Source: Spirochaetaceae bacterium
GTDB taxonomy: Bacteria > Spirochaetota > Spirochaetia > Treponematales > Breznakiellaceae
Length of the DNA stretch: 64,000 nt
Direction of reading: 5' to 3'
NCBI GenBank assembly: GCA_031277165.1
Contig: JAISLT010000091.1
Location: 1 to 64,000 of the forward strand
Both the position numbers and the translations under genes were made by a program. Numbering within the stretch: position 1 is the stretch's first letter; every line of letters begins with the position of its first letter. The notes under the pieces are model-generated. The model made no database searches. It had not been told where the DNA came from and saw nothing but the letters and a program-made list of their open reading frames with translations. Positions 1-64,000 of the stretch are shown here, in pieces.

Positions 1-279
1 ATCCTCCGGGAAGCGTGGATCACCGTGGTGTGGGCCAGAAACGAAACCACCAATGTGTCCCTGGGGGCAAAACCGCTTGTCCTGGGTTCGTCCCCCGAAG
101 CGGACATATATCTCCGGCGGGACAAATTTCCCCCGGTGGCGGCGGTGGTTAAAATCGAGAACGCACGGGTGGTGGTGGACAACAAACTTACCGGCCAATG
201 TACGGAACCGGCGGACGGCGGCGAAATAACATTAGGCGCCATAAAAATCATCGTCCATGTCAAAAAAGAAAGGACGTAG
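1..279 (+). CDS. FHA-like domain protein, C-terminal fragment
   Basis: The reading frame is open from the first base of the window and stops with TAG at 277-279, so only the last 92 residues are visible and the gene begins outside. The visible part is beta-rich and contains LGSSPEADIYL, which resembles the GSS-type phosphopeptide-binding loop of FHA domains, followed by alternating hydrophobic strands and a basic end (HVKKERT). FHA domains bind phosphothreonine peptides and often sit at the C-terminus of signalling or secretion proteins. The family call rests on one motif and fold impression only. What the missing N-terminal part does cannot be said. The gene converges on the minus-strand gene ending at 360. 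Confidence 0.5.
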   Translation: MLREAWITVVWARNETTNVSLGAKPLVLGSSPEADIYLRRDKFPPVAAVVKIENARVVVDNKLTGQCTEPADGGEITLGAIKIIVHVKKERT

Positions 280-359
280 GAGTATTCCAATTGAATCGGG
301 AAAAGGCCGCTTTCCATGCGCCGGGATTGTCCGGGGCAGCCCTGCCCTGGACAGATCCT

Positions 360-1181
360 TTAGATACTCCGGGCTATCCTAAAGCCCAGGGTGCTGGCCT
401 TTAAAGCGGGCTTTTCCCAGATCCGGAAGGTGGTCCTAAGCTGGTTTATCTGATTAAGGTACGAACCCCCCCGGTATACCCTGGTGTTTCCGGTGCTGCT
501 TCCCGTGTAGCTGCTTACCGGCTCTGCCGGGTAGTTACCAAAGAGATCCCAGCACCATTCCCAGACATTGCCGCTCATGTCGTAGAGGCCCAGTTGGTTG
601 GGGAGTTTACCCTTTACCGGGTGGGTTGAACGGGCCCCGTTGGGCGCAAACCAGCAATAGTCCTGGGGGTTCCCCGGCGAATCTCCCCGGGGGTCCCCGG
701 CAAAGGAGGCTTTTTCCAGGGGGGTGTTTCCTGCGGCCCCGTTAAGGCCCCCCCGGGCGGCGTATTCCCATTCCGCTTCCGTGGGCAGGCGGTAGCCCTT
801 GGATTCCTGGTTCCAGATCACCGTTTCCCCCTCAATAGTATAGGCCGGGGACAGGCCGGAACGCAGGCTTAGGGCATTACAAAAAAGAATCGCATCCATC
901 CAGCTTACCGAGTCCACCGGAAGGTTTGGCCCCTTAAAAACGGAGGGATTTTCCTTCATCACTTCGATATACAATTCCTGGGTAACTTCGGTCTCCGACA
1001 ATAAAAATGAACGGACCGTAACTTCATGGACCCGCTCGGAATCTTTGAAGGGGTTTTCGCTGCTTCCCATAAGGAAGGTCCCCCCCCGGATAGAAATCAT
1101 CGCAGGCATACCCGGCGGTTCGGCGGCCAGGGCGTTTGCTCCGGCCAGGAGCAGCATAATTAGGGGTTTTATGTACTTCAT
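360..1181 (-). CDS. Formylglycine-generating enzyme (SUMF1/PvdO) family exported protein
   Basis: 273 aa. An N-terminal signal peptide of about 20 residues (hydrophobic LIMLLLAGANALA) is followed by the FGE-sulfatase domain: GGTFLMGS near residue 34, the E-V-T-Q segment, RLPTEAEWEYAARGG near 130, and DMSGNVWEW near 200, ending in RGGSY and GFRIARSI. These are the hallmark blocks of the family. True formylglycine-generating enzymes use cysteines near the C-terminus for copper; those are not evident here (the segment reads RTTFRIWEKPALKASTLGFRIA), so a structural or other modifying role is as likely as sulfatase activation. The start ATG overlaps the clpP stop (ATGA), so the two are translationally coupled. 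Confidence 0.85.
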   Translation of the reverse strand: MKYIKPLIMLLLAGANALAAEPPGMPAMISIRGGTFLMGSSENPFKDSERVHEVTVRSFLLSETEVTQELYIEVMKENPSVFKGPNLPVDSVSWMDAILFCNALSLRSGLSPAYTIEGETVIWNQESKGYRLPTEAEWEYAARGGLNGAAGNTPLEKASFAGDPRGDSPGNPQDYCWFAPNGARSTHPVKGKLPNQLGLYDMSGNVWEWCWDLFGNYPAEPVSSYTGSSTGNTRVYRGGSYLNQINQLRTTFRIWEKPALKASTLGFRIARSI

Positions 1182-1798
1182 GCAAGTTCTCCGCGGCGTT
1201 GGATCGTTTTAGAAATAAGGCCGTAACGAACCGCCTCTTCTGCGTTCATCCAAAAATCCCTGTCCGTATCCTTTGCCACCTGTTCCAAGGATACGCCGGT
1301 TTCATCGGCGATAAGTTTATTGATCCTCTCCCTCAGCTTGTCCAGTTCCCGGGCATGAATTTCAATATCCGTGGCCACCCCCCGGATCCCCGAAAGGGGT
1401 TGGTGGATCAGGTAATGACTGTTGGGAAGCCCCACCCGCCGTTCCTTGGGCGCCGCGAGCTGGATAATCGCCGCCGCACTGGCCACCAGACCCATCCCAA
1501 TGGTCCAGACGGGGACCTTAACAAAGCGGATCATGTCAAAGATAGCAAACCCCGCATCCGCATCTCCGCCGGGGGAATCGATAAAAATCCGGATCGGCTC
1601 TTCGTTCTGATCCTCCAAAAGCAAAAGCTGCCGTATGGTCCTTTCCGCCAGCTCCTTTCTTACCTCTCCGGAAAGCAGGATAGTCCGGGTTTTAAGCATC
1701 TTGACAATTAACGGATCCGCGGCGGAATTCTTTTCCTGTGCCGATTCCTCCTCCTCTTCTTCTTCCTTTGTATAAAACGGATAGTGTCTGCCTTTCAT
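1178..1798 (-). CDS. clpP: ATP-dependent Clp protease proteolytic subunit (ClpP paralogue)
   Basis: 206 aa from the chosen start. The serine-protease triad is visible: Ser107 in GLVASAAA, His132 in LIHQP, Asp181 in DTDRDFWM. The frame is open to 1894, but the upstream 32 codons lie inside a dispersed repeat and over its promoter. The ATG at 1796-1798 has AAGGAG six bases upstream and gives the normal ClpP length, so I take it as the start. A run of seven glutamates (residues 12-18) precedes the protease core and is unusual. The oxyanion region departs from the common ASMGA form, which suggests the divergent second ClpP that many spirochaetes carry; no clpX lies beside it. The downstream FGE-like gene overlaps by 4 nt. 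Confidence 0.9.
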   Translation of the reverse strand: MKGRHYPFYTKEEEEEEESAQEKNSAADPLIVKMLKTRTILLSGEVRKELAERTIRQLLLLEDQNEEPIRIFIDSPGGDADAGFAIFDMIRFVKVPVWTIGMGLVASAAAIIQLAAPKERRVGLPNSHYLIHQPLSGIRGVATDIEIHARELDKLRERINKLIADETGVSLEQVAKDTDRDFWMNAEEAVRYGLISKTIQRRGELA

Positions 1799-1834
1799 CA
1801 AAAACTCCTTTTCCATCGTTGGGCTTAAGAAACT

Positions 1835-1863
1835 GGTATACCCCATAGATTTGGGTTTGTCAG
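1835..1863 (-). promoter_or_regulatory. Promoter of clpP inside hairpin repeat
   Basis: Minus strand: -35 CTGACA (1858-1863), 17 bp spacer, -10 TATACC (1835-1840). Expected start is near 1828, giving a leader of about 30 nt with the AAGGAG site. The -35 hexamer is the 3' arm of the repeat's hairpin. Confidence 0.6.
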
Positions 1864-1926
1864 GGAAGGAACCGGCTGATTCCTTGTCTGACAAACAATT
1901 ACAAGCTAATCCTTAGACAATTTCAA
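1835..1926 (-). repeat. Promoter-bearing hairpin repeat, copy 1
   Basis: Read on the minus strand, the repeat starts with AAATTGTCTAAGGATT, runs through GTAATTGTTTGTCAG, forms an imperfect hairpin (TTTGTCAGACAAGGAA against its complement, about 14 of 16 pairs), and ends in CTGACAAACCCAAATCTATG and TATAC. Copies 2 (8252-8350) and 3 (31999-32070) share this order. It lies between alr and clpP and begins within a few bases of the alr stop. Confidence 0.75.
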
Positions 1927-3083
1927 ATTGCCGGGGAATAGCTTGGTGTATAGCCGGGCTTTAAAACAGCCGGCCCGTCAATATAAACCCGGGGAACCCG
2001 TTTATTGATATTGCAGGTAATTTCATAGGGGATGGTACCAACCAGGGAAGCCATTGTTCCCGCATGGGGGGCCTTTCCGCCAAAGATCGTAACCCTGTCC
2101 CATCGGTGAAGACCGCTGTCCTGTCCTAAATCTACCATACATTGATCCATGCAGATTCTGCCCGCCAGGGGCCGCAGGGTGTCCCCGGCCAGGATCCGCC
2201 ATTTATTGCTAAGCCCCCGTGAAAGACCGTCGGCGTACCCCAGGGGAATGGTTCCGATGATCGTACCGGTCTTTGCCTTCCATGTTCTGCCGTAAGAAAC
2301 CGTTTCTCCCCTGCGTACGGACTTAATAAAGACCACGCTGCTTACCAGTTCCATTAAGGGTTTTACCCCCAGGGCGGCATTACCGCTTTTGTCCGCCGGG
2401 GCATAACCGTAGAGTAAAATCCCCGGTCTTACCATATCAAACCAAGCGTTCTTATAAAAGGTTACAGCGCCGGTGTTTGCCGCGTGGATTAACCCCGGAT
2501 CCACCCCCACGGCTTTTATGGCCTCCACCGCCGTATAAAAGGCCCCAATCTGCTTTTTTGTAAAAGCCCTGTCGCCGGGAGCTAAGGAATCGGAGACCGC
2601 CAGGTGGGTGGCGGTTCCCGCCAGAACCAGGTTCTTACTCTTTGCGATCCGGCAGGCCATGGCCGGCGCCTGGGCGGGTCTGCATCCTATGCGGCCCATG
2701 CCGGTGTCGATCTTTAGGTGGATCCGGATCTGTTTTCCTGTCCTGGAAGCTTCCTGCTCCAAGGCGTCTATGTATTCCTCGTCCCCCGCCAGGGGCTCCA
2801 AATCCGAAGCGGCCAGCTGTTTAATTTCCTCCGGCAGGGGTATAGAAAGAAGCATCACCGGCGCATCCACCCCCCCCCTTCTAAGCCCGGTTCCTTCCCC
2901 CACGGTGGCAACCGCCAGGTGCTGTACCCCCGCGGCCAGGGCCGCCTTTGCCACCATCAAGGCCCCGTGTCCGTATGCATCGGCCTTAACGGGCATGCAG
3001 ACCGCCCGGCCTGTTTTTTCCCTAACCAGGGCTATGTTTTCCCTTAGATGATCCAAATGAATAAACGCCCGGGTAGCCCGCAT
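1923..3083 (-). CDS. alr: Alanine racemase
   Basis: 386 aa. This PLP enzyme interconverts L- and D-alanine for peptidoglycan. The PLP lysine is Lys33 in VKADAYGHG, and the second catalytic base is the tyrosine in VSYGRTW (about residue 266). GRICMDQCMVDLG is the typical C-terminal beta-domain block. The length is normal. The start ATG (3081-3083) lies 6 nt after a TATAGT -10 box, so the mRNA is predicted to be leaderless. The gene stops at the edge of the hairpin repeat that drives clpP. It is divergent from the lipoprotein gene at 3148 and shares its -35 hexamer. Confidence 0.95.
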   Translation of the reverse strand: MRATRAFIHLDHLRENIALVREKTGRAVCMPVKADAYGHGALMVAKAALAAGVQHLAVATVGEGTGLRRGGVDAPVMLLSIPLPEEIKQLAASDLEPLAGDEEYIDALEQEASRTGKQIRIHLKIDTGMGRIGCRPAQAPAMACRIAKSKNLVLAGTATHLAVSDSLAPGDRAFTKKQIGAFYTAVEAIKAVGVDPGLIHAANTGAVTFYKNAWFDMVRPGILLYGYAPADKSGNAALGVKPLMELVSSVVFIKSVRRGETVSYGRTWKAKTGTIIGTIPLGYADGLSRGLSNKWRILAGDTLRPLAGRICMDQCMVDLGQDSGLHRWDRVTIFGGKAPHAGTMASLVGTIPYEITCNINKRVPRVYIDGPAVLKPGYTPSYSPAI

Positions 3084-3089
3084 AGAAAC

Positions 3090-3141
3090 ACTATACCAGT
3101 TCCGGGCAATTCTTACAATTGTATTCTCCCTATGGTATACT
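3090..3141. promoter_or_regulatory. Divergent alr / lipoprotein promoters sharing one -35 hexamer
   Basis: Plus strand: TTACAA (3113-3118), 17 bp, TATACT (3136-3141), then 6 nt to the GTG at 3148. Minus strand: TTGTAA (the same bases 3113-3118), 17 bp, TATAGT (3090-3095), then 6 nt to the ATG at 3083. Both transcripts would begin at their start codons. Confidence 0.7.
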
Positions 3142-3147
3142 GTAGGG

Positions 3148-3852
3148 GTGAAGCCTTGTCTTTTCCTTTCCCTGGGGGCGGTTTTGTGTTTTTTTTCCTG
3201 TGCGCTGCCGGATCCGCATGCGGCCCCGCCCGGGGTAGTGGAAGAAAGGGCCCCTCCGCGGCCCCCGCAAAGGTCCGTTCCCGCCCTGCAGATCCGGGAC
3301 TACAAAAACCGGGAAAACGGCGCGGCCCTGGCGCCCTGGTTCCGGGCATACCTGGAGGGCGGCATAGACGCGGCGGAATCCCTGGAACCGTACCGGACCT
3401 CGTATCTCTTTGTGGCGGTGATCCGCAGCCCGAATTTAGCGGTCATTACCCAATGGGTACGGAATTTTTCTGCGGATCAGGATTTTTCCCGGCTGGCGGC
3501 GGAACGGATCCGGGCCAGGATGGAGCGGGATCTGACGGTAAGCCCCGACACCTTTTACGGCCCCCAGTACAACAGGATCCTGCGGACCATATACCGCACT
3601 GTCTTTTGGGGCGCCCGGAAAGAAAACGATTCCTGGATCTTTGGGCCCACCCTGGAGGTAAAAGAAAAGGGCGGCGCCTTGGATCCTCCCCTTTACTGGG
3701 GGTTTATTCTGATCAGTATCCCCAAGGAAAGTCTTGAAATTCAAGTAAACAAACTTCTTGGGGACCTTAAAAATGTTGATGAAAAGACCGCCACCAGGGT
3801 TCAAACCGAAGCCTTTGAGGATCTGCGGATCCATCTTTTTGAAGGATTTTAA
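3148..3852 (+). CDS. Conserved lipoprotein of unknown function
   Basis: 234 aa starting at GTG 3148, which sits 6 nt after the TATACT -10 box. The N-terminus KPCLFLSLGAVLCFFSC is a short signal peptide ending in a lipobox-like Cys (about residue 18). A proline-rich linker follows (VEERAPPRPPQRS), then a soluble domain with no motif I can name. The stop overlaps the mnmE start (TAATG), so the two are co-transcribed and coupled. It may be a spirochaete-restricted envelope protein; no enzymatic motif is seen. Confidence 0.75.
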   Translation: MKPCLFLSLGAVLCFFSCALPDPHAAPPGVVEERAPPRPPQRSVPALQIRDYKNRENGAALAPWFRAYLEGGIDAAESLEPYRTSYLFVAVIRSPNLAVITQWVRNFSADQDFSRLAAERIRARMERDLTVSPDTFYGPQYNRILRTIYRTVFWGARKENDSWIFGPTLEVKEKGGALDPPLYWGFILISIPKESLEIQVNKLLGDLKNVDEKTATRVQTEAFEDLRIHLFEGF

Positions 3853-5318
3853 TGCGAAACTACGGAGATGACTGTCCCATTGCGGCCCAGGCGGCAGGGC
3901 AGGGGGCCCTGGCCCTGATCAGGACCAGCGGCCGGGGAACCCTGGAACTAATGGCAAAAATTTTTTCCCGTCCCCGGAGGCTGCGGGACTGTCCGGGTAA
4001 TACCGTGGTCCATGGCTGGATCCTGGGGGAACAGAAACGGATCGACGAGGTTCTAATATCGGTGTACCGCGCCCCCCGGTCCTACACCGGCGAGGAGGGG
4101 GCGGATATTTCCTGCCATGGCGGAACCGCCGCCGTGGGGGCTGTCCTGGGGGCCCTGCGTGGGGCGGGGTTCCAGGATGCGCTGCCCGGCGAATTTACCT
4201 TCCGGGCTTTCATGAACGGTAAAATGGACCTTACCCGGTGTGAATCGGTGATGGAGATCGTGTCCGCCAGGACCACCACCGCCCTGGGCCGGGCGGCGCT
4301 CCGTCTTTCCGGGGCCCTGGAACGGAAAATTAGGGACATCCGGGATGTGCTCCTGGAAACCCTTAGCGCCGTGGAATTGTACCTGGATTATCCCGAGGAC
4401 GAGTTGGAGGGTGGTGAAGCCCCGGAAGTGTTTCCCCGCCGGAAAATGGCCGAAGAAGCCCTGGAGCAGCTGCGTTCCCTCGCCGCTTCCTACCGCCGGG
4501 AACAACTGTACCAGGAAGGGGCCTTGGCGGTCATTGCCGGGCAGCCCAATGCGGGAAAATCAAGCCTTTTTAATGCCCTTTTAAACGAAGAAAGATCCAT
4601 TGTTACGGAAAATCCCGGCACAACCCGGGATTGGATCGAGGGGGCTGTCTCGCTGGAAGGAATTCCCCTGCGCCTTGTGGACACCGCCGGTTTGCGGGAA
4701 CCGGAGGCGGACAAAAAAGCAGAAGCCCAGGGAATAGAAAGGAGCAGGGCCTTAATAGAAGAAGCGGATATGGTCCTTTATGTGGTGGACGGTTCCGCCG
4801 GAATAGCTCCCCAGGACGAAGCCTTTATTGCGTCGTACCGGAAAAACAAGAACCGGAACGGCCCCTTTCTTTTGCCCCTGTGGAACAAGGCGGATTTGGC
4901 GGAACCTTCTAACAGCATCCGGGAAAAATACCCGGATCTTACGATCCTTAGCGCTGCCGGCGGAACAGGACTGGAAGAACTCTGCCGTTTGATGAAGTCC
5001 CTGCTGACGGAAGCCTCCGAAACAAACACCGCGGGAAAAGATCCCGCCGAAACAGATATGTCCATACCAAATACCCCTATGCCAGGGGATGGGGCCTGTC
5101 TTCCCGCGGGGCTGGGGGCCCTGCGGCAAAAGGAATTAACCGAAAAAGCCGCCTGCGCCCTGGAAGAGGCCCTGCACTTGGCAGACCAGAAGGCGCCCCT
5201 GGACCTTATTGCCCCTCCCCTTCGGGAGGCGGCGGATGCCCTGGGGGAAATAACCGGGGAAGTATCTACCGCAGATATACTGGAAATAATGTTCAGCCGC
5301 TTCTGCTTAGGAAAATAA
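3852..5318 (+). CDS. mnmE: tRNA modification GTPase MnmE
   Basis: 488 aa. With MnmG, MnmE forms the complex that installs the carboxymethylaminomethyl group on U34 of certain tRNAs. An N-terminal tetrahydrofolate-binding domain (to about residue 120) is followed by a helical domain interrupted by the G domain: P-loop GQPNAGKSSLFN near 230, DTAGLRE near 277, and NKAD near 347. The C-terminus FSRFCLGK carries the conserved catalytic cysteine of the FC(I/L)GK motif. The G domain has a longer tail (TNTAGKDPAETDMSI) than usual. The start overlaps the stop of the preceding lipoprotein gene. mnmG lies one gene downstream. Confidence 0.97.
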   Translation: MRNYGDDCPIAAQAAGQGALALIRTSGRGTLELMAKIFSRPRRLRDCPGNTVVHGWILGEQKRIDEVLISVYRAPRSYTGEEGADISCHGGTAAVGAVLGALRGAGFQDALPGEFTFRAFMNGKMDLTRCESVMEIVSARTTTALGRAALRLSGALERKIRDIRDVLLETLSAVELYLDYPEDELEGGEAPEVFPRRKMAEEALEQLRSLAASYRREQLYQEGALAVIAGQPNAGKSSLFNALLNEERSIVTENPGTTRDWIEGAVSLEGIPLRLVDTAGLREPEADKKAEAQGIERSRALIEEADMVLYVVDGSAGIAPQDEAFIASYRKNKNRNGPFLLPLWNKADLAEPSNSIREKYPDLTILSAAGGTGLEELCRLMKSLLTEASETNTAGKDPAETDMSIPNTPMPGDGACLPAGLGALRQKELTEKAACALEEALHLADQKAPLDLIAPPLREAADALGEITGEVSTADILEIMFSRFCLGK

Positions 5319-5333
5319 GCAAAAGCGGCTGAA
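5292..5333. terminator. Hairpin overlapping the mnmE stop
   Basis: A 42-bp inverted repeat: the arm from TTCAGCCGCTT through CTGCTTA pairs with TAAGCA and AAGCGGCTGAA around a GGAAAA loop. It includes the last codons and stop of mnmE, and lies between convergent genes, so a bidirectional terminator is likely although no T-run follows. Confidence 0.55.
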
Positions 5334-5420
5334 GCTCAAGGGCATAAAGCAATAACTAACAGCTATCGCTTCATTACTGAAAAAAGGCTAAATGCCGGAG
5401 CATTGCAGCCCCGATCCAGC

Positions 5421-5810
5421 TTAAAAGAAGGGAAAACTGGATCCGGAAGCAGGTTCCGGCGGTTTCTTCTCCGCTGCGGGCTTCTTAGCCGCGGGTTTTT
5501 TTGCTGCGGGCTTCTTGGCCGCCGCAGTTTTCTTAGCCGCGGGTTTTTTTGCTGCGGGCTTCTTAGCCGCAGTTTTCTTAGCCGCGGGTTTTTTTGCTGC
5601 GGGCTTCTTGGCCGCCGCAGTTTTCTTCGCCGCGGGTTTTTTTGCTGCGGGCTTCTTGGCCGCCGCAGTCTTCTTTGCCGCGGGCTTTTTAGCTGCGGTG
5701 GTTTTCTTCGCCGCGGGCTTTTTAGCCGCGGGTTTCTTAGCTGTGGTGGTTTTCTTAACCGCCGGTTTCTTCGCCGCAGGTTTCCGTGCAGGCGTCTTCG
5801 GTTCAGGCAT
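5421..5810 (-). CDS. Histone H1-like Lys/Ala/Pro-rich DNA-binding protein
   Basis: 129 aa made almost entirely of the repeat AAKKPAAKK with TAAAKK variants, plus a short N-terminus (MPEPKTPARKP) and a non-repetitive end (EPASGSSFPFF). Such tails bind DNA non-specifically by charge, like eukaryotic H1 C-termini, Hc2 of chlamydiae and AlgP. No globular or HU domain is present. The start ATG (5808-5810) has AAAGGAG at 5 nt. The repeat DNA can expand or shrink by recombination, so the length probably varies between strains. The protein is expected to act in the nucleoid. Confidence 0.85.
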   Translation of the reverse strand: MPEPKTPARKPAAKKPAVKKTTTAKKPAAKKPAAKKTTAAKKPAAKKTAAAKKPAAKKPAAKKTAAAKKPAAKKPAAKKTAAKKPAAKKPAAKKTAAAKKPAAKKPAAKKPAAEKKPPEPASGSSFPFF

Positions 5811-5839
5811 ACTTACTCCTTTAGCAATAAGATTCTTAC

Positions 5840-5868
5840 ACTGTATCGCGGTATGAAAAAAACTGCAA
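5840..5868 (-). promoter_or_regulatory. Promoter of the H1-like gene
   Basis: Minus strand: TTGCAG (5863-5868), 17 bp, TACAGT (5840-5845), with a leader of about 22 nt that carries the ribosome site. Confidence 0.55.
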
Positions 5869-6047
5869 GGGAAAAACCAAAAAATAATAATTTTTTTAGG
5901 CTGTTTTAAAGTTCAGTTTTGGAACCGGCCCAGTCAGCGGGTTTTAAAATCGCCGCGGCCCTTAAATTAAATGTAGATATTGACGGGTATAAAAAAATGA
6001 AGGTCTTTTTCGGTGGAGTACCGCGGATAAACGAATACAAACGGTCC

Positions 6048-6076
6048 TTTACACCGGCCGCCGTTTTTTTTATCAT
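6048..6076 (+). promoter_or_regulatory. Promoter of mnmG
   Basis: TTTACA (6048-6053), 17 bp, TATCAT (6071-6076), followed after 11 nt by the mnmG ATG. The leader would be only about 5 nt. The rest of the 5811-6087 gap shows no gene. Confidence 0.5.
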
Positions 6077-6087
6077 GGTTTATCACC

Positions 6088-7890
6088 ATGGATTACGACT
6101 GTATTGTAATCGGCGGAGGGCATGCGGGCATCGAAGCATCCCTGGCGGCATCCCGGCTGGGAATGAAAACGCTGCTTATCACTCAAAACCCCGATCGTAT
6201 CGGCGCCCTTTCCTGCAATCCCGCAGTGGGGGGACTTTCCAAGGGCAATCTGGTCCGCGAAGTGGATGCCCTGGGAGGCGAAATAGCCCTGCTTATTGAT
6301 CAATCGATGATCCAATACCGGATATTAAACCGTTCCCGGGGATCGGCGGTACAGGCCCCCAGGGCCCAGGCGGATAAACTGGCCTATCAAAACGCCGCCC
6401 GGCGCAGCATCGAAGCCCGCCGGAGCCTGGAAGTAATGATGGATACGGTGACGGAACTCATTATCGAAGAAAAATCTGCCGCCATGGGGGAGCGGGTGGC
6501 GGGGGTCCGCACGATCCGGGGACACAAAATCGGCGCGGCGGCGGTAATTTTAGCCGCGGGAACTTTTATGGAGGGAAAGATCTTTATTGGCGAGTACGAT
6601 GCCCCCCAGGGAAGGCTGGGCGAAGAGGCGGCCCTGGGCTTGGGAAATTTTTTACGCCGCCGGGGCTTTGTGCTGGGCCGTTTAAAGACAGGAACCCCCG
6701 CCCGTATTGCGGGGGACACCGTGGATTACGGCAAAATGGAACGGCAGGAGGGCGAAAAGGCGGCGCCCTTTTCTTTCGATTGGACCCCGGAGGGTTCTTT
6801 GCTTTTTCAACCGCCGGCCCTTCCCTGCTGGATCACCTATACCACCCCCAAAACCCATGAAATTATCAGAAACAACATACACCGCTCCCCCCTTTATGGC
6901 GGAAAAATACAGGGCATAGGCCCCAGGTACTGTCCTTCAATTGAAGACAAGGTAATGCGTTTCCCCGGCCGGGACCGGCATCATGTTTTTGTGGAACCCG
7001 AAGGACTCTACACCAACGAGATGTACCTTAACGGCCTGTCCAGTTCCCTGCCCGAGGATGTACAGGAGCTGTTTATCCACAGTATTCCGGGATTGGAAGA
7101 GGCCCGGATTGTCAGGCCCGCCTATGCGGTGGAATACGATTATTTGGATCCCCTGGATCTGTTTCCCTCCTTAGAAAGCAAACGGCTGGAAGGTTTTTTT
7201 TCCGCTGGACAAACCAACGGCAGTTCCGGCTACGAGGAAGCGGCGGCCCAGGGTATTATGGCAGGGATTAATGCGGCGCTTAAGAAACAGGGCAAAGAAC
7301 CCCTGGTATTAGGCAGGGAAGAAGCGTATATCGGAGTTCTTATTGATGATCTAACCACCCTGGGAACCAATGAACCCTACCGTATGTTTACCAGCCGGGC
7401 CGAACACCGCCTGGTATTGCGCCACGATACGGCGGACCGCCGGCTTACTCCAAAGGGCAGGGCCCTGGGACTTGTGGCGGATGAACGGTGGGAACGGTTT
7501 AGCAAAAAATGTGCGGCCCTGGATACGATCCGGGAACTTCTGGAAAAAAGGGAAGTTTCCCCGGCGGATGATAACAAGATCCTTCGGGAACTTGACCGCT
7601 TTCCCCCCGAATGGGTAATGGGAATTTCTTTGGACAATAAATATGCGGGCTATATTGAAAAAGAAAAACGGATCATAGGGAGAAATGCTAAGATGGAACG
7701 GGTTAAACTGGACCCCCGGACCGATTACGGTGCGATCCGGGGACTTTCCGCAGAGGCCCGGGAAAAACTTGCCAAGGTACGGCCCCGGACCGTAGGCCAG
7801 GCCGCACGGATCCCCGGGGTACGCCAGGGAGATGTGGCCCTGCTGATGGTGCTGGCGCGGAAAAATGCCGGCGCCGGGGGTATGTCTTAA
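6088..7890 (+). CDS. mnmG: tRNA uridine 5-carboxymethylaminomethyl modification enzyme MnmG (GidA)
   Basis: 600 aa. This is the FAD enzyme that works with MnmE in wobble-uridine modification. The dinucleotide-binding motif GGGHAGIEAS is near residue 8. CNPAVGGLSKG with the catalytic-region cysteine is near 47, and RLKTGTPARI near 197. The conserved block PRYCPSIEDKV is near 280, and the C-terminal helical tRNA/MnmE-binding part ends in ALLMVLARKN. The length fits the family. The start ATG lies just downstream of a promoter with little leader and no clear ribosome site. It converges on the hit gene with a 4-nt overlap. Confidence 0.97.
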   Translation: MDYDCIVIGGGHAGIEASLAASRLGMKTLLITQNPDRIGALSCNPAVGGLSKGNLVREVDALGGEIALLIDQSMIQYRILNRSRGSAVQAPRAQADKLAYQNAARRSIEARRSLEVMMDTVTELIIEEKSAAMGERVAGVRTIRGHKIGAAAVILAAGTFMEGKIFIGEYDAPQGRLGEEAALGLGNFLRRRGFVLGRLKTGTPARIAGDTVDYGKMERQEGEKAAPFSFDWTPEGSLLFQPPALPCWITYTTPKTHEIIRNNIHRSPLYGGKIQGIGPRYCPSIEDKVMRFPGRDRHHVFVEPEGLYTNEMYLNGLSSSLPEDVQELFIHSIPGLEEARIVRPAYAVEYDYLDPLDLFPSLESKRLEGFFSAGQTNGSSGYEEAAAQGIMAGINAALKKQGKEPLVLGREEAYIGVLIDDLTTLGTNEPYRMFTSRAEHRLVLRHDTADRRLTPKGRALGLVADERWERFSKKCAALDTIRELLEKREVSPADDNKILRELDRFPPEWVMGISLDNKYAGYIEKEKRIIGRNAKMERVKLDPRTDYGAIRGLSAEAREKLAKVRPRTVGQAARIPGVRQGDVALLMVLARKNAGAGGMS

Positions 7891-8222
7891 CCCGGGGGCC
7901 AGCCCAGGGAACGGCCCCCCAGAACATGGACATGCAGATGATCCACCGTCTGCCCGCCGTCTTCCCTGCAGTTTATCACAAACCTTCCGCCCCTTTCGCC
8001 GCATCCCTCTTGAACCGCCAATTCCCGGGCCTTAAAGAGGAGTTTTCCTAAAAGTCCCGCCTCCGCTTCCAGAATAGTGGGAATATGGGTTTTAGGGATC
8101 ACCAAAAAATGAACCGGCGCTTGGGGATTAACATCCCTAAAGGCCAGCAGATCATCGTCCTCATACATTTTTTGTGCAGGAATTTCTCCGGCAATTATTT
8201 TACAAAAAATACAATCGGTCAT
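7887..8222 (-). CDS. HIT family nucleotide hydrolase (HINT-like)
   Basis: 111 aa. The first residues CIFCKIIAGEIPAQK and the histidine triad HLHVHVLGG (about residues 96-104) define the HINT branch, which hydrolyses purine nucleoside phosphoramidates; the third triad His attacks the phosphate. The two cysteines of CIFC often bind zinc. The start ATG has AAGGAG 8 nt upstream. It is transcribed from the promoter in hairpin repeat copy 2. It overlaps the end of mnmG by 4 nt on the other strand. Confidence 0.93.
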   Translation of the reverse strand: MTDCIFCKIIAGEIPAQKMYEDDDLLAFRDVNPQAPVHFLVIPKTHIPTILEAEAGLLGKLLFKARELAVQEGCGERGGRFVINCREDGGQTVDHLHVHVLGGRSLGWPPG

Positions 8223-8251
8223 TATCTAAACTCCTTGTGTTTGTTTTGCCT

Positions 8252-8280
8252 TTTATACCCCATTGATTTTGGTTTGTCAG
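8252..8280 (-). promoter_or_regulatory. Promoter of hit inside hairpin repeat
   Basis: Minus strand: CTGACA (8275-8280), 17 bp, TATAAA (8252-8257). The leader would be about 23 nt. The arrangement is the same as at clpP. Confidence 0.6.
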
Positions 8281-8350
8281 GTAGGGGATTCGCTAATTTC
8301 TTAGCTGACCAGCAATTACAACCGGAATTCTCAGACAATTTTAAAGTGTC
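8252..8350 (-). repeat. Promoter-bearing hairpin repeat, copy 2
   Basis: Minus strand order: AAATTGTCTGAGAATT, GTAATTG, a weakened hairpin, then CTGACAAACC, AATGGGG and TATAAAA. It occupies the space between fusA (stop at 8403) and hit. It matches copy 1 at both ends, with the loop region diverged. Confidence 0.7.
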
Positions 8351-8402
8351 TGGGAACAAGGGGCCGTTCACCACGGGGTTTGATGCCCCGCGGCGGGGAA
8401 GT

Positions 8403-10454
8403 TCACTTGCCGGTTTTTCTGTCAAAGTGGGAAAATTCCATGGAAAATGTTGCCCTGCCCTGGCTTACGCTGCGCAGGGCGGTCATAAAACCGAACATCT
8501 TTGCCATAGGAGCGGATGCCTTAACCTGATCTGATCCGCCCTTGGAATCCATGCTAAGCACCTGTCCCCCCCGGGCGGTCATTAGGCTTATCACATCCCC
8601 CACAAATTCTTTGGGGGAAAAAAGATCCACCGCCATGACCGGTTCTAGCAGAAAGGGTTCCGCCTCCCGGGCGGCTTCGTCAAACCCCATACTGGCGCAG
8701 GCTTCAAAGGCAAATTCTGTTCCGGTAAGCTCCGAATAGTCAATGTCTGTGACGGTTACCCCCACGTCAATACAGGGATACCCCAGAAGTATCCCCGATG
8801 CCAGGGCCCCCCGAATTCCCCGTTCTATGGCTTCCAGGATAGGGCCGGGAACGGAAGCGCCGGCCATGCACCGGTATTCATTCCCCGATCCCCGGGAAAG
8901 ACTTTCAAGTTTCAGCGTTAGGGCCGCGGTATTTTCCTTTCCTCCGATAACCCTGGAGAATTTTTCCCTTCGTTCCACGCCTTTGCCTATCGATTCCCGG
9001 TAGGTAACCTGGGGATTCCCCACCTTGGCCTTAAGCCCGTAGTCTTTTAGGATCTTGGTTACCAGCACGTCCAGGTGCAGTTCTCCCATGCCGGAAATAA
9101 TAAGCTGGCCCGTTTCGTCGTTTTCTTTGGCGGTAAATGTGGGGTCTTCCCGGGAAAGGATCCCTAGAATTTCCTTAAGTTTATCTCCCTCGGAAATAGT
9201 CTTGGGTTCCAGGGCTACGGAGATAACCGGCTCGGGAAACTGCATGGTGTCCAACAGCACCGGCCAGCCTTCGCTGCCCACGGTGTCTCCGGTCTGGGCA
9301 AGCTTCATCCCTATGACAACCCCAATATCCCCCGCGGTCAGTTCATCCATGGGTTCCGGCTTATTTGAATGCATCCGCAGTATACGATTGGCCCGCTCCC
9401 GTTTTCGCTTTCCCATGTTATACAGGGCCGTTCCGCTCTTAATGGTTCCCGAATACATCCGCAGATAGCAGAGGCTCCCCGCTTCCCGGTCATTCTGGAT
9501 CTTAAACACCAGGGCCAGGGGCGGGGCCCCGGGATCGCAGGGGACCGGAATATCCTCGTCCTTTTTAAGGTGCCGCCCCACCGCGGGTTTTATTTCTTCC
9601 GGCGACGGAAGGTAATCCACGATGGCGTCAATTAAGGGCTGGACCCCCGTGTTGCGGCGGGAAGCCCCGGCCAGTACGGGAAGGAGCCTCCGTTCCAGGG
9701 CTGCCCTGCGCAGTTCTGCCCTGATTAATTCCGGGGGCAGTCTTTCCCCCCCCAGGTATTTTTCCGTTATGGCATCGGACACCGCAGAGAGGCTGTCGAT
9801 AAGCTTTTCCCGCCATTCCCGGGCCTGGCCTTCCCGTTCCCCCGCCAGGGGAAGGCGCTCTATGGTATCCCCGCCGTTTCCGCTGTTCCAGCGCAGTTCT
9901 TCCATTTCTATTAAATCCACCACCCCCTCGAAGGAATTTTCCCGGCCCATGGGAATTTGGATGGCAATGGGCTTAATAGCCAGCTTTTCGCTTATATCCG
10001 CCAGGACCTGAAAAAAATCCGCCCCCGCCCGGTCCATTTTATTCACGTACCCTATGCAGGGCGTTAGGTACCGTTCCGCCTGCCGCCACACCGTTTCTGT
10101 CTGGGGTTCCACCCCCTTGACCGCATCCAGAATCACCACCGCCCCGTCCAGCACCCGCAGGGATCGTTCCACCTCCGCGGTAAAATCCACATGTCCCGGG
10201 GTATCGATAATGTTGATCTGGTAGGGCTCCGTGTCCTCTTCCCGGCGCTTCCAATAGGTTGTGGTGGAGGCGCTTTGGATCGTAATGCCCCGTTCCTGTT
10301 CCTGCTCCATCCAATCCATCACGGCCTCTCCGTCATCCACCTCTCCAATCCGGTGGCTTTTTCCGGTGTAAAAAAGGATCCGTTCGGTGGTGGTGGTCTT
10401 GCCTGCGTCAATGTGGGCCATAATGCCGATGTTGCGTATACGGGACAGCTTCAT
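8403..10454 (-). CDS. fusA: Translation elongation factor G family GTPase
   Basis: 683 aa from ATG 10452-10454. G1 AHIDAGKTTTTE is at about residues 14-25, G2 RGITIQSA near 58, G3 DTPGH near 87, and G4 NKMD near 141. Domains II to V follow, with the C-terminal SMDSKGG and AKMFGFMTALRS blocks of EF-G. The frame stays open to 10823, but the extra 123 codons lie over the divergent promoter and neighbouring gene and are not protein-like. Spirochaetes carry two EF-Gs, one for translocation and one for ribosome recycling; which this is cannot be decided here. The start codon is 6 nt after a TACAAT box, so the mRNA is predicted leaderless. Confidence 0.93.
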   Translation of the reverse strand: MKLSRIRNIGIMAHIDAGKTTTTERILFYTGKSHRIGEVDDGEAVMDWMEQEQERGITIQSASTTTYWKRREEDTEPYQINIIDTPGHVDFTAEVERSLRVLDGAVVILDAVKGVEPQTETVWRQAERYLTPCIGYVNKMDRAGADFFQVLADISEKLAIKPIAIQIPMGRENSFEGVVDLIEMEELRWNSGNGGDTIERLPLAGEREGQAREWREKLIDSLSAVSDAITEKYLGGERLPPELIRAELRRAALERRLLPVLAGASRRNTGVQPLIDAIVDYLPSPEEIKPAVGRHLKKDEDIPVPCDPGAPPLALVFKIQNDREAGSLCYLRMYSGTIKSGTALYNMGKRKRERANRILRMHSNKPEPMDELTAGDIGVVIGMKLAQTGDTVGSEGWPVLLDTMQFPEPVISVALEPKTISEGDKLKEILGILSREDPTFTAKENDETGQLIISGMGELHLDVLVTKILKDYGLKAKVGNPQVTYRESIGKGVERREKFSRVIGGKENTAALTLKLESLSRGSGNEYRCMAGASVPGPILEAIERGIRGALASGILLGYPCIDVGVTVTDIDYSELTGTEFAFEACASMGFDEAAREAEPFLLEPVMAVDLFSPKEFVGDVISLMTARGGQVLSMDSKGGSDQVKASAPMAKMFGFMTALRSVSQGRATFSMEFSHFDRKTGK

Positions 10455-10460
10455 GGGACT

Positions 10461-10490
10461 ATTGTAACAGTTTGTGTTTTTGCGTACAAT
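10461..10490. promoter_or_regulatory. Interlocked divergent promoters of fusA and the NDK gene
   Basis: Plus: TTGTAA (10462-10467), 17 bp, TACAAT (10485-10490), 6 nt, ATG 10497. Minus: TTGTAC (10484-10489), 17 bp, TACAAT (10461-10466), 6 nt, ATG at 10454. Each -35 hexamer lies on the other promoter's -10, so only one polymerase can occupy the site. Confidence 0.7.
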
Positions 10491-10496
10491 GGCCCC

Positions 10497-11654
10497 ATGA
10501 GTTACGAACTTTCCTATGTTATGGTTACCCCCTATACCATAGCTAAAAGCCGTACCGGCGGCGTAATTGCCCGGCTTCTTTCCCGGCTGGATTTGGAACT
10601 TGTGGGTGCCCGGATGATCATCCCCGATGAAAAATTCGTCGATGAATATGCGGCGCTTATGCGGGAACAAAATTCGGCCAAAGACACCCTGCTGGCGGAT
10701 TATGTGCAGCGGAATTTTATTTCCGGCGGAAGGGCCCACCGTATTCTGCTGCTCCTCTTCCGCGGCCAAGACGCCTGCCGGAAGCTTTCCGACATATGCG
10801 GCACCCTTTACGAGGAGAACCAAAGCATTGAATCCCTGGCGGGGGAAACTATCCGGGATACCTATGCGGATCTTATCTTTGATCAGGCCGATCCCGCGAA
10901 GGTAAGCTACTTTGAACCGGCGGTCCTTACCCCCAGAAACCAGAGGGACGCGAACGCCGATCTTGCCTTGATTGTCCGCTTTTTGGAGGGCAAAGAAAAC
11001 ATTGTTTCCAACATGGTTTATCCGGACCTTTCAAAGATAGAACAAACCCTGGTAATTATTAAACCCGACAACTGGAATTATGCATCGTCTAAACCGGGAA
11101 CGATCATAGATATGTTTTCCCGGACGGGGATGCGGATTGTGGGAATTAAGATACACCAGTTTACCCTGGCGGAGGCGCTGGAATTTTACGGCCCCGTGGA
11201 AAATGCCCTTAAGGAAAAGCTTGCCCCGGTTTTTGGAAAAAAGGCCGCGGAACTGCTGGAACGGGAATTTTCTGTAATTCTTGGGGAGGATGTTAAAAAA
11301 AGCCTAAGCGAAATTTTAGGAACAGAAATAGCCCGCAGTCAGTTTAGGGATATTATCGAATTTATGTCGGGCCGCAGGCCGGGTACGGACCTGCAAAAAC
11401 CGGTAAAGTGTATGATCCTTATTTACGAAGGAGAGGGGGCGGTGGGAAAGATCCGGGAAGTTCTGGGCCCCACGGATCCCCTAAAAGCCCCCGGTGGTAC
11501 GGTACGGCGGGACTTTGGCAGCAACGTAATGGTCAACACCGCCCACGCCTCGGATTCCCCCGCCAGCGCCGAGCGGGAGAAACGGATTGTCAAGATCGGC
11601 GAAAACACGGTCCGGGAAATTATCCTGGAATACCTTGCCGGGAACGGGGTATAG
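10497..11654 (+). CDS. Two-domain nucleoside diphosphate kinase
   Basis: 385 aa from ATG 10497. The N-terminal part (YVMVTPYTIAKSRTGGVIARLL...) looks like a degenerate NDK half. The C-terminal part restarts with QTLVIIKPDNWN (about residue 180) and ends with NTAHASDSPASAEREI-type sequence, where the His of NxxH-SDS is the phosphorylated catalytic histidine. Between them are about 100 residues of helical sequence, and an insert lies inside the second domain. NDK moves gamma-phosphate between nucleotides; usual enzymes are about 140 aa and single-domain. The longer upstream frame (from 10191) is antisense to fusA and is rejected. The mRNA is predicted leaderless. Confidence 0.8.
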   Translation: MSYELSYVMVTPYTIAKSRTGGVIARLLSRLDLELVGARMIIPDEKFVDEYAALMREQNSAKDTLLADYVQRNFISGGRAHRILLLLFRGQDACRKLSDICGTLYEENQSIESLAGETIRDTYADLIFDQADPAKVSYFEPAVLTPRNQRDANADLALIVRFLEGKENIVSNMVYPDLSKIEQTLVIIKPDNWNYASSKPGTIIDMFSRTGMRIVGIKIHQFTLAEALEFYGPVENALKEKLAPVFGKKAAELLEREFSVILGEDVKKSLSEILGTEIARSQFRDIIEFMSGRRPGTDLQKPVKCMILIYEGEGAVGKIREVLGPTDPLKAPGGTVRRDFGSNVMVNTAHASDSPASAEREKRIVKIGENTVREIILEYLAGNGV

Positions 11655-11663
11655 GCGCTGGTT

Positions 11664-13676
11664 TTAAGGGTGCCGGGAAAAACGCAGGGTTCTAAGGCTG
11701 TTAAGAACGGCGATGGCGGTAACCCCCACGTCTCCAAAGACCGCCCCCCACATGGTGGCTATTCCCAGGGCGCCAAGGATCAAAATTACCCCCTTAACTC
11801 CCAGGGCAAAGGCGATGTTTTGCCAGATGATCCTCCGGGTTTTTCGGGCAATGCCCATGGCGGTGGGGATAGCGGAGGGCTCGTCGGTCATAAGGACTAT
11901 GTCCGCCGCTTCGATTGCCGCATCGGAACCCAGGGCCCCCATGGCAATTCCCACATCGGCCCGGGCCAGCACCGGGGCGTCGTTGATTCCGTCGCCCACA
12001 AAGGCAAGCTTTCCGCCGGTGCCGTTTTTTTCCAGTTCCTCTATCTTTTCTACCTTTTGGTGGGGCAGCAGTTCCGCATAGACCGTGGTAAGTCCCAGCT
12101 CTTTTCCTATCTTTTCCGCCGTTCCCCGGCGGTCGCCGGAAAGCATGGCAATGTTCTTTACCCCCAGGGCCTTAAGGCGCAGAATTGCCTCTTTGCTGTC
12201 GGGCTTTAATTCGTCGGAAATAACGATATACCCCGCAAAGACCCCGTCCAGGGCCAGGTAGATCACCGTTCCCGGAACATCCGGCAGGGAATGGGAAATA
12301 CCCTCCGCATCCAGGAGCCCGCTGTTTCCCGCCAGGACCTTCCTGCCGTCCACCGTAACCCGTATCCCCTGGCCGGCAATTTCTTCGTATCCGGCGATGC
12401 GGCCCCCGCCGCCGTGGTAGGCGTTTTGTACAGACAGGGCGATGGGATGGTTGGAATTGCTTTCTGCCTGGGCTGCATAATAAAGCAATTCTTCCGGGGC
12501 ATAGCCCTTTTCCGGCGAAATTTCCGTGACGGTAAAAACCCCCTTGGTAAGGGTCCCGGTTTTGTCAAAAACCACCGTTTCTATGGTGTTCAGGGCTTCC
12601 AGATAATTGCTGCCCTTGATAAGTATTCCCCGGGCGGAAGCGCCTCCGATGCCGCCAAAGAAACCGAGCGGTATGGAAACCACCAAGGCACAGGGGCACG
12701 AGACCACCAGAAAAACCAGGGCCCGGTGGATCCAGGGGAAAAACCCCGTCCCCGGAAGAACCAGGGGCGGGATAAACGCCAGTCCCAGGGCTGCCAGTAC
12801 CACCACGGGGGTATAGTACCGGGAGAAGGTCGTAATAAACTGCTCCACCTTTGTTTTTCTCGCGGCGGCATTTTGTACCAGTTCCAGTATTTTTGCCACG
12901 GTGGATTCGCCAAAGGGTTTTAGGACCCGGATGCTTAAGAGGCCGTTTATATTGATGGACCCGGAAAGGACCTCGTTCCCCGGCTCCACATCCCGGGGCA
13001 GGGCCTCGCCGGTAAGGGCCGAAGTGTCCAGGGAGGAACGGCCTTCGGTAATTACCCCGTCCAGGGGGATCTTTTCCCCCGGTTTAACCATGATAAGGTC
13101 CCCCGGTTTTACCTCCTCCGGGGAAACCCGCCGCAGACCGCCATCGACTTTAAGGTTGGCAAAGTCCGGCCGAATGTTCATCAAGGCGGATATGGATTTT
13201 CGGGATCGTCCCACGGCATAGTCCTGAAAGGCCTCTCCCACCCGGTAAAAGAGCATCACCGCGGCGCCCTCGGGGTATTCCCCAATGGCTATGGCCCCCG
13301 CCACGGCGATACTCATAAGGAACATTTCGTTAAACAGCCGGCCCCGGAGGATGTTTTTAACCGCATCAAGAAAAACCTCTCCCCCTGCTAAAAGGCAGCT
13401 TGCCAGGAACAGTCCCCATTCTATGGCCGGGGAAAAGGTAAACACCATTCCCAGAAGAAAAAACCCGCCCCCGGCGGCCAGGGCGGCGCCCCGCAGCCAT
13501 TTTTTTCCCCCTTCACCGCCCCCGGCGCTTAGGGCGGAGCCCGCCGGGCGTGTTGGATCATTGCCAAGGATACATACCCCGTCCGCTTGCGGCGGGCTTA
13601 TTGATCCGCAGGCGGAACACCCCGATGTGGGGCTGTATGTTTTTTGAACAAGTCCGGCCTTAATAAGGTTTTCCAT
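11664..13676 (-). CDS. P1B-type metal-exporting ATPase (Zn/Cd/Pb type)
   Basis: 670 aa. An N-terminal Cys-containing stretch (SGCSACGS) replaces the usual HMA domain. Two N-terminal helices follow, then TGEALPRDVEPG (actuator loop), the transmembrane metal site SCPCALVVS, phosphorylation motif DKTGTLTKG, SNHPIA of the nucleotide domain, and GDGINDAPVLARADVGIAMG. CPC plus SNHP assigns it to the ZntA/CadA class that pumps Zn2+, Cd2+ or Pb2+ out of the cytoplasm. The start ATG has GGAGG and lies 3 bp after the arsR stop, in one operon with the sensor that should control it. It is convergent with the NDK gene. Confidence 0.93.
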   Translation of the reverse strand: MENLIKAGLVQKTYSPTSGCSACGSISPPQADGVCILGNDPTRPAGSALSAGGGEGGKKWLRGAALAAGGGFFLLGMVFTFSPAIEWGLFLASCLLAGGEVFLDAVKNILRGRLFNEMFLMSIAVAGAIAIGEYPEGAAVMLFYRVGEAFQDYAVGRSRKSISALMNIRPDFANLKVDGGLRRVSPEEVKPGDLIMVKPGEKIPLDGVITEGRSSLDTSALTGEALPRDVEPGNEVLSGSININGLLSIRVLKPFGESTVAKILELVQNAAARKTKVEQFITTFSRYYTPVVVLAALGLAFIPPLVLPGTGFFPWIHRALVFLVVSCPCALVVSIPLGFFGGIGGASARGILIKGSNYLEALNTIETVVFDKTGTLTKGVFTVTEISPEKGYAPEELLYYAAQAESNSNHPIALSVQNAYHGGGGRIAGYEEIAGQGIRVTVDGRKVLAGNSGLLDAEGISHSLPDVPGTVIYLALDGVFAGYIVISDELKPDSKEAILRLKALGVKNIAMLSGDRRGTAEKIGKELGLTTVYAELLPHQKVEKIEELEKNGTGGKLAFVGDGINDAPVLARADVGIAMGALGSDAAIEAADIVLMTDEPSAIPTAMGIARKTRRIIWQNIAFALGVKGVILILGALGIATMWGAVFGDVGVTAIAVLNSLRTLRFSRHP

Positions 13677-13678
13677 GG

Positions 13679-14074
13679 TTATTCCTCCTCAAGTTTGGTT
13701 CGATCCCTGGGTTGTTTTTCTTCCACATGGAGCAGGCCCTGGGCAAAGATGTTGCTTACATGGGCATCGTCCAGGGAGTAGTAGACCACCTTGCCGTCCC
13801 GGCGGTGTTTTACCAGCCTGGTCTGTCTAAGGATGCGAAGCTGGTGGGAAATGGACGATTTGGTCATCCCCAGCAGGACCGCAATGTCGCAGACGCACAT
13901 TTCCGACTGTTCCAGGGCCCAGAGTATCTTTACCCGGGTCGAATCGCTGAATACCTTGAACATATCCGCCAAATTCAGCAGTACCTCTTCGTCAGGCATC
14001 CGGGTTTGCACCCTCATTACCACATCTTTGTGGATCATGGTACAGTCACATCGATCAAGTTCAAGAACCGGCAT
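13679..14074 (-). CDS. ArsR/SmtB family metal sensor, CadC-like
   Basis: 131 aa from ATG 14072-14074, chosen for GGAGG 4-5 nt upstream. It is a winged-helix repressor. Cys9, Cys11, Cys60 and Cys62 correspond to the CadC alpha3N site for Cd/Pb, and Asp103, His105, His116 and Glu119 match the alpha5 zinc site, so both known CadC sites appear intact. The recognition helix is in KSSISHQLRILRQ. By family analogy it releases DNA on metal binding and derepresses itself and the ATPase gene that follows. The upstream palindrome is the expected operator. Confidence 0.93.
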   Translation of the reverse strand: MPVLELDRCDCTMIHKDVVMRVQTRMPDEEVLLNLADMFKVFSDSTRVKILWALEQSEMCVCDIAVLLGMTKSSISHQLRILRQTRLVKHRRDGKVVYYSLDDAHVSNIFAQGLLHVEEKQPRDRTKLEEE

Positions 14075-14085
14075 GGTCCCTCCAT

Positions 14086-14113
14086 ATAGTAAAACAATTG
14101 AACATATGTACAA
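14086..14113 (-). promoter_or_regulatory. Promoter of the metal-resistance operon with ArsR-type operator
   Basis: Minus strand: TTGTAC (14108-14113), 16 bp, TACTAT (14086-14091). The near-perfect palindrome TTGAACATATGTACAA (14098-14113) covers the -35 and part of the spacer, the typical place for a CadC/SmtB operator. Confidence 0.7.
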
Positions 14114-14163
14114 CTATATATAAAAAAGAGAAATTAGTCAAGTAAAATTGTTATATTTCGATG

Positions 14164-14192
14164 TTGACAACCCAGTTTGGGGGCGGTATTAT
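14164..14192 (+). promoter_or_regulatory. Promoter of the LuxR/MalT-like gene
   Basis: TTGACA (14164-14169), 17 bp, TATTAT (14187-14192). Transcription near 14199 excludes the ORF's upstream start at 14148 and supports the ATG at 14229. Confidence 0.65.
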
Positions 14193-14228
14193 CTGTGTAA
14201 GGGAAAAGTTCCTACCAGGGCAAGACTG

Positions 14229-16823
14229 ATGGAAAAAAATACGATAAAACAGTCGTTTTATAGCAATGTGCCGATAAATTCAGGGAACCAGATCTATCTA
14301 AAACGGCCCCGGATAGATCGTCTATTAGAGCAGGCGGTACAAAATCCGGTGGTTATTATCAACGCCGGTGCCGGGTACGGAAAAACCCATGCGGTTTATT
14401 CGTTTGTCCATAAATATCCGGCCCTAACCTGCTGGATCCAGCTTTCCGAGCGGGACAACATAAGCGAGCGGTTTTGGGAAAATTTTGTCACCGGCGTGTC
14501 CACGGGGAACAGGAGCGCCGCGGAAAGGCTTATGGCCATAGATTTTCCGGAAACGGAGCGGCAGCTTGAACGGTACTGGTCCATTCCCAGGGAAGAAACC
14601 CGGACCGACGCAAAATACATCTTTGTCTACGACGATTTTCACCTTCTGCAGAACAAGGGGGTCCTGCGGTTCCTGGAATTGTCAATTACCTCCCCCTTTC
14701 CCAATATTACCTCGATTCTTATATCCCGGACCGAACCTGCCCTGGATATAAAAAAACTCCAGGCCCGGGGGCTTGTAAGCAGGATCACCGAGGACGATCT
14801 CCGCTTTACCCAGGAAGAGATGGTAGAATACTTTCACGTTCAAAACATCAAACCATCCCCCCAAACCCTTACCGCCATATACCATGACGCCGAGGGCTGG
14901 GCCTTTGCCATCCATCTGGCGGGGCTGTCTTTAAAAAACGCCACCCCGGGGACGCCCTATATACCCCAGGCGATGCGGGCCAATATTTTTAAACTGATTG
15001 CCACCGAAATTATGGCGCCCCTGCCGCCGCCCCTGCAGCGGTTCCTTATAAAACTATCCCTGATAGATCATCTGGTGCCGGAACTGCTGGAAAATCTGGC
15101 GGAGGATCCCTCGCTTATAGAGGGGATGAAGAACCTGGATTCTTTTATCCGTTTCGATGCGTACCGTAACGTGTACCATATACATCATCTTTTTCTTCAT
15201 TACCTTAGGGGCAGGCAGGATGAATTAACCGAGTACGATAAAAAGGATCTGTGGCATAAGACCGCCGCCTGGTGTGCGGCGAATAACCAAAAGCTCGACG
15301 CCATTAACTATTACGAAAAAGCCGGGGACTATGAACGGCTGATCGGGGTGGTGGAAACCATGTCTACGATACTGCCGAACCGGATGGCCCGGCGGCTGCT
15401 GGAAATTATGGAACGGGCCCCGGAAGAAATCTACAGCCAAATTGCCACGGCCCAGGTAATCCGGACCGGACTTTACCTAACCCTTGAAATGTTTGACAAA
15501 TCCAGGGAAGAACTAATTAAGGTGATAGGTAAACTGGAAGCCCAGCCCCTGACCCCCACCGTAACCCGGACCTTAACGGGGTGCTACAATAACCTGGGGT
15601 TTATCGGCATGAACACCAGCGCATATACCCGAAACTACGATTATGTTCAGTACTTTGAAAAGGCCCAGCAGTATTATGATCTGCACAGGTTTGAGACGGG
15701 ACCGCCCATCACCATAATTCCCCTGGGTTCCTACCTTTGCCGGGTCACCAGCGAAGAAAAGGGCGAAATAGAACGGTACATCGCAGCGATTAGTGCGTCG
15801 ATTCCCTTTACGTCGCTTACCTTTGGAGGCTGTGCCCTGGGAATGGACGACCTCTGCCGGGGGGAGCTGGCGTTTTTTAGGGGAGATATGCCCGGGGCGG
15901 AACAATTTGTCCTGCGGGCCCTTCAAAACGCCCGGCGGGGAAACCAGTACGATACCGAAAACCGGGCCCTTTTTTATCTGCTTCGGATAAATCTTGCCAG
16001 GGGAAACTATGGGCTTATTGAAGATGCGCTTAAGCAGCTGGAAAACCAGCTTAACGAGCAGTACTATCCCTCCCGGTATATCAACCACGATATTGTTACC
16101 GGCTGGTACTATGCCCATACGGGACAGGCGGACCGGCTTGCCCCGTGGCTGCGAAACGATTTTGAAAAAAACGATTTTAATTCCATCGTGTACGGCCTGG
16201 AAATTATGGTCAAGGCAAAATATCATTTTGCCGAACGGCGGTATCCGGCGGCCCTGGCGGTCTTGGAAAGCTGGGAAACCAGGAACAGCCCCTGGGCCTT
16301 TATCCTGGAGAAAATCGAATGTAAGGCCCTAAAGGCAGTGTGTTGTTACCAGCTTCGGGATAAGCCGGGGGCTTTCTCTGCCCTGGAACAGGCCTACCGG
16401 CTGGCCCTGCCCAATGCCTTTTCCATGCCCTTTACGGAATTAGGAAAAGATATGAGGACCCTGGCCGATGCAGCGTTAAAGGACAATGCCCCGGGGCTGC
16501 CCCGGGAGTGGCTGGAAAAAGTCCGCCTTACCGCGGCGGCCTATGCAAGAAAACTCTTTGCCGTGTCCGGCGTTCCCGCGGCCGCCGGGGAGAAGCTTAA
16601 CCGCCGGGGGGTTAAACTGTCCCGCCGGGAAATGGAGGTCCTGACCAACCTGGCCCAGGGAATGACCCAGGAAGAAATCGCCGGAATCTCTTCCCTGTCG
16701 GTAAATACCGTCAAAAGCGTTATCCGCAGCATCTACAATAAACTGGGGGCGATCAACAAGGCCGATGCGGTGCGGATCGCCGCATCCCTGGAGATCTTAG
16801 AAACCGGCGAAGAAAACCCCTAG
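14229..16823 (+). CDS. MalT/LuxR-type STAND ATPase transcriptional regulator
   Basis: 864 aa. The N-terminal P-loop is NAGAGYGKTHAVYSF, with a Walker B-like YIFVYDDFHLL. A winged-helix and TPR-like helical arm fill the middle, and the C-terminal LuxR HTH is LSRREMEVLTNLAQG...NTVKSVIRSIYNKLG. This is the large LAL/MalT architecture, in which an inducer binds the helical arm and ATP drives multimerisation. The start is the first ATG after the promoter. The inducer and targets are unknown; neither neighbour suggests one. The gene is monocistronic, and its TAG stop is supplied by the composite repeat that follows. Confidence 0.88.
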   Translation: MEKNTIKQSFYSNVPINSGNQIYLKRPRIDRLLEQAVQNPVVIINAGAGYGKTHAVYSFVHKYPALTCWIQLSERDNISERFWENFVTGVSTGNRSAAERLMAIDFPETERQLERYWSIPREETRTDAKYIFVYDDFHLLQNKGVLRFLELSITSPFPNITSILISRTEPALDIKKLQARGLVSRITEDDLRFTQEEMVEYFHVQNIKPSPQTLTAIYHDAEGWAFAIHLAGLSLKNATPGTPYIPQAMRANIFKLIATEIMAPLPPPLQRFLIKLSLIDHLVPELLENLAEDPSLIEGMKNLDSFIRFDAYRNVYHIHHLFLHYLRGRQDELTEYDKKDLWHKTAAWCAANNQKLDAINYYEKAGDYERLIGVVETMSTILPNRMARRLLEIMERAPEEIYSQIATAQVIRTGLYLTLEMFDKSREELIKVIGKLEAQPLTPTVTRTLTGCYNNLGFIGMNTSAYTRNYDYVQYFEKAQQYYDLHRFETGPPITIIPLGSYLCRVTSEEKGEIERYIAAISASIPFTSLTFGGCALGMDDLCRGELAFFRGDMPGAEQFVLRALQNARRGNQYDTENRALFYLLRINLARGNYGLIEDALKQLENQLNEQYYPSRYINHDIVTGWYYAHTGQADRLAPWLRNDFEKNDFNSIVYGLEIMVKAKYHFAERRYPAALAVLESWETRNSPWAFILEKIECKALKAVCCYQLRDKPGAFSALEQAYRLALPNAFSMPFTELGKDMRTLADAALKDNAPGLPREWLEKVRLTAAAYARKLFAVSGVPAAAGEKLNRRGVKLSRREMEVLTNLAQGMTQEEIAGISSLSVNTVKSVIRSIYNKLGAINKADAVRIAASLEILETGEENP

Positions 16824-16986
16824 GAGCCCGTCGCACTTCGTGGATTTTTTGCATATCCATGCAAAAAATCCCGATTATCGGGCTCCTTTGGCAGTTTGCA
16901 AGGTATAAAAATTCATGGAAGTGCATTTTTATACAATTTATGCGCGAAGCGCAGCAAATTATGAGCGAAGCGCAGCAAACTGCTAG
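16820..16986 (+). repeat. CTAG composite element, copy A (full length)
   Basis: Begins with CTAGGAGCC (16820), whose TAG is the luxR-type gene's stop. Then come the outer stem AGGAGCCCG / CGGGCTCCT enclosing a perfect inner hairpin (GGATTTTTTGCAT / ATGCAAAAAATCC), a second hairpin around TATAAAAATTCA, and a 21-bp direct duplication containing GCGAAGCGCAGCAAA, ending in CTAG (16983-16986). The ends are inverted repeats of about 17 bp. A second left end (CAGCCTGTTGC) follows at once, so two units abut. Confidence 0.8.
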
Positions 16987-17006
16987 CAGCCTGTTGCCCG
17001 TAAATT

Positions 17007-18026
17007 CTATGGTGTATACATGGGATTGGGCGCCGTGTAGGCGCTGAAGATCCAGCCCTGTTCAGCCCTGTACCAGACCCCCTGGGGTTTATCTTCCCCC
17101 TCTGGGGCCGGCAGGGTTACTTCCCTTGTGGTTTTAGCGGTGATCCAAAAAGTGTCGCCCTGCCGCAGGGTTCCCGCGACATTCCCCGAAAGGGAGGGTA
17201 TGTCCCGAATGTTTATTGTATCGGCGGTAACGATATAACCCGCCCCGTTGGCAAGCCGTTCCAGATTATTTGTCGCCTCCAACTCAAAAAGAACCGGCTC
17301 GGCTTCGATGTCCGGGCTTATTTGGCTAAAGTATCTGCTTTGGCGGGCAATATCCAGGGCATTGCGAAGGAGTTCCCCCTTGGCCAGGGGATTTTCCGTA
17401 CCCGCGGCAATCCGGGCAAGTTTTACGCAGCGAATGTCGTTGGGATCCGTCGAAATATTCTGAACCTTAATATACCGTTCCGATACCGGCGGATTGGAGG
17501 TGTTTTCCAGCCGGGCACTTACCTTAATAAATTCATCCGCCGGATTGTCGTCGGGGAACACCGCCACCAGGGTGTACCGGGGAAGGGTGATGTTTCCGGT
17601 CCGGACTACGGCGGTAATTTCCGGCTTTGTGTACAGCACCGTACCGGATGCCACCACCACCCCCGGTTCGGCGGGGCCGGCTATGGCATAGTCCTGAACC
17701 CAGTAATCACCGTCGGCGTTTACCCGGTAAAAGCTGCGCTTGGCGTTGTCGTAGTTGCGGTGATACTCCTGCTGTTCCCCCGTCCAGATCACCGTGTCCC
17801 CGGCGTTAAGCTGGGATTTCCAGTATATCTTGCCGTCGGCCCGGACTTCGCAAAGTCCCGCTTCGGTAAGCAGTACCCCATGCAAAACCGTTTGTTCCGT
17901 TTCTTCCGGGGCCCCGGTTTCTGTTTGGAGCGTTTCGTCCTCCGGCGCAGATCCCGGCGTGGGTTTAGAACAGGATAGGATAGTCAGCACCGCCATAAGA
18001 AATAAGAAAACAGTTCTTTGCTTCAT
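17007..18026 (-). CDS. Lipoprotein with bacterial SH3 domain
   Basis: 339 aa from ATG 18024-18026, which has AAGGAAGG at 8 nt; the longer frame starts inside the flanking repeat. The signal peptide VFLFLMAVLTILSC ends in a lipobox Cys near residue 19. Two or three beta-rich modules follow. The last (about 255-335) begins GYIVTADTINIRDIPSLSG and ends WYRAEQGWIFSAY, a bacterial SH3 domain of the type that binds cell-wall peptides. Role unknown; a periplasmic or outer-membrane-anchored wall-binding protein is likely. It stands alone between two inverted composite repeats. Confidence 0.82.
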   Translation of the reverse strand: MKQRTVFLFLMAVLTILSCSKPTPGSAPEDETLQTETGAPEETEQTVLHGVLLTEAGLCEVRADGKIYWKSQLNAGDTVIWTGEQQEYHRNYDNAKRSFYRVNADGDYWVQDYAIAGPAEPGVVVASGTVLYTKPEITAVVRTGNITLPRYTLVAVFPDDNPADEFIKVSARLENTSNPPVSERYIKVQNISTDPNDIRCVKLARIAAGTENPLAKGELLRNALDIARQSRYFSQISPDIEAEPVLFELEATNNLERLANGAGYIVTADTINIRDIPSLSGNVAGTLRQGDTFWITAKTTREVTLPAPEGEDKPQGVWYRAEQGWIFSAYTAPNPMYTP

Positions 18027-18063
18027 ATTGATAAACCTTCCTTTTAGTCTTCCCTGCAAACTG

Positions 18064-18249
18064 CCGGCAGTTTGCTGTGCTTCGTTCATAAATTGTCCAA
18101 AAATTCACAAAGGTGAATTTTTATGCCTCGCAAAGTGTATCGGACCAAAGGTCCGCAGGCGCCCGATAAGGGGAGCCCGATAATCGTGGTTTTGATGGCT
18201 TTTTCAACGAAAAAAGCTGTCAAAACCTGCAAGTGCAGCAGGCTGCTAG
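18064..18249 (-). repeat. CTAG composite element, copy B
   Basis: Opposite orientation to copy A. The left end CTAGCAGCCTGCTGCAC begins at 18249, and its TAG stops the aldo/keto reductase gene. An inner hairpin based on GGTTTTGACAGC, CGATTATCGGGCTCC, the AAATTCAC/GTGAATTTTTA hairpin, and the right end GCACAGCAAACTGCC follow. The right-end CTAG is decayed to CCGG. Confidence 0.75.
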
Positions 18250-19160
18250 GGAAGTATATTGCCCGCGGCCAGGTAGATGGCGTACCATTCATCCCGGGTA
18301 AGCGTAATCTCCGCCGCCTTAACGCAGTCCGCCAGCCGCCGGGGATTCATGGTCCCTGTGACCGGCTGCATCCCCGCCGGATGCCGGAGTATCCATGCCA
18401 TGGCGATGGTTGTATTGCTTACCTGGTATTTTTTGGCAATCTCATCTATCTTGGCGTTTAGTTTCGGATACTTGGGGCTGCCCAGAAAAACTCCCTCAAA
18501 AAAACCGTACTGAAAGGGCGACCATGGCTGGATCGTTATATTGTGGAGGCGGCAATAATCCAGCACGCCCCCGTTCCTGTTCACCGCCGCATCGTCTTCC
18601 ATGTTAACATGGAGGCCCTCGCTGAGCATTCCCGCATGGGCAATGCTAAATTGAAGCTGATTTGCCACCAGGGGCTGTTTTACATATTTTTTTAACAGTT
18701 TAATCTGTCCGGGGTTCTGGTTGGACACCCCAAAGTACCGTACCTTGCCGGAAGCCTGAAGTTCCCCAAAGGCTTTGGCCACCTCCTCCGGTTCCATAAG
18801 AAGATCCGGCCTATGAAGCAGAAGCACGTCCATGTAATCGGTCCGCAGCCTCTTAAGGCTGTTTTCCACGGACCTGACGATATGGTCCCGGGAAAAATCA
18901 AAGGCGGCGTCCCGGCGGATCCCGCATTTACTTTGGATAAAAATATCTTCCCGCCTTACCTGGGACAGGGCGGCGGAAAAAATTTCCTCGCAGCTTCCGT
19001 CACCGTAGACATCGGCGTTGTCAAAAAAAACCGCCCCCAATTCCAAGGCGGTCTGAATAAAAAGATCCGCCGCGGCCCTGTCAACGGTGTTGATCCGCAT
19101 GCAGCCCACGGCTATGACCGGAACCACAAGGCCCGAAGCGCCAAGGTTAAGTGTTCTCAT
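18246..19160 (-). CDS. Aldo/keto reductase family oxidoreductase
   Basis: 304 aa from ATG 19158-19160. The NAD(P)H-dependent TIM barrel is recognised from FFDNADVYGDG (catalytic Asp and Tyr), IFIQSKCGI (Lys), LLLHRPD (His) and the C-terminal TTIAMAWILRHPAGMQPVTGTMNPRRL cofactor segment. It is close to the YdhF/YcsN type, whose physiological substrates are poorly known. The start is 5 nt after TAAAGT, so the mRNA is predicted leaderless; five codons upstream another ATG exists but overlaps the -10. The stop TAG is part of composite element B. Confidence 0.9.
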   Translation of the reverse strand: MRTLNLGASGLVVPVIAVGCMRINTVDRAAADLFIQTALELGAVFFDNADVYGDGSCEEIFSAALSQVRREDIFIQSKCGIRRDAAFDFSRDHIVRSVENSLKRLRTDYMDVLLLHRPDLLMEPEEVAKAFGELQASGKVRYFGVSNQNPGQIKLLKKYVKQPLVANQLQFSIAHAGMLSEGLHVNMEDDAAVNRNGGVLDYCRLHNITIQPWSPFQYGFFEGVFLGSPKYPKLNAKIDEIAKKYQVSNTTIAMAWILRHPAGMQPVTGTMNPRRLADCVKAAEITLTRDEWYAIYLAAGNILP

Positions 19161-19165
19161 GCCCC

Positions 19166-19195
19166 ACTTTACCATTGCGGATTAGACCCTGTCAA
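19166..19195 (-). promoter_or_regulatory. Leaderless promoter of the aldo/keto reductase gene
   Basis: Minus strand: TTGACA (19190-19195), 18 bp, TAAAGT (19166-19171), then 5 nt to the ATG. Confidence 0.6.
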
Positions 19196-19246
19196 TGTGA
19201 CACCTTACCGCCAAGGGCGGGAAAGCCGGTGTAGGGACTTTGCGGA

Positions 19247-19258
19247 AACAGGCTGCTA
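19247..19258 (-). repeat. CTAG composite element, end remnant at the proC stop
   Basis: Minus strand TAGCAGCCTGTT, identical to the left end of the element. Its TAG is the proC stop; nothing of the rest of the element remains. Confidence 0.55.
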
Positions 19259-20110
19259 TGCTAATTCGGCGGAGCGCTTCCATGCCGCCTCCACCGCGGA
19301 AATGACGGTTCCCCGAAAGCCGGCCCGTTCCAGAACCGCCACGCCCTGGATGGTTGTGCCCCCGGGGGATGTAACCATGTCCTTAAGTTCCCCCGGGTGT
19401 TTCCCCGTTTGAAGCACCATGGCGGCGGTCCCCATCACGGTCTGGGCGGCGTAGCGCAGGGCCTTGTCCCTGGAAAGTCCTGCCATGACCCCCCCATCCG
19501 CCAGGGCTTCAATAAATTGACATACATAGGCGGGGCCCGAACCGGAAAGGCCCGTGACGGCGTCCATGAGCTTTTCGTCCACCCTGTCCACCAGGCCGGC
19601 GCCGCCGAGGATCTTTTCCAGTTCCGCCAGCTTCGACGGGGGAAATTTAGCGGAAACCGCCAGGGCGATCATTCCCTGGGATATAAGGGCCGGCGTATTG
19701 GGCATGATCCGCACCACCGGTACCGATGCCAGGGGCGCCCGGGCGGCGGGAATATCCATGCCGGAGCCGCTTACAATGGCCTGGATCTTGCTTATGGACC
19801 AGCCCGCCGCCATAGAAACCAGGACTGCCGGATCTCCCGAGGCAATGCGTTCCCGTACCGCCGGGGCTATTTCTGCCAGCACCGAAGGCAGTATCTGGGG
19901 CTTTACCGCAAGAAAAACATATTGCCCGGTTTTTACCGCCTCGGTATTGGTACCGAATACCATCGCCCCCAGGGGCCGGGCCGCGGTTCTGGCCTTGGAT
20001 TTATCGGTATCGCTAAGGCCGATATTTTCGCCCCCCACGGAGGAGGCGGCGCCCTTCATCAGGGCGGTCCCCATGTTTCCGGCGCCTATGCAGGCAATTA
20101 CTGTTTTCAT
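19256..20110 (-). CDS. proC: Pyrroline-5-carboxylate reductase
   Basis: 284 aa from ATG 20108-20110. It makes L-proline from pyrroline-5-carboxylate. The Rossmann motif is IGAGNMGTALMKG (residues 6-18). VSMAAGWSI and VVRIMPNTPALISQG are family blocks. The C-terminal TGLSGSGPAYV...EALADGGV and VTSPGGTTIQG are diagnostic. The frame runs upstream to 20203, but a TATACT -10 lies 6 nt before this ATG, so it is predicted leaderless. With proA and proB just upstream on the same strand, the whole glutamate-to-proline route is present. Confidence 0.96.
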   Translation of the reverse strand: MKTVIACIGAGNMGTALMKGAASSVGGENIGLSDTDKSKARTAARPLGAMVFGTNTEAVKTGQYVFLAVKPQILPSVLAEIAPAVRERIASGDPAVLVSMAAGWSISKIQAIVSGSGMDIPAARAPLASVPVVRIMPNTPALISQGMIALAVSAKFPPSKLAELEKILGGAGLVDRVDEKLMDAVTGLSGSGPAYVCQFIEALADGGVMAGLSRDKALRYAAQTVMGTAAMVLQTGKHPGELKDMVTSPGGTTIQGVAVLERAGFRGTVISAVEAAWKRSAELA

Positions 20111-20116
20111 GGAAAG

Positions 20117-20145
20117 AGTATACCATAGGGGATCGCTAATATCCA
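20117..20145 (-). promoter_or_regulatory. Leaderless promoter of proC
   Basis: Minus strand: TGGATA (20140-20145), 17 bp, TATACT (20117-20122), 6 nt, ATG. The -35 is weak. Confidence 0.55.
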
Positions 20146-20150
20146 GATAA

Positions 20151-20253
20151 AATTTCCGGCTGCGGCAAAGACAGCGTACCCCCACAATTTCCGGCTGCGG
20201 CAAAACACAGTGCCCTTACAATTTCCCGCTACGCTAAAAACACCGTACCCCGC
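20151..20253. repeat. Three tandem copies of the proB 3' end
   Basis: Units start at 20151, 20186 and 20220 with AATTTCCGGCTGCGGCAAA-like sequence and period 34-35 bp. The third unit is the real proB terminus; the other two lie between proB and proC. Consecutive copies differ at several bases, so the duplication is not recent. Confidence 0.7.
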
Positions 20254-21017
20254 TGGGTTCCCGCGCTTAGGGCTTCCAGGGCCCGGGGTTTTCCCCCATG
20301 GGCGAGGATCATGGGGATCCCGTAGGACATGGCCAGTTCCGCGGCGTCGAGCTTGGTAACAATACCCCCGGTGCCGAAACTGCTGGTTCCCCCGGTACGG
20401 ACCGAGACCTTGACGGCGGCTATGTCCCGGACACGGTCAACGAGTTTGGCCGTGGGATCCTCCTTGGGATTTTTATCGTACAGGCCCTCTATGTCGCTAA
20501 AAAGGACTAGCAGATCCGCGCTCCACAATATGGCGGATTGGGCCGCCAGGGTATCGTTATCGCCGATTTTTATTTCTTCCACACTTACCGTATCGTTTTC
20601 GTTGATCACCGGGACGATCCCCTCGTCCACCAAAGTAAAAAGGGTGTTGCGCATATGGAGGGTCCGGGTGTGGTCGCTAAAATCATCCCTGGTAAGGAGG
20701 ATCTGGGCGATGTGGATGCCCTGGGGGGCAAAGGCCCGTTCCCATGCGTCCATGAGCTTTACCTGGCCCACGGCGCAAAGGGCCTGGCGGTAATGGAGGT
20801 CCCGCTTTCGGGCCCATTTGTCCATGGTGGAAAGCCCCGCCACCTGGGCGCCGGAAGAAACCAGGACGATCTGTTTTCCGCCCCTCATAAGCTCCGCTCC
20901 CTGGCGGGCAAATTCGGCAAGAAAATCATCGTTGATCCTTCCGCTGCGGTCTGCCAGGGTGTTGGATCCGAACTTAAAAAGGATCTTGCGGGCCCCGGCG
21001 ATAAGTTGTGGTATCAT
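20229..21017 (-). CDS. proB: Glutamate 5-kinase
   Basis: 262 aa from ATG 21015-21017. It phosphorylates glutamate in the first step of proline synthesis. ILFKFGSNTLAD near the N-terminus, VLVSSGAQVAGLST (about 50), PVINENDTVSVEEI (about 135) and FGTGGIVTKLDAAE (about 210) are amino-acid kinase motifs. The C-terminal PUA domain of the longer enterobacterial enzyme is absent. The frame continues upstream to 21209, but that part is antiparallel to proA reading and unlike ProB. The start lies 19 nt after the proA stop; the ribosome site is weak, so coupling to proA is likely. Confidence 0.93.
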   Translation of the reverse strand: MIPQLIAGARKILFKFGSNTLADRSGRINDDFLAEFARQGAELMRGGKQIVLVSSGAQVAGLSTMDKWARKRDLHYRQALCAVGQVKLMDAWERAFAPQGIHIAQILLTRDDFSDHTRTLHMRNTLFTLVDEGIVPVINENDTVSVEEIKIGDNDTLAAQSAILWSADLLVLFSDIEGLYDKNPKEDPTAKLVDRVRDIAAVKVSVRTGGTSSFGTGGIVTKLDAAELAMSYGIPMILAHGGKPRALEALSAGTQRGTVFLA

Positions 21018-21036
21018 GCCTGTTGTCCAGAACGGG

Positions 21037-22299
21037 TTACGATAAATTCCGGATGTGCCCGGTTCCGTGTATATGGTACTTAATCGTGGTAAGCGCTTCA
21101 AGGCCCATGGGCCCCCGGGCATGAAACTTCTGGGTGCTGATCCCCAGTTCAGCCCCAAAGCCAAATTCACCCCCATCGGTGAAGCGGGTAGAAGCGTTGA
21201 CGTACACACAGGCGGCGTCCACCCGTCGGCAGAATTCTTCCGCCGCCCGGTGATTGTTGGTTAGGATCGCCTCGGAATGGCCCGTTCCGTGACGGTTAAT
21301 ATGGTCTATCGCCTGATCCAGGGAATCCACGGTTTTTACCCCCAGGATATAATCCAGATATTCCGTATCCCAATCTTCTTCCACCGCATCCTTTAGGACC
21401 AGGGCGGGGATCCCCTCCGCGGCGGCTTTTGCGGGGGGATCGCAGCGAAGTTCCGCCTGCCCCGCGATGCGCTTTCCCAGGACGGGCATAAGGGCAGAAA
21501 GGATCTTCCGGTGGACCAGCAAAGTTTCCACCGCATTGCAGGCCCCGGGTTTTTGAACCTTGGCGTTTTCCACAATGGCCGCCGCGGTTTCTGCCTCCGC
21601 CGTTTCATCCACATAGATATGACAGTTCCCTTCGCCGGTTTCAATTACCGGGATCCGGGCATTTTCCACCACCCGCCGTATCAACTCCCGGCCTCCCCGG
21701 GGAAGGACCACATCGACATAGCCCCGGGCGTTTAAGATTTCGTCCACCTCGTCCCGGCTTCCCGAGTCTGCCAGGGCCACCGCCCCGCTGATCCCCCCGG
21801 CGGCTTCCAAGCCCTCTTTAATGGCCGCCGTCAAGGCCCGGTTCGATTCCAGGGCGGCGGAGGATCCCCGCAGCAGGATCGCGCACCCCGCTTTATAGGC
21901 CAGGCTAAAGGCGTCGGCGCTTACGTTGGGCCGGGATTCATAGATAATGGCCGCCACCCCCATGGGGACGGTGATCTGTTCGATAAAAAGGCCGTTGGGA
22001 GTTTTCCATCCGCCCCGGACCCTGCCGATGGGATCCTCCAGCCCCAGGATTGTTTCAATGCCGGAAAGGATCGAATCGATCCGGGGGCCGTTAAGCATCA
22101 GCCTGTCGACCAGGGCCTCTGTCATCCCCCCGGACCGGGCCCTGGCCACATCCGCGGCGTTGGCGGCTAGTATGGCCCGGCGGTTCCGGTCTATGGCCGC
22201 CGCCGCCCCGGAAAGGGCGGCGTCCTTTTCCTGCCTGTTTTGCAGGGCCAATTTTTCCTGGGCCTTTTTAAGGGAAACAAAAACAGGGGTTAAACCCAC
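21037..22299 (-). CDS. proA: Gamma-glutamyl phosphate reductase
   Basis: 420 aa from GTG 22297-22299, picked because GGAGG stands 5 nt upstream; the frame begins 11 codons earlier without such a site. It reduces glutamyl phosphate to the semialdehyde with NADPH. Conserved blocks include VPMGVAAIIYESRPNVSADAF near 110, and the catalytic cysteine in KPGACNAVETLLVH near 245. It ends in GPMGLEALTTIKYHIHGTG. First gene of the proA-proB operon. Composite element copy C lies immediately upstream. Confidence 0.95.
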   Translation of the reverse strand: MGLTPVFVSLKKAQEKLALQNRQEKDAALSGAAAAIDRNRRAILAANAADVARARSGGMTEALVDRLMLNGPRIDSILSGIETILGLEDPIGRVRGGWKTPNGLFIEQITVPMGVAAIIYESRPNVSADAFSLAYKAGCAILLRGSSAALESNRALTAAIKEGLEAAGGISGAVALADSGSRDEVDEILNARGYVDVVLPRGGRELIRRVVENARIPVIETGEGNCHIYVDETAEAETAAAIVENAKVQKPGACNAVETLLVHRKILSALMPVLGKRIAGQAELRCDPPAKAAAEGIPALVLKDAVEEDWDTEYLDYILGVKTVDSLDQAIDHINRHGTGHSEAILTNNHRAAEEFCRRVDAACVYVNASTRFTDGGEFGFGAELGISTQKFHARGPMGLEALTTIKYHIHGTGHIRNLS

Positions 22300-22395
22300 G
22301 GATACCTCCGGTTTCGCCACAGGAAAAGCCACGAAAGGGGCGTTTCGCTAAAATTTTCCGTTCGTAGTACCTGCGGTTTTAGATCTTACATCCTG

Positions 22396-22541
22396 CCAGG
22401 AACTGCTGCGTTTTGTGCCTAAAATTGCATAAAAATTCACAAAAGTGAATTTTTATGCCCTGCAAACTGCAAAAGAACGCCGGATAATCGGGATTTTTTG
22501 CATGAATATACAAAAAATCCACAGGTGCAACAGGCTCCTAG
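22396..22541 (-). repeat. CTAG composite element, copy C
   Basis: The left end CTAGGAGCCTGTTGCAC starts at 22541 and gives the helicase its TAG stop. The inner hairpin (GGATTTTTTGTATATTCATG...), CGATTATCCGGC, GCATAAAAATTCAC/GTGAATTTTTATGC hairpin and right end near CGCAGCAGTTCCTGG follow. Confidence 0.75.
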
Positions 22542-24433
22542 GGCTGTTTCTTTTTTCCAAAAACACCCAGCAATTTGTCAAAAAGACCGGGCTTTTTTTG
22601 GGGGGTATCGCCGGTTTGTACCGGCTTTTCTCTTTTAGTATCGTCACTGCCGGTACTCCGCCGGGCCGGACCATCCCCTCCCCTGTACCGCCCGGGATCC
22701 TGCGGGGATTGGGAGGGGCCGTTCCGGCGGGACGTTTTTTTCCTATCTGGTCTGGTTCTTGAGCCCCCCGGTCTGGTATTACTCTCACCAGTTCCGGCGC
22801 CTTCCGGTCCGGCGTGGCCTTCATCTGCTCTGATTCCGGCGCTTCTTGGCCTAGGGTGACCTTCACCTGCTCTGGCCTTGGTGTTCCTTGGCCGGGCGCT
22901 GCCTTCCCTCGATCTGACGCTGCCTTCCCTCAATCTGACGCTGCCTTCCTCTGGCCGGGCGCTGCCTTCCCTCAATCTGACGCTGCCTTCGCTCGAACCG
23001 GCGCCGCCCTTGTACTTTTTCCGGTAGTAAGCCATTCGCTCTTCAAAGGAAAGTTTTGCCAGGTTCTGTTCGTCTTCCTGCCTGGGGTATTCCGGCCCGG
23101 TTTCCCGCGGCCCGGCCCTTCGGGGGCCCCGGCCCTCTTCCCGGCGGCGGCCCTCCGGCCGGCGGCCCCCTTCGGAGCTGCCGCCGGAAGTCCTGCCCCG
23201 GGAATTTCCGGAACGGTCCCGGCCTTGGGGATTCCTTCGCCGGTGTTCGGTCCGGTCATCATAAAAATCGGTCCGTATCCTAAGGCCTTCGCTTTTATCT
23301 GCCCCAAAAAGCTCTTCCCCGGCAATTTGGCTGGGGATCTTTTTCCCTATGTATTTTTCGATGTCGGCAAGTTCGTACACATCCTGTTCACTGGCAAAGG
23401 TCAGGGCCCTGCCGGTTTTACCGGCCCGGGCGGTCCGTCCTATGCGGTGGACGTAATTTTCCGTATCCGTGGGAAGGTCATAATTAACCACCAGGGCAAG
23501 CCCCTCAATGTCCAGGCCCCGGGCGGCCACATCGGTGGCCACTAAAACCTTGGTCATGCCCTTTTTTACATTTTCGATAATCGTAAGCCGTTTTATCTGG
23601 GGGAGGTCGCCGATGATAAATTCACAGTCGATGCCGTTTACCCGCAGCCGCTTGGCCACAATTTCCGCATACCGCTTGGTATTACAGAAGATGATGGCGC
23701 TTTCCGGCTGTTCCCGTTCCATGATGCCTAAAAGGAGGCGCATCTTGTCCACCGAATGGACATGGTACAGAAGCTGTTCCACCTCGTTAACGGTCACCGT
23801 CTCCGGCTCTATTTCTATTTCGTAGGGATTTTTGGTATATTCCCAGGCAAGGTTTTTTACCCAGGTGTTAAGGGTGGCGGAAAAGAGCATGGTTTGGCGG
23901 CGATCCGCCGGAGGAACCACCCCAATAAGCTTTCTAAGGTCCGGGTAAAAGCCCATGTCAAACATCCGGTCCGCCTCGTCTATGACAAGAAAGGCCATGT
24001 CCATAAGGTTCATGAGGCCCGATTTGTTTAGGTCCAGTACCCGTCCGGGGGTACCCACCAGGACCTGTACGTTGTCCCGTAACAGGCCCTGCTGCTCGCT
24101 GTAGCCCACCCCGCCGTAAAAACTTCCCACCTTAAATGGCAGGTATTTTCCCAATATCTTTGCTTCTTTTTCAACCTGAACGGCCAGTTCCCTGGTGGGG
24201 ACCATAATAAGGGCCTTTTTACCGCCCAAAAGCGATTCGGTAAGGAGGCGCTGAAAGATCACTATAAGAAAAGCCGCAGTTTTTCCTGTGCCTGTCTGGG
24301 ATTGGACATACAGATCCTGGCCGGTAAAGGCATTTTCCAGAACCTGTGCCTGTACGGGCATGCACGTGACATACCCGGCATCGGCGATGCCCCTTTGAAG
24401 ATCCGTATGCAGATTTAACTTACTAAATTCCAT
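22538..24433 (-). CDS. DEAD-box ATP-dependent RNA helicase
   Basis: 631 aa from ATG 24431-24433 (FSKLNLHTDLQRGI), the usual N-terminus; the longer frame starts inside composite element D. Q motif, motif I QSQTGTGKTAAF, Ia PTREL, Ib GTPGRVLDL, II VIDEADRM (a DEAD variant with E-A-D), III SATL, V ATDVAARGLDI, and VI HRIGRTARAGKTG are all present. The C-terminal 230 residues are Arg/Gly-rich with heptad repeats of the form EGSVRLR and act as an RNA-binding tail. Likely roles are ribosome assembly or mRNA decay. The stop TAG belongs to composite element C. Confidence 0.92.
   Translation of the reverse strand: MEFSKLNLHTDLQRGIADAGYVTCMPVQAQVLENAFTGQDLYVQSQTGTGKTAAFLIVIFQRLLTESLLGGKKALIMVPTRELAVQVEKEAKILGKYLPFKVGSFYGGVGYSEQQGLLRDNVQVLVGTPGRVLDLNKSGLMNLMDMAFLVIDEADRMFDMGFYPDLRKLIGVVPPADRRQTMLFSATLNTWVKNLAWEYTKNPYEIEIEPETVTVNEVEQLLYHVHSVDKMRLLLGIMEREQPESAIIFCNTKRYAEIVAKRLRVNGIDCEFIIGDLPQIKRLTIIENVKKGMTKVLVATDVAARGLDIEGLALVVNYDLPTDTENYVHRIGRTARAGKTGRALTFASEQDVYELADIEKYIGKKIPSQIAGEELFGADKSEGLRIRTDFYDDRTEHRRRNPQGRDRSGNSRGRTSGGSSEGGRRPEGRRREEGRGPRRAGPRETGPEYPRQEDEQNLAKLSFEERMAYYRKKYKGGAGSSEGSVRLREGSARPEEGSVRLREGSVRSREGSARPRNTKARAGEGHPRPRSAGIRADEGHAGPEGAGTGESNTRPGGSRTRPDRKKTSRRNGPSQSPQDPGRYRGGDGPARRSTGSDDTKREKPVQTGDTPQKKPGLFDKLLGVFGKKKQP
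22898..23000. repeat. 21-bp tandem repeats in the helicase tail
   Basis: Five units of 21 bp (starting 22898, 22919, 22940, 22961 and 22982) with core GCTGCCTTCCCTC, encoding variants of the heptapeptide EGSVRLR. They are in frame, so copy-number change alters the tail length without frameshift. Confidence 0.75.
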
Positions 24434-24445
24434 ATTATGCACAGC

Positions 24446-24475
24446 ATTATAGCCCCTAAGGCTAAGCAGGGACAA
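24446..24475 (-). promoter_or_regulatory. Promoter of the DEAD-box helicase gene
   Basis: Minus strand: TTGTCC (24470-24475), 18 bp, TATAAT (24446-24451), 12 nt before the ATG. The leader would be about 5 nt. Confidence 0.6.
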
Positions 24476-24507
24476 GGCCTTGATCTGCGGCGGCGGCGGT
24501 TCCGTAT

Positions 24508-24578
24508 AAAGGAGCCCGATAATCGGGCTTTTTTGCATGAATATGCAAAAAAACCCACGAAGTGCGACAGGCTCCTAG
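24508..24578 (-). repeat. CTAG composite element, copy D (left module only)
   Basis: Only the stop-plus-hairpin module is present: CTAGGAGCCTGTCGCAC at 24578, the perfect inner hairpin around GCATATTCATGC, then CGATTATCGGGCTCCTTT. The minimal unit therefore starts with TAG and closes with CTCCTTT. It separates the membrane-protein gene from the helicase. Confidence 0.75.
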
Positions 24579-25318
24579 GGGAGTTTTGGGAAGGGCCCTT
24601 TTTTTCCCTGATTTTTCATAGCACGCTCCTGCGCCCAGGGTTTTAGCCGGCTCTTTTCTGTCAGCACCAGGGCGGCCAGCAGGGCGGCTCCGGGAAGCCA
24701 AAAGGGGATAAGCAGGCCGATGGCGGCTGTCATGTTGGACCCCCTGGGGACGGCAACATAGGTCAGGGGCACCATGGTAAGGCTAAACGTAATAAGTCCC
24801 GCGGCCAGGGTATATCCCAGGGCCCGTTTTTTCTTCATCGGATACACCGCGGCGCTTTCCTGGGTAAGGCCCAAAAAGACAAATCCGCCAATCCCCGCGG
24901 TGGTAAACACCATAAGGGTTCCGAACATGGATACCAGCCCTTCCCCGCCGGGGATTATCCCGGTTTCCGGGGCTGTGGAAAAATACGCCAGAGCGGCGGT
25001 AATAAACCCAAACGCCAGCAGGGCGCCAAAAAACACGTAGGCCCCAACCCGGGGAAGCTTCATATACCGGCGTATTCCCATATAGGTGTCCAGGTATACC
25101 TCCTGGCGGCGTTTCAGGCTCATTTCATCGGCCAGGGCGGTAAGATCCCCCAGTTCTCCGGAGGCTTTGGCAAAGGCTTCATTTTCCGTCAGCCCCCTTT
25201 TTACCAAACTGGCGATGCGGTCATTTAGGTTACTCCTAAGTTCTTCCATAAAGTCCCGTAATTTCTCCGTTTCTTCGTATTCTTTAAAAAGGGATTTAAC
25301 ATAGGTTTCGGTGTTCAT
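24575..25318 (-). CDS. Membrane protein with permease-prefix-like N-terminus
   Basis: 247 aa from ATG 25316-25318, which has AAAGGAG at 5 nt. The first 75 residues are a charged helical domain (YVKSLFKEYEETEKLRDFMEELRSNL...) like the prefix domain often encoded next to PadR regulators. Four hydrophobic segments follow at about 95-117, 128-150, 165-188 and 196-220. No transport motif is seen. It follows the PadR gene by 55 bp and is probably its co-transcribed target. The TAG stop is furnished by composite element D, leaving the C-terminus PKLP. Confidence 0.8.
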   Translation of the reverse strand: MNTETYVKSLFKEYEETEKLRDFMEELRSNLNDRIASLVKRGLTENEAFAKASGELGDLTALADEMSLKRRQEVYLDTYMGIRRYMKLPRVGAYVFFGALLAFGFITAALAYFSTAPETGIIPGGEGLVSMFGTLMVFTTAGIGGFVFLGLTQESAAVYPMKKKRALGYTLAAGLITFSLTMVPLTYVAVPRGSNMTAAIGLLIPFWLPGAALLAALVLTEKSRLKPWAQERAMKNQGKKGPFPKLP

Positions 25319-25373
25319 AAACACTCCTTTAAATAGATATACGGCGGTAAAGCCGCCTTCAATGTTAGCTGCC

Positions 25374-25766
25374 TCAGGGATTTCCCGGATTGCTTTCGTC
25401 AAGCCCCATAAGCTTATCAAGGATCTGCCGGGTAAATTCCCAATCCCGCATATTCCGGCGGTAGGTTTCCCTGCCCCTATCGGTCAGGTGGTAGTACCGC
25501 CGCCGGGCCCCCTGGGTTTCGTCCCCCCAGTAGGAACTGATGCACCCCTCCTGTTCCAGCCGTTTATACCCGGAATACAGGGTTGTTTCCTTAAGTTCAT
25601 ACCGCTCGCCGGTTCGTTCCAGGATCGCATTGTAAATTTCAAACCCATACGCATCCCCCCGGTGTAAAATTCCCAGCACAATGGTTTCCGTGTGACCCCG
25701 GAGCAGATCCGAAGATAACCGGGGTTCATACTCGTCCTGTGTCAACGGGCTGTGTGATGGTTCCAT
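25374..25766 (-). CDS. PadR family transcriptional regulator
   Basis: 130 aa. The winged helix (TIVLGILHRGDAYGFEIYNAILERTG, then LYSGYKRLEQEGCI and YYHLTDRGRE) is typical of PadR, with a C-terminal dimerisation helix. Expected to repress its own operon, including the membrane-protein gene downstream. The start ATG has GGAGG at 9 nt. The promoter just upstream is a perfect consensus and carries direct repeats that could be the operator. Confidence 0.9.
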   Translation of the reverse strand: MEPSHSPLTQDEYEPRLSSDLLRGHTETIVLGILHRGDAYGFEIYNAILERTGERYELKETTLYSGYKRLEQEGCISSYWGDETQGARRRYYHLTDRGRETYRRNMRDWEFTRQILDKLMGLDESNPGNP

Positions 25767-25816
25767 GGGCTTTTTCCTCCGGGGTTTTTACCGGGCCCCG
25801 CCCGAATATCATTATC

Positions 25817-25867
25817 TGTCAAGTATTATTATATGACAAATTACTATGTCTGTCAAGTATTATTATA
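25817..25867 (-). promoter_or_regulatory. Consensus promoter of padR with repeated operator-like sites
   Basis: Minus strand: TTGACA (25851-25856), 17 bp, TATAAT (25828-25833). The 17-bp sequence TGTCAAGTATTATTATA occurs twice on the plus strand (25817-25833 and 25851-25867), 34 bp apart. The first copy is followed by TGACA, making an inverted repeat with its own TGTCA. Confidence 0.75.
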
Positions 25868-25997
25868 CGGAAAACCTCCATCCTTCAGTTTTTTTGGGAA
25901 ATACCCTGGGTTAAGCCGGTTCAAGAATCCGAAGCGTTGGAACGGTCCCGGGTACGGAATTGCTCATTTCTTGCCTGGGACTTCAAATCTATGGTTC

Positions 25998-26516
25998 TTA
26001 AGCGCCCTCCCCGGCGAAGGGATCGGTAAAGGTCCGGGCGGCCAGCGCGGAGTCCAGGTTATACAGCAGTCCGGGGTTGTCCCCTATGCGGGCGGCCCTG
26101 GCGGCCAATTCTTCGGCCTGGGCCTCTTCCTCTACCTGTTCGTTGATGTACCAGCTGATAAAGGCATAGGTGGCGTGATCCTGCTCCGACTGGGCCAGCG
26201 AAGCGATTCTATGGATCCGCTCCGTCACCTGCCGTTCGTGGGCCAGGATCTTGTCAAAGAGGTCTTTTATGCTTGCAAAAGAACTTTGGGGTGTTTTAAT
26301 ATCCCCAAAGGAAGGGGCTGCACCCCGGTCAAGGATATGCCGGTATAGATGGGTTCCATGGGCAATTTCTTCCTGGGCCTGGACAAAGAGCCAATGGGCC
26401 ACGCCCTTAAATCCGGCCCGGTCCGCATAGGCCGACATGGACAGGTAGAGATACGCCGAATAATATTCGGTGTTTACCTGATCGCTTAGGGCATTCACTA
26501 ACGATTCTTTTATCAT
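25998..26516 (-). CDS. ftnA: Non-haem ferritin
   Basis: 172 aa. A four-helix iron-storage protein that oxidises Fe2+ and stores ferrihydrite in a 24-mer shell. The ferroxidase ligands are in place: Glu in NTEYYSAYLYLSM, Glu/His in QEEIAHGTHLYRHIL, and Glu/Gln in YINEQVEEEAQ. The C-terminal tail is short. The start ATG has GGAG at 7 nt. It is monocistronic; a TATACT box on the minus strand near 26610 and a hairpin in the presumed leader lie upstream. Confidence 0.93.
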   Translation of the reverse strand: MIKESLVNALSDQVNTEYYSAYLYLSMSAYADRAGFKGVAHWLFVQAQEEIAHGTHLYRHILDRGAAPSFGDIKTPQSSFASIKDLFDKILAHERQVTERIHRIASLAQSEQDHATYAFISWYINEQVEEEAQAEELAARAARIGDNPGLLYNLDSALAARTFTDPFAGEGA

Positions 26517-26857
26517 ATTTTCTCCTCAGTTCAGGGTAGTTCCCGCAATTCTGACATCTAAGGTTGCTTTCCCAAAAACTGAAGTTTTGTGAAAACCCCC
26601 TATAATTTAGTATAATCCGCCTTTAAGAAAAATACCTCCCCTTTGCCGGGGTTCCCGGCAGGGGAAGGGCGGACCTTGTTTGCTTCAGACCGTCTCCGCG
26701 GGCGCCGCTTCGGGTTTACAATTCCCGCCGCTCCTCCGGCCCCTGGCGGGCGCATCCTGTGCCCTTTCCCTCCCGTAGGCCGGCGGGGTCTTCGGAACTG
26801 CGGGTTTCCTTCTGCTTCCGAACAAAAAGCCGCACCCTGCGGTGCGGCGGTTTTCCC
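26517..26857. other. Gap between ferritin and tRNA-Leu
   Basis: Holds the ferritin leader, a hairpin (26564-26597, TTTCCCAAAAACT with partial complement) related to 28341-28371, TATAAT-like sequences at 26600-26616, a GC-rich stretch without a plausible gene, and the tRNA-Leu terminator. Long antisense frames here have no protein-like features. Confidence 0.5.
26825..26850 (-). terminator. Rho-independent terminator of tRNA-Leu
   Basis: Minus strand: CCGCACC, 4-base loop, GGTGCGG, then CTTTTTG, a few bases after the tRNA 3' end. Confidence 0.8.
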
Positions 26858-26942
26858 TGCCCAGAAGAAGACTCGAACTTCCATGCTTTTGAAGGCACTG
26901 GTACCTGAAACCAGCGTGTCTACCAATTCCACCATCTGGGCA
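26858..26942 (-). tRNA. tRNA-Leu(CAG)
   Basis: 85 nt. The acceptor TGCCCAG pairs with CTGGGCA. The D-arm contains GGAATTGGTAGACAC. The anticodon stem CTGGT/ACCAG encloses the loop TTCAGGT with anticodon CAG. The long variable arm (GCCTTCAAAAGC) is class II, as in leucine tRNAs. The 3' CCA is not encoded. A terminator follows directly. Confidence 0.95.
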
Positions 26943-27002
26943 ACTAGGAGCAGTATACGGTTTCGTCCTTTGTTGGTCAATCCGTCATCCGGGTCCGGCG
27001 GC

Positions 27003-27707
27003 TTACGATATGGCGGTTTCCAGGGCTACCTCCATCATCCGGGTAAAGGTGTTTTGCCGTTCCTCCGCGGTGGTCTGTTCCCCGGTAACCAGGCTGTCGG
27101 AAACGGTAAGGATTGCCAGGGCCTCCCGGTTAAATTTAGCGGCGACGGTATACAGTTCCGCACTTTCCATTTCCACCGCCAGGGCGCCGTACTTGGCCCA
27201 GAGTTTCCACCCCTGGGGATCTTCGGAATAAAAAAGGTCCGTGCAGAGGATGTTTCCCACCGCGGGTTTCCAATCCCTGGAAATTGCCGCTTCATAGGCG
27301 GTTTTAAGGAGGTTCCAACTGGCGGTGGGGGCATAGCCGCCGCCGCCGAAGCGTTTTTGGTTAACCCCCGAGTCGGTGGAGGCGGACATGGCCAGGACCA
27401 GATCCCGGATTTTAACATGTTCCTGGATGGCCCCGGCGGTACCGATGCGGATAGCCCGCTTAACCCCATAATCCCTAAAAAGTTCATGTAAATAGATGGA
27501 AATCGAAGGAATTCCCATTCCGGTTCCCTGGACAGAAATGCCCTTTCCTTTATAGGTTCCGGTAAATCCCAGGATATTCCGTACATCGGTATACTGTTTG
27601 GGGTGTTCCAGATAGGTTTCGGCGATAAACTTAGCCCGCAGGGGGTCGCCGGGGAGCAAAATCACCTCGGCAATTTCCCCTGGTTTGGCGGCAATATGGA
27701 TAGACAT
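27003..27707 (-). CDS. deoD: Purine nucleoside phosphorylase, DeoD type
   Basis: 234 aa from ATG 27705-27707, which has GAGG at 5 nt; the frame's extra 23 codons come from a degenerate composite repeat. It splits purine nucleosides with phosphate to base and (deoxy)ribose-1-phosphate. The hexameric-type motifs are visible: [47 protein letters not shown] (catalytic Glu loop) and LTVSDSLV near the C-terminus with the catalytic Asp. The length is normal. It is monocistronic. Confidence 0.95.
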
Positions 27708-27753
27708 GGATACCTCACTTATCCGTAATACTACCAGGTTACAGGGGAGATTG

Positions 27754-27850
27754 CTAGGTTTTGTTGCTTCACGCATAAAACGCCGAAAGCAGCCCGATAA
27801 TGGTGCTTGACATAATCTTGATTTTTTGTTAGGTTCATAAAACCATAGGC
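27754..27850 (-). repeat. CTAG composite element, degenerate copy
   Basis: CTAGGTTTTGTTGC at 27754 matches the right terminal repeat in inverted orientation. GCATAAAAC and AGCCCGATAATGG follow in the element's order, then similarity fades. The right boundary is approximate. Confidence 0.45.
27807..27835 (+). promoter_or_regulatory. Promoter for tRNA-Thr / rpmG
   Basis: TTGACA (27807-27812), 17 bp, TAGGTT (27830-27835). A second possible -10, TACAAT, lies directly before the tRNA (27891-27896). Confidence 0.55.
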
Positions 27851-27900
27851 GCGTTTCTAATTAGGGTCTGCCGGCAAGAGCCTGGCAGAGGTACAATTAT

Positions 27901-27973
27901 GCCCTTGTAGCTCAGTTGGCAGAGCATATCCATGGTAAGGATAAGGTCATCAGTTCGATTCTGATCGAGGGCT
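27901..27973 (+). tRNA. tRNA-Thr(GGT)
   Basis: 73 nt. The acceptor GCCCTTG pairs with CGAGGGC (one G-T). GCTC...GAGC D-stem, anticodon stem TATCC/GGATA with loop ATGGTAA (anticodon GGT), and T-arm ATCAG-TTCGATT-CTGAT. No encoded CCA. It is followed at 75 bp by rpmG. Confidence 0.95.
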
Positions 27974-28047
27974 CAGGGGAAAGTGGTATTTTTTATAGTT
28001 TTGGAATACTGCACAGCAAGATTCAAAGGTAATGCGGGGGAAAATTT

Positions 28048-28221
28048 ATGGCCAGTAAAAAAACAGCGGTGGAGCTGATTGCTTTACAATGTACGGAATG
28101 TAAACGCCGGAATTACACCACCAAGAAAAACCGGCGTAATACCCAGGAAAAGCTGGAATTTAACAAGTATTGTCCCTTTGACAGAAAACATACCCTGCAT
28201 AAGGAGACTAAAATCAAATAG
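28048..28221 (+). CDS. rpmG: 50S ribosomal protein L33
   Basis: 57 aa, below common ORF length cut-offs. The sequence [15 protein letters not shown] is followed by CTEC and, near the C-terminus, [15 protein letters not shown]. One zinc-ribbon half is intact (CTEC), but the second has CPFDRKH rather than CxxC, so metal binding is uncertain. The family and position (tRNA-Thr, rpmG, tRNA-Trp, secE, nusG) are classical. The site upstream is GCGGGGGAAAA. Confidence 0.93.
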
Positions 28222-28340
28222 GCGGTAGAATGGGCCAATCCTAAAACGCTGTTGGTTCCGGGATTGGCTTTGGAGTTTCTCAGCTTAAATCCTTACCGTC
28301 TAAGGGTTTAGAGCCTGCGAAACATCCTGCATTTAAAGTT

Positions 28341-28371
28341 GCTTTCCCAAAAACTAAAGGTTTGGGAAAGC
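28341..28371. repeat. TTTCCCAAA hairpin
   Basis: GCTTTCCCAAA and TTTGGGAAAGC form a perfect 11-bp stem with a 9-nt loop, between rpmG and tRNA-Trp. Related hairpins lie at 26564-26597 and 55511-55543. It may be a processing or termination structure, or a small dispersed repeat. Confidence 0.55.
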
Positions 28372-28386
28372 CTCGAATGTGTACCG

Positions 28387-28459
<73 letters not shown>

Positions 28460-28572
28460 GACATTTTTCCGGGTATTCTACGGATTATACCGGGAAGGTT
28501 CACCGGCGGGGCAGGGCTGCTTCTCCGGCCCGGCGGCGGGTTTATGTGTATAAAACAGGATGCGAGGAATAA

Positions 28573-28752
28573 ATGGGAAAGGTAATCCAGTTTTTTAAGG
28601 AATCCTATGCGGAACTTCGCAAGGTGGTATGGCCCAGCAGGGATGATGTGGTTAGTTCCGTGGGGGTGGTTATTGTTTCTACAATAATTGTGGCCGCCGT
28701 TTTAGGCCTGGTGGATTTCTTGCTGCTCCTTGGGGTGCAGGCAATCTTCTAA
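28573..28752 (+). CDS. secE: Preprotein translocase subunit SecE
   Basis: 59 aa, the short single-spanning form. The amphipathic helix FFKESYAELRKVVWPSR (the KVVWPS motif is diagnostic) precedes one transmembrane segment (about residues 28-57). It clamps SecY in the translocon. The ATG has GAGG at 5 nt. It is followed by nusG after 13 nt. Confidence 0.95.
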   Translation: MGKVIQFFKESYAELRKVVWPSRDDVVSSVGVVIVSTIIVAAVLGLVDFLLLLGVQAIF

Positions 28753-28765
28753 GAACAGGTGGAGC

Positions 28766-29323
28766 ATGGCAGTAGGCTGGTATGTCCTTCATACCTATTC
28801 GGGGTATGAGAACAAAATAGAAAAGATTATCCGTCTCATGCTCGAATCGGGGGAGCTAAACAAGGAAATTATAAAGGATATTAAAATACCCCAGGAAGAG
28901 GTGGTAGAGGTTAAGGACGGCAAAAAACGGACCCAGACCAAGAAATTTTTTCCCGGGTATGTCCTGGTGGAGATGGATCTGCCCCTCCAGGAATGGAAAG
29001 AAACCTGTTCTAAAATAAAGAAGATCCAGGGGATCACGGGATTTGTCGGAACCCCCGCGGATAAGCGGCCCCAGCCCCTTTCGGGGGACGAAGCCCGGGG
29101 GATACTGCAAAGATCCGGGGAAATTAAGGGAGAAAAACCCGTCCGGTCCCGGCAGAGCTTTAATGCCGGTGAACAGGTTAAGATAACAGACGGCCCCTTT
29201 GAGTCTTTTACCGGAACAATAGAAGAGGTAAATCAGGAAAAGAACAAGCTTAAGGTAATGGTGCAGATCTTTGGCCGGAGTACTCCGGTGGAAGTCGATC
29301 TTTTACAGGTAGAAAAAGTCTAA
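28766..29323 (+). CDS. nusG: Transcription termination/antitermination factor NusG
   Basis: 185 aa from ATG 28766 after AGGTGGAGC; the frame starts 12 codons earlier inside secE. NGN domain: [19 protein letters not shown], then [12 protein letters not shown]. The KOW domain is near the C-terminus: [24 protein letters not shown]. It couples RNA polymerase to ribosomes and Rho. It begins the ribosomal protein/RNA polymerase cluster. Confidence 0.97.
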
Positions 29324-29414
29324 AAACGGCCGCGTTTTTAGCATAAAAGTGGGAGGGGAAGCGGTTTTCCCCGCTAAGCCGGAATGCCTCCGGCGTTACC
29401 ACAAAGGAGAATAT

Positions 29415-29846
29415 ATGGCAAAGAAAAAAGTTGCCGCCTACATCAAGCTTCAGTGCCCTGCGGGAAAGGCCACACCGGCGCCCCCGGTAGGACCAGCCCT
29501 GGGGCCCCACGGCGTCAGCGCCCCCCAGTTTGTCCAGCAGTTTAACGACCGGACAAAGTCCATGGAACCGGGGCTTGTTATACCGGTGGTTATCACCGTA
29601 TATGCGGACAAGTCCTTTACCTTTATCCTAAAAACCCCTCCGGCTTCGGTTCTTATAAAGAAAGCCATGGGGCTTGAAAAGGGCTCCGCGGAATCCCACA
29701 AAACCAAGGTGGGAAAAATCCCCCGGGCCAAGGTTGAAGAAATTGCCAAGCTTAAAATGCCCGACCTTTCCGCCAACGATCTTGAGGGGGCGGTAAAGAT
29801 AATAGCCGGCACCGCCCGGTCCATGGGTGTGGAGGTGGAAAAATGA
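29415..29846 (+). CDS. rplK: 50S ribosomal protein L11
   Basis: 143 aa from ATG 29415 with AAGGAG at 6 nt. [27 protein letters not shown] is the typical N-terminus and [14 protein letters not shown] starts the rRNA-binding domain. It forms the GTPase-associated centre and the stalk base. The 91-bp gap after nusG contains small GC-rich hairpins that could be a leader. Confidence 0.97.
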
Positions 29847-30520
29847 AGCGGGGCAAGAAGTACAAAGAAAGCCTTAAGAAATATGATCCGGCGGCGTCCT
29901 ACGATTTGGCCGCCGCCCTGGATGTGGTTAAATCCATGGCCTATGCAAAATTTGACGAAACGGTGGATCTTTCCGTAAAGTTGAACCTAAAAAAGAGCCA
30001 ATCCGTCCGGGATACGGTGGTGCTTCCCCACCAGTTCCGGGGAGAAAAGCGGGTTCTGGTGTTCTGTAAGGCGGAAAAAGAAAAGGAAGCCCAGGAAGCC
30101 GGGGCCGCCTATGTGGGGGCGGAGGATCTAATCGAAAAGATCAAGGGGGGCTGGCTGGATTTTGATGTGGCGGTGGCCACTCCGGATATGATGAAGGACG
30201 TTGGTAAATTGGGCATGGTACTGGGCCGCCGGGGGCTTATGCCCAATCCTAAAACCGGTACGGTAACCTTTGATCTAAAGACGGCCCTGTCGGAACTGAG
30301 AAAGGGCCGGGTGGAATTCCGGGCGGATAAAACCGGGGTGGTCCATCTGGCGGTGGGTAAGGTTTCCATGGAATCCGGCCAGGTCCTGGAAAATGTCCGG
30401 ACGGTGATTACGGAAATTAAGCGAAAAAAACCCGCCGATGCCAAGGGGGAGTTTATTCAAACCGTTTCAATAGCTTCCACCATGGGGCCCGGCGTGTGGG
30501 TCGCCTATAAGGACGAATAG
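29843..30520 (+). CDS. rplA: 50S ribosomal protein L1
   Basis: 225 aa. The start overlaps the rplK stop (ATGA). [50 protein letters not shown] and [14 protein letters not shown] are L1 blocks. It binds 23S rRNA at the L1 stalk and, in many bacteria, represses its own operon through mRNA. Confidence 0.97.
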
Positions 30521-30664
30521 GCATCCGCAGGATCCGCCTGTTTATGGTGTACGGCGCCTTTTCCGGACCGTTTCCGGTTTTGGAAAGGCTCCCCGGGGTT
30601 TGGTTTAAACTCCGGGGAAAAAAGGGCCCGGTGTTTTGGGCCCCTGTGTATAAGAGGAGTTACT
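30521..30664 (+). promoter_or_regulatory. rplJ leader
   Basis: The 144-nt gap holds several inverted repeats (CTCCCCGGG/ACTCCGGGG, and AAGGGCCCGGTGTTTTGGGCCCC) and ends in AAGAGGAG before rplJ. The position and structure fit the L10(L12)4 autoregulatory leader known in other bacteria. The exact kink-turn was not verified. Confidence 0.5.
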
Positions 30665-31216
30665 ATGGCTATCGTCGCAAGAAAAGAACAGGAAAGTAAG
30701 ATTAGGGCCATCGCCGAGCTAAAGGCGGCCTTTGATATTTCGCCCCACGGGAACCCCGCGGATTTTATCTTTGCCGATTACCGGGGGCTTACGGTGGAAC
30801 AGATCACGATCCTGCGAAGGCAGCTTCGGGGCAAAGAGGCGGGCTTTAAGGTGGTAAAAAATAACTTTGCCCGGATTGCCTTTCAGCAGCTTAAGGCGCC
30901 GGATGTGTCCGCCTATCTAACCGGCCCCACCGCCGTTGCCGTGGCTCCACGGGATTCCAACGAGGTGGCAAAGATACTTTTGGATTTTTCCAAAGAAGCG
31001 CCGGTGTTAAAGATAAAGGGGGGGGTGGTAGGAAACACGGTTTATACCGGCAGCCAAATAGAGGCCTTTTCCAAGCTTCCCGGCAAGCTGGAGCTTATTT
31101 CCATGCTTATGTCGGTGATGAACGGCCCGGCCCGCAATTTGGCGGCGGCGCTGAACGATATACCTTCGCGGCTGGTCCGCACGGTCAAGGCAATTGCCGA
31201 TAAAAAGCAGGGATAA
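30665..31216 (+). CDS. rplJ: 50S ribosomal protein L10
   Basis: 183 aa. IFADYRGLTVEQITILRRQLR and FKVVKNNFARIAF form the globular rRNA-binding domain; the C-terminal helix (NDIPSRLVRTVKAIADKK) carries the L12 dimers. Ribosome site GAGGAG at 5 nt. Unusually, 385 bp with a composite repeat separates it from rplL. Confidence 0.97.
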   Translation: MAIVARKEQESKIRAIAELKAAFDISPHGNPADFIFADYRGLTVEQITILRRQLRGKEAGFKVVKNNFARIAFQQLKAPDVSAYLTGPTAVAVAPRDSNEVAKILLDFSKEAPVLKIKGGVVGNTVYTGSQIEAFSKLPGKLELISMLMSVMNGPARNLAAALNDIPSRLVRTVKAIADKKQG

Positions 31217-31601
31217 GCCTTCCGCCCGGAGCGCGGGGCGGGCGCTGCCGGTTCCGGGCAGTAAACCAGACCTTTGAACAGAGGGGCTTTTTTAAAATGT
31301 GCCGTTTTAAAAGGGCCCTGGCAGCCTGTTGCACCGGCAGGTTTTATGGCTTTTTCGTTGACAAAGCCATAAAAACCCACGATTACCGGGCTGCGTTCGA
31401 AGTTTGCAAAGTAAAAAATCGCCTGATCGGCGATTTTAAGAGTTTTATGCGCAAAGCGCAACAAACTCCTAGTATAAAACCTGTCAGGCTTCGGTGGGAC
31501 CGGATTCAAGGTTCCAGGCTGCCGTTCCTGTCGGGTACAGGGCCGGGTTTACCCGGGGGCGTTTCGTATGAAGGGCCCAGTACAGTTTAGGAGAAGATAA
31601 T
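31217..31601 (+). other. Long rplJ-rplL intergenic region
   Basis: No gene. The first 100 bp contain no clear signal, bases 31318-31472 are composite element E, and the rest leads into the rplL site AGGAGAAGATAAT. In most bacteria this gap is under 100 bp, so the space is mostly due to the insertion. Confidence 0.7.
31318..31472 (+). repeat. CTAG composite element, copy E
   Basis: The left end is CTGGCAGCCTGTTGCAC (CTAG mutated to CTGG). Then comes the hairpin GGTTTTATGGCTTT / AAAGCCATAAAAACC, CGATTACCGGGCTGC, GTTTGCAAAGTAAAAAATCGCC with its complement, and the right end GCGCAACAAACTCCTAG. This copy shows the terminal inverted repeats best. It is the only copy not touching a stop codon, and lacks the closing CTCCTTT. 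Confidence 0.8.
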
Positions 31602-31994
31602 ATGGCAGCTACAATAGAAGAAATTCTGGAGACCATTGCTTCCATGACGGTTCTGGAAGTTTCCGAATTGGTCAAAGCTATGGAAGAAAAATTCGGCGTA
31701 TCCGCCGCAGCCCCGGTGGTGGCGGCGGCGGCAGGACCTGCCCCCGGAGCGGCCGCCGGCGGTGAAGCGGCGGAGGAAAAGACCGAGTTTACCGTGGTCC
31801 TTAAGGCCTTTGATGAAACCAAGAAAATTCCGGTTATTAAAGAAGTCCGGGCGGTAACCGGCCTGGGCCTTAAAGAAGCCAAGGATCTGGTGGAGGGCGC
31901 ACCTAAGACCATGAAGGAAAATGTTTCTAAAGAAGAGGCCGCTAAAATTAAAGAGCAGATTACCGCCGCGGGCGGTACCGTGGAAATTCAGTAG
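31602..31994 (+). CDS. rplL: 50S ribosomal protein L7/L12
   Basis: 130 aa. N-terminal dimerisation domain ([29 protein letters not shown]), Ala/Gly/Pro-rich hinge (about 35-57) and the C-terminal factor-binding domain ([11 protein letters not shown]...[21 protein letters not shown]). It recruits translation GTPases. The hairpin repeat copy 3 begins just after the stop. Confidence 0.98.
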
Positions 31995-31998
31995 TTCA

Positions 31999-32070
31999 CA
32001 TTGTAATTGTTTATCCGGCAAGGAATGGGCCCATTCTTTGCCGGATAAACCCAAATCTACGGTGTATAAA
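31999..32070 (+). repeat. Promoter-bearing hairpin repeat, copy 3
   Basis: ATTGTAATTG leads into a nearly perfect 42-bp palindrome (32009-32050; each arm 20-21 bp, GTTTATCCGGCAAGGAATGG and its complement), then AACCCAAATCTACGGTG and TATAAA. Same order as copies 1 and 2, in the same orientation to the gene downstream. The hairpin could also attenuate read-through from rplL. Confidence 0.75.
32042..32070 (+). promoter_or_regulatory. Predicted internal promoter of rpoBC
   Basis: CGGATA (32042-32047), 17 bp, TATAAA (32065-32070), 17 nt before the rpoB ATG. The -35 is poorer than in the clpP and hit copies. Confidence 0.45.
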
Positions 32071-32087
32071 AACAGTGGGGGGCGGGA

Positions 32088-35000
32088 ATGGTAAAGTCAA
32101 AGAAGGGCTCTAAAAGATCCTATGTGGGCAGGGATATTCAAGATGTGATGGAACTGCCGGATCTAATCGATATTCAGCTTTGTTCCTATGAACGGTTTCT
32201 TCAGCGTTCAAGAATTAAGGCCGGCGAAACTCCTAAGGTCCAGGGACTTGAGGAGGTTTTTCGGGCCACCTTTCCCATCGAAAGTCCCAATGGGGACATG
32301 ATACTGGAGTATGAATACTACACCCTGGACGAGGATCACATCAAATTCTCCGAGATGGACTGTAAACAGAAGGGCATTACCTATTCGGTGCCCCTTAAGG
32401 CCCGGATCAACCTGATCTTCCAGCAGACCGGAGAGATACGCCAAAAGGATATTTACATGGGGGACATCCCCATCATGAGTGAGCGGGGAACCTTTATTAT
32501 TAACGGTGCGGAGCGGGTGGTGGTTTCGCAGATCCACCGTTCGCCGGGGGTTATCTTTAGCCACGAAAAGGGAATTTTCTCTTCCCGGATTATTCCCTAC
32601 CGGGGATCCTGGCTGGAATTTGAAATTGACCAGAAGCGCGAAATGATTTACGCCAAGATAGACCGTAAAAAACGGATCCTGGGAACCATATTCCTTCGGG
32701 CCCTGGGCTACGAAAGCAGGGAAGAAATTATCCGGGCCTTCTATTCTGTGGAAACCTTTAAGATTAAGGATGATAAGGATACCAGGGAAAACATTACCGG
32801 CAGGGTCCTGGCATCCCCGGTCTGGGTAAAGGCCCCGGGGGAAAACGGCGAAGAGGCCTCGGCGGAAAAGAAAAAACTGTACCGTACCGGGGAAAAGTTG
32901 CACCCCCACAATGTGGATGAACTGCTTACCAACGGGATCAAATCCATCGAGGTAATTAACTTTAAGGCCGCAGACTCCCTTAATTCTCCCATGCTTTTAA
33001 ATTGTTTTGACCGGGAAGAAATTAAGTTTAGCAAGGACGATTCTACCAGGGACGAACCCTCCAAGGAAGAAGCCCTGGCCGCGGTGTACTCCGTACTTAT
33101 GCCCGGCGAATCCATCACGGTGGAGGCGGCAGAAAAGGACCTGCTGGGGATGTTCTTTACAAGCCGCCGGTACGACCTGGGCAGGGTGGGGCGGTACAAG
33201 CTTAATAAAAAGTTTAACTATGCGGAACCCCTGGATGTTTTTACCCTAAGCAAGCAGGATGTGATCGCCACCATGAAGTACCTTATCAAGGTCTTTGTGG
33301 GGGACGAGGCCATTGACGATATTGATCACCTGGGGAACCGCCGGATCCGATCGGTGGGGGAACTTATGGCCAATGCCATGAAGATTGCCTTTAGCCGCAT
33401 GGAACGGATCGCCAAGGAGCGGATGAGCCTTAAAGAAACGGATACGATCAAACCCCAGGATCTTATTTCTATTAAACCGGTGGTGGCGGCCATTAAGGAA
33501 TTCTTTGGCTCCAGCCAGCTTTCCCAGTTTATGGACCAGGTTAATCCCCTGGCGGAATTGACCCACAAACGGCGCCTTAATGCCCTGGGACCCGGGGGCC
33601 TTTCCAGGGACCGGGCGGGTTTCGAGGTCCGGGATGTTCATTACACCCACTACGGACGGATGTGCCCCATTGAAACCCCGGAGGGGCCGAACATCGGCCT
33701 TATTGTTTCGCTGGCCAACTATACCAGGGTAAACGAATACGGGTTTTTGGAAACCCCCTATCGCAAGGTTGTCAAGGGCAGGGCCACAACGGAGATTGAA
33801 TACCTTTCTGCCATGGACGAAGACCGGTACTATATTGCCCAGGCATCGGCCAAGCTTCATGACAACGGCACCTTTGCGGACGATCAGGTTTCCTGCCGCC
33901 GTCAGGGGGATTATACCACCCGGACGCCGGAGGACCTTCAATATATGGACGTGTCCCCCAAGCAGATCATTTCTGTGTCCGCCTCCCTCATACCCTTTCT
34001 GGAACATGACGACGCCAACCGGGCCCTGATGGGTTCCAACATGCAGCGCCAGGCGGTGCCGCTGGTGTTTCCCGAGGCCCCGCGGGTGGGAACCGGCATG
34101 GAAGGAAAGTGCGCCTACGATTCGGGGGTGCTGGTTAAGGCCCGGCGGGGCGGTACGGTGATCCGGGTTACCGCCAGTGAGGTGGTCATTAAACCCGATA
34201 ACAAAGCCGGGGCCGGTCCCCAGACAACTCCCGATGGAATAGATCTGTACCGCCTTGCCAAATACCAGAGGACTAACCAGGATACCTGCTATAACCAGCG
34301 GCCGGTGGTTAAACTGGGGGATAAGATTCTGGCCGGTCAGGTAATTGCCGACGGCCCCGCTACCAAGGACGGCGAGCTTGCCCTGGGCCGGAACATTCTG
34401 GTGGGCTTTATGCCCTGGAACGGCTATAATTACGAAGATTCGATCCTTATTTCCGAGCGGGTGGTACGGGAGGATATGTTTACCTCCATCCATATTAAGG
34501 AATTTATCACCGAAGTCCGGGAGACCAAGCTGGGACCGGAAAAAATAACCCGGGACATCCCCAATACCTCGGAAAAAAGCCTGGATAACCTGGATGCGGA
34601 GGGAATTATCTGCGTGGGCGCCAAGGTGTGGTCCGGGGATATCCTGGTGGGAAAGGTAACCCCCAAAAGCGAAACCGAGACCACCCCGGAATTTAAGCTC
34701 CTTAATTCGATCTTTGGGGAAAAGGCAAAGGAAGTAAGGGATTCTTCCCTTCGGGTTCCCCACGGTATAGAAGGGACCATTATCGATATACAGCGGCTTA
34801 AGCGATCCGAAGGGGACGATCTTAACCCGGGGGTAGACGAGGTAGTAAAGGTGCTTATTGCCACCAAGCGGAAACTCCGGGAGGGGGACAAAATGGCCGG
34901 CCGCCACGGCAACAAGGGGGTGGTGGCCCGGATTTTGCCGGAAGAAGACATGCCCTATATGGAAGACGGAACCCCCCTGGATATATGCCTGACCCCCCTG

Positions 35001-35630
35001 GGGGTTCCTTCCCGGATGAACATAGGCCAGCTTTTAGAGACAGAGCTGGGCTGGGCGGCCAGCACCCTGGACGAGTGGTATTCCACCCCGGTATTTCAAT
35101 CCCCCTCCACAGGGGACATTGAGGACAAGCTTAAAGAAGCGGGGCTCCCCGTGACCAGCAAGACCATCCTTAGGGACGGACGTACCGGGGAACCCTTTGT
35201 GAATCCGATCTTTTGCGGGATTATTTATTTTCTTAAACTGCACCACCTGGTGGATGACAAAATGCACGCCCGGTCTACGGGGCCCTATTCACTGGTAACC
35301 CAGCAGCCCCTGGGGGGCAAGGCCCAGTTTGGCGGACAGCGCCTGGGGGAAATGGAAGTGTGGGCCCTGGAAGCCTACGGAGCGGCCAATACCCTGCAGG
35401 AACTGTTGACGATCAAGTCCGACGACATGACGGGGCGATCCAAGATCTACGAGGCCATTGTGAAGGGCGAGCCCTCCACCACCGCGGGGATCCCCGAATC
35501 CTTTAATGTTCTGGTACAGGAACTAAGGGGACTGGCCCTGGACATGACCATCTATGATGCCAAGGGCAAGCAGATACCCCTTACCGAGCGGGACGAAGAG
35601 CTTATAACAAAGAGCGGTTCTAATTTTTAG
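32088..35630 (+). CDS. rpoB: DNA-directed RNA polymerase subunit beta
   Basis: 1180 aa, a complete beta subunit without the large lineage inserts of enterobacteria. The rifampicin region is clear ([33 protein letters not shown] near residue 465): the position equal to E. coli Ser531 is Asn in [11 protein letters not shown], and other contact residues look standard. [18 protein letters not shown] and the C-terminal [13 protein letters not shown] block are intact. Start ATG after GGGGGGCGGGA. rpoC follows after 36 bp. Confidence 0.98.
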
Positions 35631-35666
35631 ACAGCGCCGGGAAATTCTTGACGGCAAGGAGTAAAA

Positions 35667-38600
35667 ATGCGGGATATACAGGACTTTGATTCTATTATGA
35701 TAAAACTGGCTTCTCCGGAGATGATCCGCTCCTGGTCATACGGAGAAGTAAAAAAGCCCGAGACCATTAACTATAGAACCCTTAGGCCCGAGAAGGACGG
35801 TCTTTTTTGCGAACGGATCTTCGGTACCACTAAGGAGTGGGAATGTTATTGCGGTAAATTTAAATCGATCCGCTACAAGGGCGTTATCTGCGATCGCTGC
35901 GGGGTTGAAGTAACCCACTTTAAGGTACGGCGTGAACGGATGGGCCACATAGAATTGGCCGCTCCGGTGTCCCATATCTGGTATTACCGTTCCGTCCCCA
36001 GCCGCATGGGGCTGCTGTTGGATATGCCCATGGCCGCCCTGCGGTCGGTGTTGTACTACGAAAAGTACGTGGTTATTGAAGCGGGGGACACGGACCTAAA
36101 GAAAAACCAGCTTCTTTCGGAGGAAGAGTATTTTGAAGCCCAGGAACGGTATGGCGGGGCCTTTTCTGCCGGTATGGGGGCGGAGGCGGTCCGGACTCTG
36201 CTGGAAACGGCCAACCTGGACGAGATGGCCGCGGAACTGCGGGCCAAGATGATAGAGAAGGGCGCCAAAAGCAACAAGCGGCTGCTTAAGCGAATTGAAA
36301 TTGTGGAGAATTTCCGTAATTCCGACAATAAGCCCGAATGGATGATCCTCGATGTAATTCCGGTGATTCCCCCGGAACTGCGCCCCATGGTGCAGCTTGA
36401 CGGAGGCCGTTTTGCCACTTCGGACCTTAACGACCTTTACCGCCGGGTGATCAACCGGAACAACCGGCTTAAACGGCTTCAAACCCTTAATGCGCCGGAC
36501 ATTATTATCCGCAATGAAAAACGGATGCTCCAGGAAGCGGTGGACGCCCTCTTTGACAATTCTAAGAAAAAACGGGTGGTTAAGGGCGCCAGCAACAGGC
36601 CCCTTAAATCGATCAGCGATATGCTTAAGGGTAAGCAGGGCCGGTTCCGCCAGAATCTGCTGGGTAAACGGGTGGATTACTCGGGCCGGTCGGTGATCAC
36701 CGTGGGGCCGGATCTAAAGATGTGGCAGTGCGGCCTTCCTACAAAGATGGCCCTGGAGCTGTTTAAACCCTTTATTATGAAACGGCTGGTGGACAAGGAT
36801 GTGGTCTACAATATAAAGAAGGCCAAGCTCCTGGTGGAACAGGAAACCCCGGAGGTTTTTGCGATCCTTGACGAGGTGGTACAGGAACATCCGGTGCTGC
36901 TTAACCGGGCCCCGACCCTGCACAGGCTGGGTATCCAGGCCTTTGAGCCGGTGCTGGTGGAGGGCAAGGCGATTAAACTTCACCCCCTGGTTTGTCATGC
37001 CTTTAATGCCGACTTCGACGGGGATCAAATGGCGGTCCATGTACCATTGACCCAGGCGGCCCAGATGGAATGTTGGACCCTTATGCTCAGCGCCAGGAAC
37101 CTTCTTAACCCCGCCAACGGTAAGACCATCGTGTTTCCTTCCCAGGACATGGTGCTGGGGATAAATTTTCTTACCCGGATCAAACCAAACGCCAAGGGAA
37201 CGGGCCGCCGGTATACCTCCGCAGAGGAGGCGTTTATGGCGGTGGAGGCCAAATCCCTGGATTGGGAAGCGGCGATTAAGGTTAGGTCCCCCAAAAAGCT
37301 TATCTGGGAAAGGGCCGGCAAGCCCTCGGCGCTTGGTTCCGGGGCGCTTGTGGAAACCACCGCGGGCCGGCTGATGTTTAACGAAGAAATGCCCGGGGAG
37401 ATTCCCTTTATCAATTACGAACTAAAGGACAAGGAACTAAGGGCCCTGATTGAACATATCTTTACCGAAAAAGGATCCTGGACCACGGTAAAAATGCTGG
37501 ACGCCATTAAGGCCACGGGGTACCGGTATTCCACGATTTTTGGGGCCACCATCGGGGTGGACGACATTGTGGTGCCCAAGGAAAAGACCGAGATGATCGA
37601 CAGGGCAAACAAGGAAGTGGACTCGATCCAGAAACAGTACCGGCTGGGGCATATTACCCAGGAAGAACGGTACAACCGGGTGGTGGAGGTATGGTCAAAA
37701 ACCAACGAGGACCTTACCAATATTATGATGAAAACCCTGGAGGCGGACCGGGACGGTTTTAACTCGGTGTATATGATGGCCAACTCCGGCGCCCGGGGAA
37801 GCCGCAACCAGATCCGCCAGCTGGCGGGGATGCGGGGACTTATGGCCAAACCTTCGGGGGATATTATCGAACTGCCCATTAGGTCCAACTTTAAAGAGGG
37901 CCTTTCGGTTATAGAGTTCTTTATTTCCACCAACGGCGCCAGAAAAGGTTTGGCCGACACGGCCCTTAAAACCGCCGAAGCGGGGTACCTTACCCGCCGG
38001 CTTGTGGATATTGCCCAGGATGTGGTGGTAAACGAAGATGACTGCGGAACCATCAACGGCATTTCCTATTCGGCCATTAAGGACGGTGAAGACATTGTGG
38101 AACCCCTGCGGGACCGCATTGTGGGCCGCTATACCCTGGAACGGGTAAAGCATCCTATTACGGGCGAATTGATTGTGGACGTTAACGAAGAGATCTCCGA
38201 AGAAATTGCCAACCGGATCGACGAGGCGGGGGTTGAGTCGGTACGGATTAGGACTGTCCTTACCTGCGAGGCAAAACACGGGGTCTGCCGCAGGTGTTAC
38301 GGCAGAAACCTGGCCACTAACCGTTCCGTGGACATAGGCGAGGCCGTAGGAACCATTGCGGCCCAGTCCATCGGACAGCCCGGTACCCAGCTTACCATGC
38401 GGACCTTCCATATCGGAGGGGCGGCCACCAAGATAAGCGAAGAAAACCGGATCTTTCTTAAGTACCCCGTTTATATGAGGGATGTTTTTGGCGCCCACGT
38501 AGAACTGGGGGATGACGTTTCCTCCGGACATTGGCTTTTTACCCGCAAGGGCTATGCGGTGGTTAATAAGGTAATGAAGGAATACAGGCTTGAGTCCAAG

Positions 38601-40001
38601 GACGAGCTTTTGGTGGAAGACGGAAAACGGATTATCCGGGGGGAACCCATTATCAAGCACGGATCCAAAGAGATCCTTTCGCCGGAGATCGCCTATGCCA
38701 TGGTACTTGACAGTCCAAGCCGGGGCAGGGCAAAGACCCTGCTGCTTATTGGGCAGGATCAAAAAATCGAAATCCGCAACGGATCGGAACTGCTGGTTAA
38801 AGTGGGGGATGTGGTAGAGGCGGAAAAAACCATCGCCACCTTTGATCCCTTTAGCGATCCGATTATCGCCGAAGAAAGCGGCATCGTAAAATACGAAGAT
38901 ATTATTCCCGGCACAACCCTAAAAGAAGAAATCGACGAGGAAACGGGGAATATTGAAAAACGAATAACCGAATTCCAGCTGGAAAGCAAGCAGCCCCGGA
39001 TATTTATTACCGATGATGACGGGAACGAACTTGTTTCTTACTTCCTGCCCGGAGGGGCATATATCCAGGTGGATGAGGGCGAAACCATCCATGCGGGCCG
39101 GACCATAGCAAAGACCCTTAAAGAAAGCGCCAAGGCCATGGATATTACCTCCGGCCTTCCCCGGGTTTCCGAACTGTTCGAGGCTCGAAAGCCTAAGAGC
39201 CCCGCGGTATTAGCCCAGGTTTCGGGGGTCGTGTCTTTTAAGGGCATAGTTAAGGGCAAGCGGATCCTCGTGGTGGCGGATGCCTTTGGCAGGGAGTATA
39301 AGCATCTGGTACCCATGACTAAACGGCTTCTGGTTAGGGACGGCGATTCGGTGGAAGCCGGGGAAGCCCTGTGCGTGGGCTCCGTCAATCCCCACGACAT
39401 ACTCCACATCCTGGGGGAGGCGACGCTGCAGCGTTACCTTATGGACGAGATTCAGCAGGTATACCGGCTTCAGGGCGTGTCGATTAACGACAAGCACATC
39501 GGGGTAATCGTCCGCCAGATGATGCGCAAGGTAGAAATTGTCGCCGTTGGGGACACCCGGTTTATTTTTGGCGCCATGGTAGACAAGTACCGGTTTCACG
39601 AAGAAAACAACCGGGTTATTGCCGAAGGGGGGCAGCCCGCGGTGGCCCGGCCCATGTTCCAGGGAATTACCAAGGCGTCCCTTAATATCGATTCTTTTCT
39701 TTCCGCGGCGAGTTTTCAAGAGACCACCAGGGTCCTTACCAATGCGGCCATTGCGGGATCCACCGATTCTTTGCGGGGCCTTAAAGAGAACATTATTATC
39801 GGCCATCCCATCCCCGCCGGAACCGGCATGAAGCGTTACCGGGCGGTTAAGCTCTTTGACGAAGACAGTCAAGACCTGGATGTCCAGATGCAGGAAATTC
39901 TGGAACAGCGGAAACTTGAAGCCATGGCGGAGGAAGAGACCATTGCTGCCCAGGAGGGTGGGCCGCCGGAGGAAACCGAAACCGAAGATTCGGAGGACTA
40001 A
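35667..40001 (+). CDS. rpoC: DNA-directed RNA polymerase subunit beta'
   Basis: 1444 aa. Zinc finger 1 (CYCGKFK...CDRCGVEV, about residues 58-77), the catalytic Mg2+ loop [12 protein letters not shown] (about 450), the bridge helix region [17 protein letters not shown], and zinc site 2 ([17 protein letters not shown], about 870). The C-terminus is a 50-residue acidic tail. The start has AAGGAG at 5 nt. Confidence 0.98.
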
Positions 40002-40046
40002 GCCTGGGCGGCTGTCCACGAGACGTGCCTTCAGCATAGGGTGCGC

Positions 40047-40724
40047 ATGGCAAAGATTAAGATCTGCGGGCTTTTCCGTCAAGAAGATATCTGCAGCGTA
40101 AACGAGGCTGCTCCGGATTATGCGGGCTTTGTGTTTGCCCCCCAAAGCCGGCGTTTTATCGATCCCCTCCGGGCGGCTAATCTGCGGGAAGGGCTTGATC
40201 CGGCAATTATTCCGGTGGGGGTCTTTGTCCGGGCTAAGATCGAAGAAATTACCGCCCTGTACCGGGACGGGATCATAGCCATGGTGCAGCTCCACGGCGG
40301 GGAAACCGGCGAATACGCCGCTGCCCTGCGAGAACGCTGCGATGCGCCGATTATCCGGGCCTTTAATGCCGGGGACCTGCAGACCCCTTCCGGCCTTTCC
40401 TGGTATAAGCCCGCCGGGGCCGATTATCTTTTGCTTGACCACGGCAGCGGCGGCACGGGGCAAAGCTTTGACTGGAAGCTGCTGGATATGCCGCAGAACC
40501 CGGCCCCCCAGGGGGATACAAATTGTCCCCCCCAAAGCCCGGTTCCGTTTTTCCTTGCCGGGGGCATAGGGCTCCACAATATAGACCGGGCCCTGGACTG
40601 CCGTCCCTACGGGGTGGATATTTCCAGCGGGGCGGAAACGGACGGCGTAAAGGACAGGGAAAAGATGCTGCGATTGGTCGAACGGGTCCGTTCATTCCAC
40701 GACGGACAGCGCGAAGGCCCTTGA
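40047..40724 (+). CDS. trpF: Phosphoribosylanthranilate isomerase
   Basis: 225 aa. TIM-barrel enzyme of tryptophan synthesis. AKIKICGL (catalytic Cys) at the N-terminus, GFVFAPQSRRFI, VGVFV, MVQLHGGE and LLDHGSGGTGQSFDW (catalytic Asp), then FLAGGIGLHNI and GVDISSGAETDGVKD. ATG 40047 is taken over GTG 40041 because AGGG lies at better spacing. First gene of a trpF-trpB-trpA run behind rpoC; the gap is 45 bp and no promoter was obvious. Confidence 0.95.
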   Translation: MAKIKICGLFRQEDICSVNEAAPDYAGFVFAPQSRRFIDPLRAANLREGLDPAIIPVGVFVRAKIEEITALYRDGIIAMVQLHGGETGEYAAALRERCDAPIIRAFNAGDLQTPSGLSWYKPAGADYLLLDHGSGGTGQSFDWKLLDMPQNPAPQGDTNCPPQSPVPFFLAGGIGLHNIDRALDCRPYGVDISSGAETDGVKDREKMLRLVERVRSFHDGQREGP

Positions 40725-40754
40725 ACTTTGGCCGGGACCAAAAAAGGATACACA

Positions 40755-41939
40755 ATGAATGAAGGACGATTCGGAGAATTTGGGGGGCGGTATATTCCCG
40801 AAACCCTAATGAACGAGATAATCGATCTGGAACGATCCTATAAGCAGTACAGGGACGATCCGGCCTTTACGGCGGAACTGGATGAACTTTTAAAGAACTA
40901 TGCGGGCCGTCCAAGCCTGCTTTATTTTGCGGAAAAGATCAGCGCCGATCTGGGGGGAGCCAGGGTATACCTTAAACGGGAGGACCTTAACCACACGGGG
41001 TCCCACAAGATCAACAATGTTCTGGGGCAGGTTCTGCTTGCAAAGAAACGGGGGAAAAAGCGGGTCATAGCCGAAACCGGGGCGGGGCAGCACGGCGTCG
41101 CCACCGCCACCGCCGCGGCCCTGCTGGGCCTGGAATGTGAGATATTTATGGGAAAGGAAGACACCCAACGGCAGGCCCTTAACGTTTACCGGATGGAACT
41201 TCTTGGGGCGGTGGTTCATCCCGTTACGTCCGGTACCCAGACCCTAAAAGACGCGGTGAATGAAACCATGCGGGAGTGGGTGGGCCGGGTTCAGGATACC
41301 CACTATGTGCTTGGGTCGGTGATGGGGCCCCATCCCTTTCCGTCTATTGTGCGGGATTTTCAAAGCGTTATTGGAAAAGAAGCCCGGGAGCAGATCCTGG
41401 CCAGGGAGGGAAAACTTCCCCTGGCGGTAATTGCCTGCGTGGGCGGCGGTAGCAACGCCATGGGCCTTTTTTACCGGTTTATCGAAGATAAAGCGGTGCG
41501 GCTTATTGGCTGCGAGGCCGCAGGAAAGGGGGTGGATACGGACCAGCACGCCGCCACCCTTACAAGGGGCAGGGTGGGGATCTTCCATGGGATGAAGTCT
41601 TACTTTTGCCAAAATCAAGAGGGACAGATAGCCCCGGTATATTCTATTTCCGCGGGCCTGGACTATCCGGGCATAGGGCCGGAACATGCCATGCTCCGGG
41701 ACTCGGGCCGGGCGGAGTATGCGGCGGTTACCGACGACGAGGCGGTGGATGCCTTTGAGTACCTGGCCCGGACCGAAGGAATTATTCCCGCGGTGGAAAG
41801 CGCCCATGCGGTGGCCTATGCCCGCAAATTTGTCCCTGCCCTGCCCAGGGATGGAAGCGTTATCATCTGCCTTTCCGGCCGGGGAGATAAGGATGTGGCG
41901 GCCATTGCCCGGTACAGGGGGAAGAAGGTCCATGAGTAG
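40755..41939 (+). CDS. trpB: Tryptophan synthase beta chain
   Basis: 394 aa from ATG 40755 with AAAGGA at 6 nt. PLP Lys85 in HTGSHKINN, then [20 protein letters not shown], the phosphate loop VGGGSNAMG, and [15 protein letters not shown] typical of TrpB1. Condenses indole with serine. Its stop overlaps the trpA start by 8 nt, as expected for the alpha-beta complex. Confidence 0.97.
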
Positions 41940-42765
41940 AATAGCCGGCGCCTTTGGAAAAAGCCCCGTCCGCCCGGAGGGGAAATCTTTTATCGGCTTT
42001 GTCACCGGGGGGGATCCGGACATCGAAACAAGCGAAAGGGCCATATTAGAAATGATCCGCTCCGGGGCCGACCTGGTAGAAATAGGCATTCCCTTTTCAG
42101 ACCCCATCGCCGAAGGTCCGGTTATTCAAGAGGCAAATATCCGGGCCCTTAAAGCCGGCGCCGGGGTGGAAACAATTTTTTCCCTGGTTGAATCGGTCCG
42201 GCAAAAGGCCGGATCCCCTGGCCGGGGCTATGAAGAGACCCCTTTGGTTTTTCTTAGCTACCTAAATCCCATATTCAGTTACGGGTACGACAGGTTTTTT
42301 GCCCGGTGCGCCGAAACGGGGGTGGATGGAATTATCATCCCCGATCTGCCCTTTGAAGAACAGGGAGAGGTCCGGGAAGCGGCCGCCCCCAGGGGGGTAG
42401 ATCTTATTTCTCTGGTGGCCCCTACCTCCCGGGAACGGATCCGTAAAATTGCCGGGGCCGCTTCGGGGTTCCTCTATATTGTTTCATCCCTGGGGGTTAC
42501 GGGCATGCGGGACTCCATCGAGACGGATCTAAAGGCCATTATTGACGAAGTACGAAACGCCCGCATTGGGGTGGAAAAACTTCCCTGTGCCGTGGGCTTT
42601 GGCATTAACACCCCCGCCCAGGCTGCGGCAATTGCCAAATTTGCCGACGCTGTTATTGTCGGCAGCGCGATTGTTAAGATCATCGGTGAATGCCGGAGCG
42701 ATCCGGTTCCCCTTATTGCCAAATATGTCGGCGAAATGAAGGCCGCCGTAAACAGCCCCGCTTAA
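41932..42765 (+). CDS. trpA: Tryptophan synthase alpha chain
   Basis: 277 aa from ATG 41932 (AAGAAGG at 3 nt). It splits indole-glycerol phosphate to indole. Catalytic Glu in [18 protein letters not shown] (about residue 50) and Asp in [11 protein letters not shown] (about 140), SLGVTGMR loop and [14 protein letters not shown]. No trpC, trpD or trpE is in the window, so the rest of the pathway must lie elsewhere. Confidence 0.97.
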
Positions 42766-42879
42766 GATACCGCGGCGATTCACTGAATGCCTGACTTAAG
42801 GCTATGGCGATATTATTTTTTCCATTGCCAGGTTACGTACAATGCCGATGGTGCAAAATTTTTAAAATAAGATTTACGC

Positions 42880-42909
42880 TTGACAAATCATATTGGTGAT
42901 CGATATTCT
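42880..42909 (+). promoter_or_regulatory. Leaderless promoter of the AT-rich gene
   Basis: TTGACA (42880-42885), 18 bp, TATTCT (42904-42909), 6 nt, GTG 42916. The longest-ORF TTG start is the -35 box itself. Confidence 0.65.
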
Positions 42910-42915
42910 GTAGTT

Positions 42916-43440
42916 GTGAAAAAATATGAATTTAAAAATGTGGTAACGATCAATTTTTTTTGGTTTCCTTTAATGGGACTATTAGGAGGGTTGTTGTCGG
43001 CTTATATATATGCGGAGTTTGGTTATAGATATTTTGGAGTTACGGGCTTATATGCAGTGGCGATTGTGTCCATTTCCAGTTGTGCCATGGTACTATACTT
43101 TCTGAAAAAAGATATTGTAATTTGGTTTGACGAAAAATATATTTATATAAAGAATAAAGACAAAATTTTAAAATATGCAAAAGAAGGTGTTTTGGGATTT
43201 TATAGTTATGATTATTTGACTGAAAAAAAATCACGTATTTCAATTCAGCTAAAATTTATTAATGAGAAAAAAATTGAAATAACTGATTTGGATTATCGGG
43301 ATAACTATAATGAAGAGAAAAGGAATACTCTAAAATCATTTATTCAAACCATGCAGACGGAAATGAATTTTGAAAAAATAAAAAAGAATAAATTACGCTC
43401 GTTTGGACAACTTGGTCACTTCTGGTACGGTGGAAAATGA
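42916..43440 (+). CDS. Unknown membrane protein, AT-rich
   Basis: 174 aa from GTG 42916. Two hydrophobic segments (about residues 12-33 and 41-60) are followed by a basic/aromatic soluble domain rich in Lys, Ile, Tyr and Asn (FDEKYIYIKNKDKILKYAKEG...). I recognise no family; the two-helix plus soluble domain shape resembles small PH-like membrane proteins, but that is a guess. Base composition is far more AT-rich than all neighbours, and codons such as AAA, ATA and TTT dominate, which points to recent acquisition. It stands alone between trpA and the aminotransferase gene. Confidence 0.7.
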   Translation: MKKYEFKNVVTINFFWFPLMGLLGGLLSAYIYAEFGYRYFGVTGLYAVAIVSISSCAMVLYFLKKDIVIWFDEKYIYIKNKDKILKYAKEGVLGFYSYDYLTEKKSRISIQLKFINEKKIEITDLDYRDNYNEEKRNTLKSFIQTMQTEMNFEKIKKNKLRSFGQLGHFWYGGK

Positions 43441-43819
43441 ACCCCCCGCCGCCACCGGAGCCTTAAACTGTTCCGGGCGTGACAGCGAGAGGGGGCTCCT
43501 GGGGTTTTCGGCTTTCCCTGTCTATGGAACGAAAGGAATTGTATCTATATTCTTTTGGTAATCTAAAGGAAAAATTATGGGTTTTGATAAAACCGGCTGT
43601 TTTGAAATGCGCCTAACACTTGTATAGTATTTTGCCGTTCATGGTCTCCCACCGGGCAGGCGCCGCCGTACCGGATGCACCATGCGCAGGATTATTGACA
43701 AGTTCCCTTGATACTGGTATAGAAAAGTTACGGCTTAGCGTTTGTCCATACCGTATCTATATTATGACAGACCCTAATGTGTGCCAGAAAATCAAACCTA
43801 TACCGTCAAGGAGCGTTCC
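43441..43819. other. Gap upstream of the aminotransferase gene
   Basis: No gene supported. The left part is GC-rich and the right part AT-richer. Possible promoter TTAGCG (43735-43740), 17 bp, TATATT (43758-43763), and a TATAGT box near 43623. A frame starting at 43620 has no protein-like character. Confidence 0.4.
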
Positions 43820-45142
43820 ATGTCCGAAGATTCAATCCGTACCAACCATACCGCCTATAATATGCAGTCCTGGTCTAAACAAAAGGGGCTAAACCCCGTG
43901 GTAGTTGAGAAAGCAGAGGGTATTTATCTATGGGATCCCTCTGGTAAAAGGTATACCGACATGTGCAGCCAGCTTGTTAATATGAACCTGGGCCATGGGA
44001 ACAGGGCCATTGTGGAGGCCATTAAAGCCCAGGCGGACAAGTACTGCTATATCTCCCCTTCCTATGCCAGTGAGCCCCGGGGGGAATTGGCCAAATTGTT
44101 GGTGGATCTTTTGCCCGATACTTTTGGGAAGATCTTTTTTACCAACGCCGGGGCCGACGCCAATGAGAACGCCATTAAGATAGCCCGGATGTACACAGGA
44201 AGGAACAAGGTTTTTTCCCGGTACCGAAGCTACCACGGATCGAGTTTTGGGGCGGGGAACCTTACCGGGGAGCCCCGGCGCTATGCTCTGGAACCGGGCA
44301 TTCCCGGTTTTGTCCATTTTTTTGATCCCTACATATACCGGGAGCCGGTTTCCTTTGCTTCGGAAAAAGAGGCCTCCGGTTATTATCTTCACAAGCTCCG
44401 GGAACAGATTATATACGAAAATCCCCCCACCATTGCCGCCATTGTGATCGAGACCGTCACCGGCTCTAACGGGGTTATTGTTCCCCCGGAAGGGTATATC
44501 CAGGGGGTACGGGGGATCTGCGACGAATTTGGCATTATGATGATCTGCGACGAGGTGATGATGGGCTTTGGGCGGACCGGAAAAATGTTTGCCTTTGAAA
44601 ACTGGGGGGTAAAACCCGATCTGGTTTCCTTTGCCAAGGGAGTTACCTGCGGTTATGTTCAACTGGGAGGGGTGGGGGTTTCCTCAAAAATAGCCGAATA
44701 CTTTGACGATCACATGCTTTCCTGCGGTCTTACCTATTCGGGGCACCCCTTGGCCTGTGCAGCGGGCATTGCCGGGCTTAATTACCTGATCAACCACAGG
44801 GTAATCGATAATGTTAACGCCCGGGGGGCGGAACTTAAGGCAAGCCTAGGGGCAATGAAGGAAAAACATAAAACCGTTGGGGATGTCCGGGCTATTGGCC
44901 TTATGAGTGCGGTGGAGCTGGTGAAGGACAAAAAAACCAAAGAACCGGTGGTTCCCTATGGTCAGGATCCGGCGGGGACCATGAAAAAGATCAACGGCGA
45001 GCTTGCCAAGCGGGGCTATATGACCTATACCCACGAAAACATGATCCTAACGGCCCCTCCCCTTATTATCACCCAGGAACAGCTTGCGGAGGAACTGGCC
45101 AAGCTGGACGAAGTCCTGGGGATTGTGGATGGATGGTTCTAA
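43820..45142 (+). CDS. Class III aminotransferase (taurine/omega-amino acid type)
   Basis: 440 aa from ATG 43820 with AAGGAG at 6 nt. Fold-type I PLP enzyme: LGHGNRAIVEAI, ISPSYASEPRGELAKLL, FFTNAGADANENAIKIAR, ICDEVMMGFGRTGKMFA, PLP lysine in VSFAKGVTCGY, and LTYSGHPLACAAG. The pattern resembles taurine-pyruvate aminotransferases and related enzymes that use pyruvate as acceptor. The donor cannot be fixed from sequence. It is transcribed alone; the beta-CASP gene behind it has its own -10. Confidence 0.85.
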   Translation: MSEDSIRTNHTAYNMQSWSKQKGLNPVVVEKAEGIYLWDPSGKRYTDMCSQLVNMNLGHGNRAIVEAIKAQADKYCYISPSYASEPRGELAKLLVDLLPDTFGKIFFTNAGADANENAIKIARMYTGRNKVFSRYRSYHGSSFGAGNLTGEPRRYALEPGIPGFVHFFDPYIYREPVSFASEKEASGYYLHKLREQIIYENPPTIAAIVIETVTGSNGVIVPPEGYIQGVRGICDEFGIMMICDEVMMGFGRTGKMFAFENWGVKPDLVSFAKGVTCGYVQLGGVGVSSKIAEYFDDHMLSCGLTYSGHPLACAAGIAGLNYLINHRVIDNVNARGAELKASLGAMKEKHKTVGDVRAIGLMSAVELVKDKKTKEPVVPYGQDPAGTMKKINGELAKRGYMTYTHENMILTAPPLIITQEQLAEELAKLDEVLGIVDGWF

Positions 45143-45176
45143 AGGGCGGGCCGGTGTTTTTTATACCGGACTTTGA

Positions 45177-45182
45177 TATACT
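45177..45182 (+). promoter_or_regulatory. -10 box of the beta-CASP gene
   Basis: TATACT, then 6 nt to ATG 45189. No good -35 at 16-18 bp. Confidence 0.45.
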
Positions 45183-45188
45183 GTCCCT

Positions 45189-46598
45189 ATGAAAATGACC
45201 TTTTATTCCCTGGGGGCTGCGGAAGAAGTAACCGGATCCAAGCATGTGCTGGAACTGGACGGAAAAAGCTTTCTGGTGGACTGCGGGGCCTTTCAAGGTT
45301 CCCGGGCCGAGGCGGACCGGAAAAACCGGGACTTTGGCCTCGATGTATCCCGCATCGAGGGAGTTCTGGTTACCCACGGTCATTTTGATCACTGTGGGAT
45401 GCTTCCTCTGCTGGTTAAGGGGGGCTACCGGGGAAACATCTACTCCACCCCGGCCACACGGGACATTGCCAATCTGGTCATGATGGATTCCGCCTATATC
45501 CAAGCCCGGGATGCGGAGTACCTTCGCAAGCAGGCCCGCAAAAGGGGGGAAACCTTTGACTGGGAGCCGCTTTATACCGAAAAAGAAGCCATTGAGGTTA
45601 CGGGCCAGATTATGGGGATATCCTACCACCGGCCCTTTAGCCTGGGGGATGGGGTCCGCTGCGAGTTTTACGACGCCGGGCATATCCTTGGTTCCGCCAT
45701 GGCCTCTGTAACGGTAAAAAAAGAGGGCGGGGAGCGGAGGATCCTTTTTTCGGGGGATCTGGGCCGGAAAAATAAACCCATTATCCGGGATCCGGATCTG
45801 CCCCCCGCTCCGGATTATCTGGTTCTGGAAAGTACCTATGGGGATCGGCGCCACGACAAAACCGGCGATGCCCTGGGAAAACTGGCGGAAATTGCCAAAC
45901 GGGCCGTGGCAAACCGGGGCAAGATCATTATCCCCGCATTTGCCATTGAACGGACCCAGGAGCTGGTGTACTATTTTCATCGCCTGGTGGACGAAGGGGA
46001 AATACCGGAAATTCCCATATATGTCGATTCCCCCATGGCTACCAACGCCACCACAATTTTTCAGGTTCACCCCGAATGTTATGACGAGGAAATACACGAG
46101 GTCTTTATCCGGCACCATAAAAATCCCTTTGGATTTAACAAGCTTCATTTTACTGCTAGTGTGGATGAATCCAAGGCCCTAAACCAACTGCCCGGTCCCA
46201 TGGTCATTATCAGCGCCGACGGCATGTGCGAAGCCGGACGGATCCAGCATCATCTGATCAACAACATCGAAGATCCCAATACCACCCTCCTGCTGGTGGG
46301 GTTTATGGCCCAGAACACCCTGGGGCGGCGCCTTCAAAACCGGGAAGAGGAAGTAAAAATCCACGGCCAATGGTTTAAGCGCAGGGCCCGGGTGGAAAAC
46401 ATCAACGCCTTTAGCGCCCATGCGGATTACTTTGAAGCCGGACAATGGCTGGATTCATTGGACCTTTCCCGGCTTAAGAAGATCTTTCTGGTCCACGGCG
46501 AACCCAGGGCCCAGACGGCGTTTAAGGCCTATTTGGAAGCGAGGAACCAGGGGGAGCCGGTGATCGTCAAATACGGCGAAACCTACGGGCTGGAATAG
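45189..46598 (+). CDS. Metallo-beta-lactamase fold beta-CASP ribonuclease
   Basis: 469 aa. Zinc motif THGHFDHCG (about residues 61-69), GHILGSAMA, FSGDLGRKNKPII, then the beta-CASP motifs: IIPAFAIERTQEL, DSPMA, SADGMCEAGRI and NAFSAHADYFE, ending with VHGE. This is the CPSF73-like bacterial group that cleaves RNA; exact substrates are unknown. Predicted leaderless from TATACT. Confidence 0.93.
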   Translation: MKMTFYSLGAAEEVTGSKHVLELDGKSFLVDCGAFQGSRAEADRKNRDFGLDVSRIEGVLVTHGHFDHCGMLPLLVKGGYRGNIYSTPATRDIANLVMMDSAYIQARDAEYLRKQARKRGETFDWEPLYTEKEAIEVTGQIMGISYHRPFSLGDGVRCEFYDAGHILGSAMASVTVKKEGGERRILFSGDLGRKNKPIIRDPDLPPAPDYLVLESTYGDRRHDKTGDALGKLAEIAKRAVANRGKIIIPAFAIERTQELVYYFHRLVDEGEIPEIPIYVDSPMATNATTIFQVHPECYDEEIHEVFIRHHKNPFGFNKLHFTASVDESKALNQLPGPMVIISADGMCEAGRIQHHLINNIEDPNTTLLLVGFMAQNTLGRRLQNREEEVKIHGQWFKRRARVENINAFSAHADYFEAGQWLDSLDLSRLKKIFLVHGEPRAQTAFKAYLEARNQGEPVIVKYGETYGLE

Positions 46599-46700
46599 GC
46601 GCCGCCAATACCCTTCCTTTCTCCTCTGCGAAAGCGGATTCGTGGGGATGCTGCTTGCGCGATGAGGCATTGGCCGGTTGCGGTTGAGAATAGCGGTATC

Positions 46701-46728
46701 TTGACATTTCTAATATTCATCGTAAAAT
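46701..46728 (+). promoter_or_regulatory. Promoter of the omptin-like gene
   Basis: TTGACA (46701-46706), 16 bp, TAAAAT (46723-46728), 10 nt before the ATG; leader of about 3-4 nt. Confidence 0.6.
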
Positions 46729-46738
46729 AAACAACCGG

Positions 46739-47725
46739 ATGGGAAAAAGATCTTTCTTTGTATATTTATACCTGCTGGTTACATATATTACTTTCGGTGA
46801 AGGTGCATATACTTTTTCCCTGGGCATAGAAACAGGATTTTTGTACGGCACATCATATGAAATAACCTATACTGAACCTCAGAATGAAGACTATGTAAGC
46901 GAACTTGCGTGGGATCTAAAACCGCTGTGGTTCGTGGGACTAACCGCCGAATACGGCCCCAGGGAACCTTTAAAAGGTATCGCTGTCTTTACCAATTTAA
47001 ACTTTAAAGCCGGAATTCCCGCAAAAACCGGCGTTATCGAAGATAGGGACTGGTTAACGCCAACCACAGAACAGGGGTCCCTAACTCTTTTTTCTTCCCA
47101 CGACAATCGTACAAAAACTGTACTACTGGCAGATCTTGAAGGAGGCATTTCAATTCCGGTGAAGGGGCCTGTTGTTTTAAAACTGCTGTTTGATATTTCG
47201 TACATGCTTTTTAAATTTGAAGCATGGGATGGGTATTCACAATATGGGGCAAACGGGCATTTTCCAACCGTATCAAACCCCTATGTACCCTGGGATGCAA
47301 ATTGGCCCAAAAAAAAGCTTAAGGGGCTTGGTATAGATTATATGCAAAATTGGCTTATTTTTAGCCCCGGTTTGGAAGCCGCGCTGCTATTTGATTACGT
47401 TTCAATTTCCGTTTTATGTTTTGCCAGTCCATTTGTTTTCTGTTTTGCCTCTGACAATCATTATCAACAGACACCGGCTTTTTATACCACCGAAACGTTA
47501 AATGGAGGGGCCTGTTATGAAGCGGAAGGAAAAATTACCCTTTCACTCAATAGGCATTTTGCGTTTAATGTAAGGGTGTCATACCGGTATATCACAGGAA
47601 CACGGGGCGATTTAGAATTGAGCGAACAGGATAGTTCAGGAACTACCTCTACCTATTACAAAGACATTGCAGGCGCGGGCGCCCGTTTTCTTACCGGAAC
47701 CCTGGGGTTTGTTTATTCGTTTTAA
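46739..47725 (+). CDS. Omptin-like outer-membrane protease
   Basis: 328 aa. A signal peptide of about 23 residues and a beta-barrel-like body end in the outer-membrane signature FVYSF. Catalytic residues of omptins can be placed: Asp102 and Asp104 in EDRDW (OmpT D83/D85 in DxD-W context) and Asp239 and His241 in SDNHY (OmpT D210/H212). KGLGIDYMQNW matches the omptin KGxGxxYxQ segment. OmpT-like proteins cleave between basic residues at the cell surface. The assignment is from motif positions, without alignment. It is less GC-rich than the genes around it. Confidence 0.72.
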   Translation: MGKRSFFVYLYLLVTYITFGEGAYTFSLGIETGFLYGTSYEITYTEPQNEDYVSELAWDLKPLWFVGLTAEYGPREPLKGIAVFTNLNFKAGIPAKTGVIEDRDWLTPTTEQGSLTLFSSHDNRTKTVLLADLEGGISIPVKGPVVLKLLFDISYMLFKFEAWDGYSQYGANGHFPTVSNPYVPWDANWPKKKLKGLGIDYMQNWLIFSPGLEAALLFDYVSISVLCFASPFVFCFASDNHYQQTPAFYTTETLNGGACYEAEGKITLSLNRHFAFNVRVSYRYITGTRGDLELSEQDSSGTTSTYYKDIAGAGARFLTGTLGFVYSF

Positions 47726-47793
47726 AACGCCGCCCTGCCCAAAGGGGCTCTGCCGGGAACAGCAAGTTCCTGGCAGCCCCCACGACAGACCCG

Positions 47794-49144
47794 CTAATCT
47801 ACATAGTCGGGACAGCTTGGATGAATACAAAACCGTACAACCACAATATCCTTATAGAGTTTTTCCTCCGTGTCGCCGCTTTTCATGTACATAACTCCAG
47901 CGGTACTGTTATTAACCACAAGAGCGGGCGCTCCGCTAAGGCCAAATTCAAAGGCATAAGCGATCTTTCCATCTCCATTATAACCGGGACCATCTTTACG
48001 TCTTATCCTGATTTGGAATTCATCGGAATTTCCCGGTTTTTCAAGTGACAATCCAAAGTAGCCGCTATTTGAAACAAGGGGGGCTGCCTGGTTCATAAGG
48101 ATCAAGCAGTATTTTATCTATCGAGGGTATCGTAGAATTGTCTAGCCCCGGGGAAGAAAAATTCAGCAAAATATCCTGCCCCTTGCCTATATGGAACTCT
48201 TCGCCGTTGGCTATTGGCCGGTTTTTATACACATTGGTTACATTCATTACCGGCAATAGTATCTCACCACTTTCAGCGATCGGCGGTGGTTCTGCCGTTA
48301 AAATATCTATCAATACCGCCGCCGCCTTAAGAGTCGCTACTAATGGAAGAGCGACTGCCGCAACAACTTCTGATATGGCTTCAACGACCAATCCGGCCGC
48401 GGGATTAATAAATGACACAATGGGCGCTGCCACTGTGGCTACCACCGTAGCTACCGCGGCCACCGCGGTAAATACCTGGCTTACCTTCTTTAAAAAAGAA
48501 GAAAACCACCCTTTGGAAATGGAGTGTAGAGTTATTGGAACTGGATCGTCCATGGATGCCGCCAGGCTGCCCCAGAGCCCCAGGGCAATGGTTATATGAC
48601 GGAGCCGTTCATTTTGGCTGAGAGTTAAACCGGCATCATCCTGATACAGGGTAAAAATATCCTTGTTCAAAGTAAGATCGTTAAGGGATTCAAATACATC
48701 ACCTTTTTGAAAGGTAATATTATAGGTTTCCGTAGTGTCACGGTACTGGGAAAGGTAGGCCTTATATTGATCCGTACCCTGGCGAATTATCATTTGGTGA
48801 GGAAAATTAACGCCTGGTTTAAAAAGTATGGAAACGGCACTGTCATTGTGGGGGTTTTTAACAAGTACCAGCGGCTCCGCACCGGTGGTATCGGATAAGA
48901 CAACCACCCCTTCGGCATTCTTATTGTTTTCAATAAAAAGGCCCGTTATGCCGACGTCGGTAGCGGTAATATCACCGTCACTATCAAGATACACATACCG
49001 GACATCCCCTTCCCCCGGAGTAATAACCACACCGGAGTCCGGCGGCTTAGAACCGCCGGTGGGAAGGGAACAGCTAAGGACAACAAACGGGACAAGTAAA
49101 ACAAGGGCAATCACCCGCAAAAACCGGTCTGAAAAATAGTTCAT
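47794..49144 (-). pseudogene. Lipoprotein gene split by a frameshift
   Basis: The first frame (48065-49144, 359 aa) has a signal peptide with lipobox VVLSC at Cys25, a beta-rich part, a helical Ala/Val-rich segment at about 220-275, and runs into a stop after GSPPCFK. A second frame (47794-48105) continues with LVSNSGYFGLSLEKP. The two overlap at a run of six C on the coding strand (48078-48083). With five, the reading GSP-LVSNSGYFG would be continuous, about 450 aa in all. It may be a pseudogene, a phase-variable gene or a sequencing error. Ribosome site GGAGG at 6 nt. Function unknown. Confidence 0.75.
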
Positions 49145-49179
49145 TTTGGGCCTCCTTTTATATATACCCTTAAGGGGCT

Positions 49180-49208
49180 AGTATAGCATACTTTTTTAGT
49201 AATGTAAA
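49180..49208 (-). promoter_or_regulatory. Promoter of the frameshifted lipoprotein gene
   Basis: Minus strand: TTTACA (49203-49208), 17 bp, TATACT (49180-49185). An inverted repeat (ACTTTTTTAG / CTAAAAAAGT) spans the -35 and spacer and could be an operator. Confidence 0.6.
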
Positions 49209-49231
49209 GTGAAAATTGCTAAAAAAGTACT

Positions 49232-49264
49232 AAATTTTGAAAAAACCCGGTTTTTTCAAAATTT
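49232..49264. terminator. 33-bp perfect hairpin
   Basis: AAATTTTGAAAAAACC, central C, then the exact complement. It lies in the divergent gap between the lipoprotein and XTP pyrophosphatase genes, so it is not a normal 3' terminator; it may block read-through or act as a protein-binding site. Confidence 0.5.
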
Positions 49265-49384
49265 CATGGCATCCGGTTTGCTGTACCTATTCCGGAATAA
49301 CCTGGACTGTCCAGAATACCCCCAGGGGAGCGCGCGGGTGTTTCCCCGGTTGGACTAATCTGGAAAAAACACGAAGCATTGCGG

Positions 49385-49390
49385 TACAAT
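49385..49390 (+). promoter_or_regulatory. -10 box of the XTP pyrophosphatase gene
   Basis: TACAAT, 7 nt before ATG 49398; -35 weak (TGGAAA at 49361-49366, 18 bp). Confidence 0.45.
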
Positions 49391-49397
49391 TTTAGCC

Positions 49398-50102
49398 ATG
49401 ATTATCTGGCTTGCTTCGGGGAATATCCACAAACGGCAGGAATTGGCGGCGATCCTTGCCGGCCACCGGCTACGGCTTCCCGCCGAAGGGGGAATAGAAG
49501 ACTTTGATCCTCCGGAAACGGAGACCAGCTTTGCCGGGAATGCCCTGTTAAAAGCCAGGGCCCTATACGGGCTTCTGGGGGAACATCTGGGGACCGGGAC
49601 GGCGGTACTGGCCGACGACTCCGGGCTCTGTGTGGACGCCCTGGGGGGCAGGCCGGGAATTTTTTCCGCCCGGTACTGCGGTCCCCCGGACCGGGGGGGG
49701 CTTCCCCCGTCCGGCGGCAAGAAGCTTGGCGCGGCGGAACGGAACGCCCTGCTGGTGGAGGAACTTAACGGGGCGGTAAAAAACTCCGGCGCTAAAGGCG
49801 GTTCTTTCCGGCAGGATCCCCCTGACCGGCCCGGACCCGCTTCCCGGCGAAGCTGCCGTTTTGTCTGCGCCATGGTCCTTCTATTCACTCCCGACCGGTT
49901 CTACCTTATCGAGGAAACCCTGGAGGGGGAAATTGTTCCACATATTGGGGCCGTCCGGGGCGGGGGAGGGTTTGGGTACGATCCCATTGTTTATCTTCCT
50001 GAACTGGGCAGGACCGTGGCGGAACTATCCGAAGACGAAAAGAACCGCCTTAGCCACCGGGGCAAGGCGGGGCGGCTTATCCGCAGCCTACTGGAGGGAT
50101 GA
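49398..50102 (+). CDS. rdgB: XTP/dITP pyrophosphatase (HAM1/RdgB)
   Basis: 234 aa. It removes deaminated purine triphosphates. WLASGNIHKRQELAAIL at the N-terminus, TSFAGNALLKARA (substrate site), VLADDSGLCVDALGGRPGIFSARY with catalytic Asp, GGGGFGYDPI and LSHRGKAGRLI at the end. About 35 residues longer than usual because of a Gly/Pro/Arg-rich insert (about 125-150). Predicted leaderless. Overlaps the acyl-CoA synthetase 3' end by 15 nt. Confidence 0.94.
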   Translation: MIIWLASGNIHKRQELAAILAGHRLRLPAEGGIEDFDPPETETSFAGNALLKARALYGLLGEHLGTGTAVLADDSGLCVDALGGRPGIFSARYCGPPDRGGLPPSGGKKLGAAERNALLVEELNGAVKNSGAKGGSFRQDPPDRPGPASRRSCRFVCAMVLLFTPDRFYLIEETLEGEIVPHIGAVRGGGGFGYDPIVYLPELGRTVAELSEDEKNRLSHRGKAGRLIRSLLEG

Positions 50103-51842
50103 ATCCCGCTGCCTGATCAGTCCCCGCTGGATCTTCCCGCTGCTTGTCTTGGGAAGTTCCCCGGTAAATTCGATTATCCTGGGGTACTTATAGGGGGCCG
50201 TAACCCGTTTTACGTGGTTTTGCAGTTCCTTTACCAGGGCCTCCGAAGGGGCGTATCCCCGGGCCAGGACCACGGTGGCCTTAACCACCTGTCCCCGGGC
50301 CGGATCGGGAACCGCCGTAACGGCACATTCCAGCACCGACGGATGTTCCATCAAGGCGCTTTCCACCTCGAAGGGTCCGATACGGTACCCGGAACATTTT
50401 ATTACGTCGTCATTGCGGCCCACAAACCAGTAATAGCCATCTTCGTCGTGCCAGGCCATATCCCCGGTCCGGTAGACGCCGCCGGACCAGCATTCACCGG
50501 TAATGTTATTGTCCTTCCAGTACCCCCGGAAAAGACCGGGAACCGGAGAGGTCCCCGGAACGGAAAGTTCCGCCCCCGCAAACCCCTGCTGCTTATCCAG
50601 GGAAAGGCTGCCGGGTTCCCCGGCGGCGGTAACGCTGATGTTCCCCACCATGCCATCGTCACAGGACCGGTTCGTTTCATCCAGCAGGTCCAGCCCAAAG
50701 AGGGGGGCGGGTTTCCCCATGGATCCGGGTTTTACCGGCAGCCATTTAAAGCATGCGGCCATTACCGATGTCTCGGACTGGCCAAACCCTTCCCGTATTT
50801 CCAGTCCGGTTTTTTCTTTTATTTGGTAAAAGACCTCGGGACTTAGGGGCTCCCCGGCCACCGAAGTATGTTTGATAAAACTAAAATCATAACCGGAAAG
50901 ATCTTCTTTAATAAGAAAACGAAAGATCGTCGCGGGGGCGCAAAAACTATAGGGCCTAATCCGCTGTATTGCCTCCAACATTCCCTGGGGGGTAAACCGT
51001 TCGGTATCGTAGGCCCCCACGGCGGCGCCGCATATCCACTGGCCGTAGATCTTTCCCCAGGCAAACTTGGCCCACCCCGAATCGGTCTGGGTCATGTGGA
51101 TTTTATTTTCCTCCACGCAGTGCCAGTACTTGGCGGTAACGATGTGCCCCAGGGGAAGGCTGTGATCGTGCAGGACCATCTTGGGCATTCCCGTGGTACC
51201 GGAGGAAAAATAAATAAGCATGGGTTCCCGTAAGCGGGTGGCTTTGGGGGGGGTAAATGTTTCCGGGGCTTCGGCCATGGCCTGCCGGAGATCGATAAAG
51301 GCCTCCCCCGCCGGGGTACGGCCCTGGGGGATACGGCTGCCCGCCACCGCCGCGCTGCGCAGGGAACCGCACTCCGGCAGGGAAGAGACGACCCGATCCA
51401 AAAGATCCTCCGTATCCGCCGTAATAAGCATTTTTACCTCGGCAATGTTACAGCGGTAGATCAGATCTTTTTGGGTAAGCTGGTAGGTTCCGGGGATGCA
51501 GACCGCCCCTATTTTTTCCAGGGCCGCCATCATTATCCATACCTCCGGGCGTTGTTTTAAGATCAGCATTACCACATCCCCCTTGGTAATGCCCCGGGAA
51601 CTAAGTACATTGGCGGCCCTGCCGGAAAGGTTTTTTATATCGGCAAAGCTGTAGGATCGAAGCTCCCCTTCATCGTTAGTCCAGACCAGGGCTGTTTTTT
51701 CCGGCTCCAGGGAAGCCCACCGGTCCACCACATCAATTGCAAAGTTAAAGTTTTCCGGCACCGTAACGCGGTAGTTTTCATAAAAATCCTCGTAGCTGTC
51801 AAAGTCGATCCGGGGACAATAACGGGAAAGAATTGCATCCAT
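50088..51842 (-). CDS. AMP-forming acyl-CoA synthetase
   Basis: 584 aa. ANL superfamily adenylating enzyme. P-loop YFSSGTTGMPKMVLHD (about 213), GFGQSETS (about 355), YRTGDMAWHDEDGYYWFVGRNDDVIKCSGYRI (about 468-498) and catalytic Lys in TSSGKIQRG near the end. Resembles medium-chain acyl-CoA or acetyl-CoA-like synthetases; the substrate is not deducible. The start lies 5 bp behind the XRE-cupin gene, so the two form an operon. Confidence 0.92.
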   Translation of the reverse strand: MDAILSRYCPRIDFDSYEDFYENYRVTVPENFNFAIDVVDRWASLEPEKTALVWTNDEGELRSYSFADIKNLSGRAANVLSSRGITKGDVVMLILKQRPEVWIMMAALEKIGAVCIPGTYQLTQKDLIYRCNIAEVKMLITADTEDLLDRVVSSLPECGSLRSAAVAGSRIPQGRTPAGEAFIDLRQAMAEAPETFTPPKATRLREPMLIYFSSGTTGMPKMVLHDHSLPLGHIVTAKYWHCVEENKIHMTQTDSGWAKFAWGKIYGQWICGAAVGAYDTERFTPQGMLEAIQRIRPYSFCAPATIFRFLIKEDLSGYDFSFIKHTSVAGEPLSPEVFYQIKEKTGLEIREGFGQSETSVMAACFKWLPVKPGSMGKPAPLFGLDLLDETNRSCDDGMVGNISVTAAGEPGSLSLDKQQGFAGAELSVPGTSPVPGLFRGYWKDNNITGECWSGGVYRTGDMAWHDEDGYYWFVGRNDDVIKCSGYRIGPFEVESALMEHPSVLECAVTAVPDPARGQVVKATVVLARGYAPSEALVKELQNHVKRVTAPYKYPRIIEFTGELPKTSSGKIQRGLIRQRDSSLQ

Positions 51843-51847
51843 GGGTT

Positions 51848-52438
51848 TTATTTCTCCTCAATAACGGTGATAAATTCGGCGGGACCGTCCACCGCAGCCT
51901 GACCGTGGGGCCGGAGGGCGTCAAAGTAAATTGAATCTCCCTCTTCAAGGATATAGGCCCGGTTCCCCACGGTAACCTTAACTCTGCCCCGTATCACATA
52001 GTTAAATTCCTTGCCGCCGTGGTTTACCTGCGGGGCCTCCGGTTTGGAAGGATCCAGGTATACCAGCAGGGGTTCGATGGTTCTTCCCTTAAAGTTGTAG
52101 GCCAGGCTGGAAAATTCATACCCCGGATACCGTTCAATCTTTACCCCCTGTCCCTTCCGGCAGACGCTGGCGCTTTCCATCCGGGGATCCTCTCCGGTTA
52201 GAAGCACCGTGGTATCTACCCCTAGGCAGGCGGCGATCCTGTACAGTGCGCTGATGGGTATGTCCCGTTCCCCGGATTCGTACTGGGCGTACACGCCGGG
52301 GCTTATGCCGATGTCCCGGGCCATATCAAGGGCGCTTATTTCTTCAATTTCCCGCAGTTCCTTAATGCGCAGGGGAACCTTAGAGGCTTCCTGCTCCTCC
52401 GGGGAATCCGGACTGCGGCCGCTTGTATCTTCCTTCAT
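51848..52438 (-). CDS. XRE-family regulator with C-terminal cupin
   Basis: 196 aa. N-terminal HTH (LRIKELREIEEISALDMARDIGISPGVYAQYESGERDIPISALYRIAACLG as segments at about 24-75) and a cupin barrel at about 115-190 (NHGGKEFNYVIRGRVKV, LEEGDSIYFDALRPHG). Such proteins sense a small molecule with the cupin domain; as first gene of the operon it probably regulates the acyl-CoA synthetase. Start ATG with AAGGAG at 9 nt. Confidence 0.92.
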   Translation of the reverse strand: MKEDTSGRSPDSPEEQEASKVPLRIKELREIEEISALDMARDIGISPGVYAQYESGERDIPISALYRIAACLGVDTTVLLTGEDPRMESASVCRKGQGVKIERYPGYEFSSLAYNFKGRTIEPLLVYLDPSKPEAPQVNHGGKEFNYVIRGRVKVTVGNRAYILEEGDSIYFDALRPHGQAAVDGPAEFITVIEEK

Positions 52439-52634
52439 TATTTATTGCTCCTTGTTTGTATATGTTCCTGTTTTACCATATGCGCTCCAGTTTGCCATAC
52501 ACACTTGCTTTGGCCCACGCGCTTCGCCTTGCCTATGATCCGCATGGACCCGTGTTCTATGCTTTCATGCACTGTTTAAAGACCCGGAGTTTTGCCAGGT
52601 CCACACCGCTTAAAGATGCGGCAGCCGCCGGGCA

Positions 52635-54479
52635 TTACATGGTTTCTAAAAATGGTATACAGATAAGAGAGAGGGCGTCTTTAAGGACCCTTAACACTGC
52701 CCTGGACAGGGCAAGCCGGGCCGCGGAGAGTTCCGGGGTTTCTGCCTGGAGGATGGGGCAGTCGTGGTAAAACCGGCTGAATGCTTTGGAAAGCCTGTAA
52801 AGGTAATTCTTCAACAGGGAGGGGTCCATGCCTTCGGCGGCGGCGGCCACCTCCGCATCATAATCCCCCAGGGCTTTAAGGAGTTCCCATTCGGGATCGC
52901 CGGTTAAGCGCCCATGGGGATGCTCCGCCCCCGCTGTGCCGGGCCCCGGGGACCGGGCGCTGCCGGAACATTCCCCGGCCCTTCGCAGCATGGAAGAAAT
53001 CCGCGCCCCCATATACTGCAGATAGGGGCCCGTATCGCCGGTAAAAGAAAGGGATCCCCGGGGATCAAAGAGCATGTCCTTTCCGGGGGACACCGAAAGC
53101 AGGTAGTAGTGGAGGGCCCCCAGGGCAATTTTTTCCGCGGTCCGCGGCGGATCCTTGACCGCTTCTTCCCGGTCCTTTTCCCGAATTTCTTCCAGGGCCA
53201 TATCCCTAAGGGTGTCGATAAGATCGTCCGCGTCCACCACCGTCCCCTCCCGGCTTTTCATTTTTCCTTCGGGCAGGTTCACCATGCCGTAGGAAAGGTG
53301 GTAGAGGTTATTTGCCCAGGAAAACCCGAGTTTTTTTAAAACGGTAAAGAGGACCTTAAAATGGTACTGCTGTTCGGAACCTACCACATACACAAGCCGG
53401 TCAAAGGGCCAGTCCTGGTTCCGGTAGATGGCCAGGCCAATGTCCTGGGTAATGTAAATTGATGTGCCGTCGCTGCGGAGCAGAATCTTCTTGCCCAGTT
53501 TTTCTTCCTCCAGATCCACCACCACCGCCCCGTCTTCGGCACGGCTAAAGATTCCCCCCTCAAGGCCCCGGAGTATTTCTTCCCTGCCCTTAAGGTAGGT
53601 TTCGCTTTCAAAATAGTACTGATCAAAGGAAACCCCGGTCCGTTCGTAGGTGGCCTTCATACCCTCTATGGTCCAGTGGTTCATCATCTTCCAACAGGCC
53701 ACGGTTTCTGTATCCCCCGCTTCCCATTGACGGAGCAGTTCCTGGGCCCGGAGCATGATCGGCGCCGCCGCTTCGGCCTCTTCTTTTTTTAATTTCCTCT
53801 GTTGCATTAAATTTTCCGTTTCTTTTTTTAATTCCCTGTTAAAGGCCACGTACCAGTCCCCCACAAAGTGATCGCTTTTAATTCCTTCGGATTCCGGGGT
53901 TTTGCCCTGGCCCTGTTCCATATAGGCAAGCATGGATTTACAAATGTGGATCCCCCGGTCGTTGATGATGCACACCTTGCGGACCCGGGCGCCGCAGGCC
54001 CCAAGGATCCGGGAAATGCTTTCTCCCAATACGTCGTTGCGAAGGTGCCCCAGGTGGAGGGGCTTGTTTGTGTTGGGGCTGGAAAACTCCACCATGATCC
54101 TGGACCCGGCCAAATTTCCCGGACGGCCCACGGGTCTTGTTTCATCCAACAGGGCTTCCAGGATGGAAACTGCCGCGGCGGCCCGATCCAGCCGGACATT
54201 GACATAGGGACCCTCCGCCCCGGCGGCGCCGGAAGCTTCTACGGTTTCCCCGGCGGCGGCAAGCCGCTGGACCACAAGGCCCGCTATGGCGGGGGGAGCC
54301 CTGCGGAGTAATTTTGCATAGCCAAACATGGGAAAACCCAGGTCCCCCATTTCGGGCCGGGGGGGAAGTTCCAGGGTAATTTCCCCGGGGCCAAGCCGCT
54401 GGGAAGAGCCGGATTCTTCCAGCAGCAGGTTTAAGATCCCCGCAATACGCCGTTTCCAAGGAGTCTGAAAATCAACCAT
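52635..54479 (-). CDS. argS: Arginyl-tRNA synthetase
   Basis: 614 aa. Class I enzyme. N-terminal tRNA-recognition domain, HIGH-type motif PLHLGHLRND (about residues 138-147), NDRGIHICKSML, and KMSKS-like GKMKSREGTVVDADDL (about 405). The C-terminal DALR-like helical anticodon domain contains YLQYMGARISSMLRR and ends in ALSLICIPFLETM. Start ATG with AAGGTGA. A Gly/Ala/Pro-rich insertion is near 500. Confidence 0.97.
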   Translation of the reverse strand: MVDFQTPWKRRIAGILNLLLEESGSSQRLGPGEITLELPPRPEMGDLGFPMFGYAKLLRRAPPAIAGLVVQRLAAAGETVEASGAAGAEGPYVNVRLDRAAAAVSILEALLDETRPVGRPGNLAGSRIMVEFSSPNTNKPLHLGHLRNDVLGESISRILGACGARVRKVCIINDRGIHICKSMLAYMEQGQGKTPESEGIKSDHFVGDWYVAFNRELKKETENLMQQRKLKKEEAEAAAPIMLRAQELLRQWEAGDTETVACWKMMNHWTIEGMKATYERTGVSFDQYYFESETYLKGREEILRGLEGGIFSRAEDGAVVVDLEEEKLGKKILLRSDGTSIYITQDIGLAIYRNQDWPFDRLVYVVGSEQQYHFKVLFTVLKKLGFSWANNLYHLSYGMVNLPEGKMKSREGTVVDADDLIDTLRDMALEEIREKDREEAVKDPPRTAEKIALGALHYYLLSVSPGKDMLFDPRGSLSFTGDTGPYLQYMGARISSMLRRAGECSGSARSPGPGTAGAEHPHGRLTGDPEWELLKALGDYDAEVAAAAEGMDPSLLKNYLYRLSKAFSRFYHDCPILQAETPELSAARLALSRAVLRVLKDALSLICIPFLETM

Positions 54480-54520
54480 GTCACCTTCATATCATAAACA
54501 GAAAAAAAAGTAACCCAAGT

Positions 54521-54558
54521 GGGCTTGGTCCAAAACCCGGTTGGTTTTGGACCAGCCC
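54521..54558. repeat. GGTCCAAAACC hairpin
   Basis: GGGCTTGGTCCAAAACC and GGTTTTGGACCAGCCC form a long stem with one bulged T. On the minus strand a run of eight T follows after about 20 nt, so it may terminate pgeF. It is similar in design to the hairpins at 61459-61496 and 62433-62464. Confidence 0.6.
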
Positions 54559-54568
54559 GGGGTGTATT

Positions 54569-55471
54569 CTATAGAGAAAAGGGGCCGGCCATGGCAGCCA
54601 TGCGGGTATAAAGAGCCCCTTCCCTGCGGTATGAGCCAAGCCGTTTATCGGTAAAGGTACAGTTCCGGCAGTATGCAATATTCCGGACCCCCGCCCCGGC
54701 CAGGAGCCTTGCGTTGGCGGCCTGCAATCCAAGGTACCAGCCCTCTTGGCAGGAGGGGCCGGAACGGTACACCGCCGATTCCCCCAGGGGGCAGGGGGTC
54801 TCCCTGGGCACATGGGGGGAGGAGGCTCCGAATTCCGCCTGAAAGGCCGCGGCCCGTTCCTGGTCTACCCGGTAGCAGCAGCTTTGTATGCAGGGGCCCA
54901 GCACGGCGGCGGTCTCCTCCGGCCTGGTTCCCCGTTCCTGCAGCAGGGCCAGGGCCCTAAGAACTATGCCGGTTCCCTTCCAGCCCGAATGGAGCGCCGC
55001 AAAAAACCCCCTCTGTAAATCCAGAAGAAACACCGGCAGGCAGTCCGCCACGGTAAGGGCCAGAAAAAGGCCGGGAAAAAAGGACACGATCCCGTCCCCC
55101 TCCCGGACAAATTCCGCCGGGCCGCCGGCGGGGGGGCTTTCCAGGGCAAACACCCTCCGGGAATGGATCTGGACCAGGCTGTAAACCGCCGCCGGGGCGG
55201 CGCCCAGCGAACGGAAAAATGCCTCCCGGGCCGGGCCGTGGACCCCCGCCGGATCCTGCCCCGCCGGGGTTTTGTCCTGGGGATCCGGCCCATGCCGGTC
55301 CGGGGGCGGATTAAACCGCAGATTCCCCGCGGCCCGGGCCGAGATAAGGCAGGAGGGAGCGGCGGCCCCGCCGGCTAAGCTTACGGGGCCTCCGTCGTAC
55401 ATAAAGGGAAACCGGGCATATCCGCCTGTTTCGGAAAACGCAAGATCAAAGGGATACAAAGACGGATCCAT
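54569..55471 (-). CDS. pgeF: Peptidoglycan editing factor / multicopper polyphenol oxidase family (YfiH)
   Basis: 300 aa from ATG 55469-55471. Metal motifs of the family are present: QIHSRRV (His), TVADCLPVFLLD (Cys) and LHSGWKGTG (His). PgeF acts on muropeptides to keep the first residue L-Ala; earlier annotation was laccase domain. An unusual Pro/Asp-rich insert (about 55-80) precedes the core, and the start could be 12 codons earlier. It lies upstream of argS with a hairpin between. Confidence 0.88.
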   Translation of the reverse strand: MDPSLYPFDLAFSETGGYARFPFMYDGGPVSLAGGAAAPSCLISARAAGNLRFNPPPDRHGPDPQDKTPAGQDPAGVHGPAREAFFRSLGAAPAAVYSLVQIHSRRVFALESPPAGGPAEFVREGDGIVSFFPGLFLALTVADCLPVFLLDLQRGFFAALHSGWKGTGIVLRALALLQERGTRPEETAAVLGPCIQSCCYRVDQERAAAFQAEFGASSPHVPRETPCPLGESAVYRSGPSCQEGWYLGLQAANARLLAGAGVRNIAYCRNCTFTDKRLGSYRREGALYTRMAAMAGPFSL

Positions 55472-55581
55472 ACTATTCACTGCCTTACTATTTGCTATTA
55501 AATCCAAGGCCGCTGTCCCAAAAACTGAAGTTTTAGAAAGCCCCTATTTGCTATTGTTCTGCGTACTACCCTTTACGCTTA

Positions 55582-57285
55582 CTACCTTCCGGTTTCCATG
55601 GAGTCAATTTCATCCAGCAATTGAAGGGCCTTGCGAAACTGGCTTATGGATTTGACAATACCGTCCGCAAATGCCGTACCCCGGCCGGAAAGGGCGGATA
55701 GGTTAGACAGGGAATCGTACTTTCCATCGGGGCTTTTTTTTAGGATCCCCCCCAGGACATTGATCATCCTGGTCATGGCCTCCCGGGCTTCTCCGATAAT
55801 CCTCTCCGCATCCTCCGCGGCTTCTTCCATTACTATTTGAATTTTGCGCCGTTTTATGGGGAGGGAGGACATATCGTTCTTGGCCTGGGCATAGCGTTTG
55901 CCGTATTCCCCTGCGGCAGAAATATCCCGGTCATAATGAAAGATAATATCTTCCATCTTAATAAGGGTGTTGTAACTTTCGGTAAACTCGGTCCTGTTTT
56001 CTTTTTTATAAAATTCCCCGTCAATAAGAATAGGCCGGATAAACTTGTTTATTTCTGCCATGAATACCACCGAATAAAAGGTCTGCAAAAAAGAAAGGCT
56101 AAAGTTGCCCTTGACATTCATTCCGGCGGGGTTTGTTTCGGAATACATATTCTCCAGCATCTTAAGATGGTTTCCCATAAAAAAATACCGGAAGGAATTT
56201 TGCAGATCGTTTTGCCGGCGGGTTTTGATAAAATTTGCGAACTGTTCTTCTATTATGTTTTTCCACCGCTCCCGGTACACGGCGTACCAATCCTCTCCCC
56301 CCCCTATGCTCTGGGGAACTATGGTCATATTCCGGGATATGCACCGCAGCAATTTTGTCATGGGTACTTCCAGGTTAAATTCCCGGATCCCCTGCAGGGA
56401 CAGTTCGGCCCGGGCCAGGAGCTTGCGCATTTCCATCTGTATATCAAACCCCGGTTCGCCGCTCTTTTCCATAAGTACAAAAATAAAAAGGGATTCCAAC
56501 AGACTCATGGAGGGGGGGACCTTAAGGCTGGCCAGGATATTGTTCAGCGTTAGGAGCTGCTCCCGCACCGGTGCGGCGGGGCAGATGTTTCCCTGGACGG
56601 AAGAATCAAAAACAAAAAGATTGATCAACCGGTCAAAGAGGAACGAAGAAAGCTGCTTAAGGCAGTACAAAAGCCGGGCGCTGTGGTACATGATGTTTCG
56701 CTGGTCTTCGGTGATCCCCATCAGGGCGTCGTCCAGGGCCTTAAGGGCCTTTTGGCGAAGTTCCGAATCCCCCAGATCCCGGTAATGGGCGGCCAGCAGC
56801 GCCGGTTCCGTATCGGTTTGGATCAACCGGTGGATCTGGGGCATTTCCAGGGAACCCAGAAAAACCACAAGGCTCCCCTTGTCCCGGTTAAGGCTCTGGT
56901 CCAGGGCGGTATAAAAAAACCGGGATCCGTCCCGAAGTTTAACCAGCTCGTCATGAAATTTGGGAAGCAGTATATCCTTCTGGTAGTTGTAAAACCCCGG
57001 CGAAGCCTCGTCCATGTTCCGGTATATCCGGATCATCAGGTGATCTTCAAAGAGTTTAAGGGGACTGCGGCTGTTAAAAAAACTTAGGAACTTATACCAG
57101 ATCTTGTAATACCAGGGGAGTGTCTTATACCGAAGTTCCAGATCAACCGCTTCTTCATCTTCGGCTTCTTCGTACAGGACGGTGTCGGAAAACGTGGACT
57201 GGCTTGAAAGTTTTTCCAGCAGGCTTGCCCGTTCTTCCAGGCTTAAATCCGCCACAAGCTGGTTAAAATGAGCGGTTTCGTCCAT
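55582..57285 (-). CDS. Conserved spirochaete protein of unknown function
   Basis: 567 aa, largely helical, no signal peptide. The N-terminus is acidic (DLSLEERASLLEKLSSQ..EEAEDEEAVD), an aromatic patch at about 53-70 (LPWYYKIWYKFLSFFNSRS) could contact membrane, and the rest has regular amphipathic helices. It looks like the treponeme family annotated DUF5312 in public collections, but I could not check. No catalytic motif. The ATG follows TATAGT by 5 nt, so it is predicted leaderless. It lies downstream of nifH on the same strand but has its own promoter. Confidence 0.8.
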   Translation of the reverse strand: MDETAHFNQLVADLSLEERASLLEKLSSQSTFSDTVLYEEAEDEEAVDLELRYKTLPWYYKIWYKFLSFFNSRSPLKLFEDHLMIRIYRNMDEASPGFYNYQKDILLPKFHDELVKLRDGSRFFYTALDQSLNRDKGSLVVFLGSLEMPQIHRLIQTDTEPALLAAHYRDLGDSELRQKALKALDDALMGITEDQRNIMYHSARLLYCLKQLSSFLFDRLINLFVFDSSVQGNICPAAPVREQLLTLNNILASLKVPPSMSLLESLFIFVLMEKSGEPGFDIQMEMRKLLARAELSLQGIREFNLEVPMTKLLRCISRNMTIVPQSIGGGEDWYAVYRERWKNIIEEQFANFIKTRRQNDLQNSFRYFFMGNHLKMLENMYSETNPAGMNVKGNFSLSFLQTFYSVVFMAEINKFIRPILIDGEFYKKENRTEFTESYNTLIKMEDIIFHYDRDISAAGEYGKRYAQAKNDMSSLPIKRRKIQIVMEEAAEDAERIIGEAREAMTRMINVLGGILKKSPDGKYDSLSNLSALSGRGTAFADGIVKSISQFRKALQLLDEIDSMETGR

Positions 57286-57290
57286 ACGCC

Positions 57291-57319
57291 ACTATACGTC
57301 AGCTAAAGCCCAGGGTCAA
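57291..57319 (-). promoter_or_regulatory. Leaderless promoter of the conserved unknown gene
   Basis: Minus strand: TTGACC (57314-57319), 17 bp, TATAGT (57291-57296), 5 nt, ATG. Confidence 0.65.
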
Positions 57320-57362
57320 CGGCTGTGACCGGCGGCGGTCCGGGCACACCGCCGGAAAAAGC

Positions 57363-58232
<870 letters not shown>

Positions 58233-58286
58233 TCAAATGCCGCTGTATAAATATGGGCCGTCCAAAATAACCAATTCCGGAGCCGC

Positions 58287-59039
58287 CTAAATGCTGTAAT
58301 CGTCCGAAACAATAAACCGCTGAAGAAAGCGCCGCGTCCGCTGCTCTTTGGCCTGCCGGAAAATCTCCTCCGGGGGGCCCTCTTCCACCACCTGCCCCTG
58401 ATCCATAAAGACCACCTTGTTCGCCACATCCCGGGCAAAGTTCATTTCGTGGGTAACGATCAGCATGGTGATCCCCTCCTTGGCCAGTTTCTTCATTACC
58501 TCCAGTACTTCGCCGATCAGTTCCGGGTCCAGGGCAGAGGTGGGCTCGTCAAAAAGGATTACATCGGGTTTTACCGCAATGGCCCTGGCAATGCCCACCC
58601 GCTGCTGCTGTCCCCCGGAAAGCTGGTTTGGGTATGCGTCATACTTGCTGCCCAGCCCCACCTTGTCCAGGGTTTCTCTGCCAATGGCAAGGGCCTCGTT
58701 CCGGGGAACCTTTCGGGCAATAATAAGGCCTTCGGTAACATTTTCCAGGGCGGTCTTGTTTTTAAAAAGACAGTAGTTTTGAAAAACCATGGCGGTCTTT
58801 CGCCGTATTGTCAGAATATCCTTCTTACCCGCGTGCCTAAAGGGAACATCCAGGCCGTCGATTCTTATATCCCCTTCGTCGGCCCGTTCCAGAAAGTTGA
58901 TGCACCTTAGGAGGGTTGTTTTACCGGATCCGCTGGGGCCCAGGAGCACCACCACGGATTTTTTCTCAACCCTAATATCCACCCCCCGAAGGACCTCGGT
59001 CTTTCCAAAGGCCTTATGCACGTTCTTTACCTCCAGCAT
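58287..59039 (-). CDS. Polar amino acid ABC transporter ATPase (cystine-type)
   Basis: 250 aa. Walker [10 protein letters not shown] (34-42), Q-loop [17 protein letters not shown] (about 85), signature [14 protein letters not shown] (about 145), Walker [14 protein letters not shown], His switch [17 protein letters not shown] rather than LFPHMTVLENV is typical of the TcyC/TcyN cystine group, hence the substrate suggestion. Start with AGGAGG. Between the permeases and nifH in the operon. Confidence 0.93.
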
Positions 59040-59049
59040 ACAAAACCTC

Positions 59050-59751
59050 CTATCCTGCGGTATGGGCCCGCAGGTGTTTTTCCAGGATCTTTAACAGTTT
59101 TTCGATGGTAAATATCATCACAAAATAGATCATCGCCATCACAAGATAGGCCTCAAGCCATGCAAGGCCCACGCCGGCCTGAACCTTGGCGATGCCCGTA
59201 ACTTCCATCACCGACATGGTAAAAGAAAGGGACGTGAGCTTTACCAAACTTGTGACGGAGGAGCAAAACACCGGTACCGCGGCGGTAAGGGCCTGGGGTA
59301 TGACGATCCGGCTGTAGCCCTGGGCCCGGGTCATGCCCACGGACAGGGCCGCCTCGAGCTGGCTGCCCTCCACCGTATTCAGGGCCGCCCTAAAGACCTC
59401 CGCCAGGACGGCGGTTTCGCTGAGGCTGAACACAATAATGGGATAGATCACCGGATTGACGGCAAAGATGTCGAAGGAGCCGTCGAACCGGGCCGCGATA
59501 AGGGCGATAAGGCTGGGAAGGCTCGTATAAATAATAAAGATCTGCAATATCGGGGGGGTGGCCCGGATAAAGGAGATATACACCCTGGAAATCTGGGTAA
59601 TCACCGGCACCCGGTTTGCCAGCGCAATGGCGATAAGGAACCCCGCGGGGACCGCCACAACCAGCACCGCGAGGCTTATTTCCAGAGTTACGGGGATTCC
59701 CCCCAGGGAAAGTAAAAAGGTGTCAAGCATAAATTGGTAATCAAGATGCAT
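59050..59751 (-). CDS. Polar amino acid ABC transporter permease (second)
   Basis: 233 aa, about five transmembrane helices. The family EAA-like loop is [27 protein letters not shown] (about 135-160). [15 protein letters not shown] is typical of His/Gln/Cys-type permeases. Its start overlaps the first permease by 11 nt, so the two make the channel heterodimer. Inner membrane. Confidence 0.92.
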
Positions 59752-60457
59752 GGGAGGCCCCCCGGACAGTTTCTTTCTGGCAGGAAAATTCTTTTTCCAG
59801 CTTTTTAAATATCCATTCCAGGATCAGCGCCACGGGCCAGTAGATAAAGGCCAGGGAAACATAAATTTTTAGTGCGTGGACGCTGTAGCTGTCTGCGTTC
59901 ATAAGATAGGCCTTGCCCATCACGTCGGTAAGGCCGATGGTATACCCCAGGGCCCCCTCCTTAAGGAGGTAGATTACCGTATTGCCCAGATTGGGCAGTG
60001 AATAAAAAAACGCCTGGGGCAGGACAATGCGGTAAAAGGCCTGGAATGCGGTAAGCCCCAGGCTTAGGGCCGCTTCGAACTGATCCCTGGCCACCGCCAG
60101 GTAGGAAGTCCGCATCATCTCCGACAGGGACGCCCCCAGAAAAAGCGTAAAGGTGAAGATCACAAAAAAGACCGCGTTTACCCCGTCTATGTTGATCTTA
60201 AGATAGTTCCGCAGCAGGGCCGGAACCAGATAGTACACAAGAAACAGCACGGTAATGGAGGGCATGCACCGCATGATCGTGGTATACCCCTCGGCAATTC
60301 CCTTAAGGATGCGGTTTTTTCCCAGCTTCGCCATGGCGCAGATAAATCCCAGGATGATCCCGAAGAACAGGGAAAAAAACACATAGAGAAAAGTATGCGG
60401 TAAATACGGAAGCATCTTCGCCATATACGAAGCCAGGCTTCTTAACAGTTCGATCAT
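59741..60457 (-). CDS. Polar amino acid ABC transporter permease (first)
   Basis: 238 aa from ATG 60455-60457, which has GGAGG at 5 nt. Five predicted helices; EAA loop FEAALSLGLTAFQAFYRIVLPQAFFYSLP (about 130-158) and YTTIMRCMPSITVLFLVYY. It follows the solute-binding protein gene by 88 nt with no clear terminator, so it is probably co-transcribed. Basic C-terminal tail. Confidence 0.92.
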   Translation of the reverse strand: MIELLRSLASYMAKMLPYLPHTFLYVFFSLFFGIILGFICAMAKLGKNRILKGIAEGYTTIMRCMPSITVLFLVYYLVPALLRNYLKINIDGVNAVFFVIFTFTLFLGASLSEMMRTSYLAVARDQFEAALSLGLTAFQAFYRIVLPQAFFYSLPNLGNTVIYLLKEGALGYTIGLTDVMGKAYLMNADSYSVHALKIYVSLAFIYWPVALILEWIFKKLEKEFSCQKETVRGASHAS

Positions 60458-60544
60458 GCGGCCCTCCATTCCGTGCAACTTTTTTAAATGGCCGTTTTTT
60501 TAATAGGGTTATCCAGAAAATTTAGTTTCTTGAACAACAACCGC

Positions 60545-61405
60545 CTAATAGACATTGTCACCCTCGTAGGCCCAGGTGTCGTAGCCGATAAATTCCAGGG
60601 CAAGCCTTCGCAGGGTTCCGTCCTCTTTAAGCTTGATCACCGCCCGGTCATAGGCGGCGGCCAGTTCCTGCTCGTCCTTCCTAAAGATAGGCCAGGTTCT
60701 TACGGAGCCGAATTCGACAAAGCCCACGTCGTTTACCAGGTGATGCAGTTCCCCGGTTTCGCTTTCCACCAGCAGCTCATAATACTGTTTTGGGCCAATG
60801 TAGAAATCGGCCCTTCCCTCGGCTATCCAGCTGAACGAAAGGGTAAAGGCATCGGCATTGTCGGTCAGCGGAATTTCCACGGGCGTATCGGGGTGCCGCT
60901 TGTTAAATTCCAGGAGGATCCCGTGGTTCCCGTCCCCGGACAGCATGGGGGCAAGCCGCAGTTTTTGCACCGCCGCATCCTCCAGGCTCTTAATGCCGGT
61001 GAATTTCTTATTGATGTACAACCCTTCGATATTCATCCCTAAATTCTCTTTGGGGAAGAGGTAGCGGTTTTCCCTGTCCTGGGTCCAGAAGCTGTTGGTG
61101 GTGGCGATGTCTATCTTGCCGCTTTGGAGCCCGGCGAATATGGCCTGCTGCTCACCCCGCTGAAATTCAAATTCATATTCGGGGAGCAGTTCGTCGATAA
61201 GCTTAAGGGCTTCGATGTCCACCCCGGTGGGTTCCCCGTCGTCGCCGATGTAGGTAATGGGTTTGAAGACCGAATACCCCACGACAATTTTTTTGACCTG
61301 GAGGTCCTGCCCCTCACCGGCGGAATCCTCTGTTTTTTCGCAGGAAATAACCGGAAGGATTAGGGCAGAGAACAGCAGGGCCAATTTCCAGTGCTTTAGT
61401 TTCAT
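60545..61405 (-). CDS. Amino acid-binding lipoprotein 1
   Basis: 286 aa. Signal peptide LALLFSALILPVISC with lipobox Cys at about 22; type II periplasmic-binding fold of the polar amino acid family (VGYSVFKPITYIGDDGEPTGVDIEALKLI, TTNSFWTQDRENRYLFPKENLG). The ligand-contact stretch near 195 reads LSFSWIAEGRADFYIGPKQYYE. Its last 57 residues are nearly identical to paralogues 2 and 3. Nearest of the three to the permeases. Confidence 0.93.
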   Translation of the reverse strand: MKLKHWKLALLFSALILPVISCEKTEDSAGEGQDLQVKKIVVGYSVFKPITYIGDDGEPTGVDIEALKLIDELLPEYEFEFQRGEQQAIFAGLQSGKIDIATTNSFWTQDRENRYLFPKENLGMNIEGLYINKKFTGIKSLEDAAVQKLRLAPMLSGDGNHGILLEFNKRHPDTPVEIPLTDNADAFTLSFSWIAEGRADFYIGPKQYYELLVESETGELHHLVNDVGFVEFGSVRTWPIFRKDEQELAAAYDRAVIKLKEDGTLRRLALEFIGYDTWAYEGDNVY

Positions 61406-61458
61406 GTGATGCTCCTATAAGTGCTGATTTTACGAAGCTCCAAAGGGAGTCCGCTTTT

Positions 61459-61496
61459 CCGGGCTGTTCCAAAACACGGGTCTTGGAACAGCCCGG
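61459..61496. terminator. GGCTGTTCCAA hairpin between binding-protein genes 2 and 1
   Basis: CCGGGCTGTTCCAA and TTGGAACAGCCCGG form a 14-bp stem around AACACGGGTC. It lies after gene 2. With no T-run it may attenuate or protect the mRNA end, rather than stop it fully. Confidence 0.6.
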
Positions 61497-61521
61497 CTTG
61501 TTCTACCGTCACCGGATCGCC

Positions 61522-62382
61522 TTAATAGACATTGTCACCCTCGTAGGCCCAGGTATCGTAGCCGATAAATTCCAGGGCAAGCCTTCGCAGGGTTCCGTCC
61601 TCTTTAAGTTTAATCACCGCCCGGTCATAGGCATCGGCCAGTTCCTGCTCGTCCTTCCTAAAGATGGGCCAGGTTCTTACGGAACCGAATTCGACAAAGC
61701 CCACGTCGTTTACCAGGTGATGCAGCTGCGCGTCCTCATTTCCCACCACTGCTTCATACTGCTGCTTGGGCCCAATGGCATAGTCGTACCTTCCTTCGGC
61801 AATCCAGCTAAATCCGACGGTCCAGACATCGAGGTTGTCGGTCAACGGAATGTCGATGGGCGTATCGGGGTGACTCTTGTTAAATTCCAGGAGGATCCCG
61901 TGGTTCCCATCGCCCGAGACCACCGGAACAATGCGCAGTTTTTTCGCCGCCGCATCTTCCAGATTGTTGATGCCGGTAAATTTTTTGTGGATGTACAATC
62001 CTTCGATGTTCATCCCCAGGTTTTCCTTGGGAAAGAGGTACCGGTTCGCCCTGTCCTGGGTCCAGAAACTGTTGGTGGTGGCAACATTGATCCTGCCGCT
62101 TTGGAGGGCCGCAAATGTTCCGGTTTGATCACTCCGCTGGTATTCAAATTCATATTCGGGGAGCAGTTCGTCGATGAGCCTAAGGGCTTCAATGTCCACC
62201 CCGGTAAGTTCACCATCGTCTCCAATAAAACTGGTAGGCCTGGTATTATCATAGCCGATGACAATTTTTCGTACCCCGGCGGTCTGTCCCTCGCCGGCGG
62301 CTTCCTGTGTTTTTTCGCAGGAAACAGCCGGAAAAATTAGGGCAGAGAGCAGCAGGGCAAATTTCCAGTGTTTTAGTTTCAT
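61522..62382 (-). CDS. Amino acid-binding lipoprotein 2
   Basis: 286 aa from ATG 62380-62382 with AGGAG at 7 nt (the frame is open 22 codons further but has no site). Lipobox FPAVSC. Same fold as neighbours; the central region differs: VGFSWIAEGRYDYAIGPKQQYEAVVGNEDAQ. C-terminal 57 residues almost equal to 1 and 3. Different ligand selectivity is likely. Confidence 0.92.
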   Translation of the reverse strand: MKLKHWKFALLLSALIFPAVSCEKTQEAAGEGQTAGVRKIVIGYDNTRPTSFIGDDGELTGVDIEALRLIDELLPEYEFEYQRSDQTGTFAALQSGRINVATTNSFWTQDRANRYLFPKENLGMNIEGLYIHKKFTGINNLEDAAAKKLRIVPVVSGDGNHGILLEFNKSHPDTPIDIPLTDNLDVWTVGFSWIAEGRYDYAIGPKQQYEAVVGNEDAQLHHLVNDVGFVEFGSVRTWPIFRKDEQELADAYDRAVIKLKEDGTLRRLALEFIGYDTWAYEGDNVY

Positions 62383-62432
62383 ATCAATACTCCTATGGAT
62401 GTGTTGGAGCTCCAAAGGGAGCCCGCTTTTTC

Positions 62433-62464
62433 GGCTGTTCCAAGACACAGGTCTTGGAACAGCC
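62433..62464. terminator. GGCTGTTCCAAGAC hairpin between binding-protein genes 3 and 2
   Basis: A perfect 14-bp stem with ACAG loop, the same design and position relative to the gene as at 61459-61496. Confidence 0.65.
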
Positions 62465-62492
62465 CGGCGTTTTCTGCCGTTACCGGCCCGCC

Positions 62493-63356
62493 TTAATAGA
62501 CATTGTCCCCCTCGTAGGCCCAGGTGTCGTAGCCGATAAATTCCAGGGCAAGCCTTCGCAGGGTTCCGTCCTCTTTAAGCTTGATCACCGCCCGGTCATA
62601 GGCGTCGGCCAGTTCCTGCTCGTCCTTCCTAAAGATAGGCCAGGTTCTTACGGAGCCGAATTCGACAAAGGTTATATCCTTGCTTAAATGGTGTAACTCG
62701 CCGGTTTCACTTTCCACAAGGAATTCATAAAACTGTTTTGGTCCGATATTAAAATCGTACCTTCCTTCGGCTATCCATGTAAATTGAAGGGTAAGATCGT
62801 GATTGTCGGTTAAGGGAATTTCCACTGGTGTATCGGGGTGACGCTTGTTAAATTCCAGGAGGATCCCGTGGTTCCCGTCCCCGGACAGCATTGGAACAAG
62901 GCGCAGTTTCTGTTTTGCCGCATCTTCCAAGGTTTTAACATTGGTAAATTTGCGGTTAATCAAAAGTCCCTCGATGTTCATCCCCAAATTTTCTTTGGGA
63001 AAGAGGTACCGGTCTGCCCTGTCCTGGGTCCAGAAGCTGTTGGTGGTGGCGATGTCGATCTTGCCGCTTTGAAGTCCGGCAAATATGGCCTGTTGTTCAC
63101 TCCGCTGGTATACAAATTCGTATTCGGGGAGCAGCTCATCAATAAGCTTGAGGGCTTCGATATCGACCCCGGTGGGTTCTCCGTTATCGTCAATATAGGT
63201 GATGGGTTTAAAAATACCGTAACCTACGACGACCTGCTTAACCGGCGTACCCTCTCCGGTCTCCGAACCGGCGGGAGCCTGTGTTTTTGCGCAGGAAATA
63301 AGCGGAAGGATTAGGGCAGAGAGCAGCAGGGCAAATTTCCAGTGTTTTAGTTTCAT
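62493..63356 (-). CDS. Amino acid-binding lipoprotein 3
   Basis: 287 aa. Lipobox LPLISC; the linker after it differs (AKTQAPAGSETGEG). Ligand region LQFTWIAEGRYDFNIGPKQFYEF, and the hinge segment HHLSKDITF departs from the HHLVNDVGF shared by 1 and 2. Start ATG with AGGAG. First gene of the run; no convincing promoter was found in 63357-63430. Confidence 0.92.
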   Translation of the reverse strand: MKLKHWKFALLLSALILPLISCAKTQAPAGSETGEGTPVKQVVVGYGIFKPITYIDDNGEPTGVDIEALKLIDELLPEYEFVYQRSEQQAIFAGLQSGKIDIATTNSFWTQDRADRYLFPKENLGMNIEGLLINRKFTNVKTLEDAAKQKLRLVPMLSGDGNHGILLEFNKRHPDTPVEIPLTDNHDLTLQFTWIAEGRYDFNIGPKQFYEFLVESETGELHHLSKDITFVEFGSVRTWPIFRKDEQELADAYDRAVIKLKEDGTLRRLALEFIGYDTWAYEGDNVY

Positions 63357-63430
63357 GTAATACTCCTATGAGCAAAGGGATCCTAGGGCGCACCTTTGAA
63401 ATCCCGGTAATGTTGGTTTACTGTTCCGGA

Positions 63431-64000
63431 TTAGGCCGGGACAAAATGCAGGCCCGCGATGGAAGCAGCTTCCAGCCGGGCATTGCATGCTTCGGCGGCG
63501 GCCGTCATGTTGCAGCCGCAGTGGGGTCCCGAAAGACAATCACCGGTGGCGGTTTTGTGGGTTTTCTCGATAACCCCAAGCATTTCGTGGTACGGAATGA
63601 GGGGGTTTATGCCGGAAAGGGCCAAATCCGCATAGAGGGGGGCGGTAACTGCGGCCCGGATGGTCCGGGTAATGCAGGGAAACTCCAGTCCCCCGGCGAT
63701 GGGATCGCAGGGTATGCCGATATTGGCCTGCAGGGCCATGGATGCGGCGTTTTCCACCGCCTGGCCGTCTCCGCCGCAGAGCCAAGCTATGGCCCCCGAG
63801 GCCATGGCGCAGCAAACGCCGCTTTCTCCCACGCAGCCCACTTCGCCGCTGGCGTTGGTATGGGTAAAGGCCAGGGCCCCCAGGCCCGCGGCAACCACCA
63901 GGGATTCTACCATCCGTTCATGGCTTATGCCGTACTGTTCCCGCACCGCATCCAGGGCCGAAAAGAGGTAACCTCCGCCGGTACCCATGGGGGCGGGGAC
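63431..64000 (-). CDS. L-serine dehydratase, iron-sulfur type, alpha domain (partial)
   Basis: 190 residues visible; the frame continues past the window end. PAPMGTGGGYLF, the cysteines in EVGCVGESGVCCAMASGA, IPCDP and LEFPCITRT, and NIGIPCDPIAGGLE match the SDH alpha region whose cysteines bind a 4Fe-4S cluster. Such enzymes deaminate serine to pyruvate; some relatives act on cysteine. Its place before a cystine-type transporter suggests linked sulfur amino acid use, which is inference. Confidence 0.85.
   Translation of the reverse strand, partial: VPAPMGTGGGYLFSALDAVREQYGISHERMVESLVVAAGLGALAFTHTNASGEVGCVGESGVCCAMASGAIAWLCGGDGQAVENAASMALQANIGIPCDPIAGGLEFPCITRTIRAAVTAPLYADLALSGINPLIPYHEMLGVIEKTHKTATGDCLSGPHCGCNMTAAAEACNARLEAASIAGLHFVPA

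Follow-up and report, generated by a model that had tools for sequence, protein, structure and literature searches.

A palindrome conserved between the EF-G2 and nucleoside diphosphate kinase genes of gut spirochaetes appears to hold two interlocked promoters with predicted leaderless starts

Introduction

In the stretch of DNA analysed here (64,000 nucleotides of a Spirochaetaceae contig, hereafter the window), a gene for an elongation factor G (EF-G) and a gene for a nucleoside diphosphate kinase (NDK) diverge from start codons separated by 42 bp (10455-10496). How can so short a gap serve both genes, and what would sharing it mean for their expression? A preliminary description of the locus had proposed two promoters in which each -35 box overlaps the -10 box of the other, an arrangement said to force a translation GTPase and a GTP-producing kinase into mutual exclusion. 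We examined the geometry of this element, its conservation, the start regions of the genes of this genome and the identity of the two gene products.

Results

Two facing promoters are predicted within a 30-bp palindrome

ATTGTA (10461-10466) and TACAAT (10485-10490), read directly from the sequence, are exact reverse complements with 18 bp between them. On the + strand this gives TTGTAA-17 bp-TACAAT-6 nt-ATG for NDK and on the - strand TTGTAC-17 bp-TACAAT-6 nt-ATG for EF-G, with predicted transcription starts 43 bp apart (Table 1). On these points the preliminary description was accurate: both TTGTA(A/C)-17-TACAAT promoters, the overlap of each -35 with the opposite -10, the 6 nt to both start codons and the 42 bp between the latter are exactly as it gave them. 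It had missed the absence of Shine-Dalgarno sequences next to start-adjacent -10 boxes, hence the predicted leaderless mRNAs.

An independent promoter scan recovered the + promoter (9/12 matches) and detected no second + promoter within 9500-11500. The - promoter has 8/12 matches plus a TGn extended -10. Both are far from consensus, the -35 hexamers in particular being weak (4/6 and 3/6). In both directions the second base of the -10 box is A and the sixth is T, and the two boxes of each promoter lie 17 or 18 bp apart in all 18 species that carry the element, inside the 16-18 bp range set for such promoters. The locus therefore appears to contain two facing promoters of the sigma-70 type, each 6-bp block providing the -10 of one and part of the -35 of the other.

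Table 1. Positions of the two genes and of the predicted promoter elements in the window
Feature	Position	Strand	Remarks
Nucleoside diphosphate kinase, 385 aa	10497..11654	+	predicted leaderless; predicted transcription start 10497
EF-G paralogue, spdEFG2 type, 683 aa	8403..10454	-	predicted leaderless; predicted transcription start 10454
Interrupted palindrome ATTGTA-N18-TACAAT	10461..10490	.	carrier of both predicted promoters; hexamers kept in 18 species; N18 in 8, N19 in 10
Predicted NDK promoter -35, TTGTAA	10462..10467	+	first five bases are, on the opposite strand, bases of the EF-G2 -10
Predicted NDK promoter -10, TACAAT	10485..10490	+	ATG 6 nt on; overlaps the EF-G2 -35
Predicted EF-G2 promoter -35, TTGTAC	10484..10489	-	
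Predicted EF-G2 promoter -10, TACAAT	10461..10466	-	ATG 6 nt on
EF-G2 promoter extended -10, TGT	10467..10469	-	TGn in 15/18 species on the EF-G side

The geometry is not explained by chance

Since TACAA and TTGTA are reverse complements, either promoter nearly creates the other, and the two promoters are not two independent coincidences. This automatic symmetry does not account for where the two start codons lie, nor for the last base of either -10. When the 42-bp gap was shuffled, a reciprocal pair arose in 0.026% of cases, and a reciprocal pair with both starts 5-8 nt away in 0.005% (5 of 100,000). A third of the genome was sampled, and of the 54 divergent gaps tested there the EF-G2/NDK gap alone had the full geometry. 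A chance origin was rejected on the strength of these shuffles and of the conservation in 18 species described below; judged by these sequence comparisons, the element is real and conserved.

Only two sites in the whole genome match TTGTA-N18..20-TACAAT. The second, which is also the only other ATTGTA-N18-TACAAT (L090:1500-1531, corresponding to G000 contig C91:9791-9820), forms part of a longer 9-bp hairpin (AATTGTACC...GGTACAATT) with convergent genes on either side, and is perhaps a terminator. From the reading of their ORFs, these genes were named HD-GYP-like and dihydroorotate dehydrogenase-like. A motif common to both sites was rejected, this copy being a hairpin between convergent genes.

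The hexamers are invariant in 18 species while the spacer drifts

A search for NDK in named genomes returned 80 loci, chiefly from termite-gut Treponema and relatives of Breznakiella, mostly as metagenome assemblies; of the 81 rows examined, 14 had the palindrome ahead of NDK. With further genomes, the element of this clade was counted in 18 species of Treponema-like gut spirochaetes. In the EF-G tree, 13 palindrome loci, among them the window and L186, form one clade (SH-aLRT 99), so that the palindrome requires a single change and no member of the clade lacks it. Four more palindrome species were added after this tree was made, and L006, whose EF-G was too short for it, falls with the clade in a tree of NDK sequences. 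This NDK tree has lower resolution; on its own it would require three changes of the palindrome, not one, and it places L068 apart from the palindrome clade. Two NDK-bearing contigs, L077 (a Desulfovibrio MAG) and L013 (a Treponema denticola MAG), are likely to be mis-binned or misnamed.

All 12 hexamer columns are invariant in the 14 aligned species, including the final T on the NDK side (10490), and in some relatives the repeat is longer by one base pair, reaching 7 bp (ATTGTAA...TTACAAT). Between far pairs, spacer identity is 45%, close to the 47% found at four-fold degenerate sites, of which 8 of 241 columns (3.3%) are invariant over 13 rows; the drift of the spacer is on a par with that of synonymous sites. 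The distance between the hexamers is 18 bp in 8 species and 19 bp in 10, which corresponds to 17 or 18 bp from -35 to -10 and lies within the tolerance of sigma-70. The proposal that the overlap would be conserved in related genomes thus held for the hexamers; their spacing is not fixed and takes one of two values. The TGn of the EF-G side has no counterpart on the NDK side in any of the 18 species (20 rows compared, two of them the same loci read in reverse). A pattern search across the family gave a match in 80 of 200 genomes, mostly with unrelated spacers and at other places, so that the raw counts mean little; we used only the matches at the EF-G2/NDK gap.

EF-G2 and NDK are also adjacent in other clades that do not have the interlock; there, a Shine-Dalgarno leader often precedes NDK. 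This suggests that the interlock arose later, inside a pre-existing gene pair. In related divergent gene pairs of this kind the middle bases of the EF-G2 -10 vary (TATATT, TAATAT, TAAAAT, TAGAAT, TATTAT and once TACAAT), whereas throughout the interlocked clade they are always CAA, in both hexamers and in every species. T is the base at -10 position 3 in 20 of 33 leaderless-type genes of the genome (see below). CAA, at positions 3-5 of one -10, is the TTG of the opposite -35, and the C at position 3 is the G of that TTG; the pattern is therefore as expected if each block is read twice. Each block of base pairs appears to serve as a -10 on one strand and as a -35 on the other.

Both genes, like many others in this genome, are predicted to be leaderless

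Neither EF-G2 nor NDK of the window is preceded by a Shine-Dalgarno sequence. Across the interlocked species, the EF-G start codon lies 5-7 nt from its -10 in 17 of 18, and it tracks the -10 even though the stretch before RNIG spans 5 to 12 residues; in one case the start is GTG. The NDK start codon lies 5-9 nt from its -10 (8-9 nt in 10 of the 18), so that NDK leaders of 1-3 nt are possible. In the interlocked context NDK has no Shine-Dalgarno sequence, unlike other NDK orthologues. The combination of a -10 box 5-9 nt from the start with no Shine-Dalgarno sequence was found on both sides, the exception being the EF-G side of L186. Because of these two features, both mRNAs are probably leaderless.

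In L186 the start codon in frame with EF-G lies at a distance of 51 nt and is preceded by a Shine-Dalgarno sequence. The EF-G2 start is thereby shifted by 44 nt (near 2756-2847 of this locus). At 7 nt from the -10 there is another ATG, out of frame with EF-G2; the short ORF that begins with it (MNKPSLTKPSGRRDP) ends at the EF-G2 start, its stop codon and that start overlapping as ATGA. This short ORF may be a leaderless upstream ORF with translational coupling.

For the genome as a whole, we called 666 genes in 830 kb with a simple home-made codon model blind to -10 boxes. Ahead of first-of-unit genes, TAnnnT peaks at a distance of exactly 6 nt from the start codon, where 33 of 350 such genes have it against 8.2 expected (P 5e-11); none of 211 operon-internal genes has it there. 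These 33 genes start with ATG in all cases except one, the ATG being preceded by a pyrimidine in 26. A Shine-Dalgarno sequence accompanies only 1 of the 33, compared with 163 of the 317 other first-of-unit genes, and a -35-like match of at least 4/6 was found in 17, compared with 3.6 in shuffles. The same TAnnnT peak, less sharp, is present in relatives. Near-start -10 boxes on both sides were found in six of the 23 divergent gaps that measure 30-110 bp, where background would give about 0.3, and none of the six is tighter than the EF-G2/NDK locus. This genome thus seems to use leaderless transcription as an ordinary, genome-wide mode, in agreement with the start-adjacent -10 promoters of Deinococcus (PMC12340547) and with a study that predicted leaderless genes for 6 out of 18 Spirochaetes genomes (PMC3160421). 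Leaderless expression in gut spirochaetes may be sizeable, though little studied, and many transcription starts and start codons would then be predictable from sequence.

The EF-G is probably a recycling paralogue

Three EF-G genes were found in this genome, which is 82% complete: the one in the window, one on C91 and one on C7. The EF-G of C91 has the GKDG insertion of spdEFG1 and scores 803 bits against mtEFG1 versus 393 against mtEFG2; that of C7 resembles EFG II. The EF-G of the window has no KDG in switch I and scores 476 bits against mtEFG2 versus 435 against mtEFG1. According to the spdEFG1/spdEFG2 classification scheme (PMC3150367), it has the features of spdEFG2: no KDG, an spdEFG1 alongside, no EFG I in the genome, and greater closeness to mtEFG2 than to mtEFG1. 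The spdEFG2 of Borrelia burgdorferi acts in ribosome recycling without translocation (Suematsu 2010, as cited in PMC3150367). From signature, co-occurrence and scores, the window protein is probably spdEFG2, a recycling paralogue and not the translocase. The name fusA, in the sense of a translocase, is probably wrong.

The NDK is the only one found in the genome. It is unusual in that the NDK domain of its C-terminal half, which bears the histidine motif NTAHASDS, is split ahead of this motif by about 70 residues (233-304); the N-terminal half is NDK-like and has no evident catalytic histidine. Elsewhere in the window, at 5421-5810 on the - strand, an ORF of 129 residues with lysine/alanine repeats (KKPAAKK...) resembles a histone H1-like DNA-binding protein.

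Discussion

We hold with good confidence that the element is a compact bidirectional promoter, used by the housekeeping sigma factor in either orientation and giving rise to two leaderless mRNAs. In this model, whose transcription starts, sigma factor, leaderless translation, promoter strengths and lack of strong competition we infer from the sequence, RNA polymerase with its housekeeping sigma factor would bind the 30-bp element in one of two opposite orientations. In one, 10485-10490 would act as the -10 and 10462-10467 as the -35, and transcription would start at the A of the NDK start codon; the opposite orientation would exchange these roles and start transcription at the A of the EF-G2 start codon. 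The two mRNAs would begin at the start codon, or 1-3 nt before it, and be translated leaderless. Each hexamer would be fixed by its double duty, the CAA of one -10 being the TTG of the other -35. Given their overlapping predicted footprints, only one orientation should be occupied by polymerase at a time; since the -35 boxes match at only 3/6 and 4/6 positions, joint expression of the two genes would nevertheless be expected at ordinary levels of activity.

The claim that the overlap forces mutual exclusion does not follow from this geometry, as overlapping binding is not the same as exclusive expression. A switch of this kind, in which the common site would make EF-G and NDK expression mutually exclusive and couple GTP supply to translation, would draw on the fact that the overlap bars simultaneous binding and is conserved over 18 species. 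However, five bidirectional promoters of E. coli showed no competition at basal activity and competed only once activity rose (PMC12825309). Both promoters here are far from consensus, and divergent transcription entails no head-on collision. The two genes are also neighbours in clades that do not have the interlock, often with a Shine-Dalgarno-led NDK, and a GTP link is therefore unnecessary to explain the gene neighbourhood. With an EF-G that is probably a recycling paralogue, we regard such a switch as highly improbable.

Alternatively, the palindrome could be the operator of a dimeric regulator with ATTGTA half-sites, its likeness to promoters being secondary. Invariant inverted half-sites around a drifting spacer, and a repeat that reaches 7 bp in some relatives, would suit such an operator. 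On the other hand, the change of spacing between 18 and 19 bp would rotate the half-sites relative to each other, while it suits the 17/18 bp of sigma-70, and the sole other genomic site, in a convergent hairpin, argues against a regulon. The start codons stand 5-9 nt from the half-sites, as in the other leaderless genes of the genome, and non-interlocked relatives retain TAnnnT before EF-G2 without a half-site. As the spacing varies and no regulon was found, we rejected an operator as the main reading and consider it very unlikely. A single working promoter, most likely that of EF-G2, with the other a by-product of symmetry and the second gene expressed from elsewhere, would be in line with the near-complementarity by which one promoter almost makes the other, and with an extended -10 confined to the EF-G2 side. 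Against this possibility stand the conservation of the NDK-side T (10490) and of the 5-9 nt to the NDK ATG, as well as the absence here of the Shine-Dalgarno sequence that other NDK orthologues have, and no other + promoter was found at 9500-11500; we think it unlikely.

For the divergent ilvY and ilvC genes of E. coli, we know of no hexamers in common to the two promoters. As described in PMC4469952, these promoters are likewise close and back to back and are coupled by DNA topology; there, supercoiling couples them within a LysR-type regulatory system. Bidirectional promoters have been defined by divergent starts 7-25 bp apart (mostly 18) and overlapping -10 boxes (Warman et al., Nat Microbiol 2021, cited in PMC10268837; PMC12825309). 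Going by these accounts, the EF-G2/NDK element resembles them in its near-symmetry, and would share with them a polymerase that binds in two orientations, divergent mRNAs and the exclusion of one binding event by the other. It differs in that each -10 overlaps the opposite -35 instead of the other -10, the -10 boxes being separate and the predicted starts 43 bp apart, which places it outside that definition, and in that both mRNAs are predicted to be leaderless. The start-adjacent -10 boxes of Deinococcus-Thermus (PMC12340547) also lie a few nt before the ATG, with no Shine-Dalgarno sequence and a helpful -35, whereas here two such starts face each other with elements common to both. The core promoters of the divergent EcoRV restriction-modification genes (PMC5333194) overlap in part, so that polymerase cannot bind both; they are under C protein control, and reciprocal use of hexamers with two leaderless starts is not described there. 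Partly overlapping divergent promoters were already known; what is new is the apparent reciprocal dual use of each hexamer together with predicted leaderless starts on both sides. In the open-access papers searched, we found no case of reciprocal -10/-35 sharing with two leaderless starts conserved in many species.

Finally, the element may be a selected minimal, dual-coded promoter with doubly constrained hexamers in which the leaderless state of EF-G2 serves a purpose during a shortfall in recycling. In RRF-deficient E. coli, leaderless mRNAs are still translated and Shine-Dalgarno mRNAs are not (Moll 2004, as cited in PMC7531240). If the idea were true, 70S ribosomes would pile up as recycling falters, and the leaderless EF-G2 mRNA would still be translated, so that the factor would be made when needed. 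This would be in line with the Shine-Dalgarno sequence of spdEFG1, the translocase type, in 30 of 30 relatives (L220-L249) against the leaderless pattern of EF-G2 in 17 of the 18 interlocked species. Outside the clade, however, EF-G2 starts are mixed (6 leaderless and 14 with a Shine-Dalgarno sequence among 20 distant relatives), and the RRF gene of relatives has no start-adjacent leaderless pattern and an AGGT-type Shine-Dalgarno sequence instead; for these reasons we give the idea low weight and find it rather doubtful. An RRF gene was not found in the genome of the window itself, at its 82% completeness. Across the family, leaderless and Shine-Dalgarno-led starts of spdEFG2 (L190-L219) alternate.

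Returning to the bidirectional promoter, the locus offers a natural test case: six base pairs that are seemingly read twice have been retained by 18 species, and the drift of the spacer serves as an internal control. The locus also permits a direct in vivo test of competition between overlapping divergent promoters.

Reciprocal promoter-like boxes are also present in another divergent gap of the window (3083-3130; intergenic gap of 154 bp). On its - strand, the gene at 1922-3083 has TTGTAA-17-TATAGT 6 nt ahead of its ATG; on its + strand we read TATACC-16-TACAAT. A divergent gap of 47 bp (L102:11032-11078, G000 contig C11) has -10-like boxes 6 and 8 nt from the start codons; these boxes, ACTATA...TATACT, are 21 bp apart, so that the footprints would overlap while the hexamers remain separate.
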